DNA from: Bacteroidales bacterium
GTDB taxonomy: Bacteria; Bacteroidota; Bacteroidia; Bacteroidales; Bacteroidaceae
Assembly: GCA_015060905.1 (NCBI GenBank)
Contig: SUXQ01000001.1
Span: 159,256-223,255, forward strand
Length of the DNA stretch: 64,000 nt
Direction: 5' to 3'
Of this stretch, positions 1 to 64,000 are shown one piece after another; within the stretch, counting starts at the first letter, position 1, and every line of letters begins with the position of its first letter. The position numbers were made by a program, and so were the translations under genes. Below the pieces are notes generated by a model, which was not told the DNA's origin, did not search any database, and saw only the letters and a program-made list of their open reading frames with translations.

Positions 1-2045
1 AAGAATATCTGTCCTTGGTCCCATCCGTTATCATTTTGCTTGTATGGTTGTAGGGCGTTTGCCGCACACGAGGTGAGCATAAAGTCGCCCATGCGTCTTA
101 CGGCATTCTGCAAGGTTACGTGCCCCAATGTGCGCTGCATGTTGTGTGTCCAGCCGTTCTCCTCGAAAATGGCACACTTCATTGTGGTGTTGGGATTCCA
201 CTTGTGGAACAGCTCTTTCATCGTGCGCAACTCTTTCTCTACCTCCTGTCCGGCTGTCAGTGCGTCTGCCAACGGGTGGTAGTCCCAATAGTCGGCCTTT
301 CCGTCCAATGCCTTGAATAATCTCTCGCTGTTGGGCGACTCGGGACGCCACCATGCGGTGATGACAAGCTTCACCGACGGGTCTTTGCTCTTGATGGCGT
401 CGTGTAGAATGTTGAAGCGCTCAATGTATTGGTCGTATGTTGCGGGGTCGTCGCCCGAGTACATAACCTCTTCGTTGCCTATGCCTATGTACTTCACGCC
501 ATAGGGCTTCGGGTGGCCGTTCTTGGCGCGTATCTTGCCCCATTTGGTCTTTGTAGAACCGTTCAGATACTCAATCATGTCTGCTGCATCCTCGGGTGTC
601 TCGAAAATGTTTATCGCGAATGAGGGTGTGAAACCCGCCGCCTCGCAGAACTTTAGGAAATCCTCAATTCCGAATCCGTTTGTGGAGTATTTGTACCAAT
701 GGCCTCTGTAAGGCGGGCGTTTGTCGGGGTCGCCAATCATCTTTTTGAAACGATACTCGTTGGCATTAATCATGGTGCCGCCGTAGCGCAGGAATGTGAG
801 TCCCTGCTTCACCATTGCTTGCGAAATGTCGTTGCGATAGGGCAGTCCCTTGAAACGATCCTTGCCTGTGGTCATCAGTGTCACCTGGTCTATTTTCACA
901 GCTCCCTCCGCATCAATGTATATTGCCATGCGCGCCTTGTCGTCGTCGGTATTCGAGGTCAGCGTGAATGCGTGGCGTTTCCAGCTTTTCGATAAGCCGT
1001 TGATGCGGCAGCGGGCATACTCCTTCTTGCCGTCGGCACTCTCGAGCACCACGAAGACTTTTCCTTTGCACGAAATGTTCTTCGCATAGAAACGTCCCTC
1101 GAATTTCTGCCCTTTGCGCACAGCTATTCCCCAACGGTTAAGGCTGGCGTTGGCAATGCCCACTGCACCGCTGCCCGAAACAAATTCTATTGTCTGAGAA
1201 TTGCTGCCGTTGTAGGCATCGTTGCTGTCGAGAAGATAGTTCCCCTTTGCGTCGCCCTTCAAAGCTGCATCCCACTGCATGCTCACCTGCTCGGGAGTCT
1301 TTGCTGCAAGTGAAAGGCTCTTCCCGTCTATTTTTAAGTTGCCGAAGTGTGTATCGACGTTCCACACGCGCAGAGCTACACTGCCATTGAGCAGGTCGGA
1401 GTCGGACAGATGAAACACACACACGTCCTTGTTGTTCAAGAATACTTTCACCTCGCCGTTTCCTATTGTCGCTTTAAGGTTGTTCCACTCGGTGGGTGTG
1501 CAGCTCACAGGTACATCCACAATGTGTGACCAATTGTTTTTGTGCTTGCCAACAACTATCTTTTTGCCGTTGCCGGCAAGGCTTATTTCGTAGCCATAGA
1601 AACTGTCGGCACCTACACGCGGACGCGACACGCACAACAGCAGCCCCGCATTGCCCGAGCCGCTGCCCGGCTTGTTGAACTTCACATCAACCTCCACTGT
1701 ACCCTCGGAAACAGCCTTTTTGCTTACAAGTTTGGCTCCACCGTGTGCAAGCGAGAATATATTGTTGCCATTGACGCTCCATTTGCCGCCGTACACATCG
1801 AAATGGTCGAATAGGGGGTTGGGGACGGGCTCTTCGAAGCTCTCGCCGAAAATCTTTTGGTCGTAAAGACCACCGTAAATTTCGTGGTTCACATCTTCGA
1901 TGCACGAGCCGTAGAGGTAGGGGGTTATATTTTGCTCCACCTTCTCGGCATCGACCTTTACAAGCACCTCCTCGCCCTGAGCAAACATAAGGGAGGGAAC
2001 CATTAAAAGTGCCGCGGCGTATATAAGTTTCTTTATATGTAACAT
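1..2045 (-). CDS. GH51-type alpha-L-arabinofuranosidase, secreted (3' end beyond window)
   Basis: Exo-acting enzyme expected to release terminal L-arabinofuranose from arabinan or arabinoxylan. The gene starts at 2045 with a signal peptide (residues 1-22, ending FAQ) and runs off the left edge after 681 codons. Residues 40-75 match the family N-terminus (PYLYGSCIEDVNHEIYGGLY). A GNE motif places the acid/base Glu at about E525, and CAIFEENGW puts a candidate nucleophile at E628 or E629. Between them and the N-terminus, roughly residues 75-400, lie beta-rich carbohydrate-binding-like domains, which many Bacteroidetes members carry. It begins 35 bp after the sugar symporter gene and is probably the last gene of the glycyl radical enzyme operon. 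The family call is by motif; the substrate is inferred. Confidence 0.8.
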   Translation of the reverse strand, partial: MLHIKKLIYAAALLMVPSLMFAQGEEVLVKVDAEKVEQNITPYLYGSCIEDVNHEIYGGLYDQKIFGESFEEPVPNPLFDHFDVYGGKWSVNGNNIFSLAHGGAKLVSKKAVSEGTVEVDVKFNKPGSGSGNAGLLLCVSRPRVGADSFYGYEISLAGNGKKIVVGKHKNNWSHIVDVPVSCTPTEWNNLKATIGNGEVKVFLNNKDVCVFHLSDSDLLNGSVALRVWNVDTHFGNLKIDGKSLSLAAKTPEQVSMQWDAALKGDAKGNYLLDSNDAYNGSNSQTIEFVSGSGAVGIANASLNRWGIAVRKGQKFEGRFYAKNISCKGKVFVVLESADGKKEYARCRINGLSKSWKRHAFTLTSNTDDDKARMAIYIDAEGAVKIDQVTLMTTGKDRFKGLPYRNDISQAMVKQGLTFLRYGGTMINANEYRFKKMIGDPDKRPPYRGHWYKYSTNGFGIEDFLKFCEAAGFTPSFAINIFETPEDAADMIEYLNGSTKTKWGKIRAKNGHPKPYGVKYIGIGNEEVMYSGDDPATYDQYIERFNILHDAIKSKDPSVKLVITAWWRPESPNSERLFKALDGKADYWDYHPLADALTAGQEVEKELRTMKELFHKWNPNTTMKCAIFEENGWTHNMQRTLGHVTLQNAVRRMGDFMLTSCAANALQPYKQNDNGWDQGQIF

Positions 2046-2080
2046 AGTTGTAATTTTGTGGATATAAAATTTATGTATGA

Positions 2081-3391
2081 TTATTTAACAAGCTCTTTCT
2101 GTATCTGCTCAAGAGATTTTCCTTTAGTCTCAGGTAGCCACCATGCGAAGATAAGAGACGTTGCAGCTATCAGTGCAAAGAACGCGAATATGTACTCGCC
2201 GCCTACACCTAGGCACAAGGGGAAAAACCATGTGAGCAGTGCCGACCACACCCAGTGAGTCATGCTGCCGAATACCTGACCAACGGAACGGACGCTGTTG
2301 GGGAATACCTCGGCAATGACAACCCATATTGTTGCTCCTAAAGATATTGCAAAGAATGCCACGTAAGCACAGATACACAAAAGCAGATAGTAGCCCTCGA
2401 ACTCTTCAAGATAGAACCCTCGTGCAACCAAAGCCTGTGCGATCACCATTCCTACTGCGCCGATGGCAATAAGCGTGCGTCGTCCAAGTTTGTCAATCAG
2501 TGCCATTCCTATCATTGTAAAAGTGAGGTTGGTAAGTCCTACAATCACCGATTGCAACAACGCACCATCGCTGAACACTCCCGATTGTTCCAACAGTCGG
2601 GGAGCGTAGTAAAGAATAGCGTTAATACCGGTCAGTTGGTTAAGAGTAGCAATGAAGAATGCGATAAATATGGGTTTTCTGAATTTCTTCTGGAAGAATC
2701 CCTCTCTTTTTGTCGCCGATTCAATTTTAAAAGACTCCTTGATGGCTGCCATTTCTCCTTTAATATCCTTTTCGCCTGTCTTTGAGAAAACTATTTCGGC
2801 CTTCTCTTCCTTGCCCTGCGAAACGAGCCAACGTGGGCTCTCGGGAACAGTAAACAACAACAGAGTGAACAAGAGTGCGGGTACAGCCTCGCTTCCTAGC
2901 ATCCACTGCCAATCGTGTGCAACGCCCGAAATAAAATAGTTCGAAAAATATGCACACACAATTCCCAACACAATATTAAATTGGAAGAATGCGACAAAGC
3001 GTCCTCTCCACGACGATGGAGAAATTTCGGCAATATACATAGGACCTATTACCGAAGATGCGCCTACTGCCAATCCACCAAGGAAACGAAACACCATAAA
3101 TGCGTACCAATCAACTATGACTGCGCTGCCAATGGCCGAAATAAGATAAAGCATGCCTATAACTTTCATTGAATTCAGACGGCCATACTTCTGTGCAGGC
3201 TTTCCACAGGTGAGCGCGCCGAGAATGGTTCCCATCAGCGCGGTGGTAATAGTAAAGCCGTGCCAGAAATTATTTAATTCATAAACCTGTTGTATAGCCT
3301 TTTCGGCACCCGAAATGACAGCAGTATCAAAGCCGAACAAAAGGCCTCCGAGCGATGCTACAAAAGCAACCCAGAACATATAACCTTTCAT
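2081..3391 (-). CDS. Sugar porter MFS transporter (XylE/AraE/GalP-like H+ symporter)
   Basis: Twelve-helix inner-membrane symporter for a monosaccharide, probably a pentose or hexose. Sugar-porter signatures are present: RFLGGLAVGASS followed by PMYIAEISPSSWRGR, PESPRWL in the central loop, GRR in the second half and PETKGKSLEQIQ near the C-terminus. The start is taken as the ATG at 3391 (protein MKGYMFW...) because it overlaps the stop of the glycyl radical enzyme gene by one base (TAATG), which implies translational coupling; a longer reading from 3436 would lie inside that gene. Length, 436 aa, is slightly short for the family. Arabinose is the obvious candidate substrate given the GH51 gene downstream, but this is inference. 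Confidence 0.9.
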   Translation of the reverse strand: MKGYMFWVAFVASLGGLLFGFDTAVISGAEKAIQQVYELNNFWHGFTITTALMGTILGALTCGKPAQKYGRLNSMKVIGMLYLISAIGSAVIVDWYAFMVFRFLGGLAVGASSVIGPMYIAEISPSSWRGRFVAFFQFNIVLGIVCAYFSNYFISGVAHDWQWMLGSEAVPALLFTLLLFTVPESPRWLVSQGKEEKAEIVFSKTGEKDIKGEMAAIKESFKIESATKREGFFQKKFRKPIFIAFFIATLNQLTGINAILYYAPRLLEQSGVFSDGALLQSVIVGLTNLTFTMIGMALIDKLGRRTLIAIGAVGMVIAQALVARGFYLEEFEGYYLLLCICAYVAFFAISLGATIWVVIAEVFPNSVRSVGQVFGSMTHWVWSALLTWFFPLCLGVGGEYIFAFFALIAATSLIFAWWLPETKGKSLEQIQKELVK

Positions 3392-5460
3392 TATATTTTG
3401 TATTTTATTCGTTCGATAATATGGTCTTGATAGCACTCGTCAAGCTCAACGAAATATCCGCTCCATCCCCACACGCGTACAATCAGGTTCTTGTGCAGCT
3501 CGGGGTGGATTTTTGCATCGAGCAGTTTCTCTCTGTTCAGCGTGTTCAACTGCAGTTGGTGGCCTCCCATGCGTATATATGAGCGTATGAGCATTGCCAG
3601 CTTTTCAACAGTCTCGTCGTTGCGGAAGATGCTCTCGTCCAATTCAATTGTGAGAGGGCCGCCGTTTATGGCATCTTGCAGGTTGGGCTTCGAGAATGAA
3701 CGCATCACCGATACAGGCCCTTTCTGCTTAAGGAACATGCTCGGGGTGAAGTTGGCGGGAAGAACTTCGCCTGCATTTCTGCCGTCGGGGGTGGCGGGGA
3801 GGTCTTTTGCGTGGAAAATATAATACATCGCTGTTCCTGTTCCTGCTCGCCATATTCCGCCTCTTTCGTTGCGTTTGCCACGCAGACCCTCGGCAAAAGA
3901 GTTCAAGAGTGCGCAACCAATAGAGTCGGCCTCGTCGTTGTCCACGCCCATTTTGGGTGCTTCGTTTCTCAGACGCTCTTGCAACTGCTCGTGTCCTGCG
4001 AAATTGTTTTTCAGTGCGTCGGTAAGCTCCTCCAATGAAATTGACTTCTCCTCGAAATAGAATTTCTTGATGGCTGCAAGCGAGTCGGCGGCAGTGGAAA
4101 GGCCTGTTCCGTGAACACCGTAGTTATTGGAGTTTCCACCCTCCGAAATATCTTTTGCCTTTTCTATTGTTCCGCCCATGATGGTCGAAAGGAAGGGTGC
4201 CGGCGCAAAGTACAGGTTGTCGTGTGCCGAGGTTATTCGCTCACACTCCTCATTTATCTTCTCCACAATGTAGGCATAGAAACTCTCGTAGCTGTCGTAG
4301 TTGCCCAGATTGTTCACTGCGTTGCTCACAATTTCGGCAAACGAAAGGGCGTCGATGTTGGGTATCTCCATTCCGTTTTTGGGGATGATGAACTCCCAGC
4401 ATGCTGCAACAACATAGTTGTACGCATCCTCTTCGGTGTAACCGAGTTTCAACAATCCGGGAATTACAACATCGTCGTTGTCGTATTGCGGGAATCCCAA
4501 TCCGCGCTTTGTAAGCTCTGCGCCCAATTTATATATCTCCAATGGGGTGTTCGAGTCGCATCTGAGGTTTATTTTGGGGTCTATGAGGTTGAGCTCGTAG
4601 CTCGCCTTCAGACACATGCGCGACACTTCGTTGAACAGGCAGTTGCCCTCTGCGTCGCGTCCGCCAAGAACAAGGCTCTGACCGTTGTCGCCCTGTTGCA
4701 TTCCCACGTAAAGGTCGCTGTCTTTGTTGCAGGCTAGGAAGAACTCCATGATAAGCTCGTATGCCTGTTCCTCGGTGAGCGTGCCTTTCTTGATGTCGTT
4801 TTTGTAGTAGGGGTAAATATATTGGTCGAAACGACCGAGGGTGTTGTGGTAACAATCGCTCTCCCACAATGCAAAATGTACTATACGCAGCAACTGCAAT
4901 GCTTCGTGGAGCGTTGTTGCTCCGTTTGAATGGATGGCGCCAAGCACTTCGGCCACGTTGTCAAGTCCTGCGTTTTTAGCACATGCCTGATATTTGAGAA
5001 TGAAACTCTGAACCGCTTCGATGCTCTCTTTGGCTGCAACAAGAAACTCAGTTTGCTCGGTTGTCAGTGTCTCGTCTTTCAGTCGTGCCTCGATGCTCTC
5101 TTTTCTTTTTCCCAATCCGTCGGCAATGATGCCTTCGTAGTCAGCCGAGAGGTTCGAAACTGTTCCGCGCTCGTGCAGTGTGTGCTTGCTGCGAATATCT
5201 TCCCACTCCTCTTCGGTGAAAATAGAGGGTATGCGGGTGATTGTACGTGTTGCAACAATGCTTTCGCCATCAATGATTATAGGCGTCTCGGCCTCGAGCA
5301 GTGCCTTGAGCATGTGTGCGCTTCTTGTAACCGGGGATACTCCCTCTTCGCGGAATTTCTCATTCATGCGGTCAAGCCCAAACTCTTCGGGCGTGTGCCT
5401 GAACTCGTGGTGCTTCTCGGCTCTTATGAATGAGCGTAGTGTTTCAATTCTAGGTGTCAT
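3391..5460 (-). CDS. Glycyl radical enzyme of the CxE (dehydratase/lyase) type, substrate unknown
   Basis: Oxygen-sensitive radical enzyme of the pyruvate formate-lyase superfamily, 689 aa, shorter than PFL (about 760) or the diol dehydratases (about 790). The thiyl cysteine is C354 in AACWEF, followed two residues later by E356. This C-x-E arrangement is known from glycerol, propanediol, choline, isethionate and hydroxyproline enzymes, whereas PFL has a Cys-Cys pair. The radical glycine is G665 in RVWGWSGYF, a Trp-rich variant of the usual RVxGY(S/A). PKMGVDNDEAD (502-512) and TPDGR (557-561) are other superfamily landmarks. The gene overlaps its activase by 4 bp and a sugar symporter by 1 bp. 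It is neither PFL nor an obvious diol dehydratase. The operon suggests a sugar, sugar acid or polyol substrate. Confidence 0.88.
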   Translation of the reverse strand: MTPRIETLRSFIRAEKHHEFRHTPEEFGLDRMNEKFREEGVSPVTRSAHMLKALLEAETPIIIDGESIVATRTITRIPSIFTEEEWEDIRSKHTLHERGTVSNLSADYEGIIADGLGKRKESIEARLKDETLTTEQTEFLVAAKESIEAVQSFILKYQACAKNAGLDNVAEVLGAIHSNGATTLHEALQLLRIVHFALWESDCYHNTLGRFDQYIYPYYKNDIKKGTLTEEQAYELIMEFFLACNKDSDLYVGMQQGDNGQSLVLGGRDAEGNCLFNEVSRMCLKASYELNLIDPKINLRCDSNTPLEIYKLGAELTKRGLGFPQYDNDDVVIPGLLKLGYTEEDAYNYVVAACWEFIIPKNGMEIPNIDALSFAEIVSNAVNNLGNYDSYESFYAYIVEKINEECERITSAHDNLYFAPAPFLSTIMGGTIEKAKDISEGGNSNNYGVHGTGLSTAADSLAAIKKFYFEEKSISLEELTDALKNNFAGHEQLQERLRNEAPKMGVDNDEADSIGCALLNSFAEGLRGKRNERGGIWRAGTGTAMYYIFHAKDLPATPDGRNAGEVLPANFTPSMFLKQKGPVSVMRSFSKPNLQDAINGGPLTIELDESIFRNDETVEKLAMLIRSYIRMGGHQLQLNTLNREKLLDAKIHPELHKNLIVRVWGWSGYFVELDECYQDHIIERIKYKI

Positions 5461-6209
5461 AGTATTAATAGTTTAATGTTTCTTTCGGTAAATGTGTCGT
5501 GTATTTCGGGGACTTTATCCTCGTCGAATTCCGGGGCATAATCTATTCCTACCATGGGATATTTCGCTCCGGCAGTCTTGTGGTATCTTAGCAGCTCCAC
5601 GCGTTGCAATCCTTTGGCTCCTTGCAGGAGTTCGGCTGTTGCTTGCATGTTTTCAACAGTGTCATTAACACCGGGAATAAGCGGTATTCGTGCAACAAAC
5701 TCTTTCCCCGACTCACATAGGCTTTTTAGGTTGGCTTTTATCAGCTTGTTGTCTACGCCTGTGTATCTCTTGTGCATTTCGCTGTCGGCAAGTTTTACAT
5801 CGAAAAGTATCAGTTCTACTCTTTCCAATACTCTCGCGAATGTTTTTTCCGATGCGTGTCCGCTGGTCTCTACGGCTCGGTGTATGCCCGAGAGTTTATC
5901 AAGTACGTTGCATAGAAAGTCGCTCTGCATAAGAGGCTCGCCGCCTGTAAATGTTACTCCGCCACCGCTCTCCTTGAAAATATCCTCGTCTCTTCGCAAC
6001 TTTGTTGCAAGTTCTTCGGCGCTAATCTCATAACCGCAAGTTTCGGTTCTTCCTTGCTTGGTCAATGGTTGGGGACGGGGTAGCCAGCCCTCGGGGTTGT
6101 GGCACCACGCGCATCGCAAAGGACAACCTTTCAGAAAAACTGTAGTTCTGATTCCCGGGCCATCGTTTACGGCAAACTCTTCGATGCTGAATATAATCCC
6201 AGAGCTCAT
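5457..6209 (-). CDS. Glycyl-radical-enzyme activating enzyme (radical SAM)
   Basis: Installs the glycyl radical on the partner enzyme by reductive cleavage of S-adenosylmethionine. The radical SAM motif is C29-x3-C33-x2-C36 (CPLRCAWC), preceded by NDGPGIRTTVFLKG, which is typical of activases. GGGVTFTGGEPL follows near residue 85. At 250 aa it is short and lacks the ferredoxin-like double 4Fe-4S insert that most activases of CxE dehydratases carry, so it resembles PFL activase in size. Its last four bases overlap the first four of the enzyme gene (ATGA), making the two an obvious pair. It is first in the operon; a LacI-like operator lies 45-58 bp upstream of its start. Confidence 0.92.
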   Translation of the reverse strand: MSSGIIFSIEEFAVNDGPGIRTTVFLKGCPLRCAWCHNPEGWLPRPQPLTKQGRTETCGYEISAEELATKLRRDEDIFKESGGGVTFTGGEPLMQSDFLCNVLDKLSGIHRAVETSGHASEKTFARVLERVELILFDVKLADSEMHKRYTGVDNKLIKANLKSLCESGKEFVARIPLIPGVNDTVENMQATAELLQGAKGLQRVELLRYHKTAGAKYPMVGIDYAPEFDEDKVPEIHDTFTERNIKLLIL

Positions 6210-6552
6210 TTTGCAAGGGTTTTTTAGTGATTGGTGTTTGTAATTCTTTGGATGTTAATCGATTAGCTGTATGGTTGCGGCCTCGGACTTAAAGGCAAAC
6301 GTGGGCTGCGTGCAATCATCCAATCTCTTCCTCGGAAAACTCTGTAAAAATATAAAAAAAATCAAAGAAGATAAAGAAAAACAGATGAATTTGGGGATTT
6401 TAGGCTTGTTTGTGATTTAAGGTGATTGTTGGAGTGAAGCAAAAGAAAAAGAGGACACCCCGTTTTTTGTAGAAAAAATGTTCTGCAGTGCAACTAAAGA
6501 TTTCTCTGTCTGCCCGCATGGACAATACATGGAATTTGCCTAAACAGCCTGT
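6210..6552. other. Gene-free upstream region of the glycyl radical enzyme operon
   Basis: This 343-bp stretch separates the activase gene from the DUF5106 gene. Both genes are on the minus strand, so it holds the control region of the former and the 3' end of the latter. Apart from the palindrome at 6254-6267 it shows an A-rich segment (about 6345-6390) and no open frame with coding character. No good match to the TTTG/TAnnTTTG promoter was found. Confidence 0.5.
6254..6267. promoter_or_regulatory. LacI-like operator, GTTAATCGATTAGC
   Basis: A 14-bp inverted repeat centred on a CG step, symmetric at every position but one pair (T6255 against G6266). Its form, an AT-rich arm on each side of a central CG, is what LacI-family regulators recognise. 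It lies 45-58 bp upstream of the activase start codon, where a repressor could block transcription of the whole sugar and glycyl radical operon. No LacI gene is in the window, so the regulator is inferred. Confidence 0.4.
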
Positions 6553-7434
6553 TCAACGAGAACTGAAATATTGTTCCAAATGAGTCACTTGTATATTCTT
6601 CATCAGCACTCTATGCTCTTTGTCAAGAAGATACAGAACAGGCAGGCCGGGAATATCATACAGCCGTTTCCTGTATATCAACTGTTTATCATCACAGGCA
6701 TTAATCCATTTGTCGGGCAGGGTCGTCTGTAGCCACGAGTCGGTTTTTCCTTCCACACATACTGACAGCACCACAATTCTGCTACTGTCAATCATTCCGC
6801 TCAAAAGATTGCTGGTAGTTATTTCGTTCTTAACTTTGGAACAGATATCGCAATCCGGGTCTCCCAAAAGAAGTATTATATATTCACCTTTGACCTTATC
6901 CAACTTCCCACGTTTCCCGCCACGCAAAAGAAAATCAAAATTCTCGGCCTTGGCCCCTATACGGTTTTTCTTTGCCATAGCAAGGTCTAATTCTGCCTCT
7001 TTCAAGTCCCTACCGGTAATTCCTTGTTGTGCAATAATGCTCTCAAGGAACATTATATACAAATTCTCATTGTAAACAGGCGACAAAGGCTCGGCAAGAT
7101 ATTTTGTTGCAAGCCCCATAAAATAACGCAGCATACGGCTGTTGGACACCATCCTCGAAGCAAGAGCCGCAAAGGCAACCTCTTTCTTTGTTACATAAGG
7201 CATTATGCTTATAAAGTTTGAAAAGCCCTGTTCCGACACATCCTTGTTTCCTATAAGAGATAAATTGGAAAAATCGTATCTGTCCCAATAGTGAAGCGCA
7301 AGATAATTGGCACGAGCCTCCGGACCTTTGAGTGTTACGGGAACATCCGGAAGCGGGAATCCCTCATTCTGAGACATTACCGATAGAGGCAATATCAACA
7401 ACAATGTATAAAATATTTTTTTGAGAATATTCAT
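6553..7434 (-). CDS. Secreted DUF5106 / thioredoxin-fold protein
   Basis: Exported protein of 293 aa with a signal peptide (residues 1-21, ending VMSQ). The N-terminal half (GFPLPDVPVTLKGPEARANYL, then HYWDRYDF) has the character of the DUF5106 domain found with thioredoxin-like domains in Bacteroidetes. The C-terminal half looks like a thioredoxin fold, with a CxxC in DPDCDIC near residue 195 and a proline before a beta strand (IPGLPVLYLLD). A periplasmic thiol-disulfide role is plausible. It is outside the fimbrial operon because a terminator lies between 7491 and 7527. A weak promoter-like pair (ATTG, 20 nt, TAATATTG) lies just downstream of that terminator. Confidence 0.75.
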   Translation of the reverse strand: MNILKKIFYTLLLILPLSVMSQNEGFPLPDVPVTLKGPEARANYLALHYWDRYDFSNLSLIGNKDVSEQGFSNFISIMPYVTKKEVAFAALASRMVSNSRMLRYFMGLATKYLAEPLSPVYNENLYIMFLESIIAQQGITGRDLKEAELDLAMAKKNRIGAKAENFDFLLRGGKRGKLDKVKGEYIILLLGDPDCDICSKVKNEITTSNLLSGMIDSSRIVVLSVCVEGKTDSWLQTTLPDKWINACDDKQLIYRKRLYDIPGLPVLYLLDKEHRVLMKNIQVTHLEQYFSSR

Positions 7435-7490
7435 ATAGTGTTTTTCTTATTTCCGGTACAATATTACGAAAAAAAAGTGAAAACTGCAAT

Positions 7491-7527
7491 AAAAAGACAG
7501 AGTGTCCACAATTGAGAACACCCTGTC
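7491..7527 (-). terminator. Rho-independent terminator of the fimbrial operon
   Basis: Ten-bp stem (GACAGAGTGT at 7496-7505 with ACACCCTGTC at 7518-7527, one G-U pair), followed on the minus strand by five U. It starts 31 bp after the stop of the last fimbrial gene. Confidence 0.8.
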
Positions 7528-7557
7528 CAAGAAGAAACGCTTTTATATTGCCAATTA

Positions 7558-10542
7558 TCAATTAGCCGGTTCAAGAACTATATTCGGATTACTATAGAGG
7601 GTACTAAGATTATTTATTTGACAATCGTAAACCTTACCATCCGTTGCAATGTAGTCAAATTCCACCTCCTCGGTTGTCCAACCGAACTGATACTCCGAGC
7701 GTAGATTAAGACTATACTGTCCATCGCTTGTAACTGTGATAGAACCAATGCGTACGCCATCCTTTGTGCGTGCGAATGCCACGAATGCATCTGCCTGTAT
7801 TGGTGTCTTTACCCCATTGACATTGTAATGTATTGTACCCTTTATTGTTTCATTGGTAATCTTGAATGTCTTTTCGTAGAACACTACCTGCTCGTTATTG
7901 GAATAGATTCTTACCTTGCCTGCCGATGTAATCTTTTCGGTTCTGAAAGGTAATTTTTTGCGCTCGCCCGCTTGGTTTACGTCGCTTGCATCTTTCGCAA
8001 CCGCCTCACCTGTTCCGAAGCCTCTTTCAGCCTCACGTGTAGCCTCAACTGTATATACAAAGCGTCCATCGGGGAGCTTCTTCAGTTTATCGGCATTAAG
8101 ATTACATTCTGCAAGTCGGCTTTCGTCAATTCTGAGCATAGGCGCATCAATATAAATTTCAAAAGCCTCACCGAACGGGTCCACACTCATCAGGTCGCTA
8201 CCTTGAAAACTTGTGATATCAAATTCAATATCTACTTCTTGGTTAGGTTCATAAGTCAATGATACCTCATCAACAACCTCTTCCGTCTGTCCTGTAAGAA
8301 GCGTACCATTACCATTTATCTGTGCCGAGAAACGGAACGGATGGTATGTGGCAAGCTCAAAAATCACCGAACGGTAAGTGCTGCCTGCATAATCGGCCGA
8401 CTCGTTACGAACCGACTTATTGCCAATCTGGTTCGATGATATACGCACTACATCATCGCTCACGGCACGGTTGGTCCTGAGGTGCATAGTGTAATGCCCC
8501 GTCGGTGTACCTATTGTATTTTTGGGCATGAACATAAACATACGTCCGTTCTTCGATGTCTCCCACACACTCTCGGGTACATTGTAGTAGTTAAGTTCAA
8601 GTTCTATGCCGGCCGGTACATTCTCTGTTGTATAATGGTCGAGTGTCTTCGAGTAGAGCAAAAACTCATCATCAGCACCCACGTTCACCGCATCATTTGT
8701 GGCATTGTCAATCATGGCAATATCAAAGGAAACGTGTGCATGGCTCTTTTTGGGAACTAATTTGTAAAGGACAACCTCATCGGCTGCATATCCGGCACTA
8801 TTGTCATCGGGTCTGTACTCACTTAATCCGGAAACAGTTATAGCGCGCTGGTGCCCTGCAAATATAAAACTTTTCTGGAGCGTCTCGAAATAGTTTGCTT
8901 CTATCCAAAGGTTATCGGTAAAATTGTCGGCGTGCGTTAGAATATTCTCAAAGTAGATACGCTGTACACCCGGACCTTCAACAATATACTCATACTTGTA
9001 ATCGTGGCCCTTATAATCGGCACCGAACCACTCATCATCGCCCTTGCGGATAACCGGCAACTGCATTCCTGATGCTGAACGCACATCAAGACTGTTTACA
9101 GTAATAAGAACGGGGAAAGGATAAAGGATATCAGGACAACTATCAGGTATTGTGAACTTCAGTGTCACAAACTCACCTGTTGTGCCACCATATATTTGTG
9201 TACTGACCCAAGAAGGGGTAAACACCTGCTCCTTGATTACATTTATTTCAATAGTTCTCTGTAGACGCCCTTTCTTCACCAAAAGAGTACCCACCTGCAT
9301 CTCCTTGCTCATAGGATGCAGTTTCACTGTCACGCTGCCTTTTCCTGTTGCAGGGTCAAAACTATGGGACACAATATCGTGCTCGGCAACATCATTATAT
9401 CCTAACCACGATACCTGTGCAATGTCAGCAGCGTTCAGTGCACCCTTGTCAATGCGACTTATATTATAGCTGACAGTGTAGTTGGCACCTGCATTGTCTG
9501 CCGGGAGCACAATACCGGTCTTTTCTACCGCAAGTTTGTATGTATCATCCTGCACCTCGGGCACCCAACTGTCAATGGTTATCCACACATTATTTGTAAA
9601 AGGAGCATCAAGAGCCTCGGCAAAAGTCTCGCATCCGTGAGTGAGGGCTCCACTGATATTGAGCACATAAGAGTAGTTTCTTCTGATGAGTAACTGCTCG
9701 CCGTCGCCATCAATGAGCGCGACACGATAATATAGCTGTTCTGTGCCACCCTGAGGGATACCTCTGATAATAACACTCACGGGGTTATCGATACTATTCT
9801 CGTGCTCAAAGATATAATCCTCGTTTTTGGTATTGACACCATCAATGTCGCTCATAAGAGTCTCATTCTGCGGTAATGTTACGAATTCCTCGGTACCGGG
9901 CCACACAAAGCCCTCCTCGGCCGAGAAAGGAGCAATAGTTCCGAACGCGTGGATTCCCATTGTCACAAAACCTGTCACCTGAAGATATTGTGTATTCCAG
10001 TTTTTGATTGAAATCTTAGCTTGATTACGAATAAGCTCTATCGTACCTTTGGCAGCAAGTTCATTCTGGAACACTTTTCCATTGTCGCTTGCCTCGAAGC
10101 GCGCCCAATAGATAAGCATGCCCGAAGCACCTTCCATCTCTGCCATCACAGCGGCTTCTGTTTTGTTCATAAAGTCCTCATCATTGTAAAGGTTCGGATT
10201 CTGGTTTGCGACAAAGTGAATAATTCGGGTCTCCTCGGGGACATTGGCACTGAACTTGCCGGTGGTTCCCGATGCCGGCACCGGATTGGCATCAACTGTT
10301 GCAATGAAAAGTCCGTATGTGTTGAAACAGAAAAGTGTCATATTCTGCACATCTACGCCGTCGGGGTCAACCGCACGCACCTCAACTCTCTTCATGTCCG
10401 GGGCATTGGCATTGAAGCTGATACTCATATACCCCTCGGGAAGACCGGTACTGTTCGACAGGTCCATATCATCCTGCACACACGATGCAAGGAGAAACAT
10501 TGCAACAAACGCAAAAAATATATTCAAAAATCTCTTTTTCAT
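7558..10542 (-). CDS. Large fimbrial-locus lipoprotein, probable tip or accessory subunit (994 aa)
   Basis: Last gene of the fimbrial operon. It encodes an exported lipoprotein with lipobox LASC (Cys 20-21) right after a hydrophobic leader. The region after the lipobox (EGYMSISFNANAPDMKRVEVRAV, then VQNMTLFCFNTYG) has the fimbrillin N-terminal pattern. The rest is beta-rich with repeated Ig-like stretches, and the C-terminal 100 residues contain a carboxypeptidase-regulatory-like segment. It is reminiscent of the DUF4906 large subunits in Bacteroides fimbrial loci, but I cannot fix the family by eye. The ATG at 10542 is chosen because the upstream extension to 10611 runs into the preceding gene and only this start gives a signal peptide. 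The size and terminal position suggest a tip adhesin. Confidence 0.75.
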   Translation of the reverse strand: MKKRFLNIFFAFVAMFLLASCVQDDMDLSNSTGLPEGYMSISFNANAPDMKRVEVRAVDPDGVDVQNMTLFCFNTYGLFIATVDANPVPASGTTGKFSANVPEETRIIHFVANQNPNLYNDEDFMNKTEAAVMAEMEGASGMLIYWARFEASDNGKVFQNELAAKGTIELIRNQAKISIKNWNTQYLQVTGFVTMGIHAFGTIAPFSAEEGFVWPGTEEFVTLPQNETLMSDIDGVNTKNEDYIFEHENSIDNPVSVIIRGIPQGGTEQLYYRVALIDGDGEQLLIRRNYSYVLNISGALTHGCETFAEALDAPFTNNVWITIDSWVPEVQDDTYKLAVEKTGIVLPADNAGANYTVSYNISRIDKGALNAADIAQVSWLGYNDVAEHDIVSHSFDPATGKGSVTVKLHPMSKEMQVGTLLVKKGRLQRTIEINVIKEQVFTPSWVSTQIYGGTTGEFVTLKFTIPDSCPDILYPFPVLITVNSLDVRSASGMQLPVIRKGDDEWFGADYKGHDYKYEYIVEGPGVQRIYFENILTHADNFTDNLWIEANYFETLQKSFIFAGHQRAITVSGLSEYRPDDNSAGYAADEVVLYKLVPKKSHAHVSFDIAMIDNATNDAVNVGADDEFLLYSKTLDHYTTENVPAGIELELNYYNVPESVWETSKNGRMFMFMPKNTIGTPTGHYTMHLRTNRAVSDDVVRISSNQIGNKSVRNESADYAGSTYRSVIFELATYHPFRFSAQINGNGTLLTGQTEEVVDEVSLTYEPNQEVDIEFDITSFQGSDLMSVDPFGEAFEIYIDAPMLRIDESRLAECNLNADKLKKLPDGRFVYTVEATREAERGFGTGEAVAKDASDVNQAGERKKLPFRTEKITSAGKVRIYSNNEQVVFYEKTFKITNETIKGTIHYNVNGVKTPIQADAFVAFARTKDGVRIGSITVTSDGQYSLNLRSEYQFGWTTEEVEFDYIATDGKVYDCQINNLSTLYSNPNIVLEPAN

Positions 10543-10583
10543 AATCTTGTTTTTTTTCCTTTGGCTGGTTGGTATAAATTGTA

Positions 10584-12770
10584 TCACTTCACATAAGCAT
10601 CGCGCACGCAACGTCCTGCAGTTCCGCTTGTTTCTGACTTGCTGTTACTTACCGGGCCGCTTGCCGATACATAATACCGAGCGTTCAGCAAATAGTCTAT
10701 TGCCTCGGCATTGTTGCCGGTTCCCTGAACGTCCATAATTATCTTTAGCTCTGCCTCTGTAGGAAGTCTCCAGTCATCGAGCACTACGCTATTTCCGTTA
10801 TCATCTTTATAAACCTCCACATAGTTTGCGCAATGGTTACGGTAAAGTTTAATCTTCAGTTCGTCGGTGTTTGCGTATGATATATTACCTGTACTGGAGT
10901 TAATGAATCCAAGACGCGAAGCAATCATAAACGATGGAGAGACAAGTTTCTTATTATCCTCGCCCGGGTCTGTATATCCGTCCGATGTCATTCGTGGACG
11001 TCCAACCTTATAATCTGAAGATGTAGAGGTGACTCTTATATGATACATTCTGGCATTTCCACTGCTCTCGGCTCTGCTTTCATCAGGTTCTCTTACATTA
11101 TTCCCCCAATAGTAATAGTTAATGTTCGACATTCCATTTTCAAGAGGGTAGGCGACCTTTGAACGCCAGAAACCGCTTGCACTGGTATTATAAGTATAAT
11201 TACCTGCCCATCTCCCGTTTGAAGTCTTAAGACTGATTCCCGCAATTCCGGCACCCTTGTATGTATACGTCGTAGGGCTCGAGTACGAACTGTTTACAAA
11301 ATCATCACGGTAAGAATACCAACCCTGCTGATTGGTTATGTATATAAGCGGATATTGCTCAACCCAAACGGTGTCTTTCAAGCCTTCGGCATTGCTGACC
11401 TCGAGCATAAAGTAACGTATTGTATTATTTGTGGGTATCGGACTATTTACGGTGATGTTACCCGAGATTCCCTCTGCCGTGCCGCTGATTCCGCCACCGT
11501 TATACTTTTGCTTTTTGCCAAATTTGTCTATGTAGTAGGGGTAATTATCATTGTTGTTAAGGAGCGACACTGTGACATTTGATGAAGAAGAGAAAAGCAA
11601 TGATGTTGCATCGATATTCTCATTGTGCATTTTTAACGTATCGCGGTTCACTGTCAGGAACTGTGGGGCATTTGCACCGTTCGCATCAACGGGAACCTCT
11701 TCCCAATTACGTACTGTGTAATTAAGCTCGGAAATCTCAATGGGTACAGAAATTTCCTCGGCTCCGGGAGCATTAATGACGCCTGTCACTTTATAATAAT
11801 TATTGCGTTTGAAACTCAAGGCTGTCTTTGGACGCAACGCTATCTGATAGTAGCTGTTCCCGTATGTCTCACCCTCGAATATTAAAGGAATGTTTACAAT
11901 CAGTGATGTAGCCCTTGTGAAGAGCTCGGAGTTCTCCCATGCATGGCTATAAATATAGGCAGTAACCTTTACAGTATCGGGATTAGAGGCTTCATTGCCT
12001 ATCCAAGAGAAGTAACGGCCTGTTGTCTTGTCGGGAGTACGCAACAGCGGTTGAGGGTTTTCTGATGGGTTGGCAAGTGGAATAACCTTTGTTGTATAAG
12101 GCATATTGCGCAGGTAGTAACCAATATGTTCGTTCTTGATATATTTCACATCTTTGCCACTGATAAGTTCAACTTCGACCTTTGCCGCAGCACGACGCAG
12201 ATAGACTTTCAAATCTGTCTTTTCTTTATCGACACCGTTATAAAGCACTATAGCTTCGGGGGCTGAAGGCTCAGCATCGCCATTAAGAAATGCAGCGCCG
12301 TCCATAAGGAACTGTTGTGGAGCACCATCGACAGAGGAGCCTGTAATGTGAATGCGTTCATCGACCTGCTCAAGAGCGTGTAGAGCATCAACATCTTCAA
12401 GTTCTGCAAATACAGTTGCCGGATGTGTGCTGTTAGCTATTACATAAACGAAATACTTTGCATTCTTGTCAAAGAAACCTGCACGCTTTTGGCCGAGCCT
12501 TACAATGCCCGTTGGTGACAGTGAAACATTGATGCGCTCACTGTGCTTGAACTCACCGGCCTCCTCAAATATTACTACATCAAGGTGATTAACTCCCGAT
12601 TCAAGTTCATTATCAGCCACCGCGCGTGTCTGCATTCCGCCTGCCACAACACTTAAGGTTATATAGTCGCTGTTTGTGTCATCTTGTACAATATCCAATT
12701 CGTCATTGATACAAGAGTGCATAACCATTGCAGGCAGGGTTAATAATAGGATATATATAAAGCGTTTCAT
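10584..12770 (-). CDS. Fimbrial-locus lipoprotein with C-terminal WRLPTEAE domain (728 aa)
   Basis: Exported lipoprotein (leader MKRFIYILLLTLPAMVMHSC). The N-terminal domain matches the fimbrillin/Mfa pattern: a beta sandwich with VVIFEEAGEF near residue 68 and a TRA site at AGGMQTRAVAD. The last 150 residues differ: a glycine-, serine- and tyrosine-rich segment, then DDWRLPTEAELKIIMD and a Cys near the end (GRCVRDAY). The WRLPTxxE motif is common in C-type-lectin-like or DUF1566-type adhesive domains, so this may be a tip adhesin with a ligand-binding head. It begins 16 bp after the previous gene and is followed by the 994-aa subunit. The ligand is unknown. Confidence 0.75.
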   Translation of the reverse strand: MKRFIYILLLTLPAMVMHSCINDELDIVQDDTNSDYITLSVVAGGMQTRAVADNELESGVNHLDVVIFEEAGEFKHSERINVSLSPTGIVRLGQKRAGFFDKNAKYFVYVIANSTHPATVFAELEDVDALHALEQVDERIHITGSSVDGAPQQFLMDGAAFLNGDAEPSAPEAIVLYNGVDKEKTDLKVYLRRAAAKVEVELISGKDVKYIKNEHIGYYLRNMPYTTKVIPLANPSENPQPLLRTPDKTTGRYFSWIGNEASNPDTVKVTAYIYSHAWENSELFTRATSLIVNIPLIFEGETYGNSYYQIALRPKTALSFKRNNYYKVTGVINAPGAEEISVPIEISELNYTVRNWEEVPVDANGANAPQFLTVNRDTLKMHNENIDATSLLFSSSSNVTVSLLNNNDNYPYYIDKFGKKQKYNGGGISGTAEGISGNITVNSPIPTNNTIRYFMLEVSNAEGLKDTVWVEQYPLIYITNQQGWYSYRDDFVNSSYSSPTTYTYKGAGIAGISLKTSNGRWAGNYTYNTSASGFWRSKVAYPLENGMSNINYYYWGNNVREPDESRAESSGNARMYHIRVTSTSSDYKVGRPRMTSDGYTDPGEDNKKLVSPSFMIASRLGFINSSTGNISYANTDELKIKLYRNHCANYVEVYKDDNGNSVVLDDWRLPTEAELKIIMDVQGTGNNAEAIDYLLNARYYVSASGPVSNSKSETSGTAGRCVRDAYVK

Positions 12771-12786
12771 AGTATTTATGGTTATA

Positions 12787-14301
12787 TTATAACTGTTCTA
12801 CTTCTATTATTTTAGGGTCATCGCCACTCTGTGGCCAAGCAATTTCGTCTTTCTTTCCATTAATAAACAGGTACAATGAAGTGCCTTCCGGCATCCAATC
12901 CTGTGTATAGGTTATGCCAAACTCCACCTTTTTACCGCTATTGTCTGCATTTCGTGGAATTAGGACAATCTTGTACCAATGTTCAGAGTCGGCAACCCAA
13001 GTAGCCGGGTCTTCCAACTGAGTTTCAGGCGCATCACTTCTATAAACTTTTATTTCGTAATCACTCGGAGCTTGATTGTGGACGGGAGTCCAATGTTGTC
13101 CCGCAGGTTTATCCATCTTAAACCACACGATAAAAGCATCCTCTTCGGGGTTTGAACCATTGTTATACTTCATCTGCGGAACTGATGTAATTACACCCGA
13201 AGCATTCGTGTAATCGGGGACAACAGGGTTGTGATATGTCGGATACGCAAATTCACCGCGTTCCCACAAATTTTCATTCTCATCATATTCCCAATCAAGA
13301 ACTTCATAATTAATCTCAAGACCACTGGTAATTCCCACAATGTTGAAACGGTATATGTGATTGCGTACAATATTCGTTTCGCTATTCTCGATAAAATCAC
13401 CATTTGAATCGTAAGAACCGAAATGTATTGAATTGGGAAACTCAAGCGGCGTCATTGTCCCGTCTCCAAGAACTATGCTTATGTTTGGACGGTTCTCGGC
13501 AGTGTGAAGCACATTAAACTCGGGTACATAAAGCCAATAACGTTGGTCTTCCACATACTCAACAAAACCAAGAGGGGTTGAAAAGTGACTGTGATATGCT
13601 CTCAAGCAGTTCTCTTGATCAAGCTCCGTCGTAGATGTAACACTGCTCCAACCGGTCGGTACACAGTAGCCACGGTTATTATAATGGTTCAGCACAGCAT
13701 TCTCCAATGTAAATCCGTTTGCTATCATCTCATTACTAAGGATTACCTCGATTTTTGCCATCGAGCGCATGAGATTAATGGTGCCGGCATCTTGCAACTC
13801 GCTACCATTTACCTCAAAGAGTTTGATACCCCACATAGGTATGTATCCATCGGGATATGCAACGTTGCTGAGTTCAAAATAGAGTTCTTCGATATTGCTA
13901 ACAGTGTTGGGACAATTTGCAAGAACCATAATCTTATATTTTGTACCAATAGTAAGGTTCAAGTCTGTAACGTCACCCGCAAAACGGTATTCTGTCGCGC
14001 TTACCGGCCAATGCATAAGGCTGTTCACCTCGCCCAGATAGGCATTTGTCTCGCTGAAGAACAGAACCCTGAGCCCACCGTATGCTATACGATTGTCAAA
14101 TGGTGTTGCTTCTTCAGAGACATACCCATCATCCCAAGCAGCCCTTGACTGCTTTCGGGCGTCATCCACTGTCAGTGTAAATGTAACCTTTCTCGCGATT
14201 CCATCACTTTCAATGCAAATTGCATCATCCATAATGGAATTACACGCAGAGAACGTACAAATTGACAATAGGATAAATAAATATTTCAGTTTCTCAAACA
14301 T
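12787..14301 (-). CDS. Fimbrial minor/tip subunit, Mfa-like lipoprotein (504 aa)
   Basis: Exported lipoprotein with lipobox FSAC at about Cys 20. Residues 30-200 show a fimbrillin-type domain: a start rich in beta strands, an Arg site in ARKQSRAAWDD after the leader, the segment YGGLRVLFFSETNAYLGEV and the later SMAKIEVILSN, which corresponds to the RACAKVxV segment of fimbrillins. A loop RNHIYRFNIVGI near residue 330 matches the C-terminal RNHxYxxNVT feature of the Mfa1/FimA superfamily. It starts 4 bp after the stop of the FimB/Mfa2-like gene. Most likely a minor subunit equivalent to Mfa3/Mfa4. Confidence 0.78.
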   Translation of the reverse strand: MFEKLKYLFILLSICTFSACNSIMDDAICIESDGIARKVTFTLTVDDARKQSRAAWDDGYVSEEATPFDNRIAYGGLRVLFFSETNAYLGEVNSLMHWPVSATEYRFAGDVTDLNLTIGTKYKIMVLANCPNTVSNIEELYFELSNVAYPDGYIPMWGIKLFEVNGSELQDAGTINLMRSMAKIEVILSNEMIANGFTLENAVLNHYNNRGYCVPTGWSSVTSTTELDQENCLRAYHSHFSTPLGFVEYVEDQRYWLYVPEFNVLHTAENRPNISIVLGDGTMTPLEFPNSIHFGSYDSNGDFIENSETNIVRNHIYRFNIVGITSGLEINYEVLDWEYDENENLWERGEFAYPTYHNPVVPDYTNASGVITSVPQMKYNNGSNPEEDAFIVWFKMDKPAGQHWTPVHNQAPSDYEIKVYRSDAPETQLEDPATWVADSEHWYKIVLIPRNADNSGKKVEFGITYTQDWMPEGTSLYLFINGKKDEIAWPQSGDDPKIIEVEQL

Positions 14302-14305
14302 AGCA

Positions 14306-15346
14306 TCACTTCATTGATTGGTTATTCAAAACAACTCTCCAAGAATTTACAATTATTGAAGATGAAATCCAGCGTCCTGCCTCGTCGAGGAAGAATGTCA
14401 TATTATACTCATCCTGACGGTCAAGATACTCTTGATTGCTCATATCCTTGTTGTAGTTACCTTTTACAAGCAGAGCATAGTCAATAAGGGGAACAGAAAG
14501 AACCACATCTCCCTTCTCGAGGTTTCTTACTACAAGGATGGGGCGGTTACCCTCGACGAGGCGGCCTGTTGTCATCTCGGCTACCGCTACACCTACCGAT
14601 GATGCATCTCGCGTCTCCTCGTCATTGTAAATATCGGCATTAATATCGGCGCTGCCTGTTTGTAGGCTCCAAGGTTTGTAAATGATAAGCTCGTCGTCAA
14701 GAAGCGAGTTGTCATAATTCATGTAACCATTGTAGTCCTGTATCTCGAAAGAGAAGAGGTCGGGGTTCACATCTTCACCCGAAAGCTGCTGAAGGATTAC
14801 ACGCACAACATTGGTGTTCTTAGTTAGCGAAATTGTCTTATAGTGGACACCCGGCTCATCGGTCAATGTAAACTTCGCCGAACCGTGGAAAAGCGGAGCA
14901 AGGTCCTTGTCTACTATTCCGTTGCCATTCGCCGAGACACGGTTCATGCGACACTTCAGTTCCTCTATTGTTGTTACACCCAACCGGGTTTGAGGTGTAA
15001 CGAACGACTCGCCGTCGCCGATACCGCACCAAGCAAGGAATTGATACTCTCCGGCTTTAAGTTCAACGGGCAAAGTGAAGTTTTCATCGGCAAGAGCCTC
15101 GCCACTTTCCGCATCCTCATAAACCAGCACACCCGAATTGTCAAATACATATAGAGCAACAGATGTTACCTCGTGCGCAAAAGCATCGGCAAACTTCATA
15201 TTCCTGTCATACTTGAACTTTATCCTGTAGTGCACCGAGCAGTCGCCTTCATCGTCAAAAACAAAGCTGTTGTCGCACGATGTAAAGACTACCGCCAACA
15301 GAGTCAGCAACACTCCTATTCTGCTGAAAAATGATGTTTTGTTCAT
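14306..15346 (-). CDS. FimB/Mfa2-family fimbrial anchor lipoprotein
   Basis: Outer-membrane anchor and length regulator of the fimbrial shaft, 346 aa. Lipobox FTSC is at about Cys 24. CSVHYRIKFKYDRNMKFADAF near residue 35 and VALYVFDNSGVLVYED are characteristic of the Mfa2/FimB family; so are the C-terminal QEYLDRQDEYNMTFFLD and WRVVLNNQ. It follows the major subunit gene after a 197-bp gap that contains two inverted repeats. The expected partner is the major fimbrillin directly upstream. Confidence 0.88.
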   Translation of the reverse strand: MNKTSFFSRIGVLLTLLAVVFTSCDNSFVFDDEGDCSVHYRIKFKYDRNMKFADAFAHEVTSVALYVFDNSGVLVYEDAESGEALADENFTLPVELKAGEYQFLAWCGIGDGESFVTPQTRLGVTTIEELKCRMNRVSANGNGIVDKDLAPLFHGSAKFTLTDEPGVHYKTISLTKNTNVVRVILQQLSGEDVNPDLFSFEIQDYNGYMNYDNSLLDDELIIYKPWSLQTGSADINADIYNDEETRDASSVGVAVAEMTTGRLVEGNRPILVVRNLEKGDVVLSVPLIDYALLVKGNYNKDMSNQEYLDRQDEYNMTFFLDEAGRWISSSIIVNSWRVVLNNQSMK

Positions 15347-15434
15347 GGCTGTATCTATTTTTATATATTATCTGGACTAATTGTACAGTAGAAATTTCAA
15401 ATTTGGTGGAAGCTCTCGATATTGGGCTTCTGTT

Positions 15435-15460
15435 ACGTACCTCTCTTTGCACCGGTACGT
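15435..15460. repeat. 7-bp perfect inverted repeat ACGTACC ... GGTACGT
   Basis: Arms at 15435-15441 and 15454-15460 with a 12-nt spacer, in the gap between the major fimbrillin gene and the anchor gene. It lies about 90 bp upstream of the anchor start and could be an operator or part of an mRNA structure. A T-run on its right makes a plus-strand terminator conceivable, but no plus-strand gene needs one. Confidence 0.4.
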
Positions 15461-15498
15461 CAAGTGCTTTTTTTGAAAGTGAAAATTATTGTTTTTTT

Positions 15499-15528
15499 AT
15501 GTAGTGTGAGCAACAGCCCACACTACAT
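15499..15528 (-). promoter_or_regulatory. Intra-operon hairpin after the major fimbrillin gene
   Basis: Perfect 10-bp stem (ATGTAGTGTG at 15499-15508 and CACACTACAT at 15519-15528) with a 10-nt loop. It starts 16 bp after the fimbrillin stop. On the minus strand it is followed by A, not U, so it is not a standard terminator. It is more likely an mRNA stabiliser or partial attenuator that raises the amount of major subunit over anchor and tip subunits. Confidence 0.55.
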
Positions 15529-15543
15529 AAATAGGGTTTTGTA

Positions 15544-17091
15544 TTACTTCAAAGAAACATTCTGGTTAACGAGTTTCCATGTGAGAACATTAATTCTTGC
15601 AGAGATGAAAGATTCTGTGTCGCTAGGAGTAACAGGCTCATCAATTTCGCTGTTACCGTTATAAACCGGAGTACCGAGGCCGGTAATTTTTGTCACATTA
15701 AAGACATAAGAGTGGTTACGTACAACACCTACAGCTTCATTAAGGTGTTTGATGTCGGCAAAGTAATATGCCATACCTTCTTTCCAAACCTGAGCCTTCT
15801 CAAGTGTAGCAAGAGCACTATTTACATCAACTGCAGTCGCGTCATTGTATGTATCGCCATCCTTAACTTTCCAAGTCTTAGCTGAGGCATCAGTGGTGAG
15901 TTTGTAGGTTACAGTGTAGCTATCAACGCCCGATGTACCGGCTGCAACAAGTTCAATATCGGCAGGAGCTATTGATGTGTATTCATTGTCTTTATATGCA
16001 TAGTATTTTGAAGCAAGAGCAGAAGCGATGCTGGCCTTCAAGCCCTCTACGGTAACATATTCACCAAGAAGTTTTACTACCTCGATAGGTGCTCCGTTCT
16101 CATCTGTAATCTGTGCCTTTACAATAACCTTTGTGTTTTCTCCGCTTGTATTCTCGAGGCAGTAATCCACTGCATTTACAGCATTGCTGATACCTGCCCA
16201 ACTAAACTTCTTATTAAGAGATACATCTCCGCCTACTGTAACAGATTCTGCCCAGAATGAACGCTTGTAAGCCTCGATATTCCAACCTGTGATACCAAGC
16301 TCTGCGTCGGTCCAAGAGGCATTAATGCTCTTAACAAGGTTCGAGTGACTCATTGTTGTATTGAGGTCCCAACCAAGAACCTTTACGAAGAAGTTTGTGC
16401 CTTTTTTATATTGATTTTCGATACCTGTATCGAAAAGTTCTTCCTCCTGTGTCATTGCAACCTTTGCACAGACACGCTCAATATATATATCTACCGGAGA
16501 AGCCATTGCACCATTCTCAGTAGAAGATATATTAGCCAATGTAATAGGGGTTGCATCCATTATGCTGGAACCGCTCAAGTAAACAGAATTGCTCATCACA
16601 AAACCGCCGTCATCGTTAGCATCAGCCTCGGCAACAAGTTTAGACTTAAGAGTTGAAAGTGCCAGAGACTCACCGCTGTAATCCCAGTTTACAACAGCTA
16701 CCACCTTTGCAGGATTGGCATTCTTGTTGTTCTTGATTGTGAGAACTGTATTGGTGATGGTCTCTACATTATCCGGCTTGTTACCCTCATCTTTAAAATC
16801 CTCCTTTACAATGTAATTAACACCTGTACCGCCAATTTCAGCAGATACATTGAATGGAGAACCGGCATTGTCGAAGAAGAAGAAGATTGCCTTGTTTACT
16901 GTCTGCTCTTTCTCTGTGCCATCTTCGTAACCGTTGGCACGCGTTGCATCGTATGCAGAATTTACATTTACCGCAATGTACGATGTTGTTGTATCGCCTG
17001 AAGAAACTAAAGCGTTCGCATCTTCGTCATTGGTGCAACTGAAAAACATTGCTGTTGCCAATAGGCCCAAAAATAATTTGTTAGTCTTCAT
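15544..17091 (-). CDS. Mfa1-type major fimbrillin (515 aa lipoprotein precursor)
   Basis: Shaft subunit of a type V (Mfa/Fim) pilus. The leader ends in MFFSC (lipobox, Cys 19), giving a lipidated precursor. After about 35 residues comes DATRANG, an Arg site where a trypsin-like protease would remove the N-terminal strand before polymerisation. Conserved features are IERVCAKVAMTQEEE, GWDLNTTMSHSNLVK and the C-terminal VVRNHSYVFNVTKITGLGTPV followed by the donor-strand-like INVLTWKLVNQNVSLK. The gene is the third of the operon after DUF3575 and DUF3868 genes and is followed by a hairpin and the Mfa2-type anchor. This order is standard in Bacteroidales. Confidence 0.9.
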   Translation of the reverse strand: MKTNKLFLGLLATAMFFSCTNDEDANALVSSGDTTTSYIAVNVNSAYDATRANGYEDGTEKEQTVNKAIFFFFDNAGSPFNVSAEIGGTGVNYIVKEDFKDEGNKPDNVETITNTVLTIKNNKNANPAKVVAVVNWDYSGESLALSTLKSKLVAEADANDDGGFVMSNSVYLSGSSIMDATPITLANISSTENGAMASPVDIYIERVCAKVAMTQEEELFDTGIENQYKKGTNFFVKVLGWDLNTTMSHSNLVKSINASWTDAELGITGWNIEAYKRSFWAESVTVGGDVSLNKKFSWAGISNAVNAVDYCLENTSGENTKVIVKAQITDENGAPIEVVKLLGEYVTVEGLKASIASALASKYYAYKDNEYTSIAPADIELVAAGTSGVDSYTVTYKLTTDASAKTWKVKDGDTYNDATAVDVNSALATLEKAQVWKEGMAYYFADIKHLNEAVGVVRNHSYVFNVTKITGLGTPVYNGNSEIDEPVTPSDTESFISARINVLTWKLVNQNVSLK

Positions 17092-17129
17092 AGTCTTTTT
17101 TTTTAGATGGTTATTAATTTATTATTCTT

Positions 17130-18548
17130 TTATTTCATTTCATTTACCTGTTTAATAGCATCTGCTGCCTCTTTTACACCCATTTTGTGAGCTTTATCCA
17201 ACAACTCCAATGCTTTGTCATAATCCTTTGTGAAAGCTGCATGGATGCCGCGTGCATAAATTGCTTCGGGTGAGTCTCCGGCCTTTTCAAGATGTCTTTT
17301 TGCGCTTGTTATATCATTGTTCTGCATCTCTGATATTGCAGCGTTGAGGTTTGCTGCCGGGTCATTCGGATACATACGTACTGCTGTCTCGAACACATCG
17401 TTAAGCTCGTGTGTGTCATTTTCATACTGTTGTGCTAATACATAAAACTCCTCAAGACTCAGTTTCTGCGGACTTTCGGCGAATACTTTCTTTATATCCT
17501 CTATGTTGGTATAAGAACGGATAATGTACTCGACCTTATAGTCCGAACGGCGCAAGCCGGGGTAACATTCACTATACATCACTTTATAGTCATCGGCGTA
17601 TGTTGATTTTATCTTCCACTCCTTGTTGTCGGGCTCACGGTCGTCATCTATGAGGCTAAGAATAGCATCTTTGTTAGGAAGCGAAGAGGTCTCGACAAAT
17701 ACTCTCAGGCCGGCCCAATCCTCGGGCTCGTAAGCAGTTTGGATAAAATCGGGAGCAAACTTGTACAAACCCTGAACATACTTCTTTAAAGCCTCTGTAC
17801 GTCCCTTTGCAAGGTCTGCATTCTTCTTGTAGCTGCCCTCGGGAGAGGCAAATCCCTTGATTGAAAGTGATTTCAGGACAATGTCATTGTCGTTTTTCAC
17901 AGAATCGATAGTTGCAGTGATTTTTGCAATCTCTCGCTCGTTGCCAAGATAAGAAAGATTTATATCGGTCTTGTTTACAACAAAGTTAATATATGCCGAA
18001 CCACTGAGTGAACGCGACTTCTCAAGTTCTGCCTTTGGACGCACATATACATACTTTGGCGAGAAAACATGCTCTTTGAAAATTCCAATCTGCGACGACT
18101 GCTCATCTACAATTTTAGTGCAACAGCCATAATCGCTACGATGCAATACCAAGAAAGCTCCGTTCATCCAATCTTTGTAAGGAACAACTACACTGTAATC
18201 CATATTCTCGGGCAATTCCGATGAGCGATAACTCTTACCATTCTCGTTTGCGATAATACTCTTGTTGTTACGTACATAATAGTAGTAACGGTTACGGCCG
18301 TATACTCCTACTGATGAGAGTTCAACACTATCCTTACCACTTACAATAATAGGAGTAAAGAGGATTGCACGGTTCGAAGAAACATCAAGAGACGAAAAAT
18401 CAACATTCATATTTACTGCCATATATTCGCCATTGCGTTTCATACGTAGGTTCTCTACTTTCACGCCATCGACACTCTGTGCATCAACAGCAGAAAGAAA
18501 GACAAATTGGGTCAATAATAGAAATAATATACGTTTCATTGTCGTCAT
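17130..18548 (-). CDS. DUF3868 domain protein with OmpA-like C-terminal half, fimbrial locus
   Basis: Exported protein of about 470 aa (signal peptide ending SAVDAQ). The N-terminal half (VKVENLRMKRNGEYMAVNMNVDFS and the paired cysteines in RSDYGCC) is the DUF3868 pattern found next to fimbrillins. The middle part (SIKGFASPEGSYKKNADLAKGRTEALKKYV) resembles an OmpA-family peptidoglycan-binding domain, and the last 100 residues look like TPR helices (FETAVRMYPNDPAANLNAAISEM). Two starts are possible, 18548 and 18539 (MKRILF...); the gap to the upstream gene is only 3 bp with the first. It probably assists fimbria assembly or cell-wall anchoring. Confidence 0.82.
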   Translation of the reverse strand: MTTMKRILFLLLTQFVFLSAVDAQSVDGVKVENLRMKRNGEYMAVNMNVDFSSLDVSSNRAILFTPIIVSGKDSVELSSVGVYGRNRYYYYVRNNKSIIANENGKSYRSSELPENMDYSVVVPYKDWMNGAFLVLHRSDYGCCTKIVDEQSSQIGIFKEHVFSPKYVYVRPKAELEKSRSLSGSAYINFVVNKTDINLSYLGNEREIAKITATIDSVKNDNDIVLKSLSIKGFASPEGSYKKNADLAKGRTEALKKYVQGLYKFAPDFIQTAYEPEDWAGLRVFVETSSLPNKDAILSLIDDDREPDNKEWKIKSTYADDYKVMYSECYPGLRRSDYKVEYIIRSYTNIEDIKKVFAESPQKLSLEEFYVLAQQYENDTHELNDVFETAVRMYPNDPAANLNAAISEMQNNDITSAKRHLEKAGDSPEAIYARGIHAAFTKDYDKALELLDKAHKMGVKEAADAIKQVNEMK

Positions 18549-18551
18549 TTT

Positions 18552-19148
18552 TTAAAAAAGATACACTAAGTTAATTGCAGCTTTTGTCGGACCAACGTAA
18601 TGGTGGTCTTTATCCTCTTCGACCTTTTTGCCGCAGCCCACACACTCAAAAGTGTCATACATCGTATAACTGTAGCCAAATCCAATCTCCGCTTCAATAT
18701 TCCAATGCTTGCCAAGTATCCAGGAATATCCATAAGCAATACCGGCACCTGCAAACCAACCTTGAAAACGGCTCTCACTGAGCTTTGAAAAATCGGTACC
18801 CAAGAATGAAATATTGTTCTTCAAGTTTCCGACATTGTACTGTCCGCCATGGAGGTGTAAAGCAACGAAATGTCCCGAGAAGCGGTCACAAAACCAATAT
18901 CTGAGTTCCGGCTGTGCAAACCAATGTTTCCACTTACGACCATGCGACATATCCCACGCATTGAAATTGCCCGACACGTCAAGTGACCATTTTGGAGCCA
19001 AGCCAAACTCTACACCGGCATTGATATTTGCTGTTGCATCATATACGATATTCGTTTTAACCGCAATGTCCTGCGCCTTTGTCTCCTGAACAAAGAATAT
19101 CGCCATCGTCAACAGCAGCAAACAAGTTAATTTTTTACTAACACTCAT
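18552..19148 (-). CDS. DUF3575 domain outer-membrane beta-barrel protein, first gene of fimbrial operon
   Basis: Protein of 198 aa with a signal peptide ending ETKAQ. The segment IAVKTNIVYDATANINAGVEFGLAPKW and the following W-rich region (KWKHWFAQPELRYWF) are typical of DUF3575, an OmpW/OmpA-like eight-strand barrel family that is regularly the first gene of Mfa-type fimbrial operons. The last residue is Phe (NLVYLF), as expected for a barrel substrate of the BAM machinery. The upstream region (19149-19411) is AT-rich with a repeated GAAAATATTT but has no clear consensus promoter. Confidence 0.85.
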   Translation of the reverse strand: MSVSKKLTCLLLLTMAIFFVQETKAQDIAVKTNIVYDATANINAGVEFGLAPKWSLDVSGNFNAWDMSHGRKWKHWFAQPELRYWFCDRFSGHFVALHLHGGQYNVGNLKNNISFLGTDFSKLSESRFQGWFAGAGIAYGYSWILGKHWNIEAEIGFGYSYTMYDTFECVGCGKKVEEDKDHHYVGPTKAAINLVYLF

Positions 19149-19411
19149 ATTCTTATAATTTAGATTTTAAAAAAATCGCTGTTAAACATTATATATTATA
19201 TCGCTGCATAAATTACATTTTCATCGCTTCTGCATCACTCGCACTGCAAAGGAAATAGTTTTGCAAATAAATTATTTTCCGTTGCTGTGAAAAATATTTC
19301 CACTGCATTGAAAATATTTTACCGCCCATTTTTACTCTTTCTTTTCTGTTGATTTTTCTTTACTTTTAATGTACAAAACTTCGCTGAAAGGCGTTTCACA
19401 AGGGTATTTTG

Positions 19412-19810
19412 TCATTTTTTGCACATCTCTAACTTTGCTCTCGTTTCTGCAACATTTTTTATCTGCCGGATAATAAAACCACAAGGGTCTCTTTCTTTAT
19501 TTTCATTATATTTATATGCTTCCCAGCAACAACTTGCCAAATTGAGATAAACATCATTTAAATTACAACATAAGTTGTATAGCTCTTCAAAGGGAATCTC
19601 TCCTTTCTCAATATCATCCTTAAGCTCGTCGGCCAGAAATTGGTAATGCAAAAACTCCTCGCGGTTCAAATGAAGCTGGTAAGGAGAAAAAGCAAATAAA
19701 TTAGCACAAGTAGCCTCGCAAAATTCAGAAAAGAGCTCTACGCACCTGAAATTCTCTATTTTATCAATAGGAAGCAGAAGTGCACTTGAAAATTCATTAT
19801 TCTTATTCAT
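19412..19810 (-). CDS. Hypothetical protein, acidic and helical (133 aa)
   Basis: No family recognised. The protein is rich in Glu, Leu and Cys (nine cysteines) and predicted mostly helical, with LFSEFCEATCANLFAF and LYNLCCNLNDVYLNLASCCWEAYKY. The open frame extends to 19918, but residues before MNKNNEF look like translated non-coding AT-rich DNA, so the ATG at 19810 is preferred; MNGMNK at 19819 is an alternative. It sits alone between the fimbrial operon and a membrane AraC regulator on the same strand. A role in fimbrial regulation is possible but unsupported. Confidence 0.5.
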   Translation of the reverse strand: MNKNNEFSSALLLPIDKIENFRCVELFSEFCEATCANLFAFSPYQLHLNREEFLHYQFLADELKDDIEKGEIPFEELYNLCCNLNDVYLNLASCCWEAYKYNENKERDPCGFIIRQIKNVAETRAKLEMCKK

Positions 19811-19987
19811 ACCATTCATATAGCAAATAAATACGGTGCAAAAAAAGTATAAATAAGTGAGAGGATGTTTCCTGTACATTGAATACTGTTTCCATAAAAT
19901 GGAATTTGATTTCCCCAAAATTTACAAAATTATCTCCATATCAAGAAATATTTGTGTAATCTGCTCGTAATCAATGCGTTACATTAA

Positions 19988-20030
19988 AAGGCAAGAAGGG
20001 CGGACTTTTATTGTCCGCCCTTCTTGCCTT
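19988..20030. terminator. Strong hairpin terminator (18-bp perfect stem)
   Basis: Arms at 19988-20005 and 20013-20030 pair perfectly, with a 7-nt loop (TTTTATT). On the minus strand the stem is followed by U-rich sequence. It closes the AraC-type gene that ends at 20145. Confidence 0.85.
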
Positions 20031-20144
20031 GAGAGTGAAATAAAGACTTTTATGGGTCACTCCCTGAAAATATCATATAATCTTATACGCTGCTTAAATT
20101 TATCTCCTTGAATTTTTACTCTTAACAGCACCCCACCTCCGGCA

Positions 20145-21248
20145 TTAGCTCCTATGCTGCGAGGGCGTGGGCAGCCCCTGCTGCATAAACGCCTTGTTCA
20201 TAGAGGCAGGCGATGCAAATCCCGAACGATAAGCAATATCAAGCATCTTTGATTCCGGTTCCTCTTTTATGAGGTTTATCGCATACTTTACACGATAACT
20301 GTTCACCATGTCGTAGAAAGACTTGTAACCGCTGCGGGAAATTGTCTCGCAAAGATAATTTCTGTTTGTCGATAGTTCCCGCAACAGAATGTCGAGCGAC
20401 AAATGAGGAGTCAGGAAAATCTCCTTTTCTTCGAACAATTTTAGCAAATTACCTCTCAACTGCTCGAAACGGGAATCGGAAAGACGGTTCTTTGACTTAG
20501 TCTCCACATTCTCGACAATATATTTAAATGCACGTTTCTCTTCGATAAACTCAATTTCCTTCCACGGGTCAAGGGTAAAGAGGACAAACAGCACTGTTAT
20601 AATTGTCAGCAATATATCGGTAAAAAATTTCACCCAAGGCTCGTTGCAAATATAAGTTATTGCCAATATCAAACAAACCAATGTTGGCAAGCGGAAAAGA
20701 TAGTTGGCAAATGAGTGTGAGAAATCCGTAGAATCGGCGTATTCGAATTCATCAATGCCTTGTGACAGTTTCTTTATCATGTATCCCATGCGTATTGTCA
20801 ATGCAAAGAAAATAAGGAATACAGCAAATGCAAAAATTATGATTGCAGACCGCCCTTGCGGAGTAAAGGTTGCCAAGCCTGTTACCCGCAACAAGAATAT
20901 CACTATCAAAATCATTGCCGGAACGAACGTTGCTTTCTCCAAATTCGTAGTTCCCATTTTAGGAAAGAAAAATTTACGACAGATGACAAGCATTATTGGA
21001 GGAACCAGCAGCAACGAGAAGGCATTTGCAAACCGCAACGCCTTGACATTGACAATATCGGTAAGGTAGATAAGTTCAAAAATCTGCACAAAGAACAGCA
21101 AGCCAACGTAGAACTGACCCGGAAAAAGTCTTTCAAAATGCTCTTTGTATGCTTTTGGACGAAAGCTCCATTTAATAACTGCGCTGAACAAACTAACCGT
21201 TATGAAAATTAAGTTTGCCGCAAAGAATAATTGTGTTTGTGTTTCCAT
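20145..21248 (-). CDS. Membrane-anchored AraC-family transcriptional regulator
   Basis: The first about 230 residues form seven or so hydrophobic helices (for example LFFAANLIFITVSLFSAVI and AIIIFAFAVFLIFFALTI). After a cytoplasmic linker comes an AraC-type DNA-binding domain (about 270-367) with the helices LSLDILLRELSTNRNYLCETI and MLDIAYRSGFASPASMNKAF. The C-terminus ends PTPSQHRS, matching the usual TPSQYR. This architecture (7TM sensor plus HTH) suggests direct signalling from the membrane to DNA. It may control the adjacent fimbrial operon, but proximity is the only evidence. A strong terminator lies 115 bp downstream. Confidence 0.85.
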   Translation of the reverse strand: METQTQLFFAANLIFITVSLFSAVIKWSFRPKAYKEHFERLFPGQFYVGLLFFVQIFELIYLTDIVNVKALRFANAFSLLLVPPIMLVICRKFFFPKMGTTNLEKATFVPAMILIVIFLLRVTGLATFTPQGRSAIIIFAFAVFLIFFALTIRMGYMIKKLSQGIDEFEYADSTDFSHSFANYLFRLPTLVCLILAITYICNEPWVKFFTDILLTIITVLFVLFTLDPWKEIEFIEEKRAFKYIVENVETKSKNRLSDSRFEQLRGNLLKLFEEKEIFLTPHLSLDILLRELSTNRNYLCETISRSGYKSFYDMVNSYRVKYAINLIKEEPESKMLDIAYRSGFASPASMNKAFMQQGLPTPSQHRS

Positions 21249-21487
21249 TTATTGTGTGTATGGGGCATCGTTGAACGCGGTGTCCGATTTTTTTTGCAAA
21301 ATTACAATAAATTAGCAGAATTTATTTGTAAAATAAGAAAAATACTATAATTTTATTTTCGGAAAATGTAGCGGTAGCAGTTTATAAATGTTTTTTTTAG
21401 TTGCTCAAATTTATAACAATTATCGCTATTCTCTTATCCTTCAATGAACTATTTTCTTAATTCTTGTGTCGAACTAAGATTGAATAA

Positions 21488-21934
21488 ATGATAACTATTT
21501 TCGAGGTTGCAAAAAATAAGAAAGAATATCTTTCTCTGCTATTATTGGCCGACGAGCAAGAAAATATGATTGACCGTTATCTTGAGAAAGGCAAAATGTA
21601 TGTGCTTGATGACAATGGCGTTAAAAGCGAATGTGTCATAACCGATGAGGGGAATGGTGTTCTTGAAATCAAAAACATTGCAACACTGCCGGAATTTCAA
21701 GGTAGGGGCTATGCAAAGGCTTTAATAAATTTTATCGCTGAAAAATATAAAAGAGAATACAAGATTATGCAAGTGGGTACGGGCGATAGTCCGCTTACAA
21801 TACCCTTTTATGAAAAATGCGGTTTTGTACGTTCACATGTTGTTCCTGATTTTTTTATAGATAATTATGACCACCCTATTTATGAGTGTGGGGTTCAGTT
21901 GAAAGACATGGTGTATCTTCAAAAAGAATTTTAA
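21488..21934 (+). CDS. GNAT family N-acetyltransferase
   Basis: Single-domain acetyltransferase of 148 aa. The acetyl-CoA binding motif A is QGRGYAKALINF (about residues 71-82), preceded by the beta strand VLEIKNIATLPEF. The later IPFYEKCGFVRSH is the motif B element common in the family. The acceptor substrate cannot be inferred. The gene is transcribed away from the membrane AraC gene, with about 240 bp between the two starts. Confidence 0.85.
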   Translation: MITIFEVAKNKKEYLSLLLLADEQENMIDRYLEKGKMYVLDDNGVKSECVITDEGNGVLEIKNIATLPEFQGRGYAKALINFIAEKYKREYKIMQVGTGDSPLTIPFYEKCGFVRSHVVPDFFIDNYDHPIYECGVQLKDMVYLQKEF

Positions 21935-21998
21935 TCTCCATTTGCTGAGATTTAAATCAAATTTATTAGAGTCGCTGACCGGTGGTTTTTTACGGATG

Positions 21999-22034
21999 CG
22001 CCCCAACTATTAACATTCTTTAATAGTTGGGGCG
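21999..22034. terminator. 15-bp hairpin between convergent genes
   Basis: Perfect stem CGCCCCAACTATTAA (21999-22013) with TTAATAGTTGGGGCG (22020-22034) and a 6-nt loop. It lies between the convergent GNAT and SpoU genes and could end both, although neither strand shows a U-run after it. Confidence 0.6.
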
Positions 22035-22058
22035 GTGCATGATGAGTTTATACAAATA

Positions 22059-22595
22059 TTACTTCACCCAGCCGAGTTTTTTGGCAAACTCCCAGATGAC
22101 CATTCCTGCTGTTACCGAGACATTAAGAGAGTGCTTGGTGCCGAACTGCGGTATTTCTATCGAGCCGTTGCATGCATCGACTACTTGCTGCTGCACACCC
22201 TTAACCTCGTTGCCCAGAATCACAGCGTATTTCTTTGCAGGGTCGGCCGGAAAGCCTTGCAGGGCGATGCTATTCTCTACCTGCTCAATGGCATAAATTT
22301 CGCAGCCCTCGGCTGTGAGTTTTTCTATTGCCTGCATAGTGTCGTCGAAATACTCCCAATGAACAACATCCTCGGCTCCGAGGGCTGTCTTGTGAATTTC
22401 GGCATTGGGAGGGGTGGCGGTAATGCCGCACAGCATCACACACTCGACGCGGAAGGCGTCGGAGGTGCGGAATATGGAGCCTACATTGTGCAGGCTGCGC
22501 ACATTATCGACGACTACTATGAGCGGGAGTTTGTCGGAGTTTGCAAACTCTTCGCGCCCCATGCGTCCCATCTCTGTAACGAGTTTTTTTCTCAT
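22059..22595 (-). CDS. SpoU/TrmH-family RNA 2'-O-methyltransferase
   Basis: SPOUT-fold methyltransferase of 178 aa that transfers a methyl group from S-adenosylmethionine to a ribose in tRNA or rRNA. Three family motifs are visible: NVRSLHNVGSIFRTSDA (motif 1), YAVILGNEVKGV (motif 2) and IPQFGTKHSLNVSVTAGM (motif 3, the SAM-binding knot). It is a minimal version without an N-terminal RNA-binding domain. It lies 24 bp downstream of the CoA transferase gene on the same strand and is probably cotranscribed. The exact RNA target is unknown. Confidence 0.9.
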   Translation of the reverse strand: MRKKLVTEMGRMGREEFANSDKLPLIVVVDNVRSLHNVGSIFRTSDAFRVECVMLCGITATPPNAEIHKTALGAEDVVHWEYFDDTMQAIEKLTAEGCEIYAIEQVENSIALQGFPADPAKKYAVILGNEVKGVQQQVVDACNGSIEIPQFGTKHSLNVSVTAGMVIWEFAKKLGWVK

Positions 22596-22619
22596 CGGGC
22601 TATGGTAGTTTCTATTTTA

Positions 22620-24107
22620 TCAGCAAAATTTATTAAAGTCGGTGAGGCGCATGTCTCCCTCGCGCTCAAAGGTTGTGTGCAGTGCAAGGGCTGCTGCCAC
22701 ATTGTGGCTGATGTGTGCTTTTTTGCTTATCTTAAGGTAGTCCCACAAGAGGTTGCGATAGTCGGGGTGTGCGCAGTTCTCGATAAGGGCTTCGGCTCTT
22801 TCGTCGGGGCCTTTGCCGCGAAGGTCGGCAACGCCATGCTCGGTGACTACGATTCTTACGTCGTGCTCTGAGTGGTCGGCGTGTGCTACCATTGGTACAA
22901 TGGCACTGATTTTTCCATCTTTAAGTGTCGAGGGACAGGTGAAGATGGAGATGTATGCGTTGCGGGCAAAGTCTCCCGATCCGCCGATTCCGTTCATGAG
23001 TCTTGTTCCGCAGATGTGCGATGAGTTTACGCAGCCGTAAAGGTCCACTTCTATGGCTGTGTTTATGGCGATTACTCCCAGACGGCGGATAACCTCGGGG
23101 CTGTTTGATATTTCCGAGGGGCGCAGCACCAATTTGTCGCGGAAAAAGTCGAGGTTGTCGTAGACACGCTGCAAGCCCTCTTGACTGAGTGAGAGTGAGC
23201 AGGTGCTTCCTGCCTTTACGCGTCCAAGCTCCATAAGGTCGATTACTGTGTCCTGCAATACTTCGGAGTAAAGGTCGAGGGCGGGAATTTCGGTGCTTGT
23301 CTCGAGGGCTTTAAGCACTGCGTTTGCAACGTTTCCAATGCCGCTCTGAAGGGGTAGTCCTGTGGCGGGGATTATGCCGCGTTTGATGTCTGCGGCAAGG
23401 AAATTGGCTACATTTTCGCCGATGCGACGTGTAACATCGTCAAGTTCCTTGAACACCACCGGCTCGTTGGGAAGATTAACTTCGACAATGCCCACTACCT
23501 TTTTGGGGTCTACCTGAACGTAGGGCTTACCGATTCTGTCCGAGGCTTTGAAGATGGGAATCTCGCGGCGGTAGGGGGGATTCTCGGGCTCGTATACGTC
23601 GTGCAGCCCCTCGGTGTGATGGAATGTATTGCGCTCGATGATTATTTTTTCGGCAAGATTGGCGACTGTCTGTCCGATGCCTCCGGCGGTTGTAAGGTAG
23701 ACTTTTCCGTCGGGGGTAATGTCTATTGCCTCGAGGATTGCTACATTGACCTTGCCCATAAAGCCGTAGCGCAGGTCTTGTGCCATGAGCGAGAGGTGAA
23801 GGTCGGTGTATGTAAGTTCTTTGTTATTTACAGCCGTACGCACGGTGGGGTTCGAGAGGAACGGTGCGCGGAAGTTGAGGGCATTGGCGCGTGTGAGTGC
23901 TCCGTCGATTGCGTCGCCGGTGGAGGCTCCTGTGTAAAGGTTTATTTTGAAGGGTTTTCCGGCTGCGTGGGCCTCTTCGGCACGTTTGGCAACCTCGGGA
24001 AGGACGGTTTTTGGGGTACCCGAAAGGGTAAAGCCGCTAATGCCGACGCCGTCGCCGTCGTTTATATAGGTTGCAGCCTCGGCTGCTGTTATTATGCGAT
24101 AGTTCAT
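22620..24107 (-). CDS. Acetyl-CoA hydrolase/transferase family, probable succinyl-CoA:acetate CoA-transferase
   Basis: Class I CoA transferase of 495 aa, the usual length of the succinate/acetate (Cat1/AarC-like) group. It has the N-terminal GVGISGFTLSGTPKTVLPE, the GIGQT loop, a candidate catalytic Glu near residue 280 in DLYSEVLQD, and the C-terminal GIGGSGDFARNA and TEHGVADLRGKGP. In Bacteroidales such enzymes swap CoA between succinate, acetate and propionate in the fermentation of sugars. It heads a gene pair with the SpoU methyltransferase and is preceded by two small genes with 17-bp gaps. Confidence 0.9.
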   Translation of the reverse strand: MNYRIITAAEAATYINDGDGVGISGFTLSGTPKTVLPEVAKRAEEAHAAGKPFKINLYTGASTGDAIDGALTRANALNFRAPFLSNPTVRTAVNNKELTYTDLHLSLMAQDLRYGFMGKVNVAILEAIDITPDGKVYLTTAGGIGQTVANLAEKIIIERNTFHHTEGLHDVYEPENPPYRREIPIFKASDRIGKPYVQVDPKKVVGIVEVNLPNEPVVFKELDDVTRRIGENVANFLAADIKRGIIPATGLPLQSGIGNVANAVLKALETSTEIPALDLYSEVLQDTVIDLMELGRVKAGSTCSLSLSQEGLQRVYDNLDFFRDKLVLRPSEISNSPEVIRRLGVIAINTAIEVDLYGCVNSSHICGTRLMNGIGGSGDFARNAYISIFTCPSTLKDGKISAIVPMVAHADHSEHDVRIVVTEHGVADLRGKGPDERAEALIENCAHPDYRNLLWDYLKISKKAHISHNVAAALALHTTFEREGDMRLTDFNKFC

Positions 24108-24123
24108 TGTCGTGTATGTTTTT

Positions 24124-24504
24124 TTATTTATATTTTCTGTTTAATATTTCGGAGTATATGAATGCTTTTTTTACGTCGGCCTTTCCTTTGAGTGCAATTT
24201 TTGCCCCACGATCGTGTGTCGCTTTTTCGTAAGACTCGATGTTTTTTGCATTATCTTTTACCGAAAAATTACCTTTGCTTGTGTGCTTCTCATTGTTCAC
24301 GGGCCGGCGTTTGACAGCATCCGAGGGACGTACAATGGGTTGCTCGATGTATTCTACATTAGGGAAATTTTCATCGAGAGTGTGAGGCTGCGCAGGTTGC
24401 TCATTAGCAGCCTTTTTCATTTTTGCGTCGTTGCGGGCATAGGATATTATGCTTATAACAACGAACAGTGCCACCGGCCAAAATTCTTTCAATAAATCCT
24501 CCAT
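24124..24504 (-). CDS. Conserved hypothetical membrane-anchored protein (126 aa)
   Basis: A single N-terminal transmembrane helix (FWPVALFVVISIISY) is followed by a charged, Pro- and Asn-rich region and a C-terminal helix (KADVKKAFIYSEILNRKY). The KAFIYSEIL(N/G)RKY ending is a pattern I associate with small Bacteroidales proteins of unknown function. It lies between the thioesterase and CoA transferase genes, with 17 bp on each side, and so belongs to their operon. No enzyme motif is visible. Confidence 0.7.
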   Translation of the reverse strand: MEDLLKEFWPVALFVVISIISYARNDAKMKKAANEQPAQPHTLDENFPNVEYIEQPIVRPSDAVKRRPVNNEKHTSKGNFSVKDNAKNIESYEKATHDRGAKIALKGKADVKKAFIYSEILNRKYK

Positions 24505-24521
24505 AATCCCAAAGAGTTTAA

Positions 24522-24938
24522 TTATTCGGATACAAGATATTTTGCGAACATCTTGTCAAATATTTCGCCACGTGTAAGGCGGCCATTCTGCACGCATATT
24601 GTTTCTACAATGCCTTTTGTGCAGAGTTTCCCGTCGCAGAGACGGTAAATATCCTGCATGAAGAGCAGCTTCGCGCCCTGACGCTTGATGTTTATGCCCA
24701 CCATAAATTTGTCGCCGCTGATGAGAGGGAGTTTATACTCTATCTGCACCTTTGCAACCATTGCGTCGATGCCCTCGTTGTGCAAGCGTCCGAAATTTTC
24801 GCCGTGGCTCTCGAGAAATTCGTGACGCGCATGTTCCATATAATGCTGATAATTGGCGTTGTTCACAACCCCCTGCAGGTCGCATTCATAATCGCGCACC
24901 TTCATCTCCAAGCAGTATATATATTTATCTTTATCCAT
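24522..24938 (-). CDS. Acyl-CoA thioesterase, YbgC/4HBT hotdog family
   Basis: Hotdog-fold thioesterase of 138 aa hydrolysing short or medium acyl-CoA. The family motif D-x2-G-x-V-x4-Y is present at D20 (DLQGVVNNANYQHYMEHAR), where the Asp is the usual catalytic residue. The remainder (KVQIEYKLPLISGDKFMVG) fits the long beta strands of the fold. It is first in a small operon with a hypothetical membrane protein, a CoA transferase and a SpoU methyltransferase, and it diverges from miaB. Confidence 0.88.
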   Translation of the reverse strand: MDKDKYIYCLEMKVRDYECDLQGVVNNANYQHYMEHARHEFLESHGENFGRLHNEGIDAMVAKVQIEYKLPLISGDKFMVGINIKRQGAKLLFMQDIYRLCDGKLCTKGIVETICVQNGRLTRGEIFDKMFAKYLVSE

Positions 24939-25057
24939 AGGTAATCAACGAATTTAGCTGCGAAGATAGAAAAAGTTTGCGAGATAATTGGCAATTAAAC
25001 ACAACTTCTTAGATTTTTATACGTATCTTCGCAGTCGGAATACAAAAAACCTGCAAA

Positions 25058-26392
25058 ATGGAAGATGTAGAGAAAAAATTATTCATAGAAACATACGGTT
25101 GCCAGATGAATGTTGCCGACAGCGAAGTTGTAGGCTCTATTCTGCGTGTGGCCGGATACAAAGTGTGTGACGATATTAAAGATGCGGCTCTTATTCTGCT
25201 GAATACCTGCTCGATACGCGACAATGCCGAGCAGAAGATTTACGGCAGGCTGGAGCAGCTTAACGCCATGCGCCGAGGCAAAAAAACACTCGTGGGAGTG
25301 ATTGGTTGCATGGCCGAACGTGTGAAAGAGGAACTTATAAAGAAATATAAGGTAAATGTGGTTGCAGGCCCCGATGCCTATCTGTCGCTGCCCGAGCTTA
25401 TTGCTCAGGCCGAGCAGGGACACGCTGCCATGAACATCGAGCTTTCGACCACAGAGACCTACCGCGAGGTTATTCCCTTGAGAATATGCAGTAAAGGAGT
25501 ATCGGGCTACATTTCCATCATGCGCGGATGCAACAACTTCTGCCACTATTGCGTGGTGCCCTACACACGCGGACGCGAGAGGAGTCGCGACCTTTCGAGC
25601 ATTCTGAACGAGGCTGCCGACCTTGTGGCAAAAGGCTATAAAGAGATTATCCTTTTGGGACAGAATGTAAACTCGTACCGTTTCGAGTCGCCCGAAGAGG
25701 GGGTTGTTACTTTCCCCGACCTTTTGAGACGCGTGGCACAGGCGGCACCGGGCGTGCGCATACGTTTCACAACCTCGCACCCCAAAGACATGAGCGACGA
25801 GACGCTGCGCGTGATTGCCGAAGAGCCCAACGTGTGCCGAAGCATCCATTTGCCTGTGCAGAGTGGCAGCAGCGAAATGTTGAAAGCCATGAATCGTAAA
25901 TACACACGCGAATGGTACATTGAAAGAATAGATGCCATACGCCGCATAGTTCCCGACTGCGGCCTCTCGACAGACATTATCGCAGGTTTCTGCGGCGAAA
26001 CAGAAGAGGACCACCGGCAGACACTCTCGCTGATGAAATATTGTGAATATGACGCAGCATTTATGTTCAAATATTCGGAGCGTCCGGGAACATTTGCCAG
26101 CCGTCATTTTAAGGATGACATAAGCGAAGAGGAGAAGGTGCGCCGCTTGAACGAGATTATTGCATTGCAACAGGAACTCTCGGCCGAGAATAACAAAAAG
26201 TGCATCGGAAACACATACGAGGTTCTTGTCGAGGGAATCTCCAAACGTTCGACAGCGCAGTTCTACGGCCGCACAGAGCAGAATAGAACAGTGGTGTTCG
26301 ACCGCAAAAATTACAAGATTGGCGACTTTGTAAAGGTGCGCATCACAAGCTCCACTGCCGCAACGTTGCTGGGAGAGCCTGTCGAGGAGTAA
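25058..26392 (+). CDS. miaB: MiaB, tRNA 2-methylthio-N6-isopentenyladenosine synthase
   Basis: Radical SAM methylthiotransferase modifying A37 of tRNAs that read UNN codons, 444 aa. The N-terminal UPF0004 domain carries the auxiliary-cluster cysteines (C15 in ETYGCQMNVADSE, then NTCSIR and IGCMAE). The radical SAM motif is C158-x3-C162-x2-C165 (GCNNFCHYCVVPYTRGRERSR). The QMN and VPYTRGRE features separate MiaB from RimO and MtaB. A TRAM domain forms the C-terminus (VLVEGISKRSTAQFYGRTEQNRTVVF). A perfect palindrome just past the stop serves as terminator. Confidence 0.96.
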   Translation: MEDVEKKLFIETYGCQMNVADSEVVGSILRVAGYKVCDDIKDAALILLNTCSIRDNAEQKIYGRLEQLNAMRRGKKTLVGVIGCMAERVKEELIKKYKVNVVAGPDAYLSLPELIAQAEQGHAAMNIELSTTETYREVIPLRICSKGVSGYISIMRGCNNFCHYCVVPYTRGRERSRDLSSILNEAADLVAKGYKEIILLGQNVNSYRFESPEEGVVTFPDLLRRVAQAAPGVRIRFTTSHPKDMSDETLRVIAEEPNVCRSIHLPVQSGSSEMLKAMNRKYTREWYIERIDAIRRIVPDCGLSTDIIAGFCGETEEDHRQTLSLMKYCEYDAAFMFKYSERPGTFASRHFKDDISEEEKVRRLNEIIALQQELSAENNKKCIGNTYEVLVEGISKRSTAQFYGRTEQNRTVVFDRKNYKIGDFVKVRITSSTAATLLGEPVEE

Positions 26393-26410
26393 TAATCATC
26401 AGAAACAAAC

Positions 26411-26440
26411 AAAAATTCCCGAAAATTTTCGGGAATTTTT
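26411..26440. terminator. Bidirectional terminator, perfect 30-bp palindrome
   Basis: AAAAATTCCCGAAAA is followed directly by its complement. It lies 18 bp after the miaB stop and 2 bp from the stop of the convergent RND pump, with A/T runs on both sides, so it can end transcripts from both directions. Confidence 0.85.
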
Positions 26441-26441
26441 G

Positions 26442-29400
26442 TTACTGTTCGTGGCGCGCCAGCCACTTATACACGATAGGAATAATATATACGTTAAGCA
26501 GCGTCGAGGTAAAAAGACCACCGAGCACAACAATGGCCATAGGACTCTGAATCTCGTTACCCGAGGATGAGCCGCTTATCACCATAGGCACAAGAGCAAG
26601 CGCCGAGGTAAAAGCTGTCATAAGAATAGGTGTCAGGCGGTCGGCCGAGCCTATGCGTACAGCATCTTCAAGCGTAACACCCTCGGCACGCAGATGCTGG
26701 TAGCGCGACACAAGCAATATTCCGTTGCGCGTGGCAATGCCGAAAAGAGTTATAAGGCCTATGATGGCAGGAATACTCATAACTCCTGAAGAAAAATATG
26801 TTGCAACAACGCCACCGATGAGTGCCAACGGCAGGTTGAGCATCACCACTGCCGAGAGTTTCATGCTCTTAAACTCGCCACACAGCAGTGCAAATACCAC
26901 GCAAAGAGCGATAAAAGAGGTCAGCCACAGGGTGCGGGCGGCACTCTGCGCACTTTCAAACTGACCGCCATATTCGAGACGGTAGCCCTCGTCAAGAGGA
27001 AGCTCTTTATCGAGTAATTCTATAATATTATCGACAACACCATTGACGTTGCCGCTGGCAATATTGGCCGAAACTACAACCTTGCGCTGCACATTCTCGC
27101 GGCTGATGGCTGCAGGACCGCCGCACGAGACGACGCTTGCAACCGCCTCGAGAGGCACTTTTTTACCATCGTGCGTGTCGATGAGCGCATCCTTTACACC
27201 CTCCATACTGTCGGTATTATCGTGCGAAAGTCGCAGTATAAGGTCGAAACTGCGCTCCTCCTCGTAAATCTCGCCCAACTTTTTACCGGGGAAGGCCGCC
27301 TCGACAAAGGCGTTAAACTGCTCCATGCTGATGCCATAATGCGCAAGACGCTCGCGGTCGGCGCGTATCTGCAACTGCGGAGTCTCAACCTGTTGCTCTA
27401 CGTTGAGGTCTACAACCTCGGGCATCGAGGAGAGAATCTCTTTTACTTTATTCCCGAGGGTAAAAAGGGTACTAAGGTCGGGGCCGAACACTTTTATGGC
27501 AAGGTCGGCCTGTGTACCCGACACCATATGGTCGATGCGGTGCTCCAGAGGCTGTCCCACAGATGTAACAACGCCGGGAATAGTTGCAAGGCGGCTGCGA
27601 ACATCTTGCAGAAACTCGCTCTTCGGGCGGGTCGAAAGTTCGAAATTTACATCAATTTCGGCACCGTTGGAGGTCTGAGAATGTTCGTCAAGCTCGCCAC
27701 GACCGGTGCGCCGCGCAGTGCTTGTAACCTCGGGAATCTGCAAAAGTTCCTTTTCTATAAGAGTACCTATGCGGTTGGATTCTTCGAGCGAAACGCCGGG
27801 GCGCGACACTGCCGAAATAGTCAAGGCACTCTCGTTAAACTCGGGCAGGAAACTACGTCCCATAAAGGCAAACAGTGCCAATGACATTGCAAGCAGGGTG
27901 GCAACAGAGAAAATAATAGCCTTTGACCGTCTGAAGGCCCTATCGAGCGACACAGAATATTTTGCGAGTAACCACTGCTCGACCCAATTTTTTCTTTCCT
28001 GACGTTGCAGATATTTTTTGCCCGAGAGCAACCATTTGCACATGAGCGGAGTAACGGTCATTGCTACAAGCAACGACATTAGCAACGATATTATATAGGC
28101 AATGCCCAGAGGCTTAAGCATACGTCCCTCGAGTCCGCTCAGGAAGAAGAGAGGCATAAAGGTTACAATGATAATGAGCGTAGCATGAATGATAGAGGAG
28201 CGAATCTCGGAAGATGCCTCAAAGACTATGCGCATGGACGAAAGACGCTGTTCGCGTGGACGCGCATGATTCTCGCGCAGACGTTTATAGACATTCTCAA
28301 CGTCAATAATAGCATCGTCTACCAATGAACCAATAGCTATGCACATTCCACCAAGAGTCATAGTGTTTATATCCATATTCAGCAGATAAAGGGCTATGAC
28401 AGTTCCAAGCAGCGATAGAGGAATTGCGACGATGGAGATAATCGTCGTACGCAGACTCATAAGGAACAGGAACAGCACCAGAATGACACAAACGGCACCC
28501 TCAATCAAGGCCCTGCTGACATTATTTACCGAGGAGTGTATATAGTCTGCCTGACGGAAGATTTTTGTATCGACCTTGACATCTGCGGGCAAGGACTTTG
28601 CGACGCTCAGAAGGTTGCGCTCTATATTTTCGGTAACATTAAGTGTGTTTATTCCCGGTTGCTTGGAAATAGAGAGAATAACCGAGGGAGTAGCATTCTG
28701 CGAGGCGTAGCCCATTCTGACGGCTCCGGCGATACAAACATCGGCAACGTCGGCAACCGTTACCGGACGACCATTATGCATCTTCACAAGCGTGCGCCCA
28801 AGCTCCTCAACGTCGTTCGAACGTCCCATTCCTCGCAGCGCATACTCGTTGCCATACTCTCGCACCACGCCTCCGGCAGTATTATTGCTCATGGAAGCAA
28901 CGGCTGTCTCAAGTTCGGACATTGTAACGCCGTACAACGACATTCTGCCAACGTTGGCAAGCACCTGATACTGCTTAAAGTCGCCTCCGATGATGGTTAC
29001 CTGCGAAACGCCTCCGGTGGCAAGAATAGCCGGCTTAAGCACCCACTCGGCAAGCGTGCGCACCTCCATAAGCGAGGTTGTATCGGCCTGAAGGCCTATA
29101 AAAAGAATTTCGCCCATCACACTCGACTGCGGAGCGAGCATGGGAGAAATACCCTGAGGAAGGGCGTCGGACAGCGTAACAAGCTTTTCGCTTACAACTT
29201 GTCGCGCCTTATAAATATCGACCCCCCAATCAAATTCGACCCACACGAACGAAAAGCCCTGTGAAGATGTTGAGCGCACGCGACGTACGTTGGTTGCGCC
29301 GTTTACCGCAGTCTCTATGGGGAAGGTCACTAGGCGTTCAACCTCTTCGGGTGCCATTCCTGTGGCGTCCGTAAGCACAACAACTGTGGGCGAGGTAAGG

Positions 29401-29522
29401 TCGGGAAAGACGTCTACTTCTATTTTTTGCACCGAGTAGATGCCGCCTATCGTCACAAGCAGCACTATCAGCATTATCGCCAACTTATTGTTGAGCGAAA
29501 ATTTTATTATTGCATTTAACAT
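26442..29522 (-). CDS. RND heavy-metal efflux pump, CusA/CzcA family
   Basis: Inner-membrane proton-driven exporter of 1026 aa with two large periplasmic loops and twelve helices. Family marks: QKIEVDVFPDLTSPTVVVLTDATGMAPEEVERLVTFPIE at the N-terminus (read in parts), GSLVDDAIIDVENV in TM4 with the proton-relay Asp residues, and GGVVATYFSSGVMSIPAIIGLI in the second half. The adaptor gene is 18 bp upstream. The ion (Cu+, Zn2+, Co2+ or Cd2+) cannot be told from the sequence, although the His-rich adaptor favours Zn or Cu. No outer-membrane factor gene is nearby. Confidence 0.92.
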   Translation of the reverse strand: MLNAIIKFSLNNKLAIMLIVLLVTIGGIYSVQKIEVDVFPDLTSPTVVVLTDATGMAPEEVERLVTFPIETAVNGATNVRRVRSTSSQGFSFVWVEFDWGVDIYKARQVVSEKLVTLSDALPQGISPMLAPQSSVMGEILFIGLQADTTSLMEVRTLAEWVLKPAILATGGVSQVTIIGGDFKQYQVLANVGRMSLYGVTMSELETAVASMSNNTAGGVVREYGNEYALRGMGRSNDVEELGRTLVKMHNGRPVTVADVADVCIAGAVRMGYASQNATPSVILSISKQPGINTLNVTENIERNLLSVAKSLPADVKVDTKIFRQADYIHSSVNNVSRALIEGAVCVILVLFLFLMSLRTTIISIVAIPLSLLGTVIALYLLNMDINTMTLGGMCIAIGSLVDDAIIDVENVYKRLRENHARPREQRLSSMRIVFEASSEIRSSIIHATLIIIVTFMPLFFLSGLEGRMLKPLGIAYIISLLMSLLVAMTVTPLMCKWLLSGKKYLQRQERKNWVEQWLLAKYSVSLDRAFRRSKAIIFSVATLLAMSLALFAFMGRSFLPEFNESALTISAVSRPGVSLEESNRIGTLIEKELLQIPEVTSTARRTGRGELDEHSQTSNGAEIDVNFELSTRPKSEFLQDVRSRLATIPGVVTSVGQPLEHRIDHMVSGTQADLAIKVFGPDLSTLFTLGNKVKEILSSMPEVVDLNVEQQVETPQLQIRADRERLAHYGISMEQFNAFVEAAFPGKKLGEIYEEERSFDLILRLSHDNTDSMEGVKDALIDTHDGKKVPLEAVASVVSCGGPAAISRENVQRKVVVSANIASGNVNGVVDNIIELLDKELPLDEGYRLEYGGQFESAQSAARTLWLTSFIALCVVFALLCGEFKSMKLSAVVMLNLPLALIGGVVATYFSSGVMSIPAIIGLITLFGIATRNGILLVSRYQHLRAEGVTLEDAVRIGSADRLTPILMTAFTSALALVPMVISGSSSGNEIQSPMAIVVLGGLFTSTLLNVYIIPIVYKWLARHEQ

Positions 29523-29540
29523 AGCTGTTCCTCCCTTATA

Positions 29541-31070
29541 TTAATGAACGTGTCCTGCATGAGGGTCGAGCGCGCCCGCACCCTGAGCCAACTTAAGCGA
29601 AACGGCACCATTGGTAACCACACGTTCGCCCTCGGAAACGCCACTGAGAATCTGAACATTCTTCCCATCGTTTGTTCCTACGGTCACAAGGCGTTTCTCG
29701 AACATTATGGGCGTATGCTGCACAAACACAAAGAAACGTCCCATTTCCTCGACAAGCGCACTGCGAGGAACAACAATGGCACTCTCGTCCGACGGTGCGA
29801 TAAGGTACATATTAACCACATTGCCGGGAACAACGCCTTTGAGATTTTTTGTCATCACCGTAACAGGAATCATATTGCAATCATTCTGTATGCCGCGTCC
29901 GATGCCCACTATACGTCCGTCTGTCTGGGCAAGAGAGTAGCATGTGCCGTCGTTAAGCTCGATATTTACATCCGCGAGGTTGCGCAGAGCCTGGGCGTGA
30001 CGCACGGATACTTCGCAGAAAAGCTGAAGTTCTCCGTCGCGCTGCAATGTTGCAAGCGGAGTACCCTCGGCAACATAATCGCCGCCGGCAACGGCAATGT
30101 CCGATAGATAGCCTGCTGCGGGGGATTTTAACAGCATCTTGCCGCTTTTGAAATTTTTGTTCAAATTCTCGTATACAGCCTTTGCCTGCAAGTAAGATGC
30201 CTCGACAGACTGAAACTCGCCCAGAGTGACAATTTGTGTCTTAACAAGCTGGGCCTTGCGCTCGTACTCGCCTTTGAGATAATTGTAACGGCTCTCGGCC
30301 TCGGCAAATTTTATTGCGGCATTATCGTTGGTAACGTCGCCCGTCTCCATGATAAAAAGCGACTCGCCCGCCTTGACGGTGCGGCCTACGGCTACTGCAT
30401 TGTTGTAATGTACCCTGCCGCTTGTAGCCGCCACGATGGTGGTGATATTCTCGGGAGCGTTTGATACACGCGCCGCGCCTTTGACAACTTTATTCACAGG
30501 ACGCACCGTAGCTTTTTCCACTGCAAAGTCTATCTTCCAGCTTTGTTCTTTTGTAAAAGTAACCATATTGCTGCCATGCTTGTGCCCCGCGTCGGAAGTA
30601 TGATGATGATGCTCTGCATCGTACACAGTAACAGTCGTTGCAGCCTCGGCGAGCTTGCCCCGGAGGGGGACTTTACAAATAATATAGCCCTCGCCACCTT
30701 TTTCGGGGATTATATTGCAACGATAGATTCCCGGGGAAACTTTTTTTGCAACACTTTTTACAGAAGTTCCGGCAACGGTAAGCACAAAAGTAATCTCGTC
30801 TGTCTCGACAGGCTTAAAATTTCCCAGATGGGTAACATGTGCAAGAATGAATGTCTCCTCGCCCGCATGCAGCTTGCCAACCTCGGCAAAAAGTTCGATG
30901 GAGTCGCCGTATGCAACAATGTTAAGCGGCTCGTGTGAGTGGTCGTGTCCTTCGTGTGAATGGTCGTGCCCGTCGTGCGAGTGGTCGTGTCCTTCGTGCG
31001 AATGTCCGCCACAATTTACAAATGCCACAGAGAGGGCAAAAGCAAATATCAATAAAAATATCTTTTTCAT
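29541..31070 (-). CDS. RND efflux periplasmic adaptor with His-rich N-terminus
   Basis: Membrane-fusion protein that links the RND pump to an outer-membrane channel, 509 aa, lipoprotein (FVNCGG, Cys 20). Residues 22-47 are a His/Asp/Gly/Ser/Glu repeat (HSHEGHDHSHDGHDHSH and on), a metal-binding tail. The barrel-sandwich (lipoyl) parts are near residues 205-240 (GRVHYNNAVAVGRTVKAGESLFIMETG) and 315-340 (AAGYLSDIAVAGGDYV), with a helical hairpin between them. A second His cluster, HHHHTSDAGHKH, lies near residue 155. Next gene is the pump; an 85-bp gap separates it from the small His/Cys-rich gene upstream. Confidence 0.9.
   Translation of the reverse strand: MKKIFLLIFAFALSVAFVNCGGHSHEGHDHSHDGHDHSHEGHDHSHEPLNIVAYGDSIELFAEVGKLHAGEETFILAHVTHLGNFKPVETDEITFVLTVAGTSVKSVAKKVSPGIYRCNIIPEKGGEGYIICKVPLRGKLAEAATTVTVYDAEHHHHTSDAGHKHGSNMVTFTKEQSWKIDFAVEKATVRPVNKVVKGAARVSNAPENITTIVAATSGRVHYNNAVAVGRTVKAGESLFIMETGDVTNDNAAIKFAEAESRYNYLKGEYERKAQLVKTQIVTLGEFQSVEASYLQAKAVYENLNKNFKSGKMLLKSPAAGYLSDIAVAGGDYVAEGTPLATLQRDGELQLFCEVSVRHAQALRNLADVNIELNDGTCYSLAQTDGRIVGIGRGIQNDCNMIPVTVMTKNLKGVVPGNVVNMYLIAPSDESAIVVPRSALVEEMGRFFVFVQHTPIMFEKRLVTVGTNDGKNVQILSGVSEGERVVTNGAVSLKLAQGAGALDPHAGHVH
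30936..31010 (-). repeat. Coding tandem repeat for the His-rich segment of the efflux adaptor
   Basis: About three imperfect copies of a 24-bp unit (GAATGGTCGTGTCCTTCGTG and variants on the plus strand) encode HEGHDHSH-type octapeptides. Copy-number variation by slippage would change metal-binding capacity without a frameshift. Confidence 0.75.
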
Positions 31071-31155
31071 AGTTATATACTGTTTTTCGATTATTTAAAA
31101 TATTATACCTGATGCTGCGCACAATACGCGGCACGTTCCAACCAAACAGGCGGAA

Positions 31156-31575
31156 CTAACAAACAGTATGTGGCGGAGCGCGTAAAGATAATACCTTTGC
31201 CTCGCTGTCCGGGATTTTCAGATTAAGATAGGGTGGAGCATGCACCGCGTCGGCGAATGACAAGCACAGTTTCATGCTAATAGAAAGTATCGCGGGAGAA
31301 AAATCACAATCCTGTGTATGTTTATAGTAGTCAAGCTCTTCACAGGCTTTCAACTGACAAAAAGTGTGCTCTGCAGGGCAATCCTCACAATGGTCGTGAC
31401 TTTTTTCACATCCATCCTCGCACGCCCCGACGCCAAAATGCAAGGTCTCTACAACCGTATCGCTTCCCGACAGGTGTAACGTATGATGATGATGGGGTAA
31501 CACCCTGAGTGTCAGCAGTAACAGCATTACCACCGACAGGGACAAAGAGGATATTACACGCATCTTTCCAAGCAT
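31156..31575 (-). CDS. Small exported His/Cys-rich protein beside metal efflux genes
   Basis: About 139 aa. The start at 31575 lies one base beyond the upstream kinase stop; MRVISS at 31563 is an alternative. A hydrophobic N-terminal segment (SLSLSVVMLLLLTLRVL) is followed by HHHHTLHL and a Cys/His cluster, CEDGCEKSHDHCEDCPAEHTFCQLKACEELD, given here in two overlapping pieces: CEDGCEKSHDHCEDC and PAEHTFCQLKAC. I associate this pattern with the DUF6769 type of proteins that accompany cation-efflux genes in Bacteroidetes. Likely a periplasmic metal-binding or sensing accessory; the function is inferred from composition and position. Confidence 0.65.
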   Translation of the reverse strand: MLGKMRVISSLSLSVVMLLLLTLRVLPHHHHTLHLSGSDTVVETLHFGVGACEDGCEKSHDHCEDCPAEHTFCQLKACEELDYYKHTQDCDFSPAILSISMKLCLSFADAVHAPPYLNLKIPDSEAKVLSLRAPPHTVC

Positions 31576-31576
31576 A

Positions 31577-32506
31577 TTACTTAAGCTTTTTATAGGCCTC
31601 GGCCCACGATTTTTCAATATAATTATCCATCAACGTACAAGCGTGGGCACTAAAATCAATGCCGCATTTTATTATTGCGTCCCATCCGTCGAGCGACAAA
31701 TTAAGAAGCTCTTCGCGTGTGACGCCCGAAGAGAGCAGTCCATAAACAACGCCTGCATTGAAATTGTCGCCGGCACCTACACTGCTTACAACCTTTACGG
31801 CGGGAACAGCATAATCGGCAATAAAATCGCGCGTGAAAAGTTTCACACCCTCGCCACCATGCGTACAGATGAAGTTGGACGAATAGAATTTTATTTTCTC
31901 TTTATACACGCAGGCTGCATCGTTCATTCCGTAAAGAACATTAAAGTCGTCTATGGAGCCACGAACAACATCTGCATATTCGAGATTTTCAATCAACGCC
32001 TCGCTCAGTTTAAGCTTTTCCGCAGCGTGATTCTTACGGAAATTCACGTCGTAGTATAGTATCGCGCCACAGTTGCGAGCATATTCCAAAAAAGCCTTTA
32101 CCCTGTTGCGCAACAAAGGATTAAGCACGAAATAAGAGCCGTAAATTACAATGTCGCCAGCCTCTATTTTCGGAAACTCAATATCAAGATGAGTCGTGGG
32201 GGCTCCCTTGTGGAAAATATATTCCGCGTCGTTATTCTTGTCGAGAAAAGCAAGAGATACAGGGGATTTTGCATCGTCGTAACGATAAATATGCGACGCA
32301 TCCACTCCGCTATCAACCAGACTATCGACGACAATGTCTCCCACGCGGTCGTTGCCAACCTCGCTGACAAGAACCGCATCCGCGCCCATGCGTCCAAGAG
32401 AGATTATGCTGTTAAAGACAGAGCCGCCGGGCACAGCCTTCATAGGTTGGTTGTCTTTGAACAAAATATCGAGAATAGTCTCGCCTATTCCTATCACTTT
32501 TTTCAT
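31577..32506 (-). CDS. PfkB-family carbohydrate kinase (fructokinase-like)
   Basis: Cytoplasmic ribokinase-fold sugar kinase of 309 aa. Both family signatures are present: the glycine-rich GGSVFNSIISLGRMG (about residues 27-41) and the C-terminal VSSVGAGDNFNAGVVYGLL, whose Asp is the catalytic base. The IGIGETILDILF start resembles fructokinases. It overlaps the LOG-family gene by 4 bp and is followed 1 bp later by the His/Cys-rich gene, so it belongs to the long minus-strand series. The sugar substrate is not certain. Confidence 0.9.
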   Translation of the reverse strand: MKKVIGIGETILDILFKDNQPMKAVPGGSVFNSIISLGRMGADAVLVSEVGNDRVGDIVVDSLVDSGVDASHIYRYDDAKSPVSLAFLDKNNDAEYIFHKGAPTTHLDIEFPKIEAGDIVIYGSYFVLNPLLRNRVKAFLEYARNCGAILYYDVNFRKNHAAEKLKLSEALIENLEYADVVRGSIDDFNVLYGMNDAACVYKEKIKFYSSNFICTHGGEGVKLFTRDFIADYAVPAVKVVSSVGAGDNFNAGVVYGLLSSGVTREELLNLSLDGWDAIIKCGIDFSAHACTLMDNYIEKSWAEAYKKLK

Positions 32507-33045
32507 TTTTCGTCAGCAATTATATTTTTTAGTTCTTCGAGAGTGGTTGCTACAGCAAAATATCTATCAGGTTCGCCACGCAAGAAACCCTTCTTTTTAA
32601 ATTCGGCAAGTGCGGCAAGCATGCTGTCCCAAAAATTATTAACATTGTAGAATATTACCTTTTTATTGTGGTAACCTATTGTCGCCGAAGCAATCACATG
32701 AAAAACTTCGTCTAACGTGCCGAGGCCTCCGGGCATTGCCACCAGAATGTCGCTGCGATAAAGAATAGCATCCTTACGCTCGCTGAGGTTACGCACTTGT
32801 ATACATTCGTCGAGCAGGGTGCTTACGCCGCCGCGACTGACAAGAATATCGGGAACAACGCCCACGATGCGTGCCCCGGCACTCTTGGCTGCCGATGCTG
32901 TTACCTCCATTAGCCCTTTTGCTGCGCCACCGTATATAAGCGTCATTGCTTCGCCGCCCAGCCACATCCCAAATTCACGGGCGGCTGCCACGTAAAAATC
33001 ATCTATCGTCTCGGATGCTGCACAGAAAAGACCAATTTTTTTCAT
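32503..33045 (-). CDS. LOG-family (TIGR00730) nucleoside-5'-monophosphate phosphoribohydrolase-like protein
   Basis: Rossmann-fold protein of 180 aa. The family motifs are GGAAKGLMEV near residue 40 and MPGGLGTLDEVF near residue 98, which holds the catalytic Arg/Glu region of LOG enzymes releasing base from nucleotides such as AMP or cytokinin precursors. The ATG at 33045 is chosen because the extension to 33072 would run into the ABC exporter gene. It follows that gene by 4 bp and overlaps the kinase gene by 4 bp. Confidence 0.88.
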   Translation of the reverse strand: MKKIGLFCAASETIDDFYVAAAREFGMWLGGEAMTLIYGGAAKGLMEVTASAAKSAGARIVGVVPDILVSRGGVSTLLDECIQVRNLSERKDAILYRSDILVAMPGGLGTLDEVFHVIASATIGYHNKKVIFYNVNNFWDSMLAALAEFKKKGFLRGEPDRYFAVATTLEELKNIIADEK

Positions 33046-33049
33046 ACTC

Positions 33050-34894
33050 TCAGGCAAGGCTCTGCATGTCATTCAGACGTTTATACACTCCGTTAAGCTG
33101 CAAAAGTTCATCGTGCTTGCCACGCTCAACAATGCGTCCCTCCATAAGCACACAAATTTCATCGGCATTTTTGATGGTCGAGAGTCGGTGGGCAATGGCA
33201 ATGGTTGTTCTTGTCTTCATCAGACGCTCGAGAGCCTCTTGCACCAAACGCTCGGACTCTGTGTCAAGAGCCGACGTTGCCTCGTCAAGAATAAGGATAG
33301 GCGGGTTTTTAAGTATGGCGCGGGCAATGCTTATACGCTGACGCTGACCACCGGATAGCAGACAGCCTCTGTCACCCACATTAGTATCGTAGCCATTTTC
33401 CGTAGCCATGATAAAGTCGTGGGCGTTAGCAATTTTAGCAGCTTCTATCACCTGTTCCATCGTTGCATTTTCGACTCCGAAGGTAATATTGTTGTAGAAA
33501 GAATCATTGAAAAGTATCGCCTCTTGATTGACGTTACCGATGAGCGAGCGCAAAGATTTTACGGTCATTGCCTTTACGTTCACTCCGTCTATAAGCACCT
33601 CTCCCGAAGTAACATCGTAATATCTGGGAATTAAATCCACAAGAGTGGACTTACCCGAGCCCGACTGTCCGACAAGTGCAATAGTCTTACCCTTTTCAAT
33701 GGAAATATTAATATCATTAAGCACATTTCGTTCGCCATCGTACGAGAAAGAAAGATTGCGTATCTCTATTCCCTTCTCCATTCCTTTTATAGAAACAGCA
33801 TTCTTTTCTTCGACAATAGGATTCTCGCTGTCAAGAATTTTGTCTATACGCTCCATCGAGGCCAATCCTCGCGGAATATTATACGATGCTTTTGAGAATT
33901 CTTTCAGAGGGTTAATAACGCTGTAAAGTATTGTCAGATAATAGATAAACGCCGGTGCCGAAATTGGGGAATTGTTGCCGAGGATGAGCGTTCCGCCGAA
34001 CCAAAGGACAATTACAATTACACAAGTGCCCAGAAACTCGCTCACAGGGTGTGCCATTGCCTGGCGCATAGTAACGCGCATTGTTGCGTTGCGCAATTCG
34101 TTGCTCACCTTCAGGAAGCGCTTGGACATTTTTTTCTCGGCAAGGAAGGCTTTCACAATGCGTAAACCGCCGAGCGTCTCTTCCATCTGCGACATTGTCT
34201 CGCCCAGCTTCGACTGAGCAACCAACGATTTTTGTTTCAGTTTACGTCCGACAAGGCCCATAATCCACCCCATCACAGGAATTACAGTCAATGTAAAGAG
34301 TGTAAGCTCCCAACTTATGTAAATTAGTGTGGCAAAATAGATTATAATATAAATGGGGTTTTTAATCAACATATCTATTGAGCCGGCGATAGAATTTTCA
34401 ACCTCTACAACGTCGCCACTCATGCGGGCAATAATATCTCCTTTTCTCTCCTTTGAGAAAAAGCCCAAAGGCAGGCTCAGCACCTTGTCGTACAACTGAG
34501 TGCGAATATCGCGTACAACACCTGTGCGCAGTGGAATTATCGCTGCCGACGATCCAAAATAGCATGCAGTCTTAAGCAGTGTCATTACCGCAAGAAAAAC
34601 TCCCAAAAGCAGAAGCGTCGTCGAGGGACCCATTGTTTCTATGAAGTTGTTGAGATAGAAATTGGCGTTATTCTTTGCAATTTCGCCCAAATTATCCATA
34701 GATACTTCGCTCCAGGGAATAAACTCCACAGCAACTACCTCTTCTATCTTGAAGAGAATCTGCAAAATAGGAATTATTATCGCGAAAGAAAATACGTTGA
34801 GCACAGCCGACATTAGCGTGAATATCAACGAAAGAATAAGCGATTTTTTATACGGAGGAATATATCTTTTCAGGACTTTAAAAAACTCTTTCAT
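33050..34894 (-). CDS. ABC exporter with fused permease and ATPase (MsbA-like)
   Basis: Half-transporter of 614 aa that acts as a homodimer in the inner membrane. Residues 1-320 are a six-helix exporter domain. The ATPase shows Walker A (GQSGSGKST, about 413), the signature LSGGQRQR (about 515) and Walker B (ILILDEATSALD, about 533), followed by the H-loop IAIAHRLSTIKNAD. This layout is typical of MsbA-like lipid flippases, and the single housekeeping-type copy fits lipid A export, but multidrug export cannot be excluded. It is the first gene of the minus-strand series that runs to the RND pump. Confidence 0.88.
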   Translation of the reverse strand: MKEFFKVLKRYIPPYKKSLILSLIFTLMSAVLNVFSFAIIIPILQILFKIEEVVAVEFIPWSEVSMDNLGEIAKNNANFYLNNFIETMGPSTTLLLLGVFLAVMTLLKTACYFGSSAAIIPLRTGVVRDIRTQLYDKVLSLPLGFFSKERKGDIIARMSGDVVEVENSIAGSIDMLIKNPIYIIIYFATLIYISWELTLFTLTVIPVMGWIMGLVGRKLKQKSLVAQSKLGETMSQMEETLGGLRIVKAFLAEKKMSKRFLKVSNELRNATMRVTMRQAMAHPVSEFLGTCVIVIVLWFGGTLILGNNSPISAPAFIYYLTILYSVINPLKEFSKASYNIPRGLASMERIDKILDSENPIVEEKNAVSIKGMEKGIEIRNLSFSYDGERNVLNDINISIEKGKTIALVGQSGSGKSTLVDLIPRYYDVTSGEVLIDGVNVKAMTVKSLRSLIGNVNQEAILFNDSFYNNITFGVENATMEQVIEAAKIANAHDFIMATENGYDTNVGDRGCLLSGGQRQRISIARAILKNPPILILDEATSALDTESERLVQEALERLMKTRTTIAIAHRLSTIKNADEICVLMEGRIVERGKHDELLQLNGVYKRLNDMQSLA

Positions 34895-35020
34895 AGCAAT
34901 GTGTTTGTATTTATTGTTAATATTTCGCGAAGATAGCGATTTTTATCCGTTTAATGCTATTCTTTTAACTTTTTAATACAAAGTAACAACTATACTTGCC
35001 AAGAATTGCTGCAAATATCT

Positions 35021-35028
35021 TATTTTTG
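35021..35028 (+). promoter_or_regulatory. -7 promoter element TATTTTTG before DUF4294 gene
   Basis: It matches TAnnTTTG and ends only 5 bp before the ATG at 35034, so transcription would start at or next to the start codon and give a leaderless mRNA. No good -33 TTTG is seen at the expected distance. Confidence 0.35.
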
Positions 35029-35033
35029 CAAAG

Positions 35034-35633
35034 ATGAAAAGCACCGTCTCAAATATTCTCATACTTTTGCTTGCTCTTTTGTTGTCGATGCCCGTAAAGG
35101 CACAAGACGACGGAAGAAGTGCATATATTGTCGGTGCTGCAACGCACAAAGGCGAAACAATTCCGCATATAAAACTACCCACTGTATATATTTTTACCCC
35201 ATTGAAATTCAAGAATAAGCGCGAGAGGACAAGATACGACCGCCTCGTCCACGACGTTAAAAAGACACTGCCGTTGGCAACGGAAATACGAAAAATAATC
35301 ATAGAGACATACGAAACTTTACAACTTTTACCCGATGAAAAGGCGCAAAATAAGCATTTGGAAAAGCTGGAAAAGGAACTTAAAGAAACATATACCCCAA
35401 AGATGAAAAAACTATCGCTGCGACAAGGTAAACTGCTCATAAAACTCGTAGACCGTCAATGCGACCAGAATGCCTATCAGTTGATAAAATTATTCATGGG
35501 CTCTTTTAAAGCTGTTTTTTATCAATCGTTCGCCTCGCTATTCGGCGCGAGCCTGAAGAAAACTTACGACCCTATGGGCGAGGATAGTCTCACCGAAAGG
35601 GTTGTAATACAAGTACTTTCCGGGGAATTATAG
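35034..35633 (+). CDS. DUF4294 domain protein, exported
   Basis: Protein of 199 aa with a signal peptide (ending SMPVKAQ). The segment IPHIKLPTVYIFTPLKFKNKRERTRYDRL and the following RLVHDVKKTLPLATEIRKIIIETYE fit the DUF4294 family of Bacteroidetes. The middle is a charged helical region (LEKLEKELKETYTPKMKKLSLRQGKLLIKLVDRQ, seen in parts) and the end is LKKTYDPMGEDSLTERVV. The function is not known. It is divergent from the ABC exporter and only 9 bp upstream of the Sel1-repeat gene, so the two are probably cotranscribed. Confidence 0.75.
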   Translation: MKSTVSNILILLLALLLSMPVKAQDDGRSAYIVGAATHKGETIPHIKLPTVYIFTPLKFKNKRERTRYDRLVHDVKKTLPLATEIRKIIIETYETLQLLPDEKAQNKHLEKLEKELKETYTPKMKKLSLRQGKLLIKLVDRQCDQNAYQLIKLFMGSFKAVFYQSFASLFGASLKKTYDPMGEDSLTERVVIQVLSGEL

Positions 35634-35642
35634 TGCAAAAAT

Positions 35643-36719
35643 ATGACAACCTCGGTAACCATATATTCGATAAAGAATTTCTGCTGCGATGAATTTCTCA
35701 ACTATGCAGATATTCCCGGGCTTGAACTGAACTACTGCGCAGTGTCGAGCGAAGGTAACGCAGAATCTTGGTTTTTCTCGCGCAAAAATACATCAACCAC
35801 TCTCTTTTTGTTACAAAGGGTGCCCGAAGGATACGAACTGCACGTCGATAATCTTGCAGCTTACGACGATCTTAGACTGTTCCCCTACCTTGCCGACACA
35901 TTGACAAAATTTCTTGACGGCAATATTGCCGATGCGCCCGAAACATCATTATACAAAATTTTCGACGAAGAGTGGGTGGCAGATACTATTTCCGAAGAGA
36001 TTGCCATGCTTAAAGGTACCCTTTCCATTGTTCCGCAATATTACCCGTCACTGCCGACGATTGCCGGATGTTACGTGTCGTTGGACACCTTGCGTAACTT
36101 CGGAGTAAATTTATACTCCTCTACGCCACGCATTTATGGCTATGTACAATATGCCGTGCGCAGTAATTTGCTGCCTTGTGGCGAGCCGCTTACCCTGCCC
36201 GATACAGAAGAGACAATAGAAGTTGATATTCCGCAGCACACACCCGTGGGACGTGTAAAGTCGTGGCAGCTTGACGGTTGCGAAACATACGAAACTTATT
36301 CGCGCGAGGATGTAGAACTGCTGCTCGCCCTTGCCGATGAATATAGCAAAGGAAAAGCCTTACAAGGTGTTGTTCTTAATGACATTGGCACACTGTTTCA
36401 CGAGGGAGTGGGAGTACCTGTAAACGGTGAAAAGGCAATTTTCTGGTTCAAAGAGGCATTAAAGGCGGGGGATACTCTATACGCCCCCACAAATTTGGGC
36501 GACCTTTACCGCAAAGGCTGCGGGACTGTAAAACCCTCGTTGCAAGAAGCTCTAAAAGCATACAAATGTTCTTCCGACCCTTACGCTCACTACCGTATAG
36601 GACAAGCTTATGAAGAGGGGTGGACAACCGCGCCCGACATTCAAGAGGCTGTCAAATGGTACAAACGATCAGCCGACGTGGGGCATCATTTAGCCATTAA
36701 ACGCTTAAATAAGAATTAA
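35643..36719 (+). CDS. Sel1-repeat (TPR-like) protein
   Basis: Protein of 358 aa without a signal peptide. The first about 230 residues are of unknown family. The C-terminal 120 residues contain about three Sel1 repeats: IGTLFHEGVGVPVNGEKAIFWFKEA, TNLGDLYRKGCGTVKPSLQEALKAY and YRIGQAYEEGWTTAPDIQEAVKWYK, each described here by its core. Such repeats form helical scaffolds for protein-protein contacts. The genomic partner is the DUF4294 gene 9 bp upstream. No catalytic motif was seen. Confidence 0.78.
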   Translation: MTTSVTIYSIKNFCCDEFLNYADIPGLELNYCAVSSEGNAESWFFSRKNTSTTLFLLQRVPEGYELHVDNLAAYDDLRLFPYLADTLTKFLDGNIADAPETSLYKIFDEEWVADTISEEIAMLKGTLSIVPQYYPSLPTIAGCYVSLDTLRNFGVNLYSSTPRIYGYVQYAVRSNLLPCGEPLTLPDTEETIEVDIPQHTPVGRVKSWQLDGCETYETYSREDVELLLALADEYSKGKALQGVVLNDIGTLFHEGVGVPVNGEKAIFWFKEALKAGDTLYAPTNLGDLYRKGCGTVKPSLQEALKAYKCSSDPYAHYRIGQAYEEGWTTAPDIQEAVKWYKRSADVGHHLAIKRLNKN

Positions 36720-36801
36720 TCAACGTATTTCCTGCATAAGTTTTATACTATTTTTAAATGCTAATTTTGTTTAAACATGTGCAATATCCGAAAATTTTGT
36801 T

Positions 36802-36809
36802 TAAGTTTG
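36802..36809 (+). promoter_or_regulatory. -7 promoter element TAAGTTTG before the nucleoside kinase
   Basis: Matches TAnnTTTG and lies 37 bp upstream of the ATG. A second match, TAATTTTG at 36763-36770, is further upstream. Neither has a clear -33 TTTG. Confidence 0.35.
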
Positions 36810-36846
36810 CGAAAGTAGTTTCAATAATTTCTAAAAACGAACTGCC

Positions 36847-38490
36847 ATGGTAAGAATCTATTGCAAAAATAACGACACAACCACTCTTTTTCCTTCGGGT
36901 AGTACACTTTTGGAGATATACAATCATTTGGCATTGGATATTCCTTATGGTGCAGTGGCTGCGCGTGTGAACAATCAAGTGCTGGGACTTATGTATCGCG
37001 TTTATCGCAACAAAGACGTGGAATTTCTGAATATAACGTCGAAGGATGGAATGAAAATGTATGTTCGTTCGCTGACGTTTGTGATGATGAAGGCGATGAA
37101 CGAACTTTTTCCGGGGCGCACAGTGCGTTTCGAAAATCCTATTTCCAAAGGCTACTATTGCCGCATGGACGAGGAACTGAGCATTGAAGATGTTGAGGCT
37201 ATAAAGAAAAGCATGCTTAGCATTGTCGAACGTGATATTCCTTTCAAACGAGTGGAGTGCAGCACTCGCGAGGCAATTGATGTATTTTCCTCTATAGGTC
37301 GCGCAGACAAGGTACGTCTGCTCGAAACATACGGCTCGCTATATACAAGCTATTATATGCTCGAGGATTATATAGATTACTATTATGGCGGTCTTTTGCC
37401 CGGCACCGGCTATTTGAAACTTTTTGAAATAGAAAAGTTTGGCGACGGAGTGTTGCTTCGTGTGCCCAATCGCGAGACTCCTGTATCGCTCGAGGATAAA
37501 GTTCCGCAAGAGAAATTGCAGGAGCGTTTCGCCGAAAGGCATCAGTGGCAACAACTTATGGGTGTCGAAACTATTGGAGATTTTAACAAGGCTGTGATGA
37601 GCGGTCACGGAATAGACCTTGTAAATGTGTCCGAAGTTCTTCAGGAAAAGGCAATGACAAAGATTGCCGATGAAATATGCACTCGTGGCGCGAGGGTAGT
37701 GCTCATCGCCGGCCCCTCATCCTCGGGAAAGACAACATTCAGCAAACGCATAAGCATTCAGCTTATGGCTTGCGGGTTGCGTCCGGTGGCAATATCTTTG
37801 GATGATTATTTCCTTAATCGTACCGATACTCCCCGCAAAGAGGATGGTGACTATGATTTTGAGTCTATATACTCCATCGACCTTGATTTTTTCAATAAGC
37901 AACTGACACAGATTCTTGCCGGTGAAGAGGTGGAGCTGCCTCGTTATAATTTCCAGACGGGCGAGCGTGAGTTTAGGGGCAATAAGTTGAAACTCGAGCC
38001 TCAGATGGTGCTTGTGATTGAGGGCACTCATGGTCTTAACCCCATGCTGACGGCTCAGATTCCCGAAAAGGATAAATATCGCGTGTATGTGTCGGCACTG
38101 ACATCCATAAAGCTCGATTATCACAATTATATACCTACTTCGGACAATCGTCTGTTGCGTCGCATGCTGCGCGATTATAAATATCGTGGTTACTCGGCTG
38201 TGGAGACTATACAGCGTTGGCCGGACGTTCAGGCAGGCGAGGAGAAATGGATTTTCCCCTATCAAGAGAATGCCGATGCGATGTTTAACTCCTCTTTGCT
38301 ATACGAATTTGCAGTGCTCAAATGGAAAGTAGAGCCATTGCTCAGGGGAGTGCCCGAGAAACTTCCCGAGTATTCCGAGGCGCGAAGATTGTTGCGTTTT
38401 CTCGATTATGTTGTACCTTTGCAGGATGATGAACTGCCCCCAACCTCTGTGATACGCGAGTTTTTGGGCGGAAGCAGCTTCAAGTATTGA
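36847..38490 (+). CDS. Nucleoside (uridine-like) kinase with N-terminal TGS domain
   Basis: Cytoplasmic kinase of 547 aa. The N-terminal about 60 residues (VRIYCKNNDTTTLFPSGSTLLEI) look like a TGS domain, followed by a region similar to the editing-domain part of threonyl-tRNA synthetases. The C-terminal half is a P-loop kinase: GPSSSGKTTFSKR (about 289), then SLDDYFLNRTDTPRKEDGDYDFES, typical of uridine kinases. This fused architecture is usual in Bacteroidales and is annotated nucleoside kinase. rpoN follows after 13 bp. Precise substrate unproven. Confidence 0.88.
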   Translation: MVRIYCKNNDTTTLFPSGSTLLEIYNHLALDIPYGAVAARVNNQVLGLMYRVYRNKDVEFLNITSKDGMKMYVRSLTFVMMKAMNELFPGRTVRFENPISKGYYCRMDEELSIEDVEAIKKSMLSIVERDIPFKRVECSTREAIDVFSSIGRADKVRLLETYGSLYTSYYMLEDYIDYYYGGLLPGTGYLKLFEIEKFGDGVLLRVPNRETPVSLEDKVPQEKLQERFAERHQWQQLMGVETIGDFNKAVMSGHGIDLVNVSEVLQEKAMTKIADEICTRGARVVLIAGPSSSGKTTFSKRISIQLMACGLRPVAISLDDYFLNRTDTPRKEDGDYDFESIYSIDLDFFNKQLTQILAGEEVELPRYNFQTGEREFRGNKLKLEPQMVLVIEGTHGLNPMLTAQIPEKDKYRVYVSALTSIKLDYHNYIPTSDNRLLRRMLRDYKYRGYSAVETIQRWPDVQAGEEKWIFPYQENADAMFNSSLLYEFAVLKWKVEPLLRGVPEKLPEYSEARRLLRFLDYVVPLQDDELPPTSVIREFLGGSSFKY

Positions 38491-38503
38491 GAAACTGTAA
38501 AAT

Positions 38504-39946
38504 ATGGCAAATAAAAGTTCCAAGCAGAAATTAGTACAGTCGCAGGCACAGATACAGACTCTATCGCCTCAGCAGGTGCTTCTGGCCAGAATGTTAGAAC
38601 TTACCACTGTGGAAATGGAGGATAGGGTGCGTGGCGAGATTATAGATAATCCCGCCATAGAATCTGTCGCTCCCGAGAATGTAGGGCTTTTCGAGGAACA
38701 TGATTCTACGGAAATGCCCGATGCAAACTCTGCCGACGATTATAGGGTCGAGGATGATATTCCCGATTATTATGGTTGGGATTATCACTCCCGTCGGACA
38801 ACGGCTGTCGATATTCCAACCTCGGCCGACGTTTCCTTTGGCGAGAGTCTGCTGGAACAGTTGGGCGAACTTTCGCTTGACGAGAATGAGCGTCGCATAG
38901 GCGAATATCTTATAGGTTCGCTCGAAGAGGATGGCCTTCTTTACAAGTCTCTCGAAGAGATTTCCGATGAGCTTAATATTTATGGTGGAATGTATGTCCC
39001 CGAGGAGGAACTTGAAAGAGTGCTGAAAATGATTCAAGCGTTCGACCCATCGGGAATAGGGGCCCGCTCGTTGCAAGAGTGTCTTTTGCTTCAGATTGCC
39101 CGCAACGACGATGGCGAGAGCAAGGAACTGCAACGTAGAATAATAGAAGAGGCGTACGATGATTTTTCGCGCAGACGATGGGATATTCTGCCCGAGAAAC
39201 TGAATATTGACGAGGAGCAGTGCAAGGCTGCAATAGCCGAAATTGTAAAGTTGAATCCTCGTCCCGGCGCGTCGCTCAGCGAGACACTCGGGCAGAGCCG
39301 CCAGCAGATAGTACCCGACTTTACGATAGAGATTAACGGCGAATATATAACTATTTCCTCGAGCACCAGCATGCTGCCCGAATTGCGCGTCAGCAATGAA
39401 TATTGCAATATGCTCGACGAGCAGACGAAGAGCGGCTCGGCCGAGAGTAAGACTGCGGCCCTTTTTCTGAAACAGAAAATAGAGTCGGCAAAAAATTTCA
39501 TAAGTGCCGTAAAACAGCGCGAGCAGACACTTATTCGTACCATCGAGGCAATAGTCGATTTTCAGCGAGAGTTTCTTCTCGGTGGCGGCGACGAATCGTT
39601 GCTCAGGCCCATGATACTCGATGATATTGCCCGTAAATGCGGATACGATATTTCCACCGTATCGCGTGTGAGCAACAACAGATACGTTCAACTGCCTTGG
39701 GGGGTGTTTCCGTTGAAATATTTCTTCAGCGATGGAGTGACTACAGCCGACGGTGGGGAAAAATCTGTTCGTGAACTTTACAAATGTCTGCAAGAACTTG
39801 TTGATAATGAAGATAAAAATAATCCCTTGACCGATGGTGAACTTATGGAAAAGCTTCAACTGCAAGGGTTTACGATGGCGCGTCGTACGGTTGCAAAATA
39901 CCGAGAGTCGTTGCATATTCCCGTCGCGCGTCTCAGAAAAGAGTAA
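38504..39946 (+). CDS. rpoN: RNA polymerase sigma-54 factor
   Basis: Alternative sigma factor of 480 aa. Region I is the Gln-rich start (SQAQIQTLSPQQVLLARMLELT), the core-binding domain spans the middle, and the RpoN box ARRTVAKYRE lies at about residues 459-468, needed for -24 recognition. It needs an AAA+ activator, none of which is encoded in this window. It lies between the nucleoside kinase (13 bp upstream) and purE (21 bp downstream), an arrangement I regard as ordinary chromosomal context. Confidence 0.95.
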   Translation: MANKSSKQKLVQSQAQIQTLSPQQVLLARMLELTTVEMEDRVRGEIIDNPAIESVAPENVGLFEEHDSTEMPDANSADDYRVEDDIPDYYGWDYHSRRTTAVDIPTSADVSFGESLLEQLGELSLDENERRIGEYLIGSLEEDGLLYKSLEEISDELNIYGGMYVPEEELERVLKMIQAFDPSGIGARSLQECLLLQIARNDDGESKELQRRIIEEAYDDFSRRRWDILPEKLNIDEEQCKAAIAEIVKLNPRPGASLSETLGQSRQQIVPDFTIEINGEYITISSSTSMLPELRVSNEYCNMLDEQTKSGSAESKTAALFLKQKIESAKNFISAVKQREQTLIRTIEAIVDFQREFLLGGGDESLLRPMILDDIARKCGYDISTVSRVSNNRYVQLPWGVFPLKYFFSDGVTTADGGEKSVRELYKCLQELVDNEDKNNPLTDGELMEKLQLQGFTMARRTVAKYRESLHIPVARLRKE

Positions 39947-39967
39947 TATTATTTAAAATAACAGAAT

Positions 39968-40474
39968 ATGAAAGCTATTGTAAGTGTGATAATGGGAAGT
40001 ACATCCGACCTTCCTGTAATGAAAAAAGCGACAGATTTTCTTAACGAAATGCAGATACCTTTCGAGGTTAATGCCCTTTCGGCGCATCGTACACCCGAGG
40101 CGGTAGAGACTTTTGCCAAAGGTGCAAAAGAGCGTGGCATTAAAGTGATAATTGCTGCGGCAGGAATGGCGGCTCATTTGCCGGGAGTGATTGCCGCAAG
40201 TACCACATTGCCGGTAATAGGCGTGCCCATAAACAGTACTCTCGACGGAATGGACGCACTGCTTGCGATAGTGCAAATGCCTCCCGGAATTCCTGTTGCG
40301 ACGGTAGGTGTCAATGCCTCGCTCAACGCTGCTATTCTCGCAGTGGAAATGCTCGCTCTTGCCGATAATGAACTTGCCGAGCGTCTGGCGGCTTATAAAG
40401 AGAATCTTAAGAAAAAGATAGAAAAGGCTAACGAGGACCTGAAAGGATTGGAGTATGAGTATAAGACAAACTAA
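39968..40474 (+). CDS. purE: N5-carboxyaminoimidazole ribonucleotide mutase
   Basis: Class I PurE of 168 aa, catalysing a step of purine biosynthesis (N5-CAIR to CAIR). Signature features: [13 protein letters not shown] at the N-terminus, the catalytic SAHRTPE loop (about residues 37-43), [14 protein letters not shown] and [19 protein letters not shown]. Its last 20 bases overlap the start of ispG in another frame, suggesting coupled translation of the two. Confidence 0.96.
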
Positions 40475-42242
40475 TCCCAACCTGTTTAATTATAAACGTC
40501 GCGCGACCGTTCCCGTTCGTGTGGGTGGGATGATGCTCGGTGGCGAGTTTCCTGTTCGTGTGCAATCAATGACAAACACCTCCACGATGGACACCGAGGG
40601 TAGTGTCGCGCAGATAATGCGCATTGTGGAGCGTGGCGGAGAGCTTGTGCGCCTGACTACTCAGGGTAGCCGCGAGGCGGTGAATCTCGGGGCTATAAAA
40701 GAGAGCGCGGCAAAGGTCGGTTGCAATGTTCCGCTTGTTGCTGACGTGCATTTTAATGCCTCTGTTGCTGACGTTGCCGCCCGATACGCAGACAAGGTGA
40801 GGGTGAATCCCGGAAATTATGTCGATACTGCGCGTACATTCAAGTATATAGAATACACCGACGAGGAGTATGCTCGCGAACTTGAGCGTTTGAGCGAGAG
40901 GTTTACGGCTTTTCTTGCCCTGTGCAAGGAGCAGGGTAAGGCTATACGTGTGGGGGTGAATCACGGTTCTCTCTCGGACAGAATAATGAGCCGTTACGGT
41001 GATACGCCCGAGGGGGTGGTCGAGTCGTGCATGGAATTTCTGCGTATATGCCGTCGCGAGAATTTCGACAATGTTGTTGTATCGATAAAGACAAGTAATA
41101 CTCCCATAATGGTTACTACCGTCCGCCTGCTTAACAGTGTGATGGCGTCAGAGGGTATTTCTTATCCTCTGCATCTTGGGGTAACCGAGGCGGGTGACGC
41201 CGAGGATGGTCGTATAAAGAGTGCAGTGGGCATCGGCGCGCTTCTTGCCGACGGAATAGGTGACACGGTGCGTGTCTCTCTTGCCGAGGCTCCCGAGAAT
41301 GAGATTCCTGTGGCAAAGGAGCTTGTAAATTATATATCTTCGCGTGCAGGGCACGATGTTATTGATGCTGTTGCTGTCGATGCGTTTGACTATATTAACC
41401 CCAAGCATCGCGATAGTATTGTTGTTGCGGGGGTGGGTGGCGATAATCCTCCTGTGGTTGTTTCCGGCTTTTTCGAGGACGCGGGTGGCGACCTTGCTCC
41501 CGATTTTATAGTTGAAGGCTCTGTTCTTAAGAGTGGCAATGAATGTTACTCTGTTGTTACGGTGGATAATTTGCCTGCCATTGAAAATGGCAAAAGTTTC
41601 TTCCTGAAATTGAAATATGGACAGTTGGACGAAGATATTCTCGGGTATTTGAAAAGTACACCCTCTTGTGTGGTCGTTGCCGAGAGTGACCATGTTAATC
41701 CTGTTGGCGAACTTCGTGCCCTTGTGCATAAATTGTGGATGTCGGGCGTTAAAGTGCCTGTGGTTGTCCGCAGATGTTACTCAGAGGATAATATAGAAAG
41801 CCTCAGAATAAAAGCTGCTGCCGACTTTGGTGTTCTTCTCATTGACGGCCTTGTTGATGGTGTGTGGATAGAAAATGCCGGAATTTCGGCGTGCGAAATT
41901 AACAATCTTGCGTTTGGAATTTTGCAGGCTACTCGTTTGCGTATCAGTAAGACCGAGTATATAGCTTGTCCCGGATGCGGACGCACAATGTACGACCTTC
42001 AGGGTACGTTGGGCAAAATTAAAGCAGCCACGGCCCATCTTAAAGGGCTGAAGATAGGTGTTATGGGCTGTATTGTAAATGGTCCCGGAGAAATGGCCGA
42101 TGCTGACTATGGTTATGTGGGAGCGGCTCGTGGAAAGGTTAGTCTTTACCGTCGCAAGGAGTGTGTCGAAAAGAATATTCCCGAGGACGAGGCTATAGGG
42201 CGTCTTTTGGAACTTATCGAGCGTGACAGAGGGCGTGTTTAA
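40455..42242 (+). CDS. ispG: 4-hydroxy-3-methylbut-2-enyl diphosphate synthase, large form
   Basis: Iron-sulfur enzyme of the MEP isoprenoid pathway, converting methylerythritol cyclodiphosphate to HMBPP. At 595 aa it is the long three-domain form found in Bacteroidetes and plants: a TIM barrel with VQSMTNTSTMDTE at the N-terminus, an inserted middle domain, and a C-terminal cluster domain with CPGCGRTMYD and MGCIVNGPGEMADADYGYVG, which supply the 4Fe-4S cysteines. The start (40455) lies inside purE. A 20-bp hairpin directly after the stop ends the transcript. Confidence 0.97.
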   Translation: MSIRQTNPNLFNYKRRATVPVRVGGMMLGGEFPVRVQSMTNTSTMDTEGSVAQIMRIVERGGELVRLTTQGSREAVNLGAIKESAAKVGCNVPLVADVHFNASVADVAARYADKVRVNPGNYVDTARTFKYIEYTDEEYARELERLSERFTAFLALCKEQGKAIRVGVNHGSLSDRIMSRYGDTPEGVVESCMEFLRICRRENFDNVVVSIKTSNTPIMVTTVRLLNSVMASEGISYPLHLGVTEAGDAEDGRIKSAVGIGALLADGIGDTVRVSLAEAPENEIPVAKELVNYISSRAGHDVIDAVAVDAFDYINPKHRDSIVVAGVGGDNPPVVVSGFFEDAGGDLAPDFIVEGSVLKSGNECYSVVTVDNLPAIENGKSFFLKLKYGQLDEDILGYLKSTPSCVVVAESDHVNPVGELRALVHKLWMSGVKVPVVVRRCYSEDNIESLRIKAAADFGVLLIDGLVDGVWIENAGISACEINNLAFGILQATRLRISKTEYIACPGCGRTMYDLQGTLGKIKAATAHLKGLKIGVMGCIVNGPGEMADADYGYVGAARGKVSLYRRKECVEKNIPEDEAIGRLLELIERDRGRV

Positions 42243-42243
42243 A

Positions 42244-42286
42244 AAAATAAAACTACTCGGCTATCATAGCCGAGTAGTTTTATTTT
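42244..42286. terminator. Terminator after ispG, perfect 20-bp stem
   Basis: Arms at 42244-42263 and 42267-42286, loop TCA, with A-rich start and T-rich end. It directly follows the ispG stop and works in both directions. Confidence 0.92.
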
Positions 42287-42305
42287 AGGTACTTTGCGTC
42301 TGTTT

Positions 42306-42398
42306 CTATACAAAATAGTTGATGTATATTAAATACAGAATAACGGCTATGGCTGTTATTACGATGCTCTTGACTATATAATATAATAGTGATTTCAT
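42306..42398 (-). CDS. Putative 30-aa single-helix membrane microprotein
   Basis: An ATG at 42398 opens a 30-codon frame ending at a TAG at 42306. It encodes a short basic start (MKSLLYYIVK) and a continuous hydrophobic helix (SIVITAIAVILYLIYINYFV). The composition is that of a small membrane protein and it sits between two terminators (42244-42286 and 42426-42458), which would make it a separate transcription unit. No family is recognised and random occurrence cannot be excluded. Conservation in related genomes would decide. Confidence 0.35.
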   Translation of the reverse strand: MKSLLYYIVKSIVITAIAVILYLIYINYFV

Positions 42399-42425
42399 AT
42401 TCTTGATTATTATTTGTTAAAAGCA

Positions 42426-42458
42426 AAGAGGTTGCCAACATCTGTCGGACAACCTCTT
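42426..42458 (-). terminator. Terminator of the ferredoxin gene
   Basis: Nine-bp stem AAGAGGTTG (42426-42434) with CAACCTCTT (42450-42458), 15-nt loop, followed on the minus strand by a U-rich tract. It begins about 54 bp after the ferredoxin stop. Confidence 0.7.
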
Positions 42459-42511
42459 GTAGCTCCTTTTCGGAAATAAATTCTCACGTGTATTTTGCAC
42501 GTTGCATGAAT

Positions 42512-42679
42512 TTATCCCTCATGTATAGCCTCTGAGGGGCATACACCTGCGCAACTGCCGCAATCGATGCACAATTCGGGGTCGATTGAATACTTATCGC
42601 CTTCAGAGATTGCACCCTGAGGACATTCGTCGATACATGTACCGCATGCTACGCAGTCGTCAGAAATTACATAAGCCAT
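42512..42679 (-). CDS. 2[4Fe-4S] ferredoxin
   Basis: Small cytoplasmic electron carrier of 55 aa with two classical cluster motifs: CVACGTCIDECPQG and CIDCGSCAGVCPSEA, each CxxCxxCxxxCP. It has no leader or extension, so it is a clostridial-type ferredoxin. The start at 42679 (MAYVISDDC) is chosen since the upstream extension to 42715 is non-conserved in character. In anaerobes it could serve pyruvate oxidoreductase, hydrogenase and also radical SAM activases such as that at 5457-6209, but this link is inferred. Confidence 0.96.
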   Translation of the reverse strand: MAYVISDDCVACGTCIDECPQGAISEGDKYSIDPELCIDCGSCAGVCPSEAIHEG

Positions 42680-42712
42680 AGTTGTATAAATTTTATTGGT
42701 TATAAACTTCCA

Positions 42713-42720
42713 CAAAAATA
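42713..42720 (-). promoter_or_regulatory. -7 promoter element TATTTTTG for ferredoxin
   Basis: Read on the minus strand it is TATTTTTG, matching TAnnTTTG, 34 bp upstream of the ATG. No convincing -33 element. The same ten bases (CTATTTTTGT) occur at 52827-52836, 75 bp upstream of frr, where they may play the same role. Confidence 0.4.
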
Positions 42721-42808
42721 GTGTATTTATTATAGATGCGAGAGTAAATTAGCTATTTTAACATTTGTTAATGTGGACAGACACCCTCTTTTGTATTATT
42801 GTTATATG

Positions 42809-43510
42809 TTATTCAAAGTAGAAAGAGAGTACAATCATCTTTGTAACAGCCTTATCAACCGAGTCGGTAAACTTTTTTAAATTTTCGTCGAGCAGGTCAC
42901 TGCGGTCTTTGTTAAGAACATCCAACAGGCTGAAACAGAATTTAAGTTCGGGAATCAGTTTAAAGAAGGGCATATAAAAGTCGCAGCCTACTCCTACCTC
43001 TACCATAAAATCAAATTTTTTCATCAGCAGTTGTCGCTGTTTCTTTACGGTAAGGTCGAGCATAGGGTTTACGCCGGCCATTATATAGGGCCTGTAATTG
43101 TTGAAACGTTGCGCCGAAAATTTCAAGTCCAATGGCAGCGACATATAGGTCGATTTTATTTGCTGACGTTCTTTATTGCCGCTGTTGAATTCTCGGAAAA
43201 CAACCTGCTTTTCGCCGAAGTGCAATGTTGGCACCAAGCGTAGCGCAAGGTGTGAGTTTATTCTGAGGTCGGCCAGCACTCCCACGCTGAATCCCGGATT
43301 ATAGGCCGATACGTCGGCGTACCACTGCTCGCCGTCGGCGGTAATAAAGCCATTGTTTGCTAATTCCATATCCTGAGCATGCAGGCCAAAGAAAAATCCG
43401 TAGTGCAGTCGTCGGAAATCTATGTATGGTCTGTTCTGTACTTTGCGTTCCTGTGCCATCGACAGCAACGGAAAGACTATAAGTGCAATTATGGCTAATA
43501 GTTTTTTCAT
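42809..43510 (-). CDS. porT: PorT-like outer-membrane beta-barrel protein (type IX secretion)
   Basis: Protein of 233 aa with a signal peptide (ending LLSMAQ) and a C-terminal Phe-containing barrel strand (IVLSFYFE). The segment RPYIDFRRLHYGFFFGLHAQDMEL after the leader, read as two parts, and the later YRPYIMAGVNPMLDLT fit the PorT/SprT family, which is needed for export of C-terminally tagged proteins through the type IX secretion system. Length is close to the known about 240 aa. The start at 43510 is chosen for the signal peptide. The truncated leucine-rich-repeat protein at 61331-62442 has a sorting-tail-like end, consistent with such a system. Confidence 0.7.
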   Translation of the reverse strand: MKKLLAIIALIVFPLLSMAQERKVQNRPYIDFRRLHYGFFFGLHAQDMELANNGFITADGEQWYADVSAYNPGFSVGVLADLRINSHLALRLVPTLHFGEKQVVFREFNSGNKERQQIKSTYMSLPLDLKFSAQRFNNYRPYIMAGVNPMLDLTVKKQRQLLMKKFDFMVEVGVGCDFYMPFFKLIPELKFCFSLLDVLNKDRSDLLDENLKKFTDSVDKAVTKMIVLSFYFE

Positions 43511-43591
43511 TCTTTTTATATAAACGACCAAAGGACCTAAATATTGTGAAGCGCGGTAAATTGGTCGGGTATTAAGGGGTGTTGTAAGGTG

Positions 43592-44779
43592 CTACTTTAT
43601 AGGTTTAAGCACGCACATAGCTTCCATCAGCATGCATCCCGTAATGTGGGGCGTAAGTGAAACGTGGTCGTCGTTCGCAGGTGTTTGCCACCAATTACCG
43701 GCGTACAGTTTGGTATCCTTGTTTATACCATTTTCGGCCATAGTTGTAGCCAGATGGGTTATATAATTGTGGAATTTTATGCGTGTGGTCTTGTCAAGAT
43801 TCTCTTCGTTTATGAGCTTTACAAAGTAGCGAAAGAATATGCCATGGAAAAGTCCTCCATCGCCATTTGTGGCGTTGTCAAGAACGCCTTTGTTGCGGGA
43901 CATTTTATCTATTACATAGTTTGCTGCCAAGGTCGCATCGGCAAGATATTGCTTGTCGCCTGTGATAAGATACAGTTCGTGTGCCGCTCCCAGAAAGGTT
44001 CCTATATTGTATGTAAATATCCAATTTTTCTGAATATCTCCCCGGCTGTTTATATTATCGTAAACGGCACCTGTCTTTTTATCGAAAAGGGTGTTCTTTT
44101 CCCAAGAATAAATTTTTATAGCTTCGTTCAGATAGGCCTCTCTCTTTTTCCCGTTTTTCAGTTTCGCCTTATTATAAAATCTATAAAGACGTGCGGCAAT
44201 CAATGCTGCCGGACCGTTGGAACAGGCATTCTTTGACTTATCAACGTCTGTTTTCCACGTAATTCCGCCGTACCAAGGTGATTCATCTTCGGGTCCCCAC
44301 GTTGTCCAAATATAATCGTCATACATCTGGCGGGCTTTCTCTATATATAATTTCTTTCCGGTGCTCTCCCACATACGAATCTGTGTAAGTGCCATCCACT
44401 CCATGTCATCGACAAATACGTTCCACCAAGGGTCTTTGGGGTTCATTTTTCGTGCGAAATTATATTTGGGTGCACCTTGCCACCAAAGTGGATATATTTT
44501 TTTATACTTTTTATCTCCTGTACGCAAATAAGCATCTATTATAACATCCATCGCATGTGCCTGAGGCCAATAATGGTCGGTTTTCAGGTCGGCAAGATGG
44601 CTTTTGTAATTGAAATAGTAACGTGTAGGGTAGTCCTTGAAACTTGCTCCCCAAAAATTCTCAATAAGCGCTTGCGCCATTCCTTCGGCCATATTGTTCC
44701 AATAGGCTTTGTCTTTTTGTGCAATGGAAATGGTTGAGATACAACATATGAATAAAAATGTTATAATTCTTCTCATCAT
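43592..44779 (-). CDS. Glycoside hydrolase family 76 protein (alpha-1,6-mannanase-like), secreted
   Basis: Secreted enzyme of 395 aa (signal peptide ending SISIAQ). The (alpha/alpha)6-barrel fold and the conserved catalytic pair D124-D125 in WWNVFVDDMEWMAL mark GH76, whose members cleave alpha-1,6-mannan, for example in yeast cell walls. Other marks are NFWGASFKDYPTRYYFNYK at the N-terminus and THLATTMAENG near the C-terminus. There is no SusC/SusD pair nearby, so this is not a full polysaccharide locus. Its upstream region contains two copies of a 65-bp promoter-like unit. Confidence 0.85.
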   Translation of the reverse strand: MMRRIITFLFICCISTISIAQKDKAYWNNMAEGMAQALIENFWGASFKDYPTRYYFNYKSHLADLKTDHYWPQAHAMDVIIDAYLRTGDKKYKKIYPLWWQGAPKYNFARKMNPKDPWWNVFVDDMEWMALTQIRMWESTGKKLYIEKARQMYDDYIWTTWGPEDESPWYGGITWKTDVDKSKNACSNGPAALIAARLYRFYNKAKLKNGKKREAYLNEAIKIYSWEKNTLFDKKTGAVYDNINSRGDIQKNWIFTYNIGTFLGAAHELYLITGDKQYLADATLAANYVIDKMSRNKGVLDNATNGDGGLFHGIFFRYFVKLINEENLDKTTRIKFHNYITHLATTMAENGINKDTKLYAGNWWQTPANDDHVSLTPHITGCMLMEAMCVLKPIK

Positions 44780-44835
44780 AATAATAGAATTTATAGTTTC
44801 TACAAATATATAGAAAGGCGAGTGAAGAAAAAAAT

Positions 44836-44983
44836 AAGTTTACTTGATTTTTTTATTCCGAGCCGCATCCTATGTTCGAGATTTATCTCAAATATAGTTA
44901 CAAACGAGCGATAAATATCAAGTTTACTTGATATTTATCACAGCGAGTGTCGTCTATGTTCGATTTTAATCAAATATAGTTAC
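44836..44983 (-). promoter_or_regulatory. Duplicated promoter/operator unit upstream of GH76 gene
   Basis: Two imperfect copies (44836-44901 and 44920-44983), each opening with AAGTTTACTTGAT and closing with CAAATATAGTTAC. Read on the minus strand, each closing block contains TATATTTG, which matches the -7 promoter consensus. A 30-bp palindrome (arms GATAAATATCAAG, 44910-44922 and 44927-44939) straddles the junction. The two units could be alternative promoters with an operator between them. The stretch 44780-45087 contains no gene. Confidence 0.5.
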
Positions 44984-45007
44984 CTTTTCGCCAAAAAGAG
45001 CATAAAA

Positions 45008-45070
45008 AACAGAGAGTAGTCAAAGATAAGTGACTTTCATGCACTTATACTTTGACTACCCTCTGTTTCA
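45008..45070 (-). terminator. Long hairpin terminator of the lipoprotein gene
   Basis: The two sides pair almost throughout: AAACAGAG, GTAGTCAAAG and ATAAGTG on the left with their complements on the right. On the minus strand a run of six U follows. It begins about 18 bp after the stop of the lipoprotein gene. Confidence 0.85.
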
Positions 45071-45087
45071 CCGATACTCGGGACAGA

Positions 45088-45522
45088 CTAAAATCCTCCG
45101 CTCATAGCTTCTATTACAACGAGAAGAGTTTCCTTATCCATATCTTTATAAGTTTCAGTATGGTCTATAGTGACCGTTCGGCCCGAGATTTGTATGGGCG
45201 CAACCTCGTCGTCTGCCAACCATTCATCGTAGAATGCCTGTGCAATACTCTTGTCCGAGAATGTATATTCACATTTCGAGGAAGTACATTTATCATTGCT
45301 GCCAAACACGAGAACCCATTTCATGGAGTATGAAACACCATATCCATAGTCCACAGATTGTGTGTAGGTATATGTATTTCCGTTTACTGTCCACTTCCCT
45401 TCTTGAATAATCTCATCCGGATCTTTGGGTAGTACATCATCATCGTCGCTACTACAAGCGTTGAATGCAAACATTCCGAATGCCATGATTAGCATCATCA
45501 AAAGTTTATTAAAAGCCTTCAT
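45088..45522 (-). CDS. Hypothetical lipoprotein (144 aa)
   Basis: Exported lipoprotein (lipobox FNAC, Cys 23) followed by an acidic SSDDDDVLPKDPDE linker that is typical of surface lipoproteins of Bacteroidales; such acidic patches after Cys can act as a lipoprotein export signal. The remainder is a small beta-rich domain (GKWTVNGNTYTYTQSVDYG, KWVLVFGSNDKCTSSKCEYTF, two cysteines) of unknown family. It lies 61 bp downstream of the beta-barrel gene and shares its promoter, ending at a strong terminator. Confidence 0.7.
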   Translation of the reverse strand: MKAFNKLLMMLIMAFGMFAFNACSSDDDDVLPKDPDEIIQEGKWTVNGNTYTYTQSVDYGYGVSYSMKWVLVFGSNDKCTSSKCEYTFSDKSIAQAFYDEWLADDEVAPIQISGRTVTIDHTETYKDMDKETLLVVIEAMSGGF

Positions 45523-45583
45523 AAATTTATTATTTTTAATTTCCTAGGTTTAGATTTTTTGTGTGTTTATCTCGAATACTTTA

Positions 45584-46096
45584 TCAGAATGCGTAAGTTG
45601 CACCAATATTAAAGCATAGGTGGCTCATGTCGGGCACTATATAATATTTCAATTCTGCGCCTACCGAAATTTGGTCGGTAAGTTTATACTCGGCACCACC
45701 TCCAAAATCTAATGCAAAATCACTGTCAGACGACGAGAAACCTCCGTAACTTACTTTTGTGCCGTACATTCCAATACCTGCAAGCGGATAAAACTTAACC
45801 TTATTGTCAAGTGCCGGGAACAGATAGTGCGCATTTACCATAAAGTCCCACATAGAAATGTGATCTTTTTCAAGATAGTAGTTAAAGGAAGGCTCCAGGC
45901 GAAGCTTGTCAAGGACATTGTATTGAAATTTTGCACCTATAGAAATATTGTTGAAACTCTCTCCATCGTAGGTTATTTCATCATAACCGAATCCCATGCC
46001 AAAGTTAATACCTGCGGCCATGTCTCCTTTTGTCTGTGCATTCACTGTTGATAGACTGCAAACAGCTGCCAAAATCAAAATAAATAATTTTTTCAT
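45584..46096 (-). CDS. Outer-membrane beta-barrel (porin-family) protein
   Basis: Protein of 170 aa with a signal peptide (ending STVNAQ) and an eight-strand barrel pattern: alternating residues in GINFGMGFGYDEITYDGES, SIGAKFQYNVLDKLRLEPSF and FGGGAEYKLTDQISVGAELKYY, with a terminal Phe (NIGATYAF) that acts as the insertion signal. It is the first gene of a pair with the hypothetical lipoprotein. A perfect promoter match (46220-46251) and a 41-bp palindrome (46261-46301) lie upstream, so its expression is probably strongly controlled. Confidence 0.8.
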   Translation of the reverse strand: MKKLFILILAAVCSLSTVNAQTKGDMAAGINFGMGFGYDEITYDGESFNNISIGAKFQYNVLDKLRLEPSFNYYLEKDHISMWDFMVNAHYLFPALDNKVKFYPLAGIGMYGTKVSYGGFSSSDSDFALDFGGGAEYKLTDQISVGAELKYYIVPDMSHLCFNIGATYAF

Positions 46097-46219
46097 TGTG
46101 TTTGATGTTTAAAAGTTTGTCCTACTCGTAAGCTTTTCGGTTACGCTATATTGTGTTTGTTGTTATTCTGTTCCTATTTTTCAGAACAAAGGCCATCCAT
46201 ATTTATGAATTGTCGATAG

Positions 46220-46251
46220 CAAACTTATCTACACTGCTCGGGGAAGGCAAA
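46220..46251 (-). promoter_or_regulatory. Consensus promoter of the beta-barrel/lipoprotein pair
   Basis: Read on the minus strand: TTTG (46251-46248), 20 nt, TAAGTTTG (46227-46220). Both elements are perfect. Transcription would start near 46213, leaving a leader of about 117 nt. Confidence 0.7.
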
Positions 46252-46260
46252 AAACAAAGG

Positions 46261-46301
46261 GGTTATTTTGTAAAGATGTGTCACATCTTTACAAAATAAC
46301 C
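46261..46301. promoter_or_regulatory. 41-bp palindrome abutting the promoter (20-bp perfect arms, one central base)
   Basis: GGTTATTTTGTAAAGATGTG (46261-46280), T, then its exact complement (46282-46301). It begins 10 bp upstream of the -33 element. Further TTTACA copies occur at about 46320 and 46341, suggesting a recognition motif. An activator operator is the favoured reading. A terminator is unlikely since the AraC gene already has its own at 46357-46389. Confidence 0.6.
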
Positions 46302-46356
46302 GATGAAAAAGGCCGTATTTTTACATTTGGTGTACGAATCTTTACATTTTTAGCGC

Positions 46357-46389
46357 AAAAAAAATCCCACTCTTTTTGAGAATAGGATT
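46357..46389 (-). terminator. Terminator of the short AraC gene
   Basis: AATCC (46363-46367) pairs with GGATT (46385-46389), with an inner CTC/GAG pair and a U8 run on the minus strand. It lies 38 bp after the gene. Confidence 0.75.
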
Positions 46390-46426
46390 ACAAACAAAGT
46401 TGAGTACAAACCACCATTAAACAGAG

Positions 46427-46957
46427 CTATTTGCTCTGTTTGTGGGCATTTTGATTCAATTTTACCCAATTGGTAGTGGTCATTCCGATAATTTTTTTGA
46501 AGGCGTTGTTAAAAGTTACGCGGGAGTTGAAGCCACATTGCTCGGCAATGGTTTCTATGGTTAAACCCTTTTCTTTCTTTGCCAACAGCAACGCCTTTGA
46601 TTTTTCTACACGGTAACCATTCACAAGGTCGAAAAAGTTCTTGCCGAGTGTGGCGTTGATGGATTTTGATAAATTATTGGTTGATATTCCCGTAGCGTTA
46701 GCCACCTCTTTCAACGATAGGTTGGGATTTACATACGCTTCAGAGGTATAAAGATACTCTTCCACCCGGCGGGCATATTTCTGTAATTGTTCCACGTCAT
46801 CCTTTTGATTGTCCGCTTCGGCTTTCGGCTTTACATGTATATTCAGAAAACCCGTTTTTTTCTTGAAACGGACAGCCAGAAAGAGCAACAGTATCATCAC
46901 CGGCAGAATGATGATGGAAGCTATACTGATTGTTTGAATAAATTCACTGTGTCCCAT
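46427..46957 (-). CDS. Short AraC-family regulator with one transmembrane helix (176 aa)
   Basis: It begins with one membrane helix (IASIIILPVMILLLFLAV), then a short linker and an AraC-type HTH domain (about residues 75-170) with LSLKEVANATGISTNNLSKSINATLG and IETIAEQCGFNSRVTFNNAFKK, read in parts. The first 37 residues resemble those of the 373-aa regulator next to it (MGHSEFIQTISIASIIIL against MGYDNFILTVNSSSIIIL), but six further helices are absent. This suggests an internal-deletion paralogue. A predicted RNA with its own terminator ends 17 bp before its start. Confidence 0.85.
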   Translation of the reverse strand: MGHSEFIQTISIASIIILPVMILLLFLAVRFKKKTGFLNIHVKPKAEADNQKDDVEQLQKYARRVEEYLYTSEAYVNPNLSLKEVANATGISTNNLSKSINATLGKNFFDLVNGYRVEKSKALLLAKKEKGLTIETIAEQCGFNSRVTFNNAFKKIIGMTTTNWVKLNQNAHKQSK

Positions 46958-46974
46958 ATATCTGTAATTTTGTT

Positions 46975-47219
46975 AAAAAAAAGCGTGCCCCATCCACTTG
47001 TCTTATGAAAGCAGGTTCTGGTAAAACCCTCGGACTAAAAACAAGCAACGGGCCACGCATCAGATATATACGACACACCTTCCACGGGAGAGGTGGATAT
47101 ATAACAATCTGCGTGAAGAGTCGGCTTATTCTCGTCCTGTAAATTTACCAGATTCGCTTTCAGAGAATGAAGCATCACACTTCGCATTCAAACTAAATAT
47201 ATGCTTACCATGCGGCAAG
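46975..47219 (-). ncRNA. Putative structured RNA or leader (about 245 nt) upstream of short AraC gene
   Basis: A -7 promoter element (47226-47233) precedes it. The 3' end is a long imperfect hairpin (46983-47058): the base is GCGTG paired with CACGC and the upper part CTTGT with ACAAG, followed by U8 (46975-46982), only 17 bp before the AraC ATG. The RNA 5' end contains CACTTG, which can pair with the CAAGTG (46995-47000) of that terminator, so an alternative fold is possible. No coding frame covers it. It may be an sRNA or a regulated leader; no known family is recognised. Confidence 0.4.
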
Positions 47220-47225
47220 TGCCGG

Positions 47226-47233
47226 CAAAGATA
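47226..47233 (-). promoter_or_regulatory. -7 promoter element TATCTTTG of the putative RNA
   Basis: Matches TAnnTTTG on the minus strand. The -33 region is poor. Transcription would start near 47219. Confidence 0.4.
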
Positions 47234-47377
47234 CGCATTTTATTCAGATAAAGAGAGGGTTTGCAACTCTTTTTCCCGTTGCTGTCTTTTTTAACAATAC
47301 AAAGGAATGAAAGAAAAATTACTTTATTGGGGGCTTTGCAACTGAAATAAGTGCAAGAATCGGATGTTTGGACTATT
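47234..47377. other. Gene-free segment downstream of the large AraC gene
   Basis: Together with the putative RNA this belongs to a 420-bp gene-free stretch (46958-47377). The segment is AT-rich and shows no open frame, no hairpin with a U-run and no clear repeat. Confidence 0.4.
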
Positions 47378-48499
47378 TTATCTATCTTCGAGCCATACAG
47401 CGGGTGACATTCCTGTTATTTTCTTGAATACCATATAGAATGTGGAACGTGAACGGAACCCACAGTCGGTGTAAATGCTGTCGATATTAAAATCTGTTGT
47501 CTTAAGCTCGCATAGTAGGCGTTTGGCCTCCTCGATACGCATCCTATTGACAAACTCAAAAAAATTATATCCCAAAGAACCATTGATTGCACGGGAAAGT
47601 GTGCGTTGTGGGATATTTATCTCTTTAGCGAAGATTGCCAACGAAATATCGGGACGCAAGTATGCTTTTGATTCTGCCATATATTGGGAAGCACGCTCGC
47701 ACACTTCTTTCATCTGCCGCTCGTCCATGCTCGAAACAGCCGAGGCATCCGTTTCGTTTGTTTCTGCCGATTCCGAAATTTCTTCTGCGGCTTGTTTAAT
47801 CGGCATTACAGGGTGGGCAATTGTATTGTATACCAAATAAAACATAGCAACGACATTCAATATTTGAATGAGCCACGCATCGGTTCGTGGCCAGATTGCA
47901 TAACACGCCATCACAATGACGAAAAGTGCGGCAAAGAGATATTCAAAGGTAAAAATCCACTCTTTTTGCACCCATTCTGCATCGGAAGCTGTCTCTCGAA
48001 TGGCTTTTTTCTTGCGATGTAGAAAGCGGAAGATGGCAGTAAAGTAACCTATCATCTGCATGAATACAAGGACTGTATTTATATTGCCTATTAGTGAATC
48101 GTCGCCTGTCATTTCGTGTCGGATGGAAGCGAGCCGCTCCTCCGGTGACATTGCGAAACATAATATCAGACATATTACTCCCGGCAATAAGTGCAGTAAA
48201 TGTATAGGCTTCAATCTAAATGACGGGTCGAAATTCTTTTTGGCAAAGAGCCAGAGCAGTGGCATCAGCAAGGTGTTTACCGAAGTACTGATGGGAAGCA
48301 TAAAAAGCGACAAACTGTGCCACTCCAACATACGACTCATGTTGTAAAGATAGACCGGGACATTGGGAACTACGATGATGGCCGCTGCGTACCCATTTTC
48401 TCCTCGGAAGCGGGTAGCTGTTAGCAATATTGTCGCCATTACCATCAGAATGATGATGCTGGACGAATTTACTGTCAGTATAAAATTGTCGTATCCCAT
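47378..48499 (-). CDS. Membrane-anchored AraC-family regulator, seven helices (373 aa)
   Basis: About seven transmembrane helices occupy residues 10-235 (for example SSSIIILMVMATILLTATRF, LLHLLPGVICLILCFAM and ILNVVAMFYLVYNTIA). The AraC-type HTH domain covers about 270-373 with ISLAIFAKEINIPQRTLSRAI and SIYTDCGFRSRSTFYMVFKKITGMSP. It is a sensor-regulator of unknown signal. It faces the esterase gene in divergent orientation, with 115 bp between the starts. A CAAATATA (48536-48543), TATATTTG on the minus strand, lies 37 bp upstream of its start and may be its -7 element. Confidence 0.87.
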   Translation of the reverse strand: MGYDNFILTVNSSSIIILMVMATILLTATRFRGENGYAAAIIVVPNVPVYLYNMSRMLEWHSLSLFMLPISTSVNTLLMPLLWLFAKKNFDPSFRLKPIHLLHLLPGVICLILCFAMSPEERLASIRHEMTGDDSLIGNINTVLVFMQMIGYFTAIFRFLHRKKKAIRETASDAEWVQKEWIFTFEYLFAALFVIVMACYAIWPRTDAWLIQILNVVAMFYLVYNTIAHPVMPIKQAAEEISESAETNETDASAVSSMDERQMKEVCERASQYMAESKAYLRPDISLAIFAKEINIPQRTLSRAINGSLGYNFFEFVNRMRIEEAKRLLCELKTTDFNIDSIYTDCGFRSRSTFYMVFKKITGMSPAVWLEDR

Positions 48500-48562
48500 T
48501 TGTGAACTATTGTAGTAAGTGCAATCTATATTTTACAAATATAGCCGGAATTTTTTAATAAA

Positions 48563-48595
48563 TTTGTCCGGCGTAAAATCAATTTTGTATTTTTG
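48563..48595 (+). promoter_or_regulatory. Consensus promoter of the YcfP/YqiA-like esterase gene
   Basis: TTTG (48563-48566), 21 nt, TATTTTTG (48588-48595), both perfect, 20 bp before the ATG at 48615. Confidence 0.65.
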
Positions 48596-48614
48596 CGAAT
48601 AAAATTGCACTATT

Positions 48615-49220
48615 ATGGATGATGATGTGAAAAAGATGATGTATGTTCATGGCTTTGCCTCTTCGGGTAGTTCGGGGACGGTAATGACGCTGCGTCGTTA
48701 TTTCCCCGATTGGCGTGTGATTGCTCCCGACCTGCCTGTCGATCCTTTTGATGCGCTTGAATTGTTGCGAGAGGTGGTGCGACAGGAACAACCGAAGATT
48801 GTGATTGGTACTTCTATGGGTGGAATGTATACGCAACAGTTGTGGGGTGTCCCCCGCATTGTGGTGAATCCGTCGTTTGAAATGTCGCGTTCGTTGCTTT
48901 TCAATCATATGGGTAAACATAAGTATACTGCCAAGCGTAAGGACGGTGTTACCGAATTTCGTATAGACAAAAATGTTGTTGAACGTTTCAAACTGATGGA
49001 AAAGAGCCAGTTTGATGGTGTCTCTGACGAAGAGAAAAGGCTTGTGTATGCCCTTTTCGGCACAAAGGATAATATTGTAAATTTCCGCCCTCTTATGGCG
49101 AAATTGTATGGCGAGGAGCGTTGTCTGTGGTTCGACGGCGAACATCGGCTGAACGATACTGTTGTAAAGAAGCATATTATTCCGTTGATAAAGGAATTGT
49201 GCTCCGACTCTTTTGGGTAA
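48615..49220 (+). CDS. YqiA/YcfP-type alpha/beta hydrolase (esterase-like)
   Basis: Cytoplasmic alpha/beta hydrolase of 201 aa. The nucleophile Ser lies in GTSMGG (S67), with an oxyanion loop HGFASSGSSGT near residue 12 and the final His in DGEHRLNDTVVKKHI. The short form without lid resembles the YqiA/YcfP esterases. Substrate is unknown. It is a single gene with its own promoter and is closed by a hairpin at 49238-49281. Confidence 0.82.
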   Translation: MDDDVKKMMYVHGFASSGSSGTVMTLRRYFPDWRVIAPDLPVDPFDALELLREVVRQEQPKIVIGTSMGGMYTQQLWGVPRIVVNPSFEMSRSLLFNHMGKHKYTAKRKDGVTEFRIDKNVVERFKLMEKSQFDGVSDEEKRLVYALFGTKDNIVNFRPLMAKLYGEERCLWFDGEHRLNDTVVKKHIIPLIKELCSDSFG

Positions 49221-49237
49221 AGAGTGCAGACTGTTGC

Positions 49238-49281
49238 AAATAATCCCTGCCGCATTTCTTCGTTAGCGACAGGGATTATTT
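49238..49281. terminator. Bidirectional terminator between convergent genes
   Basis: AAATAATCCCTG (49238-49249) pairs with CAGGGATTATTT (49270-49281). The loop is 20 nt, and a T-run follows on the plus strand. Its end overlaps the stop of the next gene. Confidence 0.75.
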
Positions 49282-51245
49282 TATTTGTTGTTCATGGTGT
49301 TTACTGCATCAAGTACCGACCAATCGGTGAGTTTCCTTAGAACCTCCAGTCTGAAGGCACCCGGCCACGCTACCAACCAATCGTTTATGCGCGATTTTCC
49401 CGGCGCACCGCCGAATCCCCAACGACAATTAAAGAATGCTTCATTCTGACCTCCTGTTGGACGCACCCGACCGTTTATTTCCAATGTGCCGTCTGAGATT
49501 AATTGACAGCCGTTGGTCCAGATGGCAAGGGCTTTTTCGCGCCATGCGCTGTTGCCTGTTAGTTCGGCCAGCCTCAGCCACTCGCCCACCCAGAAGAGTG
49601 CGTATACATCAAGATGGTGGTGTTGCACCGAAACAGATGTTGCTCCAAAGGTATTATAGTCGTAGCGCATCATGTCTGTATCGTTGCCATAATCGGCTTT
49701 ATAGTGCCACAACCATGTAGAGAGATAATATGATGTTTGCACGGCATTTTCAATATATACAGAGTCGCCGGTAATGTCGAACAGATTAAGTGACGAGCGC
49801 AGCAAGGGCATGGATGATTCTTTGTCTATGCACCATGTGTCGAGTGCGCCGGCAGTGGTGTATCCGTTTTTTGAAAATTCTGTATAGTAATATTCGTATG
49901 CCTTTTGAGCAGATTGAAGATAGTCGTTGTTGCCTGTAATTTTGTAAGCGACGAGCATCGGGGGAATCATGAATGCTCCCACTGTGCCGTCGCGATAGAG
50001 GCACTCGCCTGCATTGTTCCATCCTTTGCCATAAACTCCCGAGGGTTGTTGGTCGGCTTTTACAAAATTGCATATTCCGAGTGCAATCTCTTTTACTCTT
50101 GCTATGCGCTCGGGCAGGTTGCTTTTTTCGAGAAGTTCGGCTGTTTCGAAAAAGTTGTAGGCTGCGGTGCCCAAATTACATGCGTCGGAAACAATATTCT
50201 GTCGTTTGTCGAGAATGTTGTCATAGTGTGCAACATAAAAACCATTTTCGTACTGTGTCTGCGGCGCGGTCCATGTGTCGAGTGCGGCAAGAGCCTTGTC
50301 GCGCGACTCTTCGTTTCCGGTTTTCAGATAATCGACTAGCAGGGTGTTTATGAATGAGGCATTTTGTCCGCACCATCCTATTTCGTACTTAATGAAAGGT
50401 CGTTGTTTCCATCCTGCCTCGCCGTCGGGTACAAGCCCTATACTGAATCCTTTGTAGTCATCTTCTTCGGCCCATAGGTGTTCTTTGGCATATTTTACTC
50501 CATATTCCCACACTTTGTCGGTGGTAATAATATTGGGATAATCTTTTTCGGCAAATGCCCATGCTTTGTCGAGAAATAGTGTGAGCGGGCTTTTTCGGGT
50601 GCCTTTGTCTGCGACAAAAATATATGCCTGAATATCTCTTTTGTCGCCTTTATTCATTGACATTTTTTTCGTATACTCACTGCCGTATTTGTTTTTATCG
50701 ACGTATGTAAAGGGACGCTCCTCTTCGGGTATTATAAGTGAATGGGTGGTACAAGTGCTGTCGGGCATTATGCTGCACGAAAAGGCATTATCCTCGCTTG
50801 CCGGCTTTTTGCTCCACACTGCCACTGCAAACTTTTCTCCCTCGGAGTATGTTGCTCCGGGGATTGGTGTGCGGCGGTAGGAATATGTGTGCCACACGTC
50901 ATTTGTCTTGAAGCCTTTAGGCTCTTTGCCTCGTCCCCAATGATTGCCATTGTAGCAAACTGAAGGAATGATGACTTGTTGGCATTTGTATGCGTGGCAA
51001 AAGTCAAATGTCAGCCGTACGGAATCTATATTTTCCTCGGCAGTGAAAGTTCTTGTTACTTTAAGGATGTTGTCATCTATGCGCTCTACTGCATCCTCGA
51101 AACGTACGCCTGTTTGTGTGCAAGGGGTAAACTCGCCCACCTTTTCGTTGCAAAAATAGAGCTTACCTTCCTTGATGGAAATGCGGCCATTGTCGCAACC
51201 GACTATGATCGCAAGCATTGATATTATCAATATAATGTTTTTCAT
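49281..51245 (-). CDS. Six-hairpin glycosidase-like lipoprotein (654 aa)
   Basis: Exported lipoprotein (leader MKNIILIISMLAIIVGC). The first 230 residues are beta-rich (a galactose-mutarotase-like or beta-sandwich N-domain), and residues 270-640 resemble an (alpha/alpha)6 barrel: repeated helical segments such as VWEYGVKYAKEHLW, YEYYYTEFSKNGYTTAGALDTW and HHHLDVYALFWVGEWLRLAELTG, with many Trp and Tyr. That fits the six-hairpin glycosidase group, for example uronyl or rhamnosyl hydrolases, but the CAZy family is not identified. The ATG at 51245 is preferred; the open frame to 51422 has no leader and overlaps rsgA. It lies next to rsgA on the same strand but is probably transcribed on its own. 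Confidence 0.65.
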   Translation of the reverse strand: MKNIILIISMLAIIVGCDNGRISIKEGKLYFCNEKVGEFTPCTQTGVRFEDAVERIDDNILKVTRTFTAEENIDSVRLTFDFCHAYKCQQVIIPSVCYNGNHWGRGKEPKGFKTNDVWHTYSYRRTPIPGATYSEGEKFAVAVWSKKPASEDNAFSCSIMPDSTCTTHSLIIPEEERPFTYVDKNKYGSEYTKKMSMNKGDKRDIQAYIFVADKGTRKSPLTLFLDKAWAFAEKDYPNIITTDKVWEYGVKYAKEHLWAEEDDYKGFSIGLVPDGEAGWKQRPFIKYEIGWCGQNASFINTLLVDYLKTGNEESRDKALAALDTWTAPQTQYENGFYVAHYDNILDKRQNIVSDACNLGTAAYNFFETAELLEKSNLPERIARVKEIALGICNFVKADQQPSGVYGKGWNNAGECLYRDGTVGAFMIPPMLVAYKITGNNDYLQSAQKAYEYYYTEFSKNGYTTAGALDTWCIDKESSMPLLRSSLNLFDITGDSVYIENAVQTSYYLSTWLWHYKADYGNDTDMMRYDYNTFGATSVSVQHHHLDVYALFWVGEWLRLAELTGNSAWREKALAIWTNGCQLISDGTLEINGRVRPTGGQNEAFFNCRWGFGGAPGKSRINDWLVAWPGAFRLEVLRKLTDWSVLDAVNTMNNK

Positions 51246-51259
51246 ATATACTATGTGTT

Positions 51260-52189
51260 TTATTCCGAGGTGCGGTATTTCCCCTCTTTTTTCTCTTCTA
51301 TCATGCTCAGGTACGAAGAGTATCGCGAGAGTGCAATGTCGCCACGCTCTACAGCTTCGATGACTGCGCATCCCGGCTCGTGTATGTGTGTGCAGTTCCC
51401 GAATCGGCACCCTTTGGAACATTTGAATATTTCGAGGAAATAGTCGGCAATCTCCTCAATTTCCATGTTGTATGTACCGAATCCTTTTACTCCGGGGGTG
51501 TCTACCAGATAGCTGCCGGGCATCAGTTCGAACATTTCGGAGTATGTTGTTGTGTGCATGCCCTTGTTGTGTATTTTGGAAATTTCGCCTATGCGTGCGG
51601 CAGTTTCGGGTGATAGGGCATTTACGATACTCGATTTTCCTACTCCCGAATTTCCGGCGAGTAACGACACTTTTCCCTTTATAATCTCCTTAATCTCTTC
51701 GATTCCCTGCCCTTCGGTGGCGGCTGTACGCAGACAGCGGTAGCCGATAGATTTGTACAAAGCTATCAGCGACTCCATGGAAGCGCGCTCTTCGTTGTTG
51801 TAAAGGTCGGTCTTGTTGAATACAAGTACCACGGGTACACGATAGGCCTCGGCCGAGGCAAGAAAACGATCGATGAATGTCGTCGAGGTTGCAGGGTAGT
51901 TTACTGTGACCACAAGCAGGCAGATGTCTACATTTGCGGCCAATATGTGCGATTGCTTGGATAGGTTGGATGCCTTACGGACAATATAGTTGCGACGAGG
52001 AAGAATATCGCTTATGTAAGCGGTATTATCCTCGCGCATAGATATTTTTACATAGTCGCCAACGGCAACGGGGTTGGTACTTTTAATATCCTTTAAACGG
52101 AAATTTCCTTTTATGCGGCACTCAACCACTGCGCTGTCGGTCTTGACGCTGTATATATTGCCTGTATTTTTTATTACTAATCCCTGCAC
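51260..52189 (-). CDS. rsgA: Ribosome small subunit-dependent GTPase A
   Basis: Late 30S assembly GTPase of 309 aa. An OB-fold start is followed by the circularly permuted GTPase domain: G4 FNKTD comes first, then G1 [17 protein letters not shown] (about residues 177-186) and G3 DTPGVKGFG. The C-terminal zinc knuckle is [18 protein letters not shown]. These are diagnostic. It lies 2 bp downstream of frr on the same strand, a translation-related pair. Confidence 0.96.
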
Positions 52190-52191
52190 GC

Positions 52192-52752
52192 TTATACGGT
52201 CATAATTTCTTTCTCTTTTGCCGCAAAGAGCTCTTCTGCTTTCTTTATATATTTGTCGTGAATCTTCTGCAAGCTCTCTTCACCGTCTTTTTCCATATCC
52301 TCGGGCAGACCGTCTTTGATGGCTTTTTTAAGGGTGTCAATTCCATCGCGACGTGCGTTGCGGATGCTTATTTTTGCAGTTTCCATCTCTTTTGCACACT
52401 GCTTGACAAGCTGCTGGCGACGCTCTCCGGTCAAGGGGGGGATTGCAATAATAATAACCTCGCCGTTGTTCGCAGGCATAATGCCTACGGGTGAGTCGAT
52501 GATGGCCTTCTCTATTGCGCTGAACATACTTTTGTCCCACGGTTTTATGTTGATGGTGCGCAGGTCGGGGGTGGTAATTGTTGCAACGTTGTTAAGGGGG
52601 ACTTCCGAACCGTAAGAGTTTACTCTCACACAGTCGAGAATGTGTACATTGGCCTTTCCGGCGCGTATATGAGAAAATTCCTCCTCGAGGTGCATTACTG
52701 CCATCTCCATCATTTCTTCGCAGTCATTCAAACAAGATTTTACGTCTAACAT
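52192..52752 (-). CDS. frr: Ribosome recycling factor
   Basis: Factor that splits ribosomes after termination, 186 aa. Typical features are [15 protein letters not shown] near the N-terminus, then [23 protein letters not shown] and [35 protein letters not shown] (seen in parts) around the hinge. The long C-terminal helix with [14 protein letters not shown] ends domain I. The start at 52752 (MLDVKS) is chosen because the extension to 52776 is non-conserved. It precedes rsgA by 2 bp. A -7-like TATTTTTG lies 75 bp upstream. Confidence 0.96.
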
Positions 52753-53012
52753 GATATTTATTTTATGATTATACAATTAGCGTCAAAATAGGTAAATATA
52801 ATCCTATTTTCGCAGACATTCTTTTTACAAAAATAGTGATAAAGAGTAAAGTAAAGTTCTGTTTAACTATTTTTAATAATTAAAATTAAATAAACGTCCT
52901 GATTGCGCTGTTTTTATCATTAAATTAGCACCTACATATGACACTTGACTACTGTTCCTTATAAACTATTGAAAAAAGAAACAATAGGTCGTATAGATTG
53001 TTATTACTAAAG

Positions 53013-53022
53013 AAAAGGAGGT
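53013..53022 (+). promoter_or_regulatory. Strong Shine-Dalgarno AAAGGAGGTG
   Basis: Ten bases exactly complementary to the anti-Shine-Dalgarno end of 16S rRNA, five bases before the ATG at 53028. Such sites are rare in Bacteroidetes and in this window. Upstream, TTGACT (52947-52952) and TATAAA (52962-52967) look sigma-70-like, although their spacing is shorter than the usual 17 bp. Confidence 0.7.
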
Positions 53023-53027
53023 GAATT

Positions 53028-53279
53028 ATGTCAGGCAGAGAATCGCAGTACAAATTAGTGAAGGTTTTTAGCGGAAACCTATGGCAGGCACAAATAATAC
53101 AGGGCTTGCTCGAAGCGAATCATATTGTAAGTATGTTAGAGAATGATACTCTTTCGGCGGTAACATCGCCATACGCAACGTTGGGAGGCGAAGTGTGGGT
53201 GCTTGTTCACATGAAAGACAGAGAGTCGGCAATAAAATTGATTTCTACAAACTCGCTATCATCCGTACCGTATAATTGA
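53028..53279 (+). CDS. DUF2007 domain protein (83 aa)
   Basis: Small cytoplasmic protein with the DUF2007 (putative signal-transducing) pattern: KLVKVFSGNLWQAQIIQGLLEANHIVSMLEND, read in parts, a ferredoxin-like beta-alpha-beta module, and GGEVWVLVHMKDRESAIKLI at the end. It is preceded by an exceptionally good Shine-Dalgarno and ended by a 16-bp hairpin, so it is a monocistronic gene. Function is unknown. Confidence 0.85.
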   Translation: MSGRESQYKLVKVFSGNLWQAQIIQGLLEANHIVSMLENDTLSAVTSPYATLGGEVWVLVHMKDRESAIKLISTNSLSSVPYN

Positions 53280-53294
53280 ACAGAGATTATTAAA

Positions 53295-53330
53295 AACATA
53301 AAAAGCTGCCAAAGGGCAGCTTTTTATGTT
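53295..53330. terminator. Bidirectional terminator between DUF2007 and rplS
   Basis: AACATAAAAAGCTGCC (53295-53310) pairs with GGCAGCTTTTTATGTT (53315-53330), loop AAAG. A/T runs on both sides allow use by both convergent genes. Confidence 0.92.
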
Positions 53331-53343
53331 TTGCGACAGAAAA

Positions 53344-53694
53344 TTACTTCTTAATCTCTTTGATACGAGCTTTCTTACCTGTAAGTGCACGCAAGTAGTA
53401 AAGTTTAGCACGACGAACGCGACCATACTTATTAACAGTGATGCTGTCGATAGAAGGTGAGTTCAAGGGGAAGATACGCTCAACACCTACTGTACCTGAC
53501 ATTTTGCGTACTGTGAAACGTTTCTCATCACCGTGACCACAGATGCGGATAACAACACCACGATACATCTGGATACGCTCTTTTGTACCCTCGATAATTT
53601 TGTAAGCCACTGTGATTGTGTCACCGGGGCCGAAGTTCAACTCGCGTTTAACGTCTGTTGCAAATGCTTCTTTAGCAATTTTAAGTAAATCCAT
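53344..53694 (-). CDS. rplS: 50S ribosomal protein L19
   Basis: Ribosomal protein of 116 aa at the 30S-50S interface. The diagnostic [28 protein letters not shown] and the C-terminal [12 protein letters not shown]-like block ([15 protein letters not shown]) are present, as is [16 protein letters not shown]. It is preceded by a perfect promoter and followed by a shared terminator, so it is a monocistronic unit rather than part of the rpsP-rimM-trmD-rplS operon of other bacteria. Confidence 0.97.
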
Positions 53695-53779
53695 TATTTT
53701 GGTATTAAAAATTGTTTATCTCTCCAACGCAACATATCAAGTTACTCTTCCTTGACAGCGATTACGCCGAAAGCGGGTG

Positions 53780-53810
53780 CAAAGATAGGCAAAAATCCTT
53801 AAATAGCAAA
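53780..53810 (-). promoter_or_regulatory. Consensus promoter of rplS
   Basis: Minus strand: TTTG (53810-53807), 19 nt, TATCTTTG (53787-53780), both perfect. Transcription would start near 53773, leaving a leader of about 79 nt. Confidence 0.78.
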
Positions 53811-54098
53811 TACAAAAGAGAGATTTATTTTTGCTTATAGTTTCTTTTCCACAACATTGCACCCATTTGCATTGTTCCACAGGTGCATAATTTCGAGCCA
53901 CTCTTTGTGTTTGTTTGCGAGTATTATATCCATATTCAACGCTGTTAAGCGTCTGTCGACAATCTTGTTTGTTTGGTTCACAATAAAAAATTGCGAATAA
54001 AATCCCGAAACTGTTTTAATTTATTAAAACGGATTAAATAAATAGACATTATACCTATTTATATTATCGGCAAATTTCTCTATTTAACTTTTTCTTTT
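53811..54098. other. Gene-free spacer between rplS and topA
   Basis: Part of a 442-bp non-coding stretch (53695-54136). Besides the two promoters it contains a small inverted repeat GTTTTAAT/ATTAAAAC (54013-54030). Neither strand has a credible open frame or RNA gene. Confidence 0.4.
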
Positions 54099-54106
54099 TA
54101 CTTTTG
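54099..54106 (+). promoter_or_regulatory. -7 promoter element TACTTTTG of topA
   Basis: Matches TAnnTTTG, 30 bp before the ATG at 54137, with TTTC (54075-54078) 20 nt upstream as a near match to -33 TTTG. Confidence 0.5.
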
Positions 54107-54136
54107 CGCCACAAAAAGCAGAAAGGCGATTGTATC

Positions 54137-56476
54137 ATGCAGAAAAATTTAGTTATAGTAGAGTCTCCGGCAAAAGCAAAAACGATAGAAAAATTCTTGG
54201 GTAAGGATTATAAGGTAATGTCCAGCTACGGACACATCTGTGACCTCAAGGAGAAGGAGTTCAGCATAAACACCGATACGTTTGAGCCGGAATACGAAAT
54301 ACCGGAGAAAAAAATAAAAGTGGTAAACGACCTAAAGGCCGAGGCGAAAAAGGCCGAGACTGTCTGGTTGGCATCCGATGAGGACCGCGAGGGAGAGGCC
54401 ATCAGTTGGCATCTTTATACAGTGCTCGGCCTTAAACCCGAAAATACCAAACGAATCGTTTTTCACGAAATTACCAAAGATGCCATACTGCGTGCCATCG
54501 CAACGCCGCGTGACATTGATACAAGTCTTGTCTATGCTCAGCAGGCGCGTCGTGTGCTCGACCGCATAGTAGGCTTTAAGCTGTCGCCGGTACTGTGGCG
54601 CAAGGTTAAACCCGCCCTGTCGGCCGGACGCGTTCAGTCGGTAACTGTGCGTCTTATTGTAGAGCGCGAGCGCGAGATAAATAAATTTACCAGCGAGTCG
54701 AACTACAAGGTGACGGCACAATTTCTGCCCGTAAACCCCGAGGATGGTGACAGCATCATCAGCAGCGAACTTTCTACACGCTTCAAGACTGCAGCCGAGG
54801 CCGAGGCGTTCTTAAAATCGTGCATAGGCTCAAGCTTCACGATAGACGACGTAAGCACAAAGCCTCTGAAAAAAAGTCCTGCGCCGCCTTTCACCACATC
54901 CACTCTGCAACAAGAGGCCTCGCGCAAGCTGGGACTCTCGGTGATGCAGACAATGAGAATTGCGCAAAGCCTGTACGAGGCAGGATACATCACCTACATG
55001 CGTACCGACTCGGTAAACCTATCGTCTCTGTGTCTAAATTCGTGCAAGAAAGTAATAACCGAAAGAATCGGCGAAAAATATCTGAAAACACGTAAATACG
55101 CAACAAACTCCAAAGGTGCGCAAGAGGCACACGAGGCCATACGCCCCACATATATGGAGAACAGCACCATAGACGGCACACAAACAGAGAAACGCCTTTA
55201 CGAACTAATCTGGAAACGCACCATTGCCTCTCAGATGGCCGATGCACAAATAGAAAAGACTGTCGCAAACATTGCCATCAGCGACCATAAAGAGAGTTTC
55301 GTGGCAATAGGCGAGGTAACAATCTTCGACGGCTTTTTGCACGTTTATCGCGAGTCTAACGACGACGATACAACCGCCGAGACAAAAATCCTGCCGATGG
55401 TACACGCAGGCGAGCAGTTGAAAGCTCAGCAGATTACAGCCACCGAGCGATTCACGCAGCACCCTCCGCGTTACACCGAGGCCAGCCTTGTGCGCAAGCT
55501 CGAGGAATTGGGCATCGGACGCCCCTCTACATACGCTCCCACCATCAGCACCATACAACAGCGTGGCTACGTCGAGCGTGGCGACAAGCCCGGCGTCGAA
55601 CGTACATACTGTTGCATGACACTGATAGACGGCATTATAAAAACCATTGAGGAAAAAGAAAAGGTAGGTGCCGAAAAATCCAAACTTCTGCCCACAGACA
55701 TAGGGCTTGTGGTAAATGATTTTCTGCTTGCCAACTTTCCCGAAATAATGGACTACAACTTTACCGCAACGGTAGAGAAAGATTTTGATGCCATTGCCGA
55801 AGGCAAGAAGCAGTGGGTAGAGCCCATAAGCACTTTCTACAAAGACTTCGACCCGCAGATAAGCAACATACTGCAAACAAAGAGTGAACGTAAGGTGGGC
55901 GAACGTATTTTGGGAACCGAGCCTGCAAGCGGCAAGCCTGTTTCTGTAAAGATAGGTCGTTTCGGCCCCATTGTGCAGATAGGAACATCCACCGACGAAG
56001 AAAAGCCACGTTTCGCCCAGATGAAGCCCGGACAAACGATGGAGACAATAACACTCGAAGAGGCACTCGAACTTTTCAGTCTGCCGCGCATGTTGGGCAA
56101 CTTTGAAGAGAAAAACGTAACAATAGGCGCAGGCCGTTTCGGCCCCTACATCAAACACAGCGATGTTTATGTGTCGATACCCAAAGGCACCGACCCTCTG
56201 ACAATCACTATGGACGAGGCGGTCGAACTAATCCTTGCCAAACGCAAGGCCGAGGCCGAGCGTATAATAAAAACCTTCGACACCGAGCCCGAACTTCAGG
56301 TGCTCAATGGTCGCTTCGGCCCCTATATAGCATACAAAGGCAGCAACTATAAATTGTCAAAAACAATAGTGCCTGCCGACCTTACACTCGAGGCTTGTCT
56401 TGAAATAATCGCACAACAGCAAAATAGCGAGACTGCTCCCGCGAAAGGTCGCCGTAAATACACGAAAAAGAAATAA
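54137..56476 (+). CDS. topA: DNA topoisomerase I
   Basis: Type IA topoisomerase relaxing negative supercoils, 779 aa. The Toprim domain begins VIVESPAKAKTIEKFLG and contains SDEDREGEAISWH (the acidic metal-binding triad). The active-site Tyr is Y287 in YITYMRTDSVN. HEAIRPT and the RPSTYAPTISTIQQRGYV block follow. The C-terminus carries beta-strand repeats of the GRFGPYI type instead of zinc fingers, as in Bacteroidetes. The ATG at 54137 is preferred to a TTG at 54104. Its stop shares one base with the aroK start (TAATG). Confidence 0.96.
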   Translation: MQKNLVIVESPAKAKTIEKFLGKDYKVMSSYGHICDLKEKEFSINTDTFEPEYEIPEKKIKVVNDLKAEAKKAETVWLASDEDREGEAISWHLYTVLGLKPENTKRIVFHEITKDAILRAIATPRDIDTSLVYAQQARRVLDRIVGFKLSPVLWRKVKPALSAGRVQSVTVRLIVEREREINKFTSESNYKVTAQFLPVNPEDGDSIISSELSTRFKTAAEAEAFLKSCIGSSFTIDDVSTKPLKKSPAPPFTTSTLQQEASRKLGLSVMQTMRIAQSLYEAGYITYMRTDSVNLSSLCLNSCKKVITERIGEKYLKTRKYATNSKGAQEAHEAIRPTYMENSTIDGTQTEKRLYELIWKRTIASQMADAQIEKTVANIAISDHKESFVAIGEVTIFDGFLHVYRESNDDDTTAETKILPMVHAGEQLKAQQITATERFTQHPPRYTEASLVRKLEELGIGRPSTYAPTISTIQQRGYVERGDKPGVERTYCCMTLIDGIIKTIEEKEKVGAEKSKLLPTDIGLVVNDFLLANFPEIMDYNFTATVEKDFDAIAEGKKQWVEPISTFYKDFDPQISNILQTKSERKVGERILGTEPASGKPVSVKIGRFGPIVQIGTSTDEEKPRFAQMKPGQTMETITLEEALELFSLPRMLGNFEEKNVTIGAGRFGPYIKHSDVYVSIPKGTDPLTITMDEAVELILAKRKAEAERIIKTFDTEPELQVLNGRFGPYIAYKGSNYKLSKTIVPADLTLEACLEIIAQQQNSETAPAKGRRKYTKKK

Positions 56477-57003
56477 TGACACGTATCATTCTCATAGGAT
56501 TCATGGGGTCGGGCAAGACAACGCTGGGACGAGCACTTGCCAAGGCATTAGGTCTTACATTCATAGACCTCGACAATTACATAGAACTGCGTCACTGCAA
56601 AAGCATCAACCGGATATTTGCCGAGCGTGGCGAGGAGGGCTTCCGCAAGATAGAGCGCAACCTTCTGCATGAGGTGTGCGAATTCGAGGATGTTGTAATC
56701 TCTTCGGGTGGCGGAACACCCTGTTTCTTCGACAACATCGACTATATGAATCAGCAGGGAACAACAATCTATCTTCAAGTTCCTAACGAACGACTGCTTA
56801 CCCGTCTGAAAATAGCAAAAAGCCGTCGCCCGCTGCTCAAGGACAAGAACGACGAGGAAATAGAACAATTCATCATTGAGCAGATGCAACGTCGTGAGCC
56901 TTTCTACGCAAAAGCCGACTACGCATTTACCGCCGACCGTTTAGAGGACAAAGAACAAATAGCAGAGTCGGTGGCAAGGTTCCGCAAACAATTTAATCTT
57001 TAA
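56476..57003 (+). CDS. aroK: Shikimate kinase
   Basis: Aromatic amino-acid pathway kinase of 175 aa phosphorylating shikimate. The P-loop is GFMGSGKT (residues 8-15), the shikimate-binding Asp is in FIDLDNYIE, and the SSGGGTPCF and SRRPLLKDKN segments are family features. It starts on the last base of the topA stop codon (TAATG), so translation is coupled. argB follows after 24 bp. Confidence 0.95.
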   Translation: MTRIILIGFMGSGKTTLGRALAKALGLTFIDLDNYIELRHCKSINRIFAERGEEGFRKIERNLLHEVCEFEDVVISSGGGTPCFFDNIDYMNQQGTTIYLQVPNERLLTRLKIAKSRRPLLKDKNDEEIEQFIIEQMQRREPFYAKADYAFTADRLEDKEQIAESVARFRKQFNL

Positions 57004-57027
57004 AATGCACCATCCAAAATAAACAAT

Positions 57028-57801
57028 ATGAAAAAGCAGATAACAATTATAAAAGTAGGCGGAAAAATTGTAGAAGAACGTGAGTCGTTACTTGCGCTTC
57101 TCGACCGTTTCGCTGCAATCGAGGGCGATAAAGTGCTTATTCACGGCGGTGGTCGCTCGGCAACAAAAATCGCCGAGAAATTGGGCATCGAGAGTCGCAT
57201 GATTGATGGTCGTCGCGTGACCGACGAAGCTACGCTTCAGGTAGTTACAATGGTCTATGGCGGTCTTGTGAACAAAAATATTGTTGCAGGCTTGCAGGCT
57301 CGCGGCACAAATGCCCTGGGGCTTACAGGTGCCGATTGCAACATTGTGCATGCGCACAAACGTCCGGTCAAGGAAATTGATTGGGGCTTTGTGGGCGACG
57401 TAGACGGTGCCGACGGCAAGATGCTCGCTGCGCTTATAGAGCAGGGAATTGTGCCTGTTGTTGCTCCATTGACACACGATGGCAACGGTAACATGCTCAA
57501 TATTAACGCCGACACTATGGCTGCCGAGACTGCAAAGGCTCTTGCGCCGTATTTCGACGTTACGCTAACATATTGTTTCGAATTTCCGGGAGTAATGCGC
57601 GACCCCGAGGATGCCTCGAGCGTGATTCCCCTGATAACTCCCGACACATACAGCAACCTCAAAGAAGAGGGTGTTGTCAGCGGGGGCATGATTCCCAAGC
57701 TCGACAATGCTTTTAATGCACTGAACAACGGCGTTGCAAAGGTTATAATCACTCGTGCCGATGCTATTGACGGCAAGCAGGGCACACACATTACATTGTA
57801 A
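57028..57801 (+). CDS. argB: Acetylglutamate kinase
   Basis: Second enzyme of arginine biosynthesis, 257 aa. It carries IKVGGKIVE at the start, the LIHGGGRSATKIAEKLG glycine loop and GGLVNKNIVAGLQ. LTGADCNIVHAHKR and SGGMIPKLDNAFNAL, with the typical Lys, complete the amino-acid kinase fold. It lies in an apparent run from topA to the YgjP-like gene; the end of argB and the next start are separated by one base. Confidence 0.95.
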   Translation: MKKQITIIKVGGKIVEERESLLALLDRFAAIEGDKVLIHGGGRSATKIAEKLGIESRMIDGRRVTDEATLQVVTMVYGGLVNKNIVAGLQARGTNALGLTGADCNIVHAHKRPVKEIDWGFVGDVDGADGKMLAALIEQGIVPVVAPLTHDGNGNMLNINADTMAAETAKALAPYFDVTLTYCFEFPGVMRDPEDASSVIPLITPDTYSNLKEEGVVSGGMIPKLDNAFNALNNGVAKVIITRADAIDGKQGTHITL

Positions 57802-57802
57802 G

Positions 57803-58510
57803 ATGCCTATTGCGCAAACTGTTGAACATCATCCTCTTTACGGGGATATAAAGATTTCCATAAACTCACGGGCGCGGAACATTATACTCCGCGCCCGTGC
57901 GGGTATTATAGAGGTTACTCTGCCGCCACGTGCAGGGCGAGCCGACTTTCTGAAAGCGCTCGATAAATATGGTAAGAAACTGCTTGCCGAGTGTCGCGAG
58001 AATATGCCTGCAAAAATAGATGCCGATTATAAGATTGAAAAGGAAAATTTCTCTTTTATGTTGGCGGCCGGCAGCGGCAGCCGATATTTTATACGTTACG
58101 ATGGGCAGAGTGCCACGCTTTTTTGTCCCGCAACAACTGACTTTTCCGACGAAAATACACAAGAACTTTTGCGTCGCATACGCGTCACTGCCCTGCATCG
58201 TGTAGCTAAAGAGTATCTGTCGCAACGCCTTAAAATGTTAGCTGCGAAACACGGATTTTTCTACAATGCAGTATCGCTTCGCAGCAGCCGTACACGTTGG
58301 GGAAGCTGCAGCAACAAAAGAAACATCAGCCTCAGCATATATCTGCAACTGTTGCCCACCCATCTTGCCGATTATGTTATTCTGCACGAATTGTGCCACA
58401 CTGTGGAAATGAATCACGGCGTCTCTTTTTGGGCACTTATGGACAAAGTTACCGCCGGAAAAGCCAAACAACTAAGGGCGGAATTGAAAAAATATAAGCC
58501 TGCTTTTTAA
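57803..58510 (+). CDS. YgjP-like zinc metallopeptidase domain protein
   Basis: Protein of 235 aa with an SprT/YgjP-type metallopeptidase domain. The zinc site is HELCH (195-199) with a third His six residues later (H205), plus catalytic E196. The preceding RTRWGSCSNKRNISLSIYLQLLP is a hallmark of the YgjP group. The substrate is unknown. The ATG at 57803 is taken over the longer frame from 57755, which would overlap argB. It ends 4 bp inside the convergent CPBP gene. Confidence 0.88.
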   Translation: MPIAQTVEHHPLYGDIKISINSRARNIILRARAGIIEVTLPPRAGRADFLKALDKYGKKLLAECRENMPAKIDADYKIEKENFSFMLAAGSGSRYFIRYDGQSATLFCPATTDFSDENTQELLRRIRVTALHRVAKEYLSQRLKMLAAKHGFFYNAVSLRSSRTRWGSCSNKRNISLSIYLQLLPTHLADYVILHELCHTVEMNHGVSFWALMDKVTAGKAKQLRAELKKYKPAF

Positions 58511-59343
58511 TCCTCGCTCTTCTCGCGCCACGGGTGCGGAACGGCCGGCAATTTACGATTGATGTTAATTATCAGCGGTACAAGCATAGCTATTATAAAC
58601 AGCACAAAGGGTACCATTATCATTTTATCATCTGCGGTGATTGCCTCAATATCTTCTGTCCCCCAAATTTTCATGCTTGCAACCGCAATGCTGTTATTAA
58701 GCACATGCCCGACAATCACCGGCAGCAGGCTGCGGGTTCTATAATAGATCCATCCGAAGATAATTCCCAGCATGGTGGCATACACCACCTGTTGGGGATT
58801 CATGTGGATAGCACCGAAAATAATGGCGGTTATAATAATTCCCGTCCAAGGGTTGGAGCTACGGCGCATAAGATACCCTTGAATAGCTCCCCGGAACATC
58901 ATCTCTTCCACAATGGGCGCGAGCAGCGCCATCGCCGCTACTGCCAACGGCTCGTCTGAAAGTTCCATGAAAGTATCCTCCATAAAGTCGGGCAGCGCAA
59001 TCCACTCCATTGCTATGTTCAGCACATACATCGACCCGAATATAAGCACCGTGGTTTTTACAAGCGTCGAGGGGCTGACCTCCGAAAATATCCGCGAAGA
59101 AATTTTTACATACCCGAAGGTGATTAAATGCCATATCATCAGCAATGCCGACAAAAATAACGAAGCGGCCAATAGGGCATTTTCGGTAAAAACAGCCTCC
59201 CTTCCGCCACCCGACAACCATGTGGCGCACCAATCAAAGGCGTAAAACCCATAAGTACACACCACCTGATAGAAAAAATACCACAGCAGCACCTTTGCCA
59301 CCCACCACACTCTGTGCTTGAAACTATCTTTACCCTCTGTCAT
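58507..59343 (-). CDS. CPBP-family intramembrane protease
   Basis: Integral membrane protein of 278 aa with about seven helices. The CPBP/Abi motif EExxxR appears as IVEEMMFRGA (E146, E147), followed by FGAIHMNP and the second His region VGHVLNNSIA. These residues form the predicted metal-independent glutamate/histidine protease site. Such proteins process prenylated or other membrane substrates or confer bacteriocin self-immunity; the role here is unknown. The ATG at 59343 is used because the frame further upstream starts with TTG. It lies 6 bp after ribF. Confidence 0.85.
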   Translation of the reverse strand: MTEGKDSFKHRVWWVAKVLLWYFFYQVVCTYGFYAFDWCATWLSGGGREAVFTENALLAASLFLSALLMIWHLITFGYVKISSRIFSEVSPSTLVKTTVLIFGSMYVLNIAMEWIALPDFMEDTFMELSDEPLAVAAMALLAPIVEEMMFRGAIQGYLMRRSSNPWTGIIITAIIFGAIHMNPQQVVYATMLGIIFGWIYYRTRSLLPVIVGHVLNNSIAVASMKIWGTEDIEAITADDKMIMVPFVLFIIAMLVPLIININRKLPAVPHPWREKSED

Positions 59344-59349
59344 AAACAA

Positions 59350-60267
59350 TTATCTCTGTACTTCTGCAACATCCTTTACAATTTGCGCCTTAAGTTCGTC
59401 GAGCGACGAAAAACGACGCTCCTCGCGCAGACGACGCACAAATTCCACACAAATGTTACAACCATAAAGGTTGCCCGCAAAATCTATTATAAAAAGCTCT
59501 ATTGTGCGCTTACCGCAACCGGTAACAGTGGGCTTTACACCTACATTCATCACACCCTTATACTGCTCGCCCGCAACCGTTGCCGACACTTCGTAAACGC
59601 CATTCTGCGGCAAAAGTTGCATAGGCTCTTCAAGCTCGATGTTCGCCGTCGGAAAGCCAAGCTCGCGTCCCAATGCGGCGCCGTGTACCACAGTGCCGCT
59701 TATCGGGTAACGGTAGCCCAAAAGCGTGGCTGCACTCTCTACATCTCCGGCAGCAAGGGCCCTGCGCACCTGTGATGAGCTTACTTTTGCACCCGCTTCA
59801 TTATATCGTGCAGCCCGAACAACCTCGATGCCCATCTCGCGACCATAGTCAATATACGCATCGGCATTCTCGCCCTCGACGGGGCGTCCGAAACGATGGT
59901 CGTATCCAAGCACCAGTAACTTTACATTCAACCGTTCGGCAAGAATCTTGTGCATAAATTCACGCGCAGTCATTGCGGCAAGCTCGCGGTTAAAATCGAA
60001 CACCACGCAACGCTCAACGCCTGTCGCCGCAAGGCGTTCCATACGCACACGCGACGAAGAGAGAAGAAAAGGTTGCGGGTCGGCATCGAAAATCATGCGC
60101 GGATGTGTTGCAAAGGTAACCAGCGTTACCGGCAATCCGGCAGCCGCCGCCCTGCGACGCGTCTCCTCAATCATGGCAACGTGTCCGCGATGCACCCCGT
60201 CGAACGAGCCTATGGTAGCAACCGTCGGCTCGTGGGCAATATTGTCAAGGTCGTATATAATATCCAT
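59350..60267 (-). CDS. ribF: Bifunctional riboflavin kinase / FAD synthetase
   Basis: Makes FMN and FAD from riboflavin, 305 aa. The N-terminal adenylyltransferase domain has GSFDGVHRGH (residues 20-29), and the later LLVLGYDHRFGRP fits the family. The kinase domain has GYRYPISGTVVHGAALGRELGFPTANI, followed by GVYEV and GVMNVGVKPTV. It is the middle gene of a minus-strand trio with the HAD gene (3 bp upstream) and the CPBP protease. Confidence 0.96.
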   Translation of the reverse strand: MDIIYDLDNIAHEPTVATIGSFDGVHRGHVAMIEETRRRAAAAGLPVTLVTFATHPRMIFDADPQPFLLSSSRVRMERLAATGVERCVVFDFNRELAAMTAREFMHKILAERLNVKLLVLGYDHRFGRPVEGENADAYIDYGREMGIEVVRAARYNEAGAKVSSSQVRRALAAGDVESAATLLGYRYPISGTVVHGAALGRELGFPTANIELEEPMQLLPQNGVYEVSATVAGEQYKGVMNVGVKPTVTGCGKRTIELFIIDFAGNLYGCNICVEFVRRLREERRFSSLDELKAQIVKDVAEVQR

Positions 60268-60270
60268 AAA

Positions 60271-60897
60271 TTATTCTATTAACCACTGCGGTAGGGGAGC
60301 GTTGCGCTCCATAAGCAGCGATGCAATGCCAAGTGATGCTGCAGTGGCGCAATTATCGCGCGAATCGTCCAAAAACAAGCAATCCTCGGCGTTAATTCCC
60401 TCGGCGACAAGCAGTTTCTTGAAAATCTCATCATCGGGCTTGCAGGCGTGCATTTCAAAAGAAAGGTACACCCTGTCGAAATAATCCGTTAGCTGACGCC
60501 CCTCGATGGCTCTCAGTTTTTTTTCGATAGCTTCCCAATGAATAACATTTGTATTACTCAGCAGAAAAACCTTGTACCCTCTCTTGCGTAAAGCTCGCAG
60601 ACAGCGAAATTTCTCAATAGCCGCCTCGCCCAGCATCGCACACCACGCCGCCTTGATGCGCTCGCGCACAGCCGGCGAGCATACAACGCCCATCGACTCG
60701 GCAATGGCACAATACATCTCCTCGGGCGACACAATGCCGCACTCCAATCCCTGCAACAGCTCATTCCTAACGTTCAGCCCATCGGTTAAAAGATGCTCCC
60801 CGACGCCCAAATTTCTTAAAGCGTCGAGCGTCGCCTCGGGAACAATATCCAGCAGCACCCCACCTAAATCAAATATAATATTCTTTCTGTCAAGCAT
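60271..60897 (-). CDS. HAD-family phosphatase (YihX-like)
   Basis: Haloacid-dehalogenase phosphatase of 208 aa. The nucleophile Asp is D10 in IIFDLGGVLLD. The second residue of the usual DxD is Gly here, as in the YihX/epoxide-hydrolase-type subfamily. FLLSNTNVIHW is motif II and CLFLDDSRDNCATAASLG is motif IV. The cap is helical. The ATG at 60897 is chosen because a TTG at 60909 is the only earlier start. It lies 3 bp before ribF. Substrate probably a small sugar phosphate. Confidence 0.87.
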   Translation of the reverse strand: MLDRKNIIFDLGGVLLDIVPEATLDALRNLGVGEHLLTDGLNVRNELLQGLECGIVSPEEMYCAIAESMGVVCSPAVRERIKAAWCAMLGEAAIEKFRCLRALRKRGYKVFLLSNTNVIHWEAIEKKLRAIEGRQLTDYFDRVYLSFEMHACKPDDEIFKKLLVAEGINAEDCLFLDDSRDNCATAASLGIASLLMERNAPLPQWLIE

Positions 60898-60975
60898 TTC
60901 TGTATGCAAAAAATCTTGGCAATACTAAATTGCAAGAATAAAATTTTCGCTAAGATACAATTTTTATGCCAAATC

Positions 60976-61007
60976 TTTGTTTCTTTCCGGAAATTATATT
61001 ACCTTTG
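60976..61007 (+). promoter_or_regulatory. Consensus promoter of tRNA-Met
   Basis: TTTG (60976-60979), 20 nt, TACCTTTG (61000-61007), both perfect. Transcription would start near 61014, 19 nt before the tRNA. Confidence 0.82.
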
Positions 61008-61032
61008 CAACGTATTTCAAAGGAAATATGTC

Positions 61033-61106
61033 GGGCTTTTAGCTCAGTTGGTTAGAGCAACAGACTCATAATCTGGAGGTCCTAGGTTCAAGCCCTAGAT
61101 GGCCCA
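61033..61106 (+). tRNA. tRNA-Met (anticodon CAU at 61067-61069)
   Basis: 74 nt with a cloverleaf: acceptor GGGCTTT with ATGGCCC (one T-T mismatch), D-arm GCTC/GAGC, anticodon arm CAGA-CTCATAA-TCTG, T-arm CTAGG-TTCAAGC-CCTAG and discriminator A. CCA is not encoded. CAU could also be read as a modified Ile2 tRNA, but the body looks like elongator Met. A terminator follows at 61111-61139. Confidence 0.95.
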
Positions 61107-61110
61107 CGAA

Positions 61111-61139
61111 GCGGATAACGAAAGTTGTCCGCTTTTTTT
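61111..61139 (+). terminator. Terminator of tRNA-Met
   Basis: GCGGATAAC pairs with GTTGTCCGC (one G-U), GAAA tetraloop, followed by U7. Confidence 0.9.
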
Positions 61140-61263
61140 GTTGTTGGGGCTTTCACCTTCGGTTATCTCCCTCGTTTTAATGTTTGCACCGGCTGTGCCG
61201 ACAGCAAACACGAGGTCGATGGGTCGCTTCGCGACAAATCTCAAGCCCTAGATGGCCCACGAA

Positions 61264-61292
61264 GAGAATCGCATTCGCGGTTCTCTTTTTTT
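61264..61292 (+). terminator. Second terminator in copy B of the repeat
   Basis: GAGAATCGC pairs with GCGGTTCTC (one G-U), ATTC loop, U7. The stem differs in sequence from that at 61111-61139 while the flanks are almost identical. Confidence 0.85.
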
Positions 61293-61330
61293 ATTGCAGG
61301 GCTTTCACCTACGGTTATCTCCCTCGTTTT

Positions 61331-62442
61331 AATGTTTGCACCGGCCTGACAAGCATTACAATCCCTAACAGCGTGACAAGCATAGGACGTTATGCGTTCG
61401 CTGAATGCAGAGGCCTTACAAGTGTAAATATTCCCAACAGTGTTACTTTGTTGGGTGATAATTGTTTTAATAGTTGCTCTTCGCTTGAGAATGCGGTAAT
61501 AGGTGATGGTGTAAAGGAAATAAATAACTATACATTTAATAACTGCTTTTCGCTGACCGATGTAAAAATAGGAAAAAGTGTTACATCTGTGGGTGAATAT
61601 GCTTTTAATAATTGCGCCAAACTACTTTCAATTAAAATTCCTCAAGCAACAAAGGCAATAAAAAATTATGCTTTCGATGGATGCAATGGACTAAAAAACT
61701 TATTGTAGAAGATAGAACAACGGCTTTGGAATTAGGCTCAAACGGCTCGTCGCCACTTTTCGTGGATTGTTCGTTGGATTCTGTATATATTGGTGGTGAA
61801 ATAAAATACAAGACTTCAAGTAGTTACGGCTATTCTCCATTCTATAGAAATACATCGCTTAGGAGTGTCGTAATAACAAATGCAGAAACAACTATTTATG
61901 ACAATGAATTTTATGGTTGCACTAATTTAAAGAATGTCTCATTAGGCGATGGTGTTTCTTCAATTGGCAAATGGGCTTTCAGTGGTTGCAATAATCTCGA
62001 TTATTTTGCTTTTGGTGAAAATATGAAAAGTATCTGTGAAGAGGCTTTTAGCGATTGCAATAATTTGACAATGCTTATTAGTAATGCAAAAACACCTCCA
62101 GTTTGTGCTGCGCAGGCTTTGGATGATATAAATAAATGGAATTGTATTCTGTATGTGCCTTCCGAAAGCATGACAAGTTACCAATCTGCCAATCAATGGA
62201 AAGATTTCTTCTTTATCAGTGAAATTACAACAGGTATAGAGGATGTCGAATCAACTTATGAAATAAATGTGTCGGATAATGGTGTTGTTTTAGAGGGATG
62301 TGAGGGTAAATCTGTTACCATATACACCACCGCCGGTGCAGTTGTAGAGAAAATCGACAGCTACGCAGGCAAGGAGATTACTCTCGACAAGGGTGTTTAC
62401 ATTGTTCGTGTAGGAAACAAGACAATGAAAATAAGGTTGTAA
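61331..62442 (+). pseudogene. BspA-type leucine-rich-repeat surface protein, 5'-truncated with -1 frameshift
   Basis: Repeats of the LRR_5 type (CTGLTSITIPNSVTSIG, RGLTSVNIPNSVTLLG, FSLTDVKIGKSVTSVG and others) begin right at the end of repeat copy B, with no start codon, promoter or signal peptide of their own. The first frame stops at TAG 61706-61708. The repeat pattern continues in the -1 frame to 62442. The shift falls at A AAA AAC (61693-61699), a classical slippery heptamer. The C-terminus (GKSVTIYTTAGAVVEKID then LDKGVYIVRVGNKTMKIRL) looks like a type IX sorting tail. Read as a gene remnant; programmed frameshifting is the alternative. Confidence 0.7.
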
Positions 62443-62464
62443 GCCAACCTACATAGCCCCACAA

Positions 62465-62504
62465 AATCCAGCCTACCCATGCAAAGGGTAAGCTGGATTT
62501 TTTT
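62465..62504 (+). terminator. Terminator after the leucine-rich-repeat gene
   Basis: AATCCAGCCTACCC pairs with GGGTAAGCTGGATT (one C-A mismatch), 7-nt loop, followed by T. Confidence 0.85.
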
Positions 62505-62598
62505 GTTCCACAAATTCATGGGAATAATTTGTTTGGTAGTGTGATTATCACTATTTTTGCTATGTAAGATAAATAATCCGTTGAATAAAAATCATACT

Positions 62599-63114
62599 AT
62601 GAAAAAGTTCTTTTCTTTCTGTTTGCATTATGCAACAATGGCGTTGTTGCTGTTTGTGGCGGGCTGTTCATCCTCGACAACAGAGGTGGGTACAAAAATA
62701 GCAGCTCTTGATGACGCTACGAAGGAAGCCAACGACAACAATGCCGCTATTCAGAAAGGACTTAATGCTGCAGCCCTAAGTGCAGACAACATCCTCACAA
62801 GAATATGTGCAGCCATTGTTAAGGCTGAGAATACCCCAGTCAAGGCAAAACTTGACGATGAGAGCATCCAGCAACTTAATGTTCTCCATGACCAATGGAT
62901 GGAACAGGAGAAACAAATACTTGCCGACCATATCATACAACAGGAATCACTTTGGCATAAGCAGAGTCACAGACTGACGGACATTGTGAGGAATAACGAA
63001 GGTGTTTGGCTCTCACAACATTTGTTCTACATCGTCGGTTCCCTTTCCCTCTTGTCAATCATAACAATTGTGTTGGAGATTGCCTTCTATGTGTATTTTA
63101 ACTGGATAACATAA
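62599..63114 (+). CDS. Hypothetical coiled-coil lipoprotein with C-terminal membrane helix (171 aa)
   Basis: Leader MKKFFSFCLHYATMALLLFVAGC marks a lipoprotein. The middle (TKIAALDDATKEANDNNAAIQKG onward) is helical with heptad-like spacing, and the end carries a helix of about 22 hydrophobic residues (FYIVGSLSLLSIITIVLEIAFYV). A lipid anchor at one end and a membrane helix at the other would be unusual, so the true topology is uncertain. The ATG at 62599 is chosen for the leader. No family recognised; it stands alone between the leucine-rich-repeat remnant and the transporter. Confidence 0.6.
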   Translation: MKKFFSFCLHYATMALLLFVAGCSSSTTEVGTKIAALDDATKEANDNNAAIQKGLNAAALSADNILTRICAAIVKAENTPVKAKLDDESIQQLNVLHDQWMEQEKQILADHIIQQESLWHKQSHRLTDIVRNNEGVWLSQHLFYIVGSLSLLSIITIVLEIAFYVYFNWIT

Positions 63115-63164
63115 AATGGTAACATAAATACAGAGAACCGTTTCAACTTAGAGATGAAGAAAAA

Positions 63165-64000
63165 TTATGGACGGGCTTCTTTTAGTTGTCGGCTGATGTC
63201 TGTCATGCGTTCAGCTGTCAAAGGATAAAAGTGACAGGTAAGAATGGCAATGAGAGCTACGGTGGCGGGGATGAAGGACATCAGGTAGCGGAGACAGAGA
63301 AGGGCGGACTCGGGCTGGGTGATGAGGGCTTGGGCTGTCAACTGTTCATCGGTACGCGGTACGTAGCCACAGGCAGAGAGGAGCCATAGAACAGCAGCAC
63401 CGCCAATGGCACCACCAAACTTCTGCGCCATCGAACTGGAAGAGAAAATGAGGCCTGTTGAGGCTGTCTTGTAACGCAATTCGGCGTAGTCGCTGACGTC
63501 AGCATACATCGACCAGACAAGAGGCGACATCATACCCGTGAGGATGCTAATGAGGACTTGGAAAAGAAGCATGAGCCAGAAACCTGTGGGCGAAACAGGG
63601 ATGAAAAAGAAGGCGACACTCAACACCAAGAGGACGGCATTTACGGCCATGAACAGCGACTTCTTGCCAAGGCGACGAGCAAGGGGAACGGTACAAGCCA
63701 CGCCCACCATGTTCGAGACTTCGCCAACGCTAAGGAAAAGTCCCGCATAGAAGAGAATTGATAATTGATAATTGACAATTGATAATTTGAGAACCCTGTC
63801 AAAGCCGATAATGTCGGCAAAGTAATAGGCGACTGTGGCTCCTCGGACGGTACAAAAGAGATTAAAACAGAGGGCAGCAGCGATGAGTAGCCACCACGGA
63901 CGGTTGGAAAGGAGTGAACGAAAGTCTTTGCCTATGCTGACGGTGGAGACGGTTTTCAGCCGCTCACGTGTGAGGGCAAAAGTGAGCAGGAAGAGCACGA
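63165..64000 (-). CDS. GPH-family (glycoside-pentoside-hexuronide) MFS symporter, C-terminal part
   Basis: Only the last about 278 codons are in the window; the 5' end lies beyond 64000. The RPWWLLIAAALCFNLFCTVRGATVAYYF segment, MYADVSDYAELRYKTASTGLIFSSSSMAQKFGGAIGGA and the closing YPLTAERMTDI are typical of GPH sugar symporters (MelB/XynB type). Helices are clear throughout. Near residues 70-80 of the visible part an unusual LKLSIVNYQLSI is encoded by a repeated ATTGATAATTG-type sequence (63756-63788). The sugar is unknown. Confidence 0.85.
   Translation of the reverse strand, partial: VLFLLTFALTRERLKTVSTVSIGKDFRSLLSNRPWWLLIAAALCFNLFCTVRGATVAYYFADIIGFDRVLKLSIVNYQLSILFYAGLFLSVGEVSNMVGVACTVPLARRLGKKSLFMAVNAVLLVLSVAFFFIPVSPTGFWLMLLFQVLISILTGMMSPLVWSMYADVSDYAELRYKTASTGLIFSSSSMAQKFGGAIGGAAVLWLLSACGYVPRTDEQLTAQALITQPESALLCLRYLMSFIPATVALIAILTCHFYPLTAERMTDISRQLKEARP
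63756..63788. repeat. AT-rich short repeat inside a transporter gene
   Basis: Four near-identical 10-bp copies of AATTGATAAT/AATTGACAAT in a row. This type of sequence is familiar from intergenic DNA of related genomes; here it lies in frame in a coding region. Confidence 0.7.

Follow-up and report, generated by a model that had tools for sequence, protein, structure and literature searches.

Short C-x-E glycyl radical enzymes encoded beside sugar importers: a predicted uncharacterised class that may act on free pentoses

Here, a short glycyl radical enzyme (GRE) from a gut-type Bacteroidales genome is identified as almost certainly belonging, by its sequence, to an uncharacterised class of C-x-E GREs, because its scores on NCBIfam models lie far under the cut-offs and its relatives form a separate clade with an SH-aLRT support of 100. 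The constant partner of these short GREs is a sugar importer. The substrate is probably a free sugar, and the arguments for and against a pentose are evenly balanced. The favoured reaction, put forward tentatively, is cleavage of a C-O bond in a free monosaccharide supplied by the neighbouring importer, the likeliest being an aldopentose, with L-arabinose first and D-xylose second. GREs carry out important anaerobic reactions in the gut and many abundant ones lack an assignment, according to one account (PMC11574389). No title or abstract among the literature matches listed describes the short class; subscription papers are sparsely covered there, so publication is possible.

Results

The window, meaning the whole stretch of 64,000 nucleotides that was analysed, opens with an operon of four genes, an activase, the GRE, a sugar porter and a GH51 enzyme, all on the (-) strand:

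1..2045, (-) strand: secreted GH51 alpha-L-arabinofuranosidase, cut by the window start (ASD1_dom, PF06964, PDB arabinofuranosidases)
2081..3391, (-) strand: XylE-like sugar porter (MFS), over the cut-offs of PF00083 and TIGR00879
3391..5460, (-) strand: short GRE, 689 aa, over the cut-offs of PF02901 and PF01228
3466..3468, (-) strand: Gly665 codon of the GRE, within RVWGWSGYF, where the glycyl radical is expected (unchanged in all 64 aligned sequences; PF01228 match 571-671)
4393..4395, (-) strand: Glu356 codon of the GRE, expected general base in the C-x-E motif (invariant in 64 aligned sequences)
4399..4401, (-) strand: Cys354 codon of the GRE, expected thiyl radical site (invariant in 64 aligned sequences)
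5457..6209, (-) strand: radical SAM GRE activase, 250 aa, with CPLRCAWC (PF04055; TIGR02494 over cut-off)

The original prediction held that the GRE is coupled to its activase and to a symporter, and both junctions bear this out: the GRE start overlaps the activase end by 4 nt (ATGA) and the GRE stop overlaps the porter start by 1 nt (TAATG), the ATG at 3391 being a likelier porter start than the GTG at 3436 given in the ORF list. The activase has the CxxxCxxC motif and a TIGR02494 score (246.6 bits, cut-off 174.35) of a GRE activase, and no auxiliary ferredoxin motif C..C..C...C occurs within 90 residues downstream of its core motif. The porter belongs to the TIGR00879 subfamily (341.9 bits, cut-off 237.8) and has XylE as its best PDB match (273 bits), while on the XylE D-xylose symporter equivalog PRK10077 it reaches 353.2 of the 608 bits required. 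The secreted GH51 expected after the porter is also there, the signal peptide having been judged by eye; ASD1 scores 73.4 bits (cut-off 22.2), and in the whole gene, which encodes 810 aa (L083:13869-16301), PF06964 scores 52.6 bits (cut-off 27). The gene downstream of it lies on the opposite strand, and promoter- and terminator-like sites within the operon are at chance level. As originally stated, microcompartment, alcohol dehydrogenase and aldehyde dehydrogenase genes are missing, a result that holds in profile searches for the four operon genes.

Scores of 333.5 bits on PF02901 (cut-off 24.3) and 70.5 bits on PF01228 (cut-off 22.2) place the window enzyme in the PFL-like superfamily; it shares the GRE fold, and its Cys-x-Glu motif and glycyl loop are those predicted for a C-x-E eliminase. 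Among curated NCBIfam models it reached neither a GRE equivalog nor the PFL2-3 subfamily: it scored 329.8 bits on TIGR01774 (cut-off 678.2), 280.7 on the HypD model NF043068 (1100), 239.3 on the CutC model TIGR04394 (1050), 252.7 and 237 on the HpfG/HpsG sulfopropanediol dehydratase models NF048009/NF048011 (1000) and 279.1 on PflD-type PRK09983 (NF007437; 1109). PFL has a Cys-Cys catalytic pair; the window GRE has C-W-E at the catalytic site and scores 86.4 bits on the PFL model TIGR01255 (cut-off 994.2), on which the genome's own PFL scores 1100.

The reference tree comprised 28 of the 64 aligned short GREs and 19 reference rows, nine of them named through NCBIfam (CutC, two HypD, HpfG, PFL) or PDB (four chains), with PD-like as our own label; it was built without an IslA row and without YbiW, which was aligned only. 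The 28 short GREs occupy one side of a branch with an SH-aLRT of 100, separate from glycerol dehydratase (GD), PflD, HypD, CutC, HpfG and PFL. Clustering with PFL or HypD, named beforehand as the outcome that would overturn the proposal, did not occur, and the GRE remains without class assignment, as had been proposed. A second tree had 71 rows, including six of seven further Lachnospiraceae-type loci (L159, with no clean GRE frame, was dropped); the mid-score loci L139 and L143-L145, which gave no GRE frame, were excluded.

Isethionate lyase (IslA/IseG) appears among the PDB and fold matches of the window GRE. PflD with 1,5-anhydromannitol-6-phosphate (8id0), third by VIA Z and rank 30 by Foldseek E-value, offers a precedent for sugar cleavage by a GRE. 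Together with PflD bound to malonate it stands in the top three by VIA Z, tied (within 1) with glycerol dehydratase, which would suit a YbiW/PflD-like lyase whose substrate is an anhydro-pentitol or a comparable cyclic ether in unphosphorylated form, as would a HAD acid phosphatase after the GRE in L050 and its relative in L047. That reading is very improbable given the clade apart from PflD and the PRK09983 score; furthermore, PTS and fructose-6-phosphate aldolase genes, for which no dedicated query was made, were not noted in the annotated neighbourhoods.

In GREs the active-site Cys is the thiyl radical site. Of 81 short GREs, that of the window and those of 80 loci, the alignment took in the window GRE and 63 relatives from four phyla. 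These 64 have one invariant active site: C354, W355, E356, N103, Y204, H205, N206, K296, N298, N368 and W664-G665-W666, the last extending to the invariant W664-G665-W666-S667-G668-Y669-F670. Both motifs noted originally, C354-W-E356 and G665 in RVWGWSGYF, and the Trp at each, recur unchanged in all 64. Several of the invariant pocket residues differ at aligned positions from GD, PD-like, PflD, YbiW, HypD, CutC and HpfG. The glycerol/propanediol dehydratase residues His164, His281-Ser282 and Asp447 (GD numbering) correspond to Asn103, Tyr204-His205 and Asn368 in the window GRE; the His164 position was taken from PD-like and other rows, as the GD row begins at residue 236. A role for a conserved Glu of IseG has been proposed from its parallel to lyases of C-O and C-N bonds (PMC6453916).

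These replacements speak against pentitol dehydration, in which a pentose would be reduced to arabinitol or xylitol, the GRE would dehydrate the terminal diol to a 2-deoxypentose, and a kinase and DeoC would yield acetaldehyde and triose phosphate. The chemistry is that of the known diol dehydratases, and DeoC, an L-GA3P-reductase-like AKR and a Zn-ADH accompany the GRE in L048, L075 and L078; the last two loci also have an FGGY kinase. Two AKR queries found no AKR in the 49 Bacteroidota/Verrucomicrobiota loci, however, and the aldose 1-epimerase neighbours in 20 of them point to an aldose, making pentitol dehydration rather unlikely.

Neighbours were counted at a threshold of 100 bits in those 49 loci and in 38 others, the latter including L057 and L157-L163, which have no phylum in the table. 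Partial matches where contigs end (the porter of L006, the activase of L010) and a weak FucI-like match in L082 were counted as misses; the L121 cluster, GH31 in L162 and the regulators were identified by eye from ORF sequences. A sugar substrate is suggested by the porter near 46/49 Bacteroidota/Verrucomicrobiota GREs, by aldose 1-epimerase (20/49) and by an Rbs-type ABC ATPase in 14/38 of the others, and the predicted link with sugar uptake stands. GH51 lies near 13/49, and GH51 or GH127 near 19/49 and 3/38, respectively. Co-conservation with symporter and GH51, which had been foreseen, thus holds for the porter and in part for GH51; among the eight nearest tree neighbours of the window GRE, GH51 or GH127 was within reach in 0/8, some contigs being short. 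The label of arabinoside-utilisation operon fits the window genome and some other lineages but not every lineage. The result in those eight counts against the pentose reading, as does AraA being no rarer in GRE-bearing Bacteroidota/Verrucomicrobiota genomes.

A pentose is favoured by the GH51/GH127 neighbours, including GH51 immediately upstream of the GRE in L076, and by AraA or XylA genes flanking the GRE in 4/38 other loci. AraA, an FGGY-type kinase and an AraD-type protein are encoded divergently in L064/L065; because the L064 kinase matches none of the NCBIfam models at E 1e-30, its identity as AraB is not established. XylA exceeds its cut-off in L070 and L162, and XylB in L162. GH106 in three Verrucomicrobiota loci, GH39-like genes in four Bacteroidota loci, and GH88 and GH36 elsewhere hint at other sugars and count against a pentose. 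Given the GH106, GH88 and GH36 genes, heparinase-like neighbours and, in L005, a SusD gene within the GRE's own strand run, the GRE might dehydrate another released sugar (L-rhamnose, uronic or branched) or a sugar acid, the arabinosidases being bystanders in pectin loci. This is improbable in view of the AraA and XylA neighbours and of a GH51/GH127 association that is dispersed across the tree (7 label changes in 70 labelled rows).

Class II ketose-phosphate aldolases, near 7/38 non-Bacteroidota GREs and in four cases 33-41% identical to YdjI, would fit a scheme resembling that for fucose and propanediol but one carbon shorter: pentulose-1-phosphate would give DHAP and glycolaldehyde, glycolaldehyde would become ethylene glycol, and the GRE would convert this to acetaldehyde. 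L160 supplies an isomerase resembling FucI, a kinase of the ribokinase type and an iron-type ADH, and the two Trp residues could shrink the pocket. Against this, the queries used found no such isomerase or kinase in the 49 Bacteroidota/Verrucomicrobiota loci; their single aldolase hit there, in L007, lies on the opposite strand and looks like an ordinary class II FBP aldolase. Loci with AraA or XylA would need no glycolaldehyde formation; ethylene glycol dehydration is accordingly a poor prospect. The FucI-like isomerase gave no match as a PDB query.

Neither AraA nor XylA (TIGR02630) was detected in the window genome, absences that are weak in an assembly 87.5% complete; TIGR02630 was positive in control genomes and in 9/24 genomes. 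The only full-length FGGY kinase there is of rhamnulokinase type (490.7 bits, cut-off 527.95) and adjoins RhaA and RhaD, each of which exceeds a cut-off, and a second FGGY_N match is marginal (29.4 bits, cut-off 28.8). With AraA and XylA undetected and this sole kinase, the GRE is the only operon enzyme in a position to transform the sugar once it has been imported. In some gut and rumen bacteria with the GRE, AraA and XylA both appear to be missing.

AraA exceeded its cut-off in 5/23 GRE-bearing Bacteroidota/Verrucomicrobiota genomes versus 76/344 in the order sample, an equal frequency that leaves the idea of the GRE as a replacement for AraA or the canonical pathway unsupported. AraA was present in 14/17 GRE-bearing Bacillota/Spirochaetota genomes. 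The order sample gave GRE matches at E 1e-60 in 52/344 genomes, over 900 bits only in the window genome and G329; with two strong matches, phylogenetic profiling is powerless there. The other 50 matches score 206-252 bits at 29-34% identity. GRE matches at E 1e-120 occur in 11/299 genomes of the Robinsoniella family, and a plasmid search matched 138 records, all below 60% identity.

Discussion

From the observed gene order, motifs, clade and co-conservation, we infer the substrate, the bond broken and the product through context. In the preferred reading, C-O cleavage of a free aldopentose, GH51 would release arabinose and the XylE-like porter import it, as their families suggest, and the activase would generate the glycyl radical on Gly665, as its family does. 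Cys354 would then abstract hydrogen from a carbinol carbon and Glu356 take the hydroxyl proton, the neighbouring C-O bond leaving as water or as ring oxygen, the latter as presumed for YbiW and PflD, which split anhydrosugar phosphates. A C5H8O4 deoxy-keto-sugar or 2-deoxy-lactone might result, and any particular named product is unlikely to be the right one. L-arabinose and D-xylose differ only at C4 and could yield the same 4-keto-5-deoxy product. In Bacillota and Spirochaetota, such a product may be taken on to triose phosphate and a C2 aldehyde by reductases, isomerases, kinases and ketose-phosphate aldolases encoded nearby; in the Bacteroidota operons no enzyme downstream of a deoxy-keto-sugar was found.

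The short GREs form a compact class that crosses phyla. Their active site is invariant and distinctive, and their short gene context points to a small panel of substrates. An oxygen-sensitive radical enzyme whose operon also encodes sugar import and arabinose release suggests a new anaerobic breakdown of a simple plant sugar. That the class dehydrates or ring-opens free pentoses in a non-canonical anaerobic pentose pathway of gut and rumen bacteria is conceivable but doubtful. If free arabinose or xylose is the substrate, a branch of anaerobic pentose breakdown has likely been missed by similarity-based annotation.

Compared with the B12-independent glycerol and 1,2-propanediol dehydratases (GD 1r8w, PD 5i2g), the window GRE is about 100 residues shorter, has Asn, Tyr-His and Asn in place of their His, His-Ser and Asp, carries Trp flanking both radical motifs and has no dehydrogenase partner in its operon. 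YbiW and PflD are 1,5-anhydrohexitol-6-phosphate lyases (Ma et al., cited in PMC12441222), with substrates phosphorylated by a PTS during import (PMC12441222). In the tree the two PflD rows branch on their own, apart from the short GREs, and the window GRE scores 279.1 of 1109 bits on PRK09983. Trans-4-hydroxyproline dehydratase (HypD) and choline lyase (CutC) are likewise C-x-E GREs of gut anaerobes, but are separate in the tree and far from the window GRE in score (280.7/1100 and 239.3/1050 bits). The E. coli ydjEFGHIJ stretch has no annotated GRE and the window operon no ydj-type genes, yet the same kinds of enzyme (YdjI aldolase, YdjH kinase, YdjG AKR, YdjJ Zn-ADH) lie beside several Bacillota short GREs, and the aldolases of four such loci share their 33-41% identity with YdjI over 235-324 residues.

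Organisation of the window operon

The original prediction of an operon joining a glycyl radical enzyme (GRE) to its activase, a sugar transporter and a GH51 stands, with both gene order and overlaps seen:

5457-6209, minus strand, activase
3391-5460, minus strand, GRE (689 aa)
2081-3391, minus strand, XylE-like porter
2045 to the window edge, minus strand, GH51 (810 aa as a whole gene in L083), matching arabinofuranosidase families and PDB arabinofuranosidases

The activase stop overlaps the GRE start (ATGA), the GRE stop overlaps the porter ATG (TAATG), and the gene that follows downstream lies on the opposite strand. Elsewhere in the window, 12787-19148 holds a fimbria-type cluster of two Mfa2-like anchors, a Fimbrillin_C protein and DUF3868 and DUF3575 proteins.

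Conservation of the neighbourhood

The window GRE and its close relatives are called short GREs here; of 191 relatives encoded in the scanned genome contigs the best 80 were taken, and these 80 come from Bacteroidota, Verrucomicrobiota, Bacillota and Spirochaetota. Thirty neighbour proteins were used as queries against 87 loci around GRE relatives (L-numbers), 49 from Bacteroidota/Verrucomicrobiota and 38 others. Among the 49, an activase is present in 47 and a porter in 46; of the three loci without a counted porter, two run out at the contig edge and one shows a partial match at its edge. A sugar importer is the constant partner of the short GREs. Aldose 1-epimerase (20/49), GntR regulator (16/49), GH51 (13/49), GH127 (12/49; either glycosidase 19/49) and class II aldolase (1/49) follow, and the queries used found AraA, XylA, FGGY kinase, AKR and FucI-like isomerase in none. 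Neither GH51 nor GH127 was seen at the window's eight nearest tree neighbours (L003, L004, L005, L007, L009, L012, L013 and L014), some of them on short contigs; the label, carried by 14 of 70 rows, needs seven changes on the tree, so the association was gained or lost several times. A HAD acid phosphatase directly follows the GRE at L047:10076-10561 and L050:10082-10639 (PF12689 tested in L050 only; the L047 copy shares its BLAST cluster).

All 38 other loci have an activase, accompanied by Rbs-type ABC ATPase (14), LacI (12), FGGY kinase (8), class II ketose-phosphate aldolase (7), AKR (6), FucI-like isomerase (5), DeoC (3), AraA (2) and XylA (2). In L064/L065, AraA is accompanied by an FGGY-type kinase and an AraD-type protein. 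XylA of L070 and L162 and XylB of L162 exceed their NCBIfam cut-offs, the kinase adjoining AraA in L064 reached no NCBIfam model at E 1e-30, and the aldolases of four Bacillota/Spirochaetota loci are 33-41% identical to E. coli YdjI.

Auxiliary ferredoxin motifs were not found in the window activase, nor in 37 of the 40 Bacteroidota/Verrucomicrobiota activases delivered by the ORF caller; L047, L050 and L051 keep them, and their GREs branch with the Bacillota row L055. Two such motifs are kept in 27 of 30 other activases (exceptions L064, L065 and L069). Judged by these motifs, the pattern supports one coherent lineage whose activase would be reduced to its core cluster.

Substrate and mechanism

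At 2.54 Mb and 87.5% completeness, the window genome yielded neither AraA nor XylA; it has two PF06964 genes. Its sole full-length FGGY kinase is of rhamnulokinase type, slightly below that model's cut-off, and adjoins RhaA and RhaD, each above a cut-off; by eye, this rhamnose operon (G000:C15:174000-192000; L117:7637-12279) also includes a transporter. Of 24 Bacteroidota/Verrucomicrobiota genomes carrying the GRE class, 13 have no AraA or XylA above cut-off. Replacement of AraA by the GRE was rejected as unsupported, since AraA is just as uncommon across the order sample (76/344) as among Bacteroidota/Verrucomicrobiota carriers (5/23), and 14/17 Bacillota/Spirochaetota carriers possess it.

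In the scheme generally accepted for C-x-E GREs, a thiyl radical abstracts a carbinol hydrogen, a conserved Glu deprotonates the hydroxyl and the neighbouring group is then expelled; an excerpt of PMC6453916 proposes this for isethionate lyase (IseG), drawing on the analogy to lyases of C-O and C-N bonds. An excerpt of PMC12441222 describes conversion of anhydrohexitol phosphates to 1-deoxyfructose-6-phosphate by YbiW and PflD. Since the operon comprises only uptake, glycosidase, activase and GRE (elsewhere also mutarotase), the simplest reading is that the free imported sugar would be the substrate. A pentose is likeliest, because AraA adjoins L064/L065 and XylA adjoins L070/L162, and because of the arabinosidases. 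The link to sugar is strong and that to pentose moderate. In Bacillota/Spirochaetota, the product could be taken further by aldolases, kinases, isomerases and reductases; these genes also fit a pentitol or an ethylene-glycol scheme, so any one exact reaction assigned to the short GREs has a low probability.

Relationship to known glycyl radical enzymes

In a 47-row tree, a branch with SH-aLRT 100 parts 28 short GREs from 19 references, nine named by NCBIfam or PDB (CutC, three HypD, HpfG, PFL, glycerol dehydratase, PflD and 8id0) and the rest unassigned. The window enzyme is a GRE superfamily member outside every class tested here. The nearest reference, on a long branch of uncertain placement, is the Hungatella hathewayi GRE at L121:8971-10986, a divergent protein of 671 aa that carries the motifs ACWEP and RVWGFSAYF and has an activase nearby. 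Read by eye, its surroundings resemble a polysaccharide locus, with glycosyltransferases, an epimerase, a TPP-type enzyme and a flippase; this GRE is perhaps biosynthetic. In mid-score GREs from several genomes (L137, L138, L140-L142), the motif is CQE or CGE and the loop is of RVWGFS, RVCGFS or RVGGFS type. Two Diplocloster genomes (G004, G005) hold a rich GRE set, with 16 and 15 PF02901 matches including fragments.

Across 64 aligned short GREs (the window and 63 loci), C354, W355, E356, N103, Y204, H205, N206, K296, N298, R300 and N368 are invariant, as are W664, G665, W666, S667, G668, Y669 and F670 of the glycyl loop. In an alignment, where glycerol and propanediol dehydratases have the substrate-binding residues Gly-His, His-Ser and Asp, the short GREs instead have Asn103, Tyr204-His205-Asn206 and Asn368.
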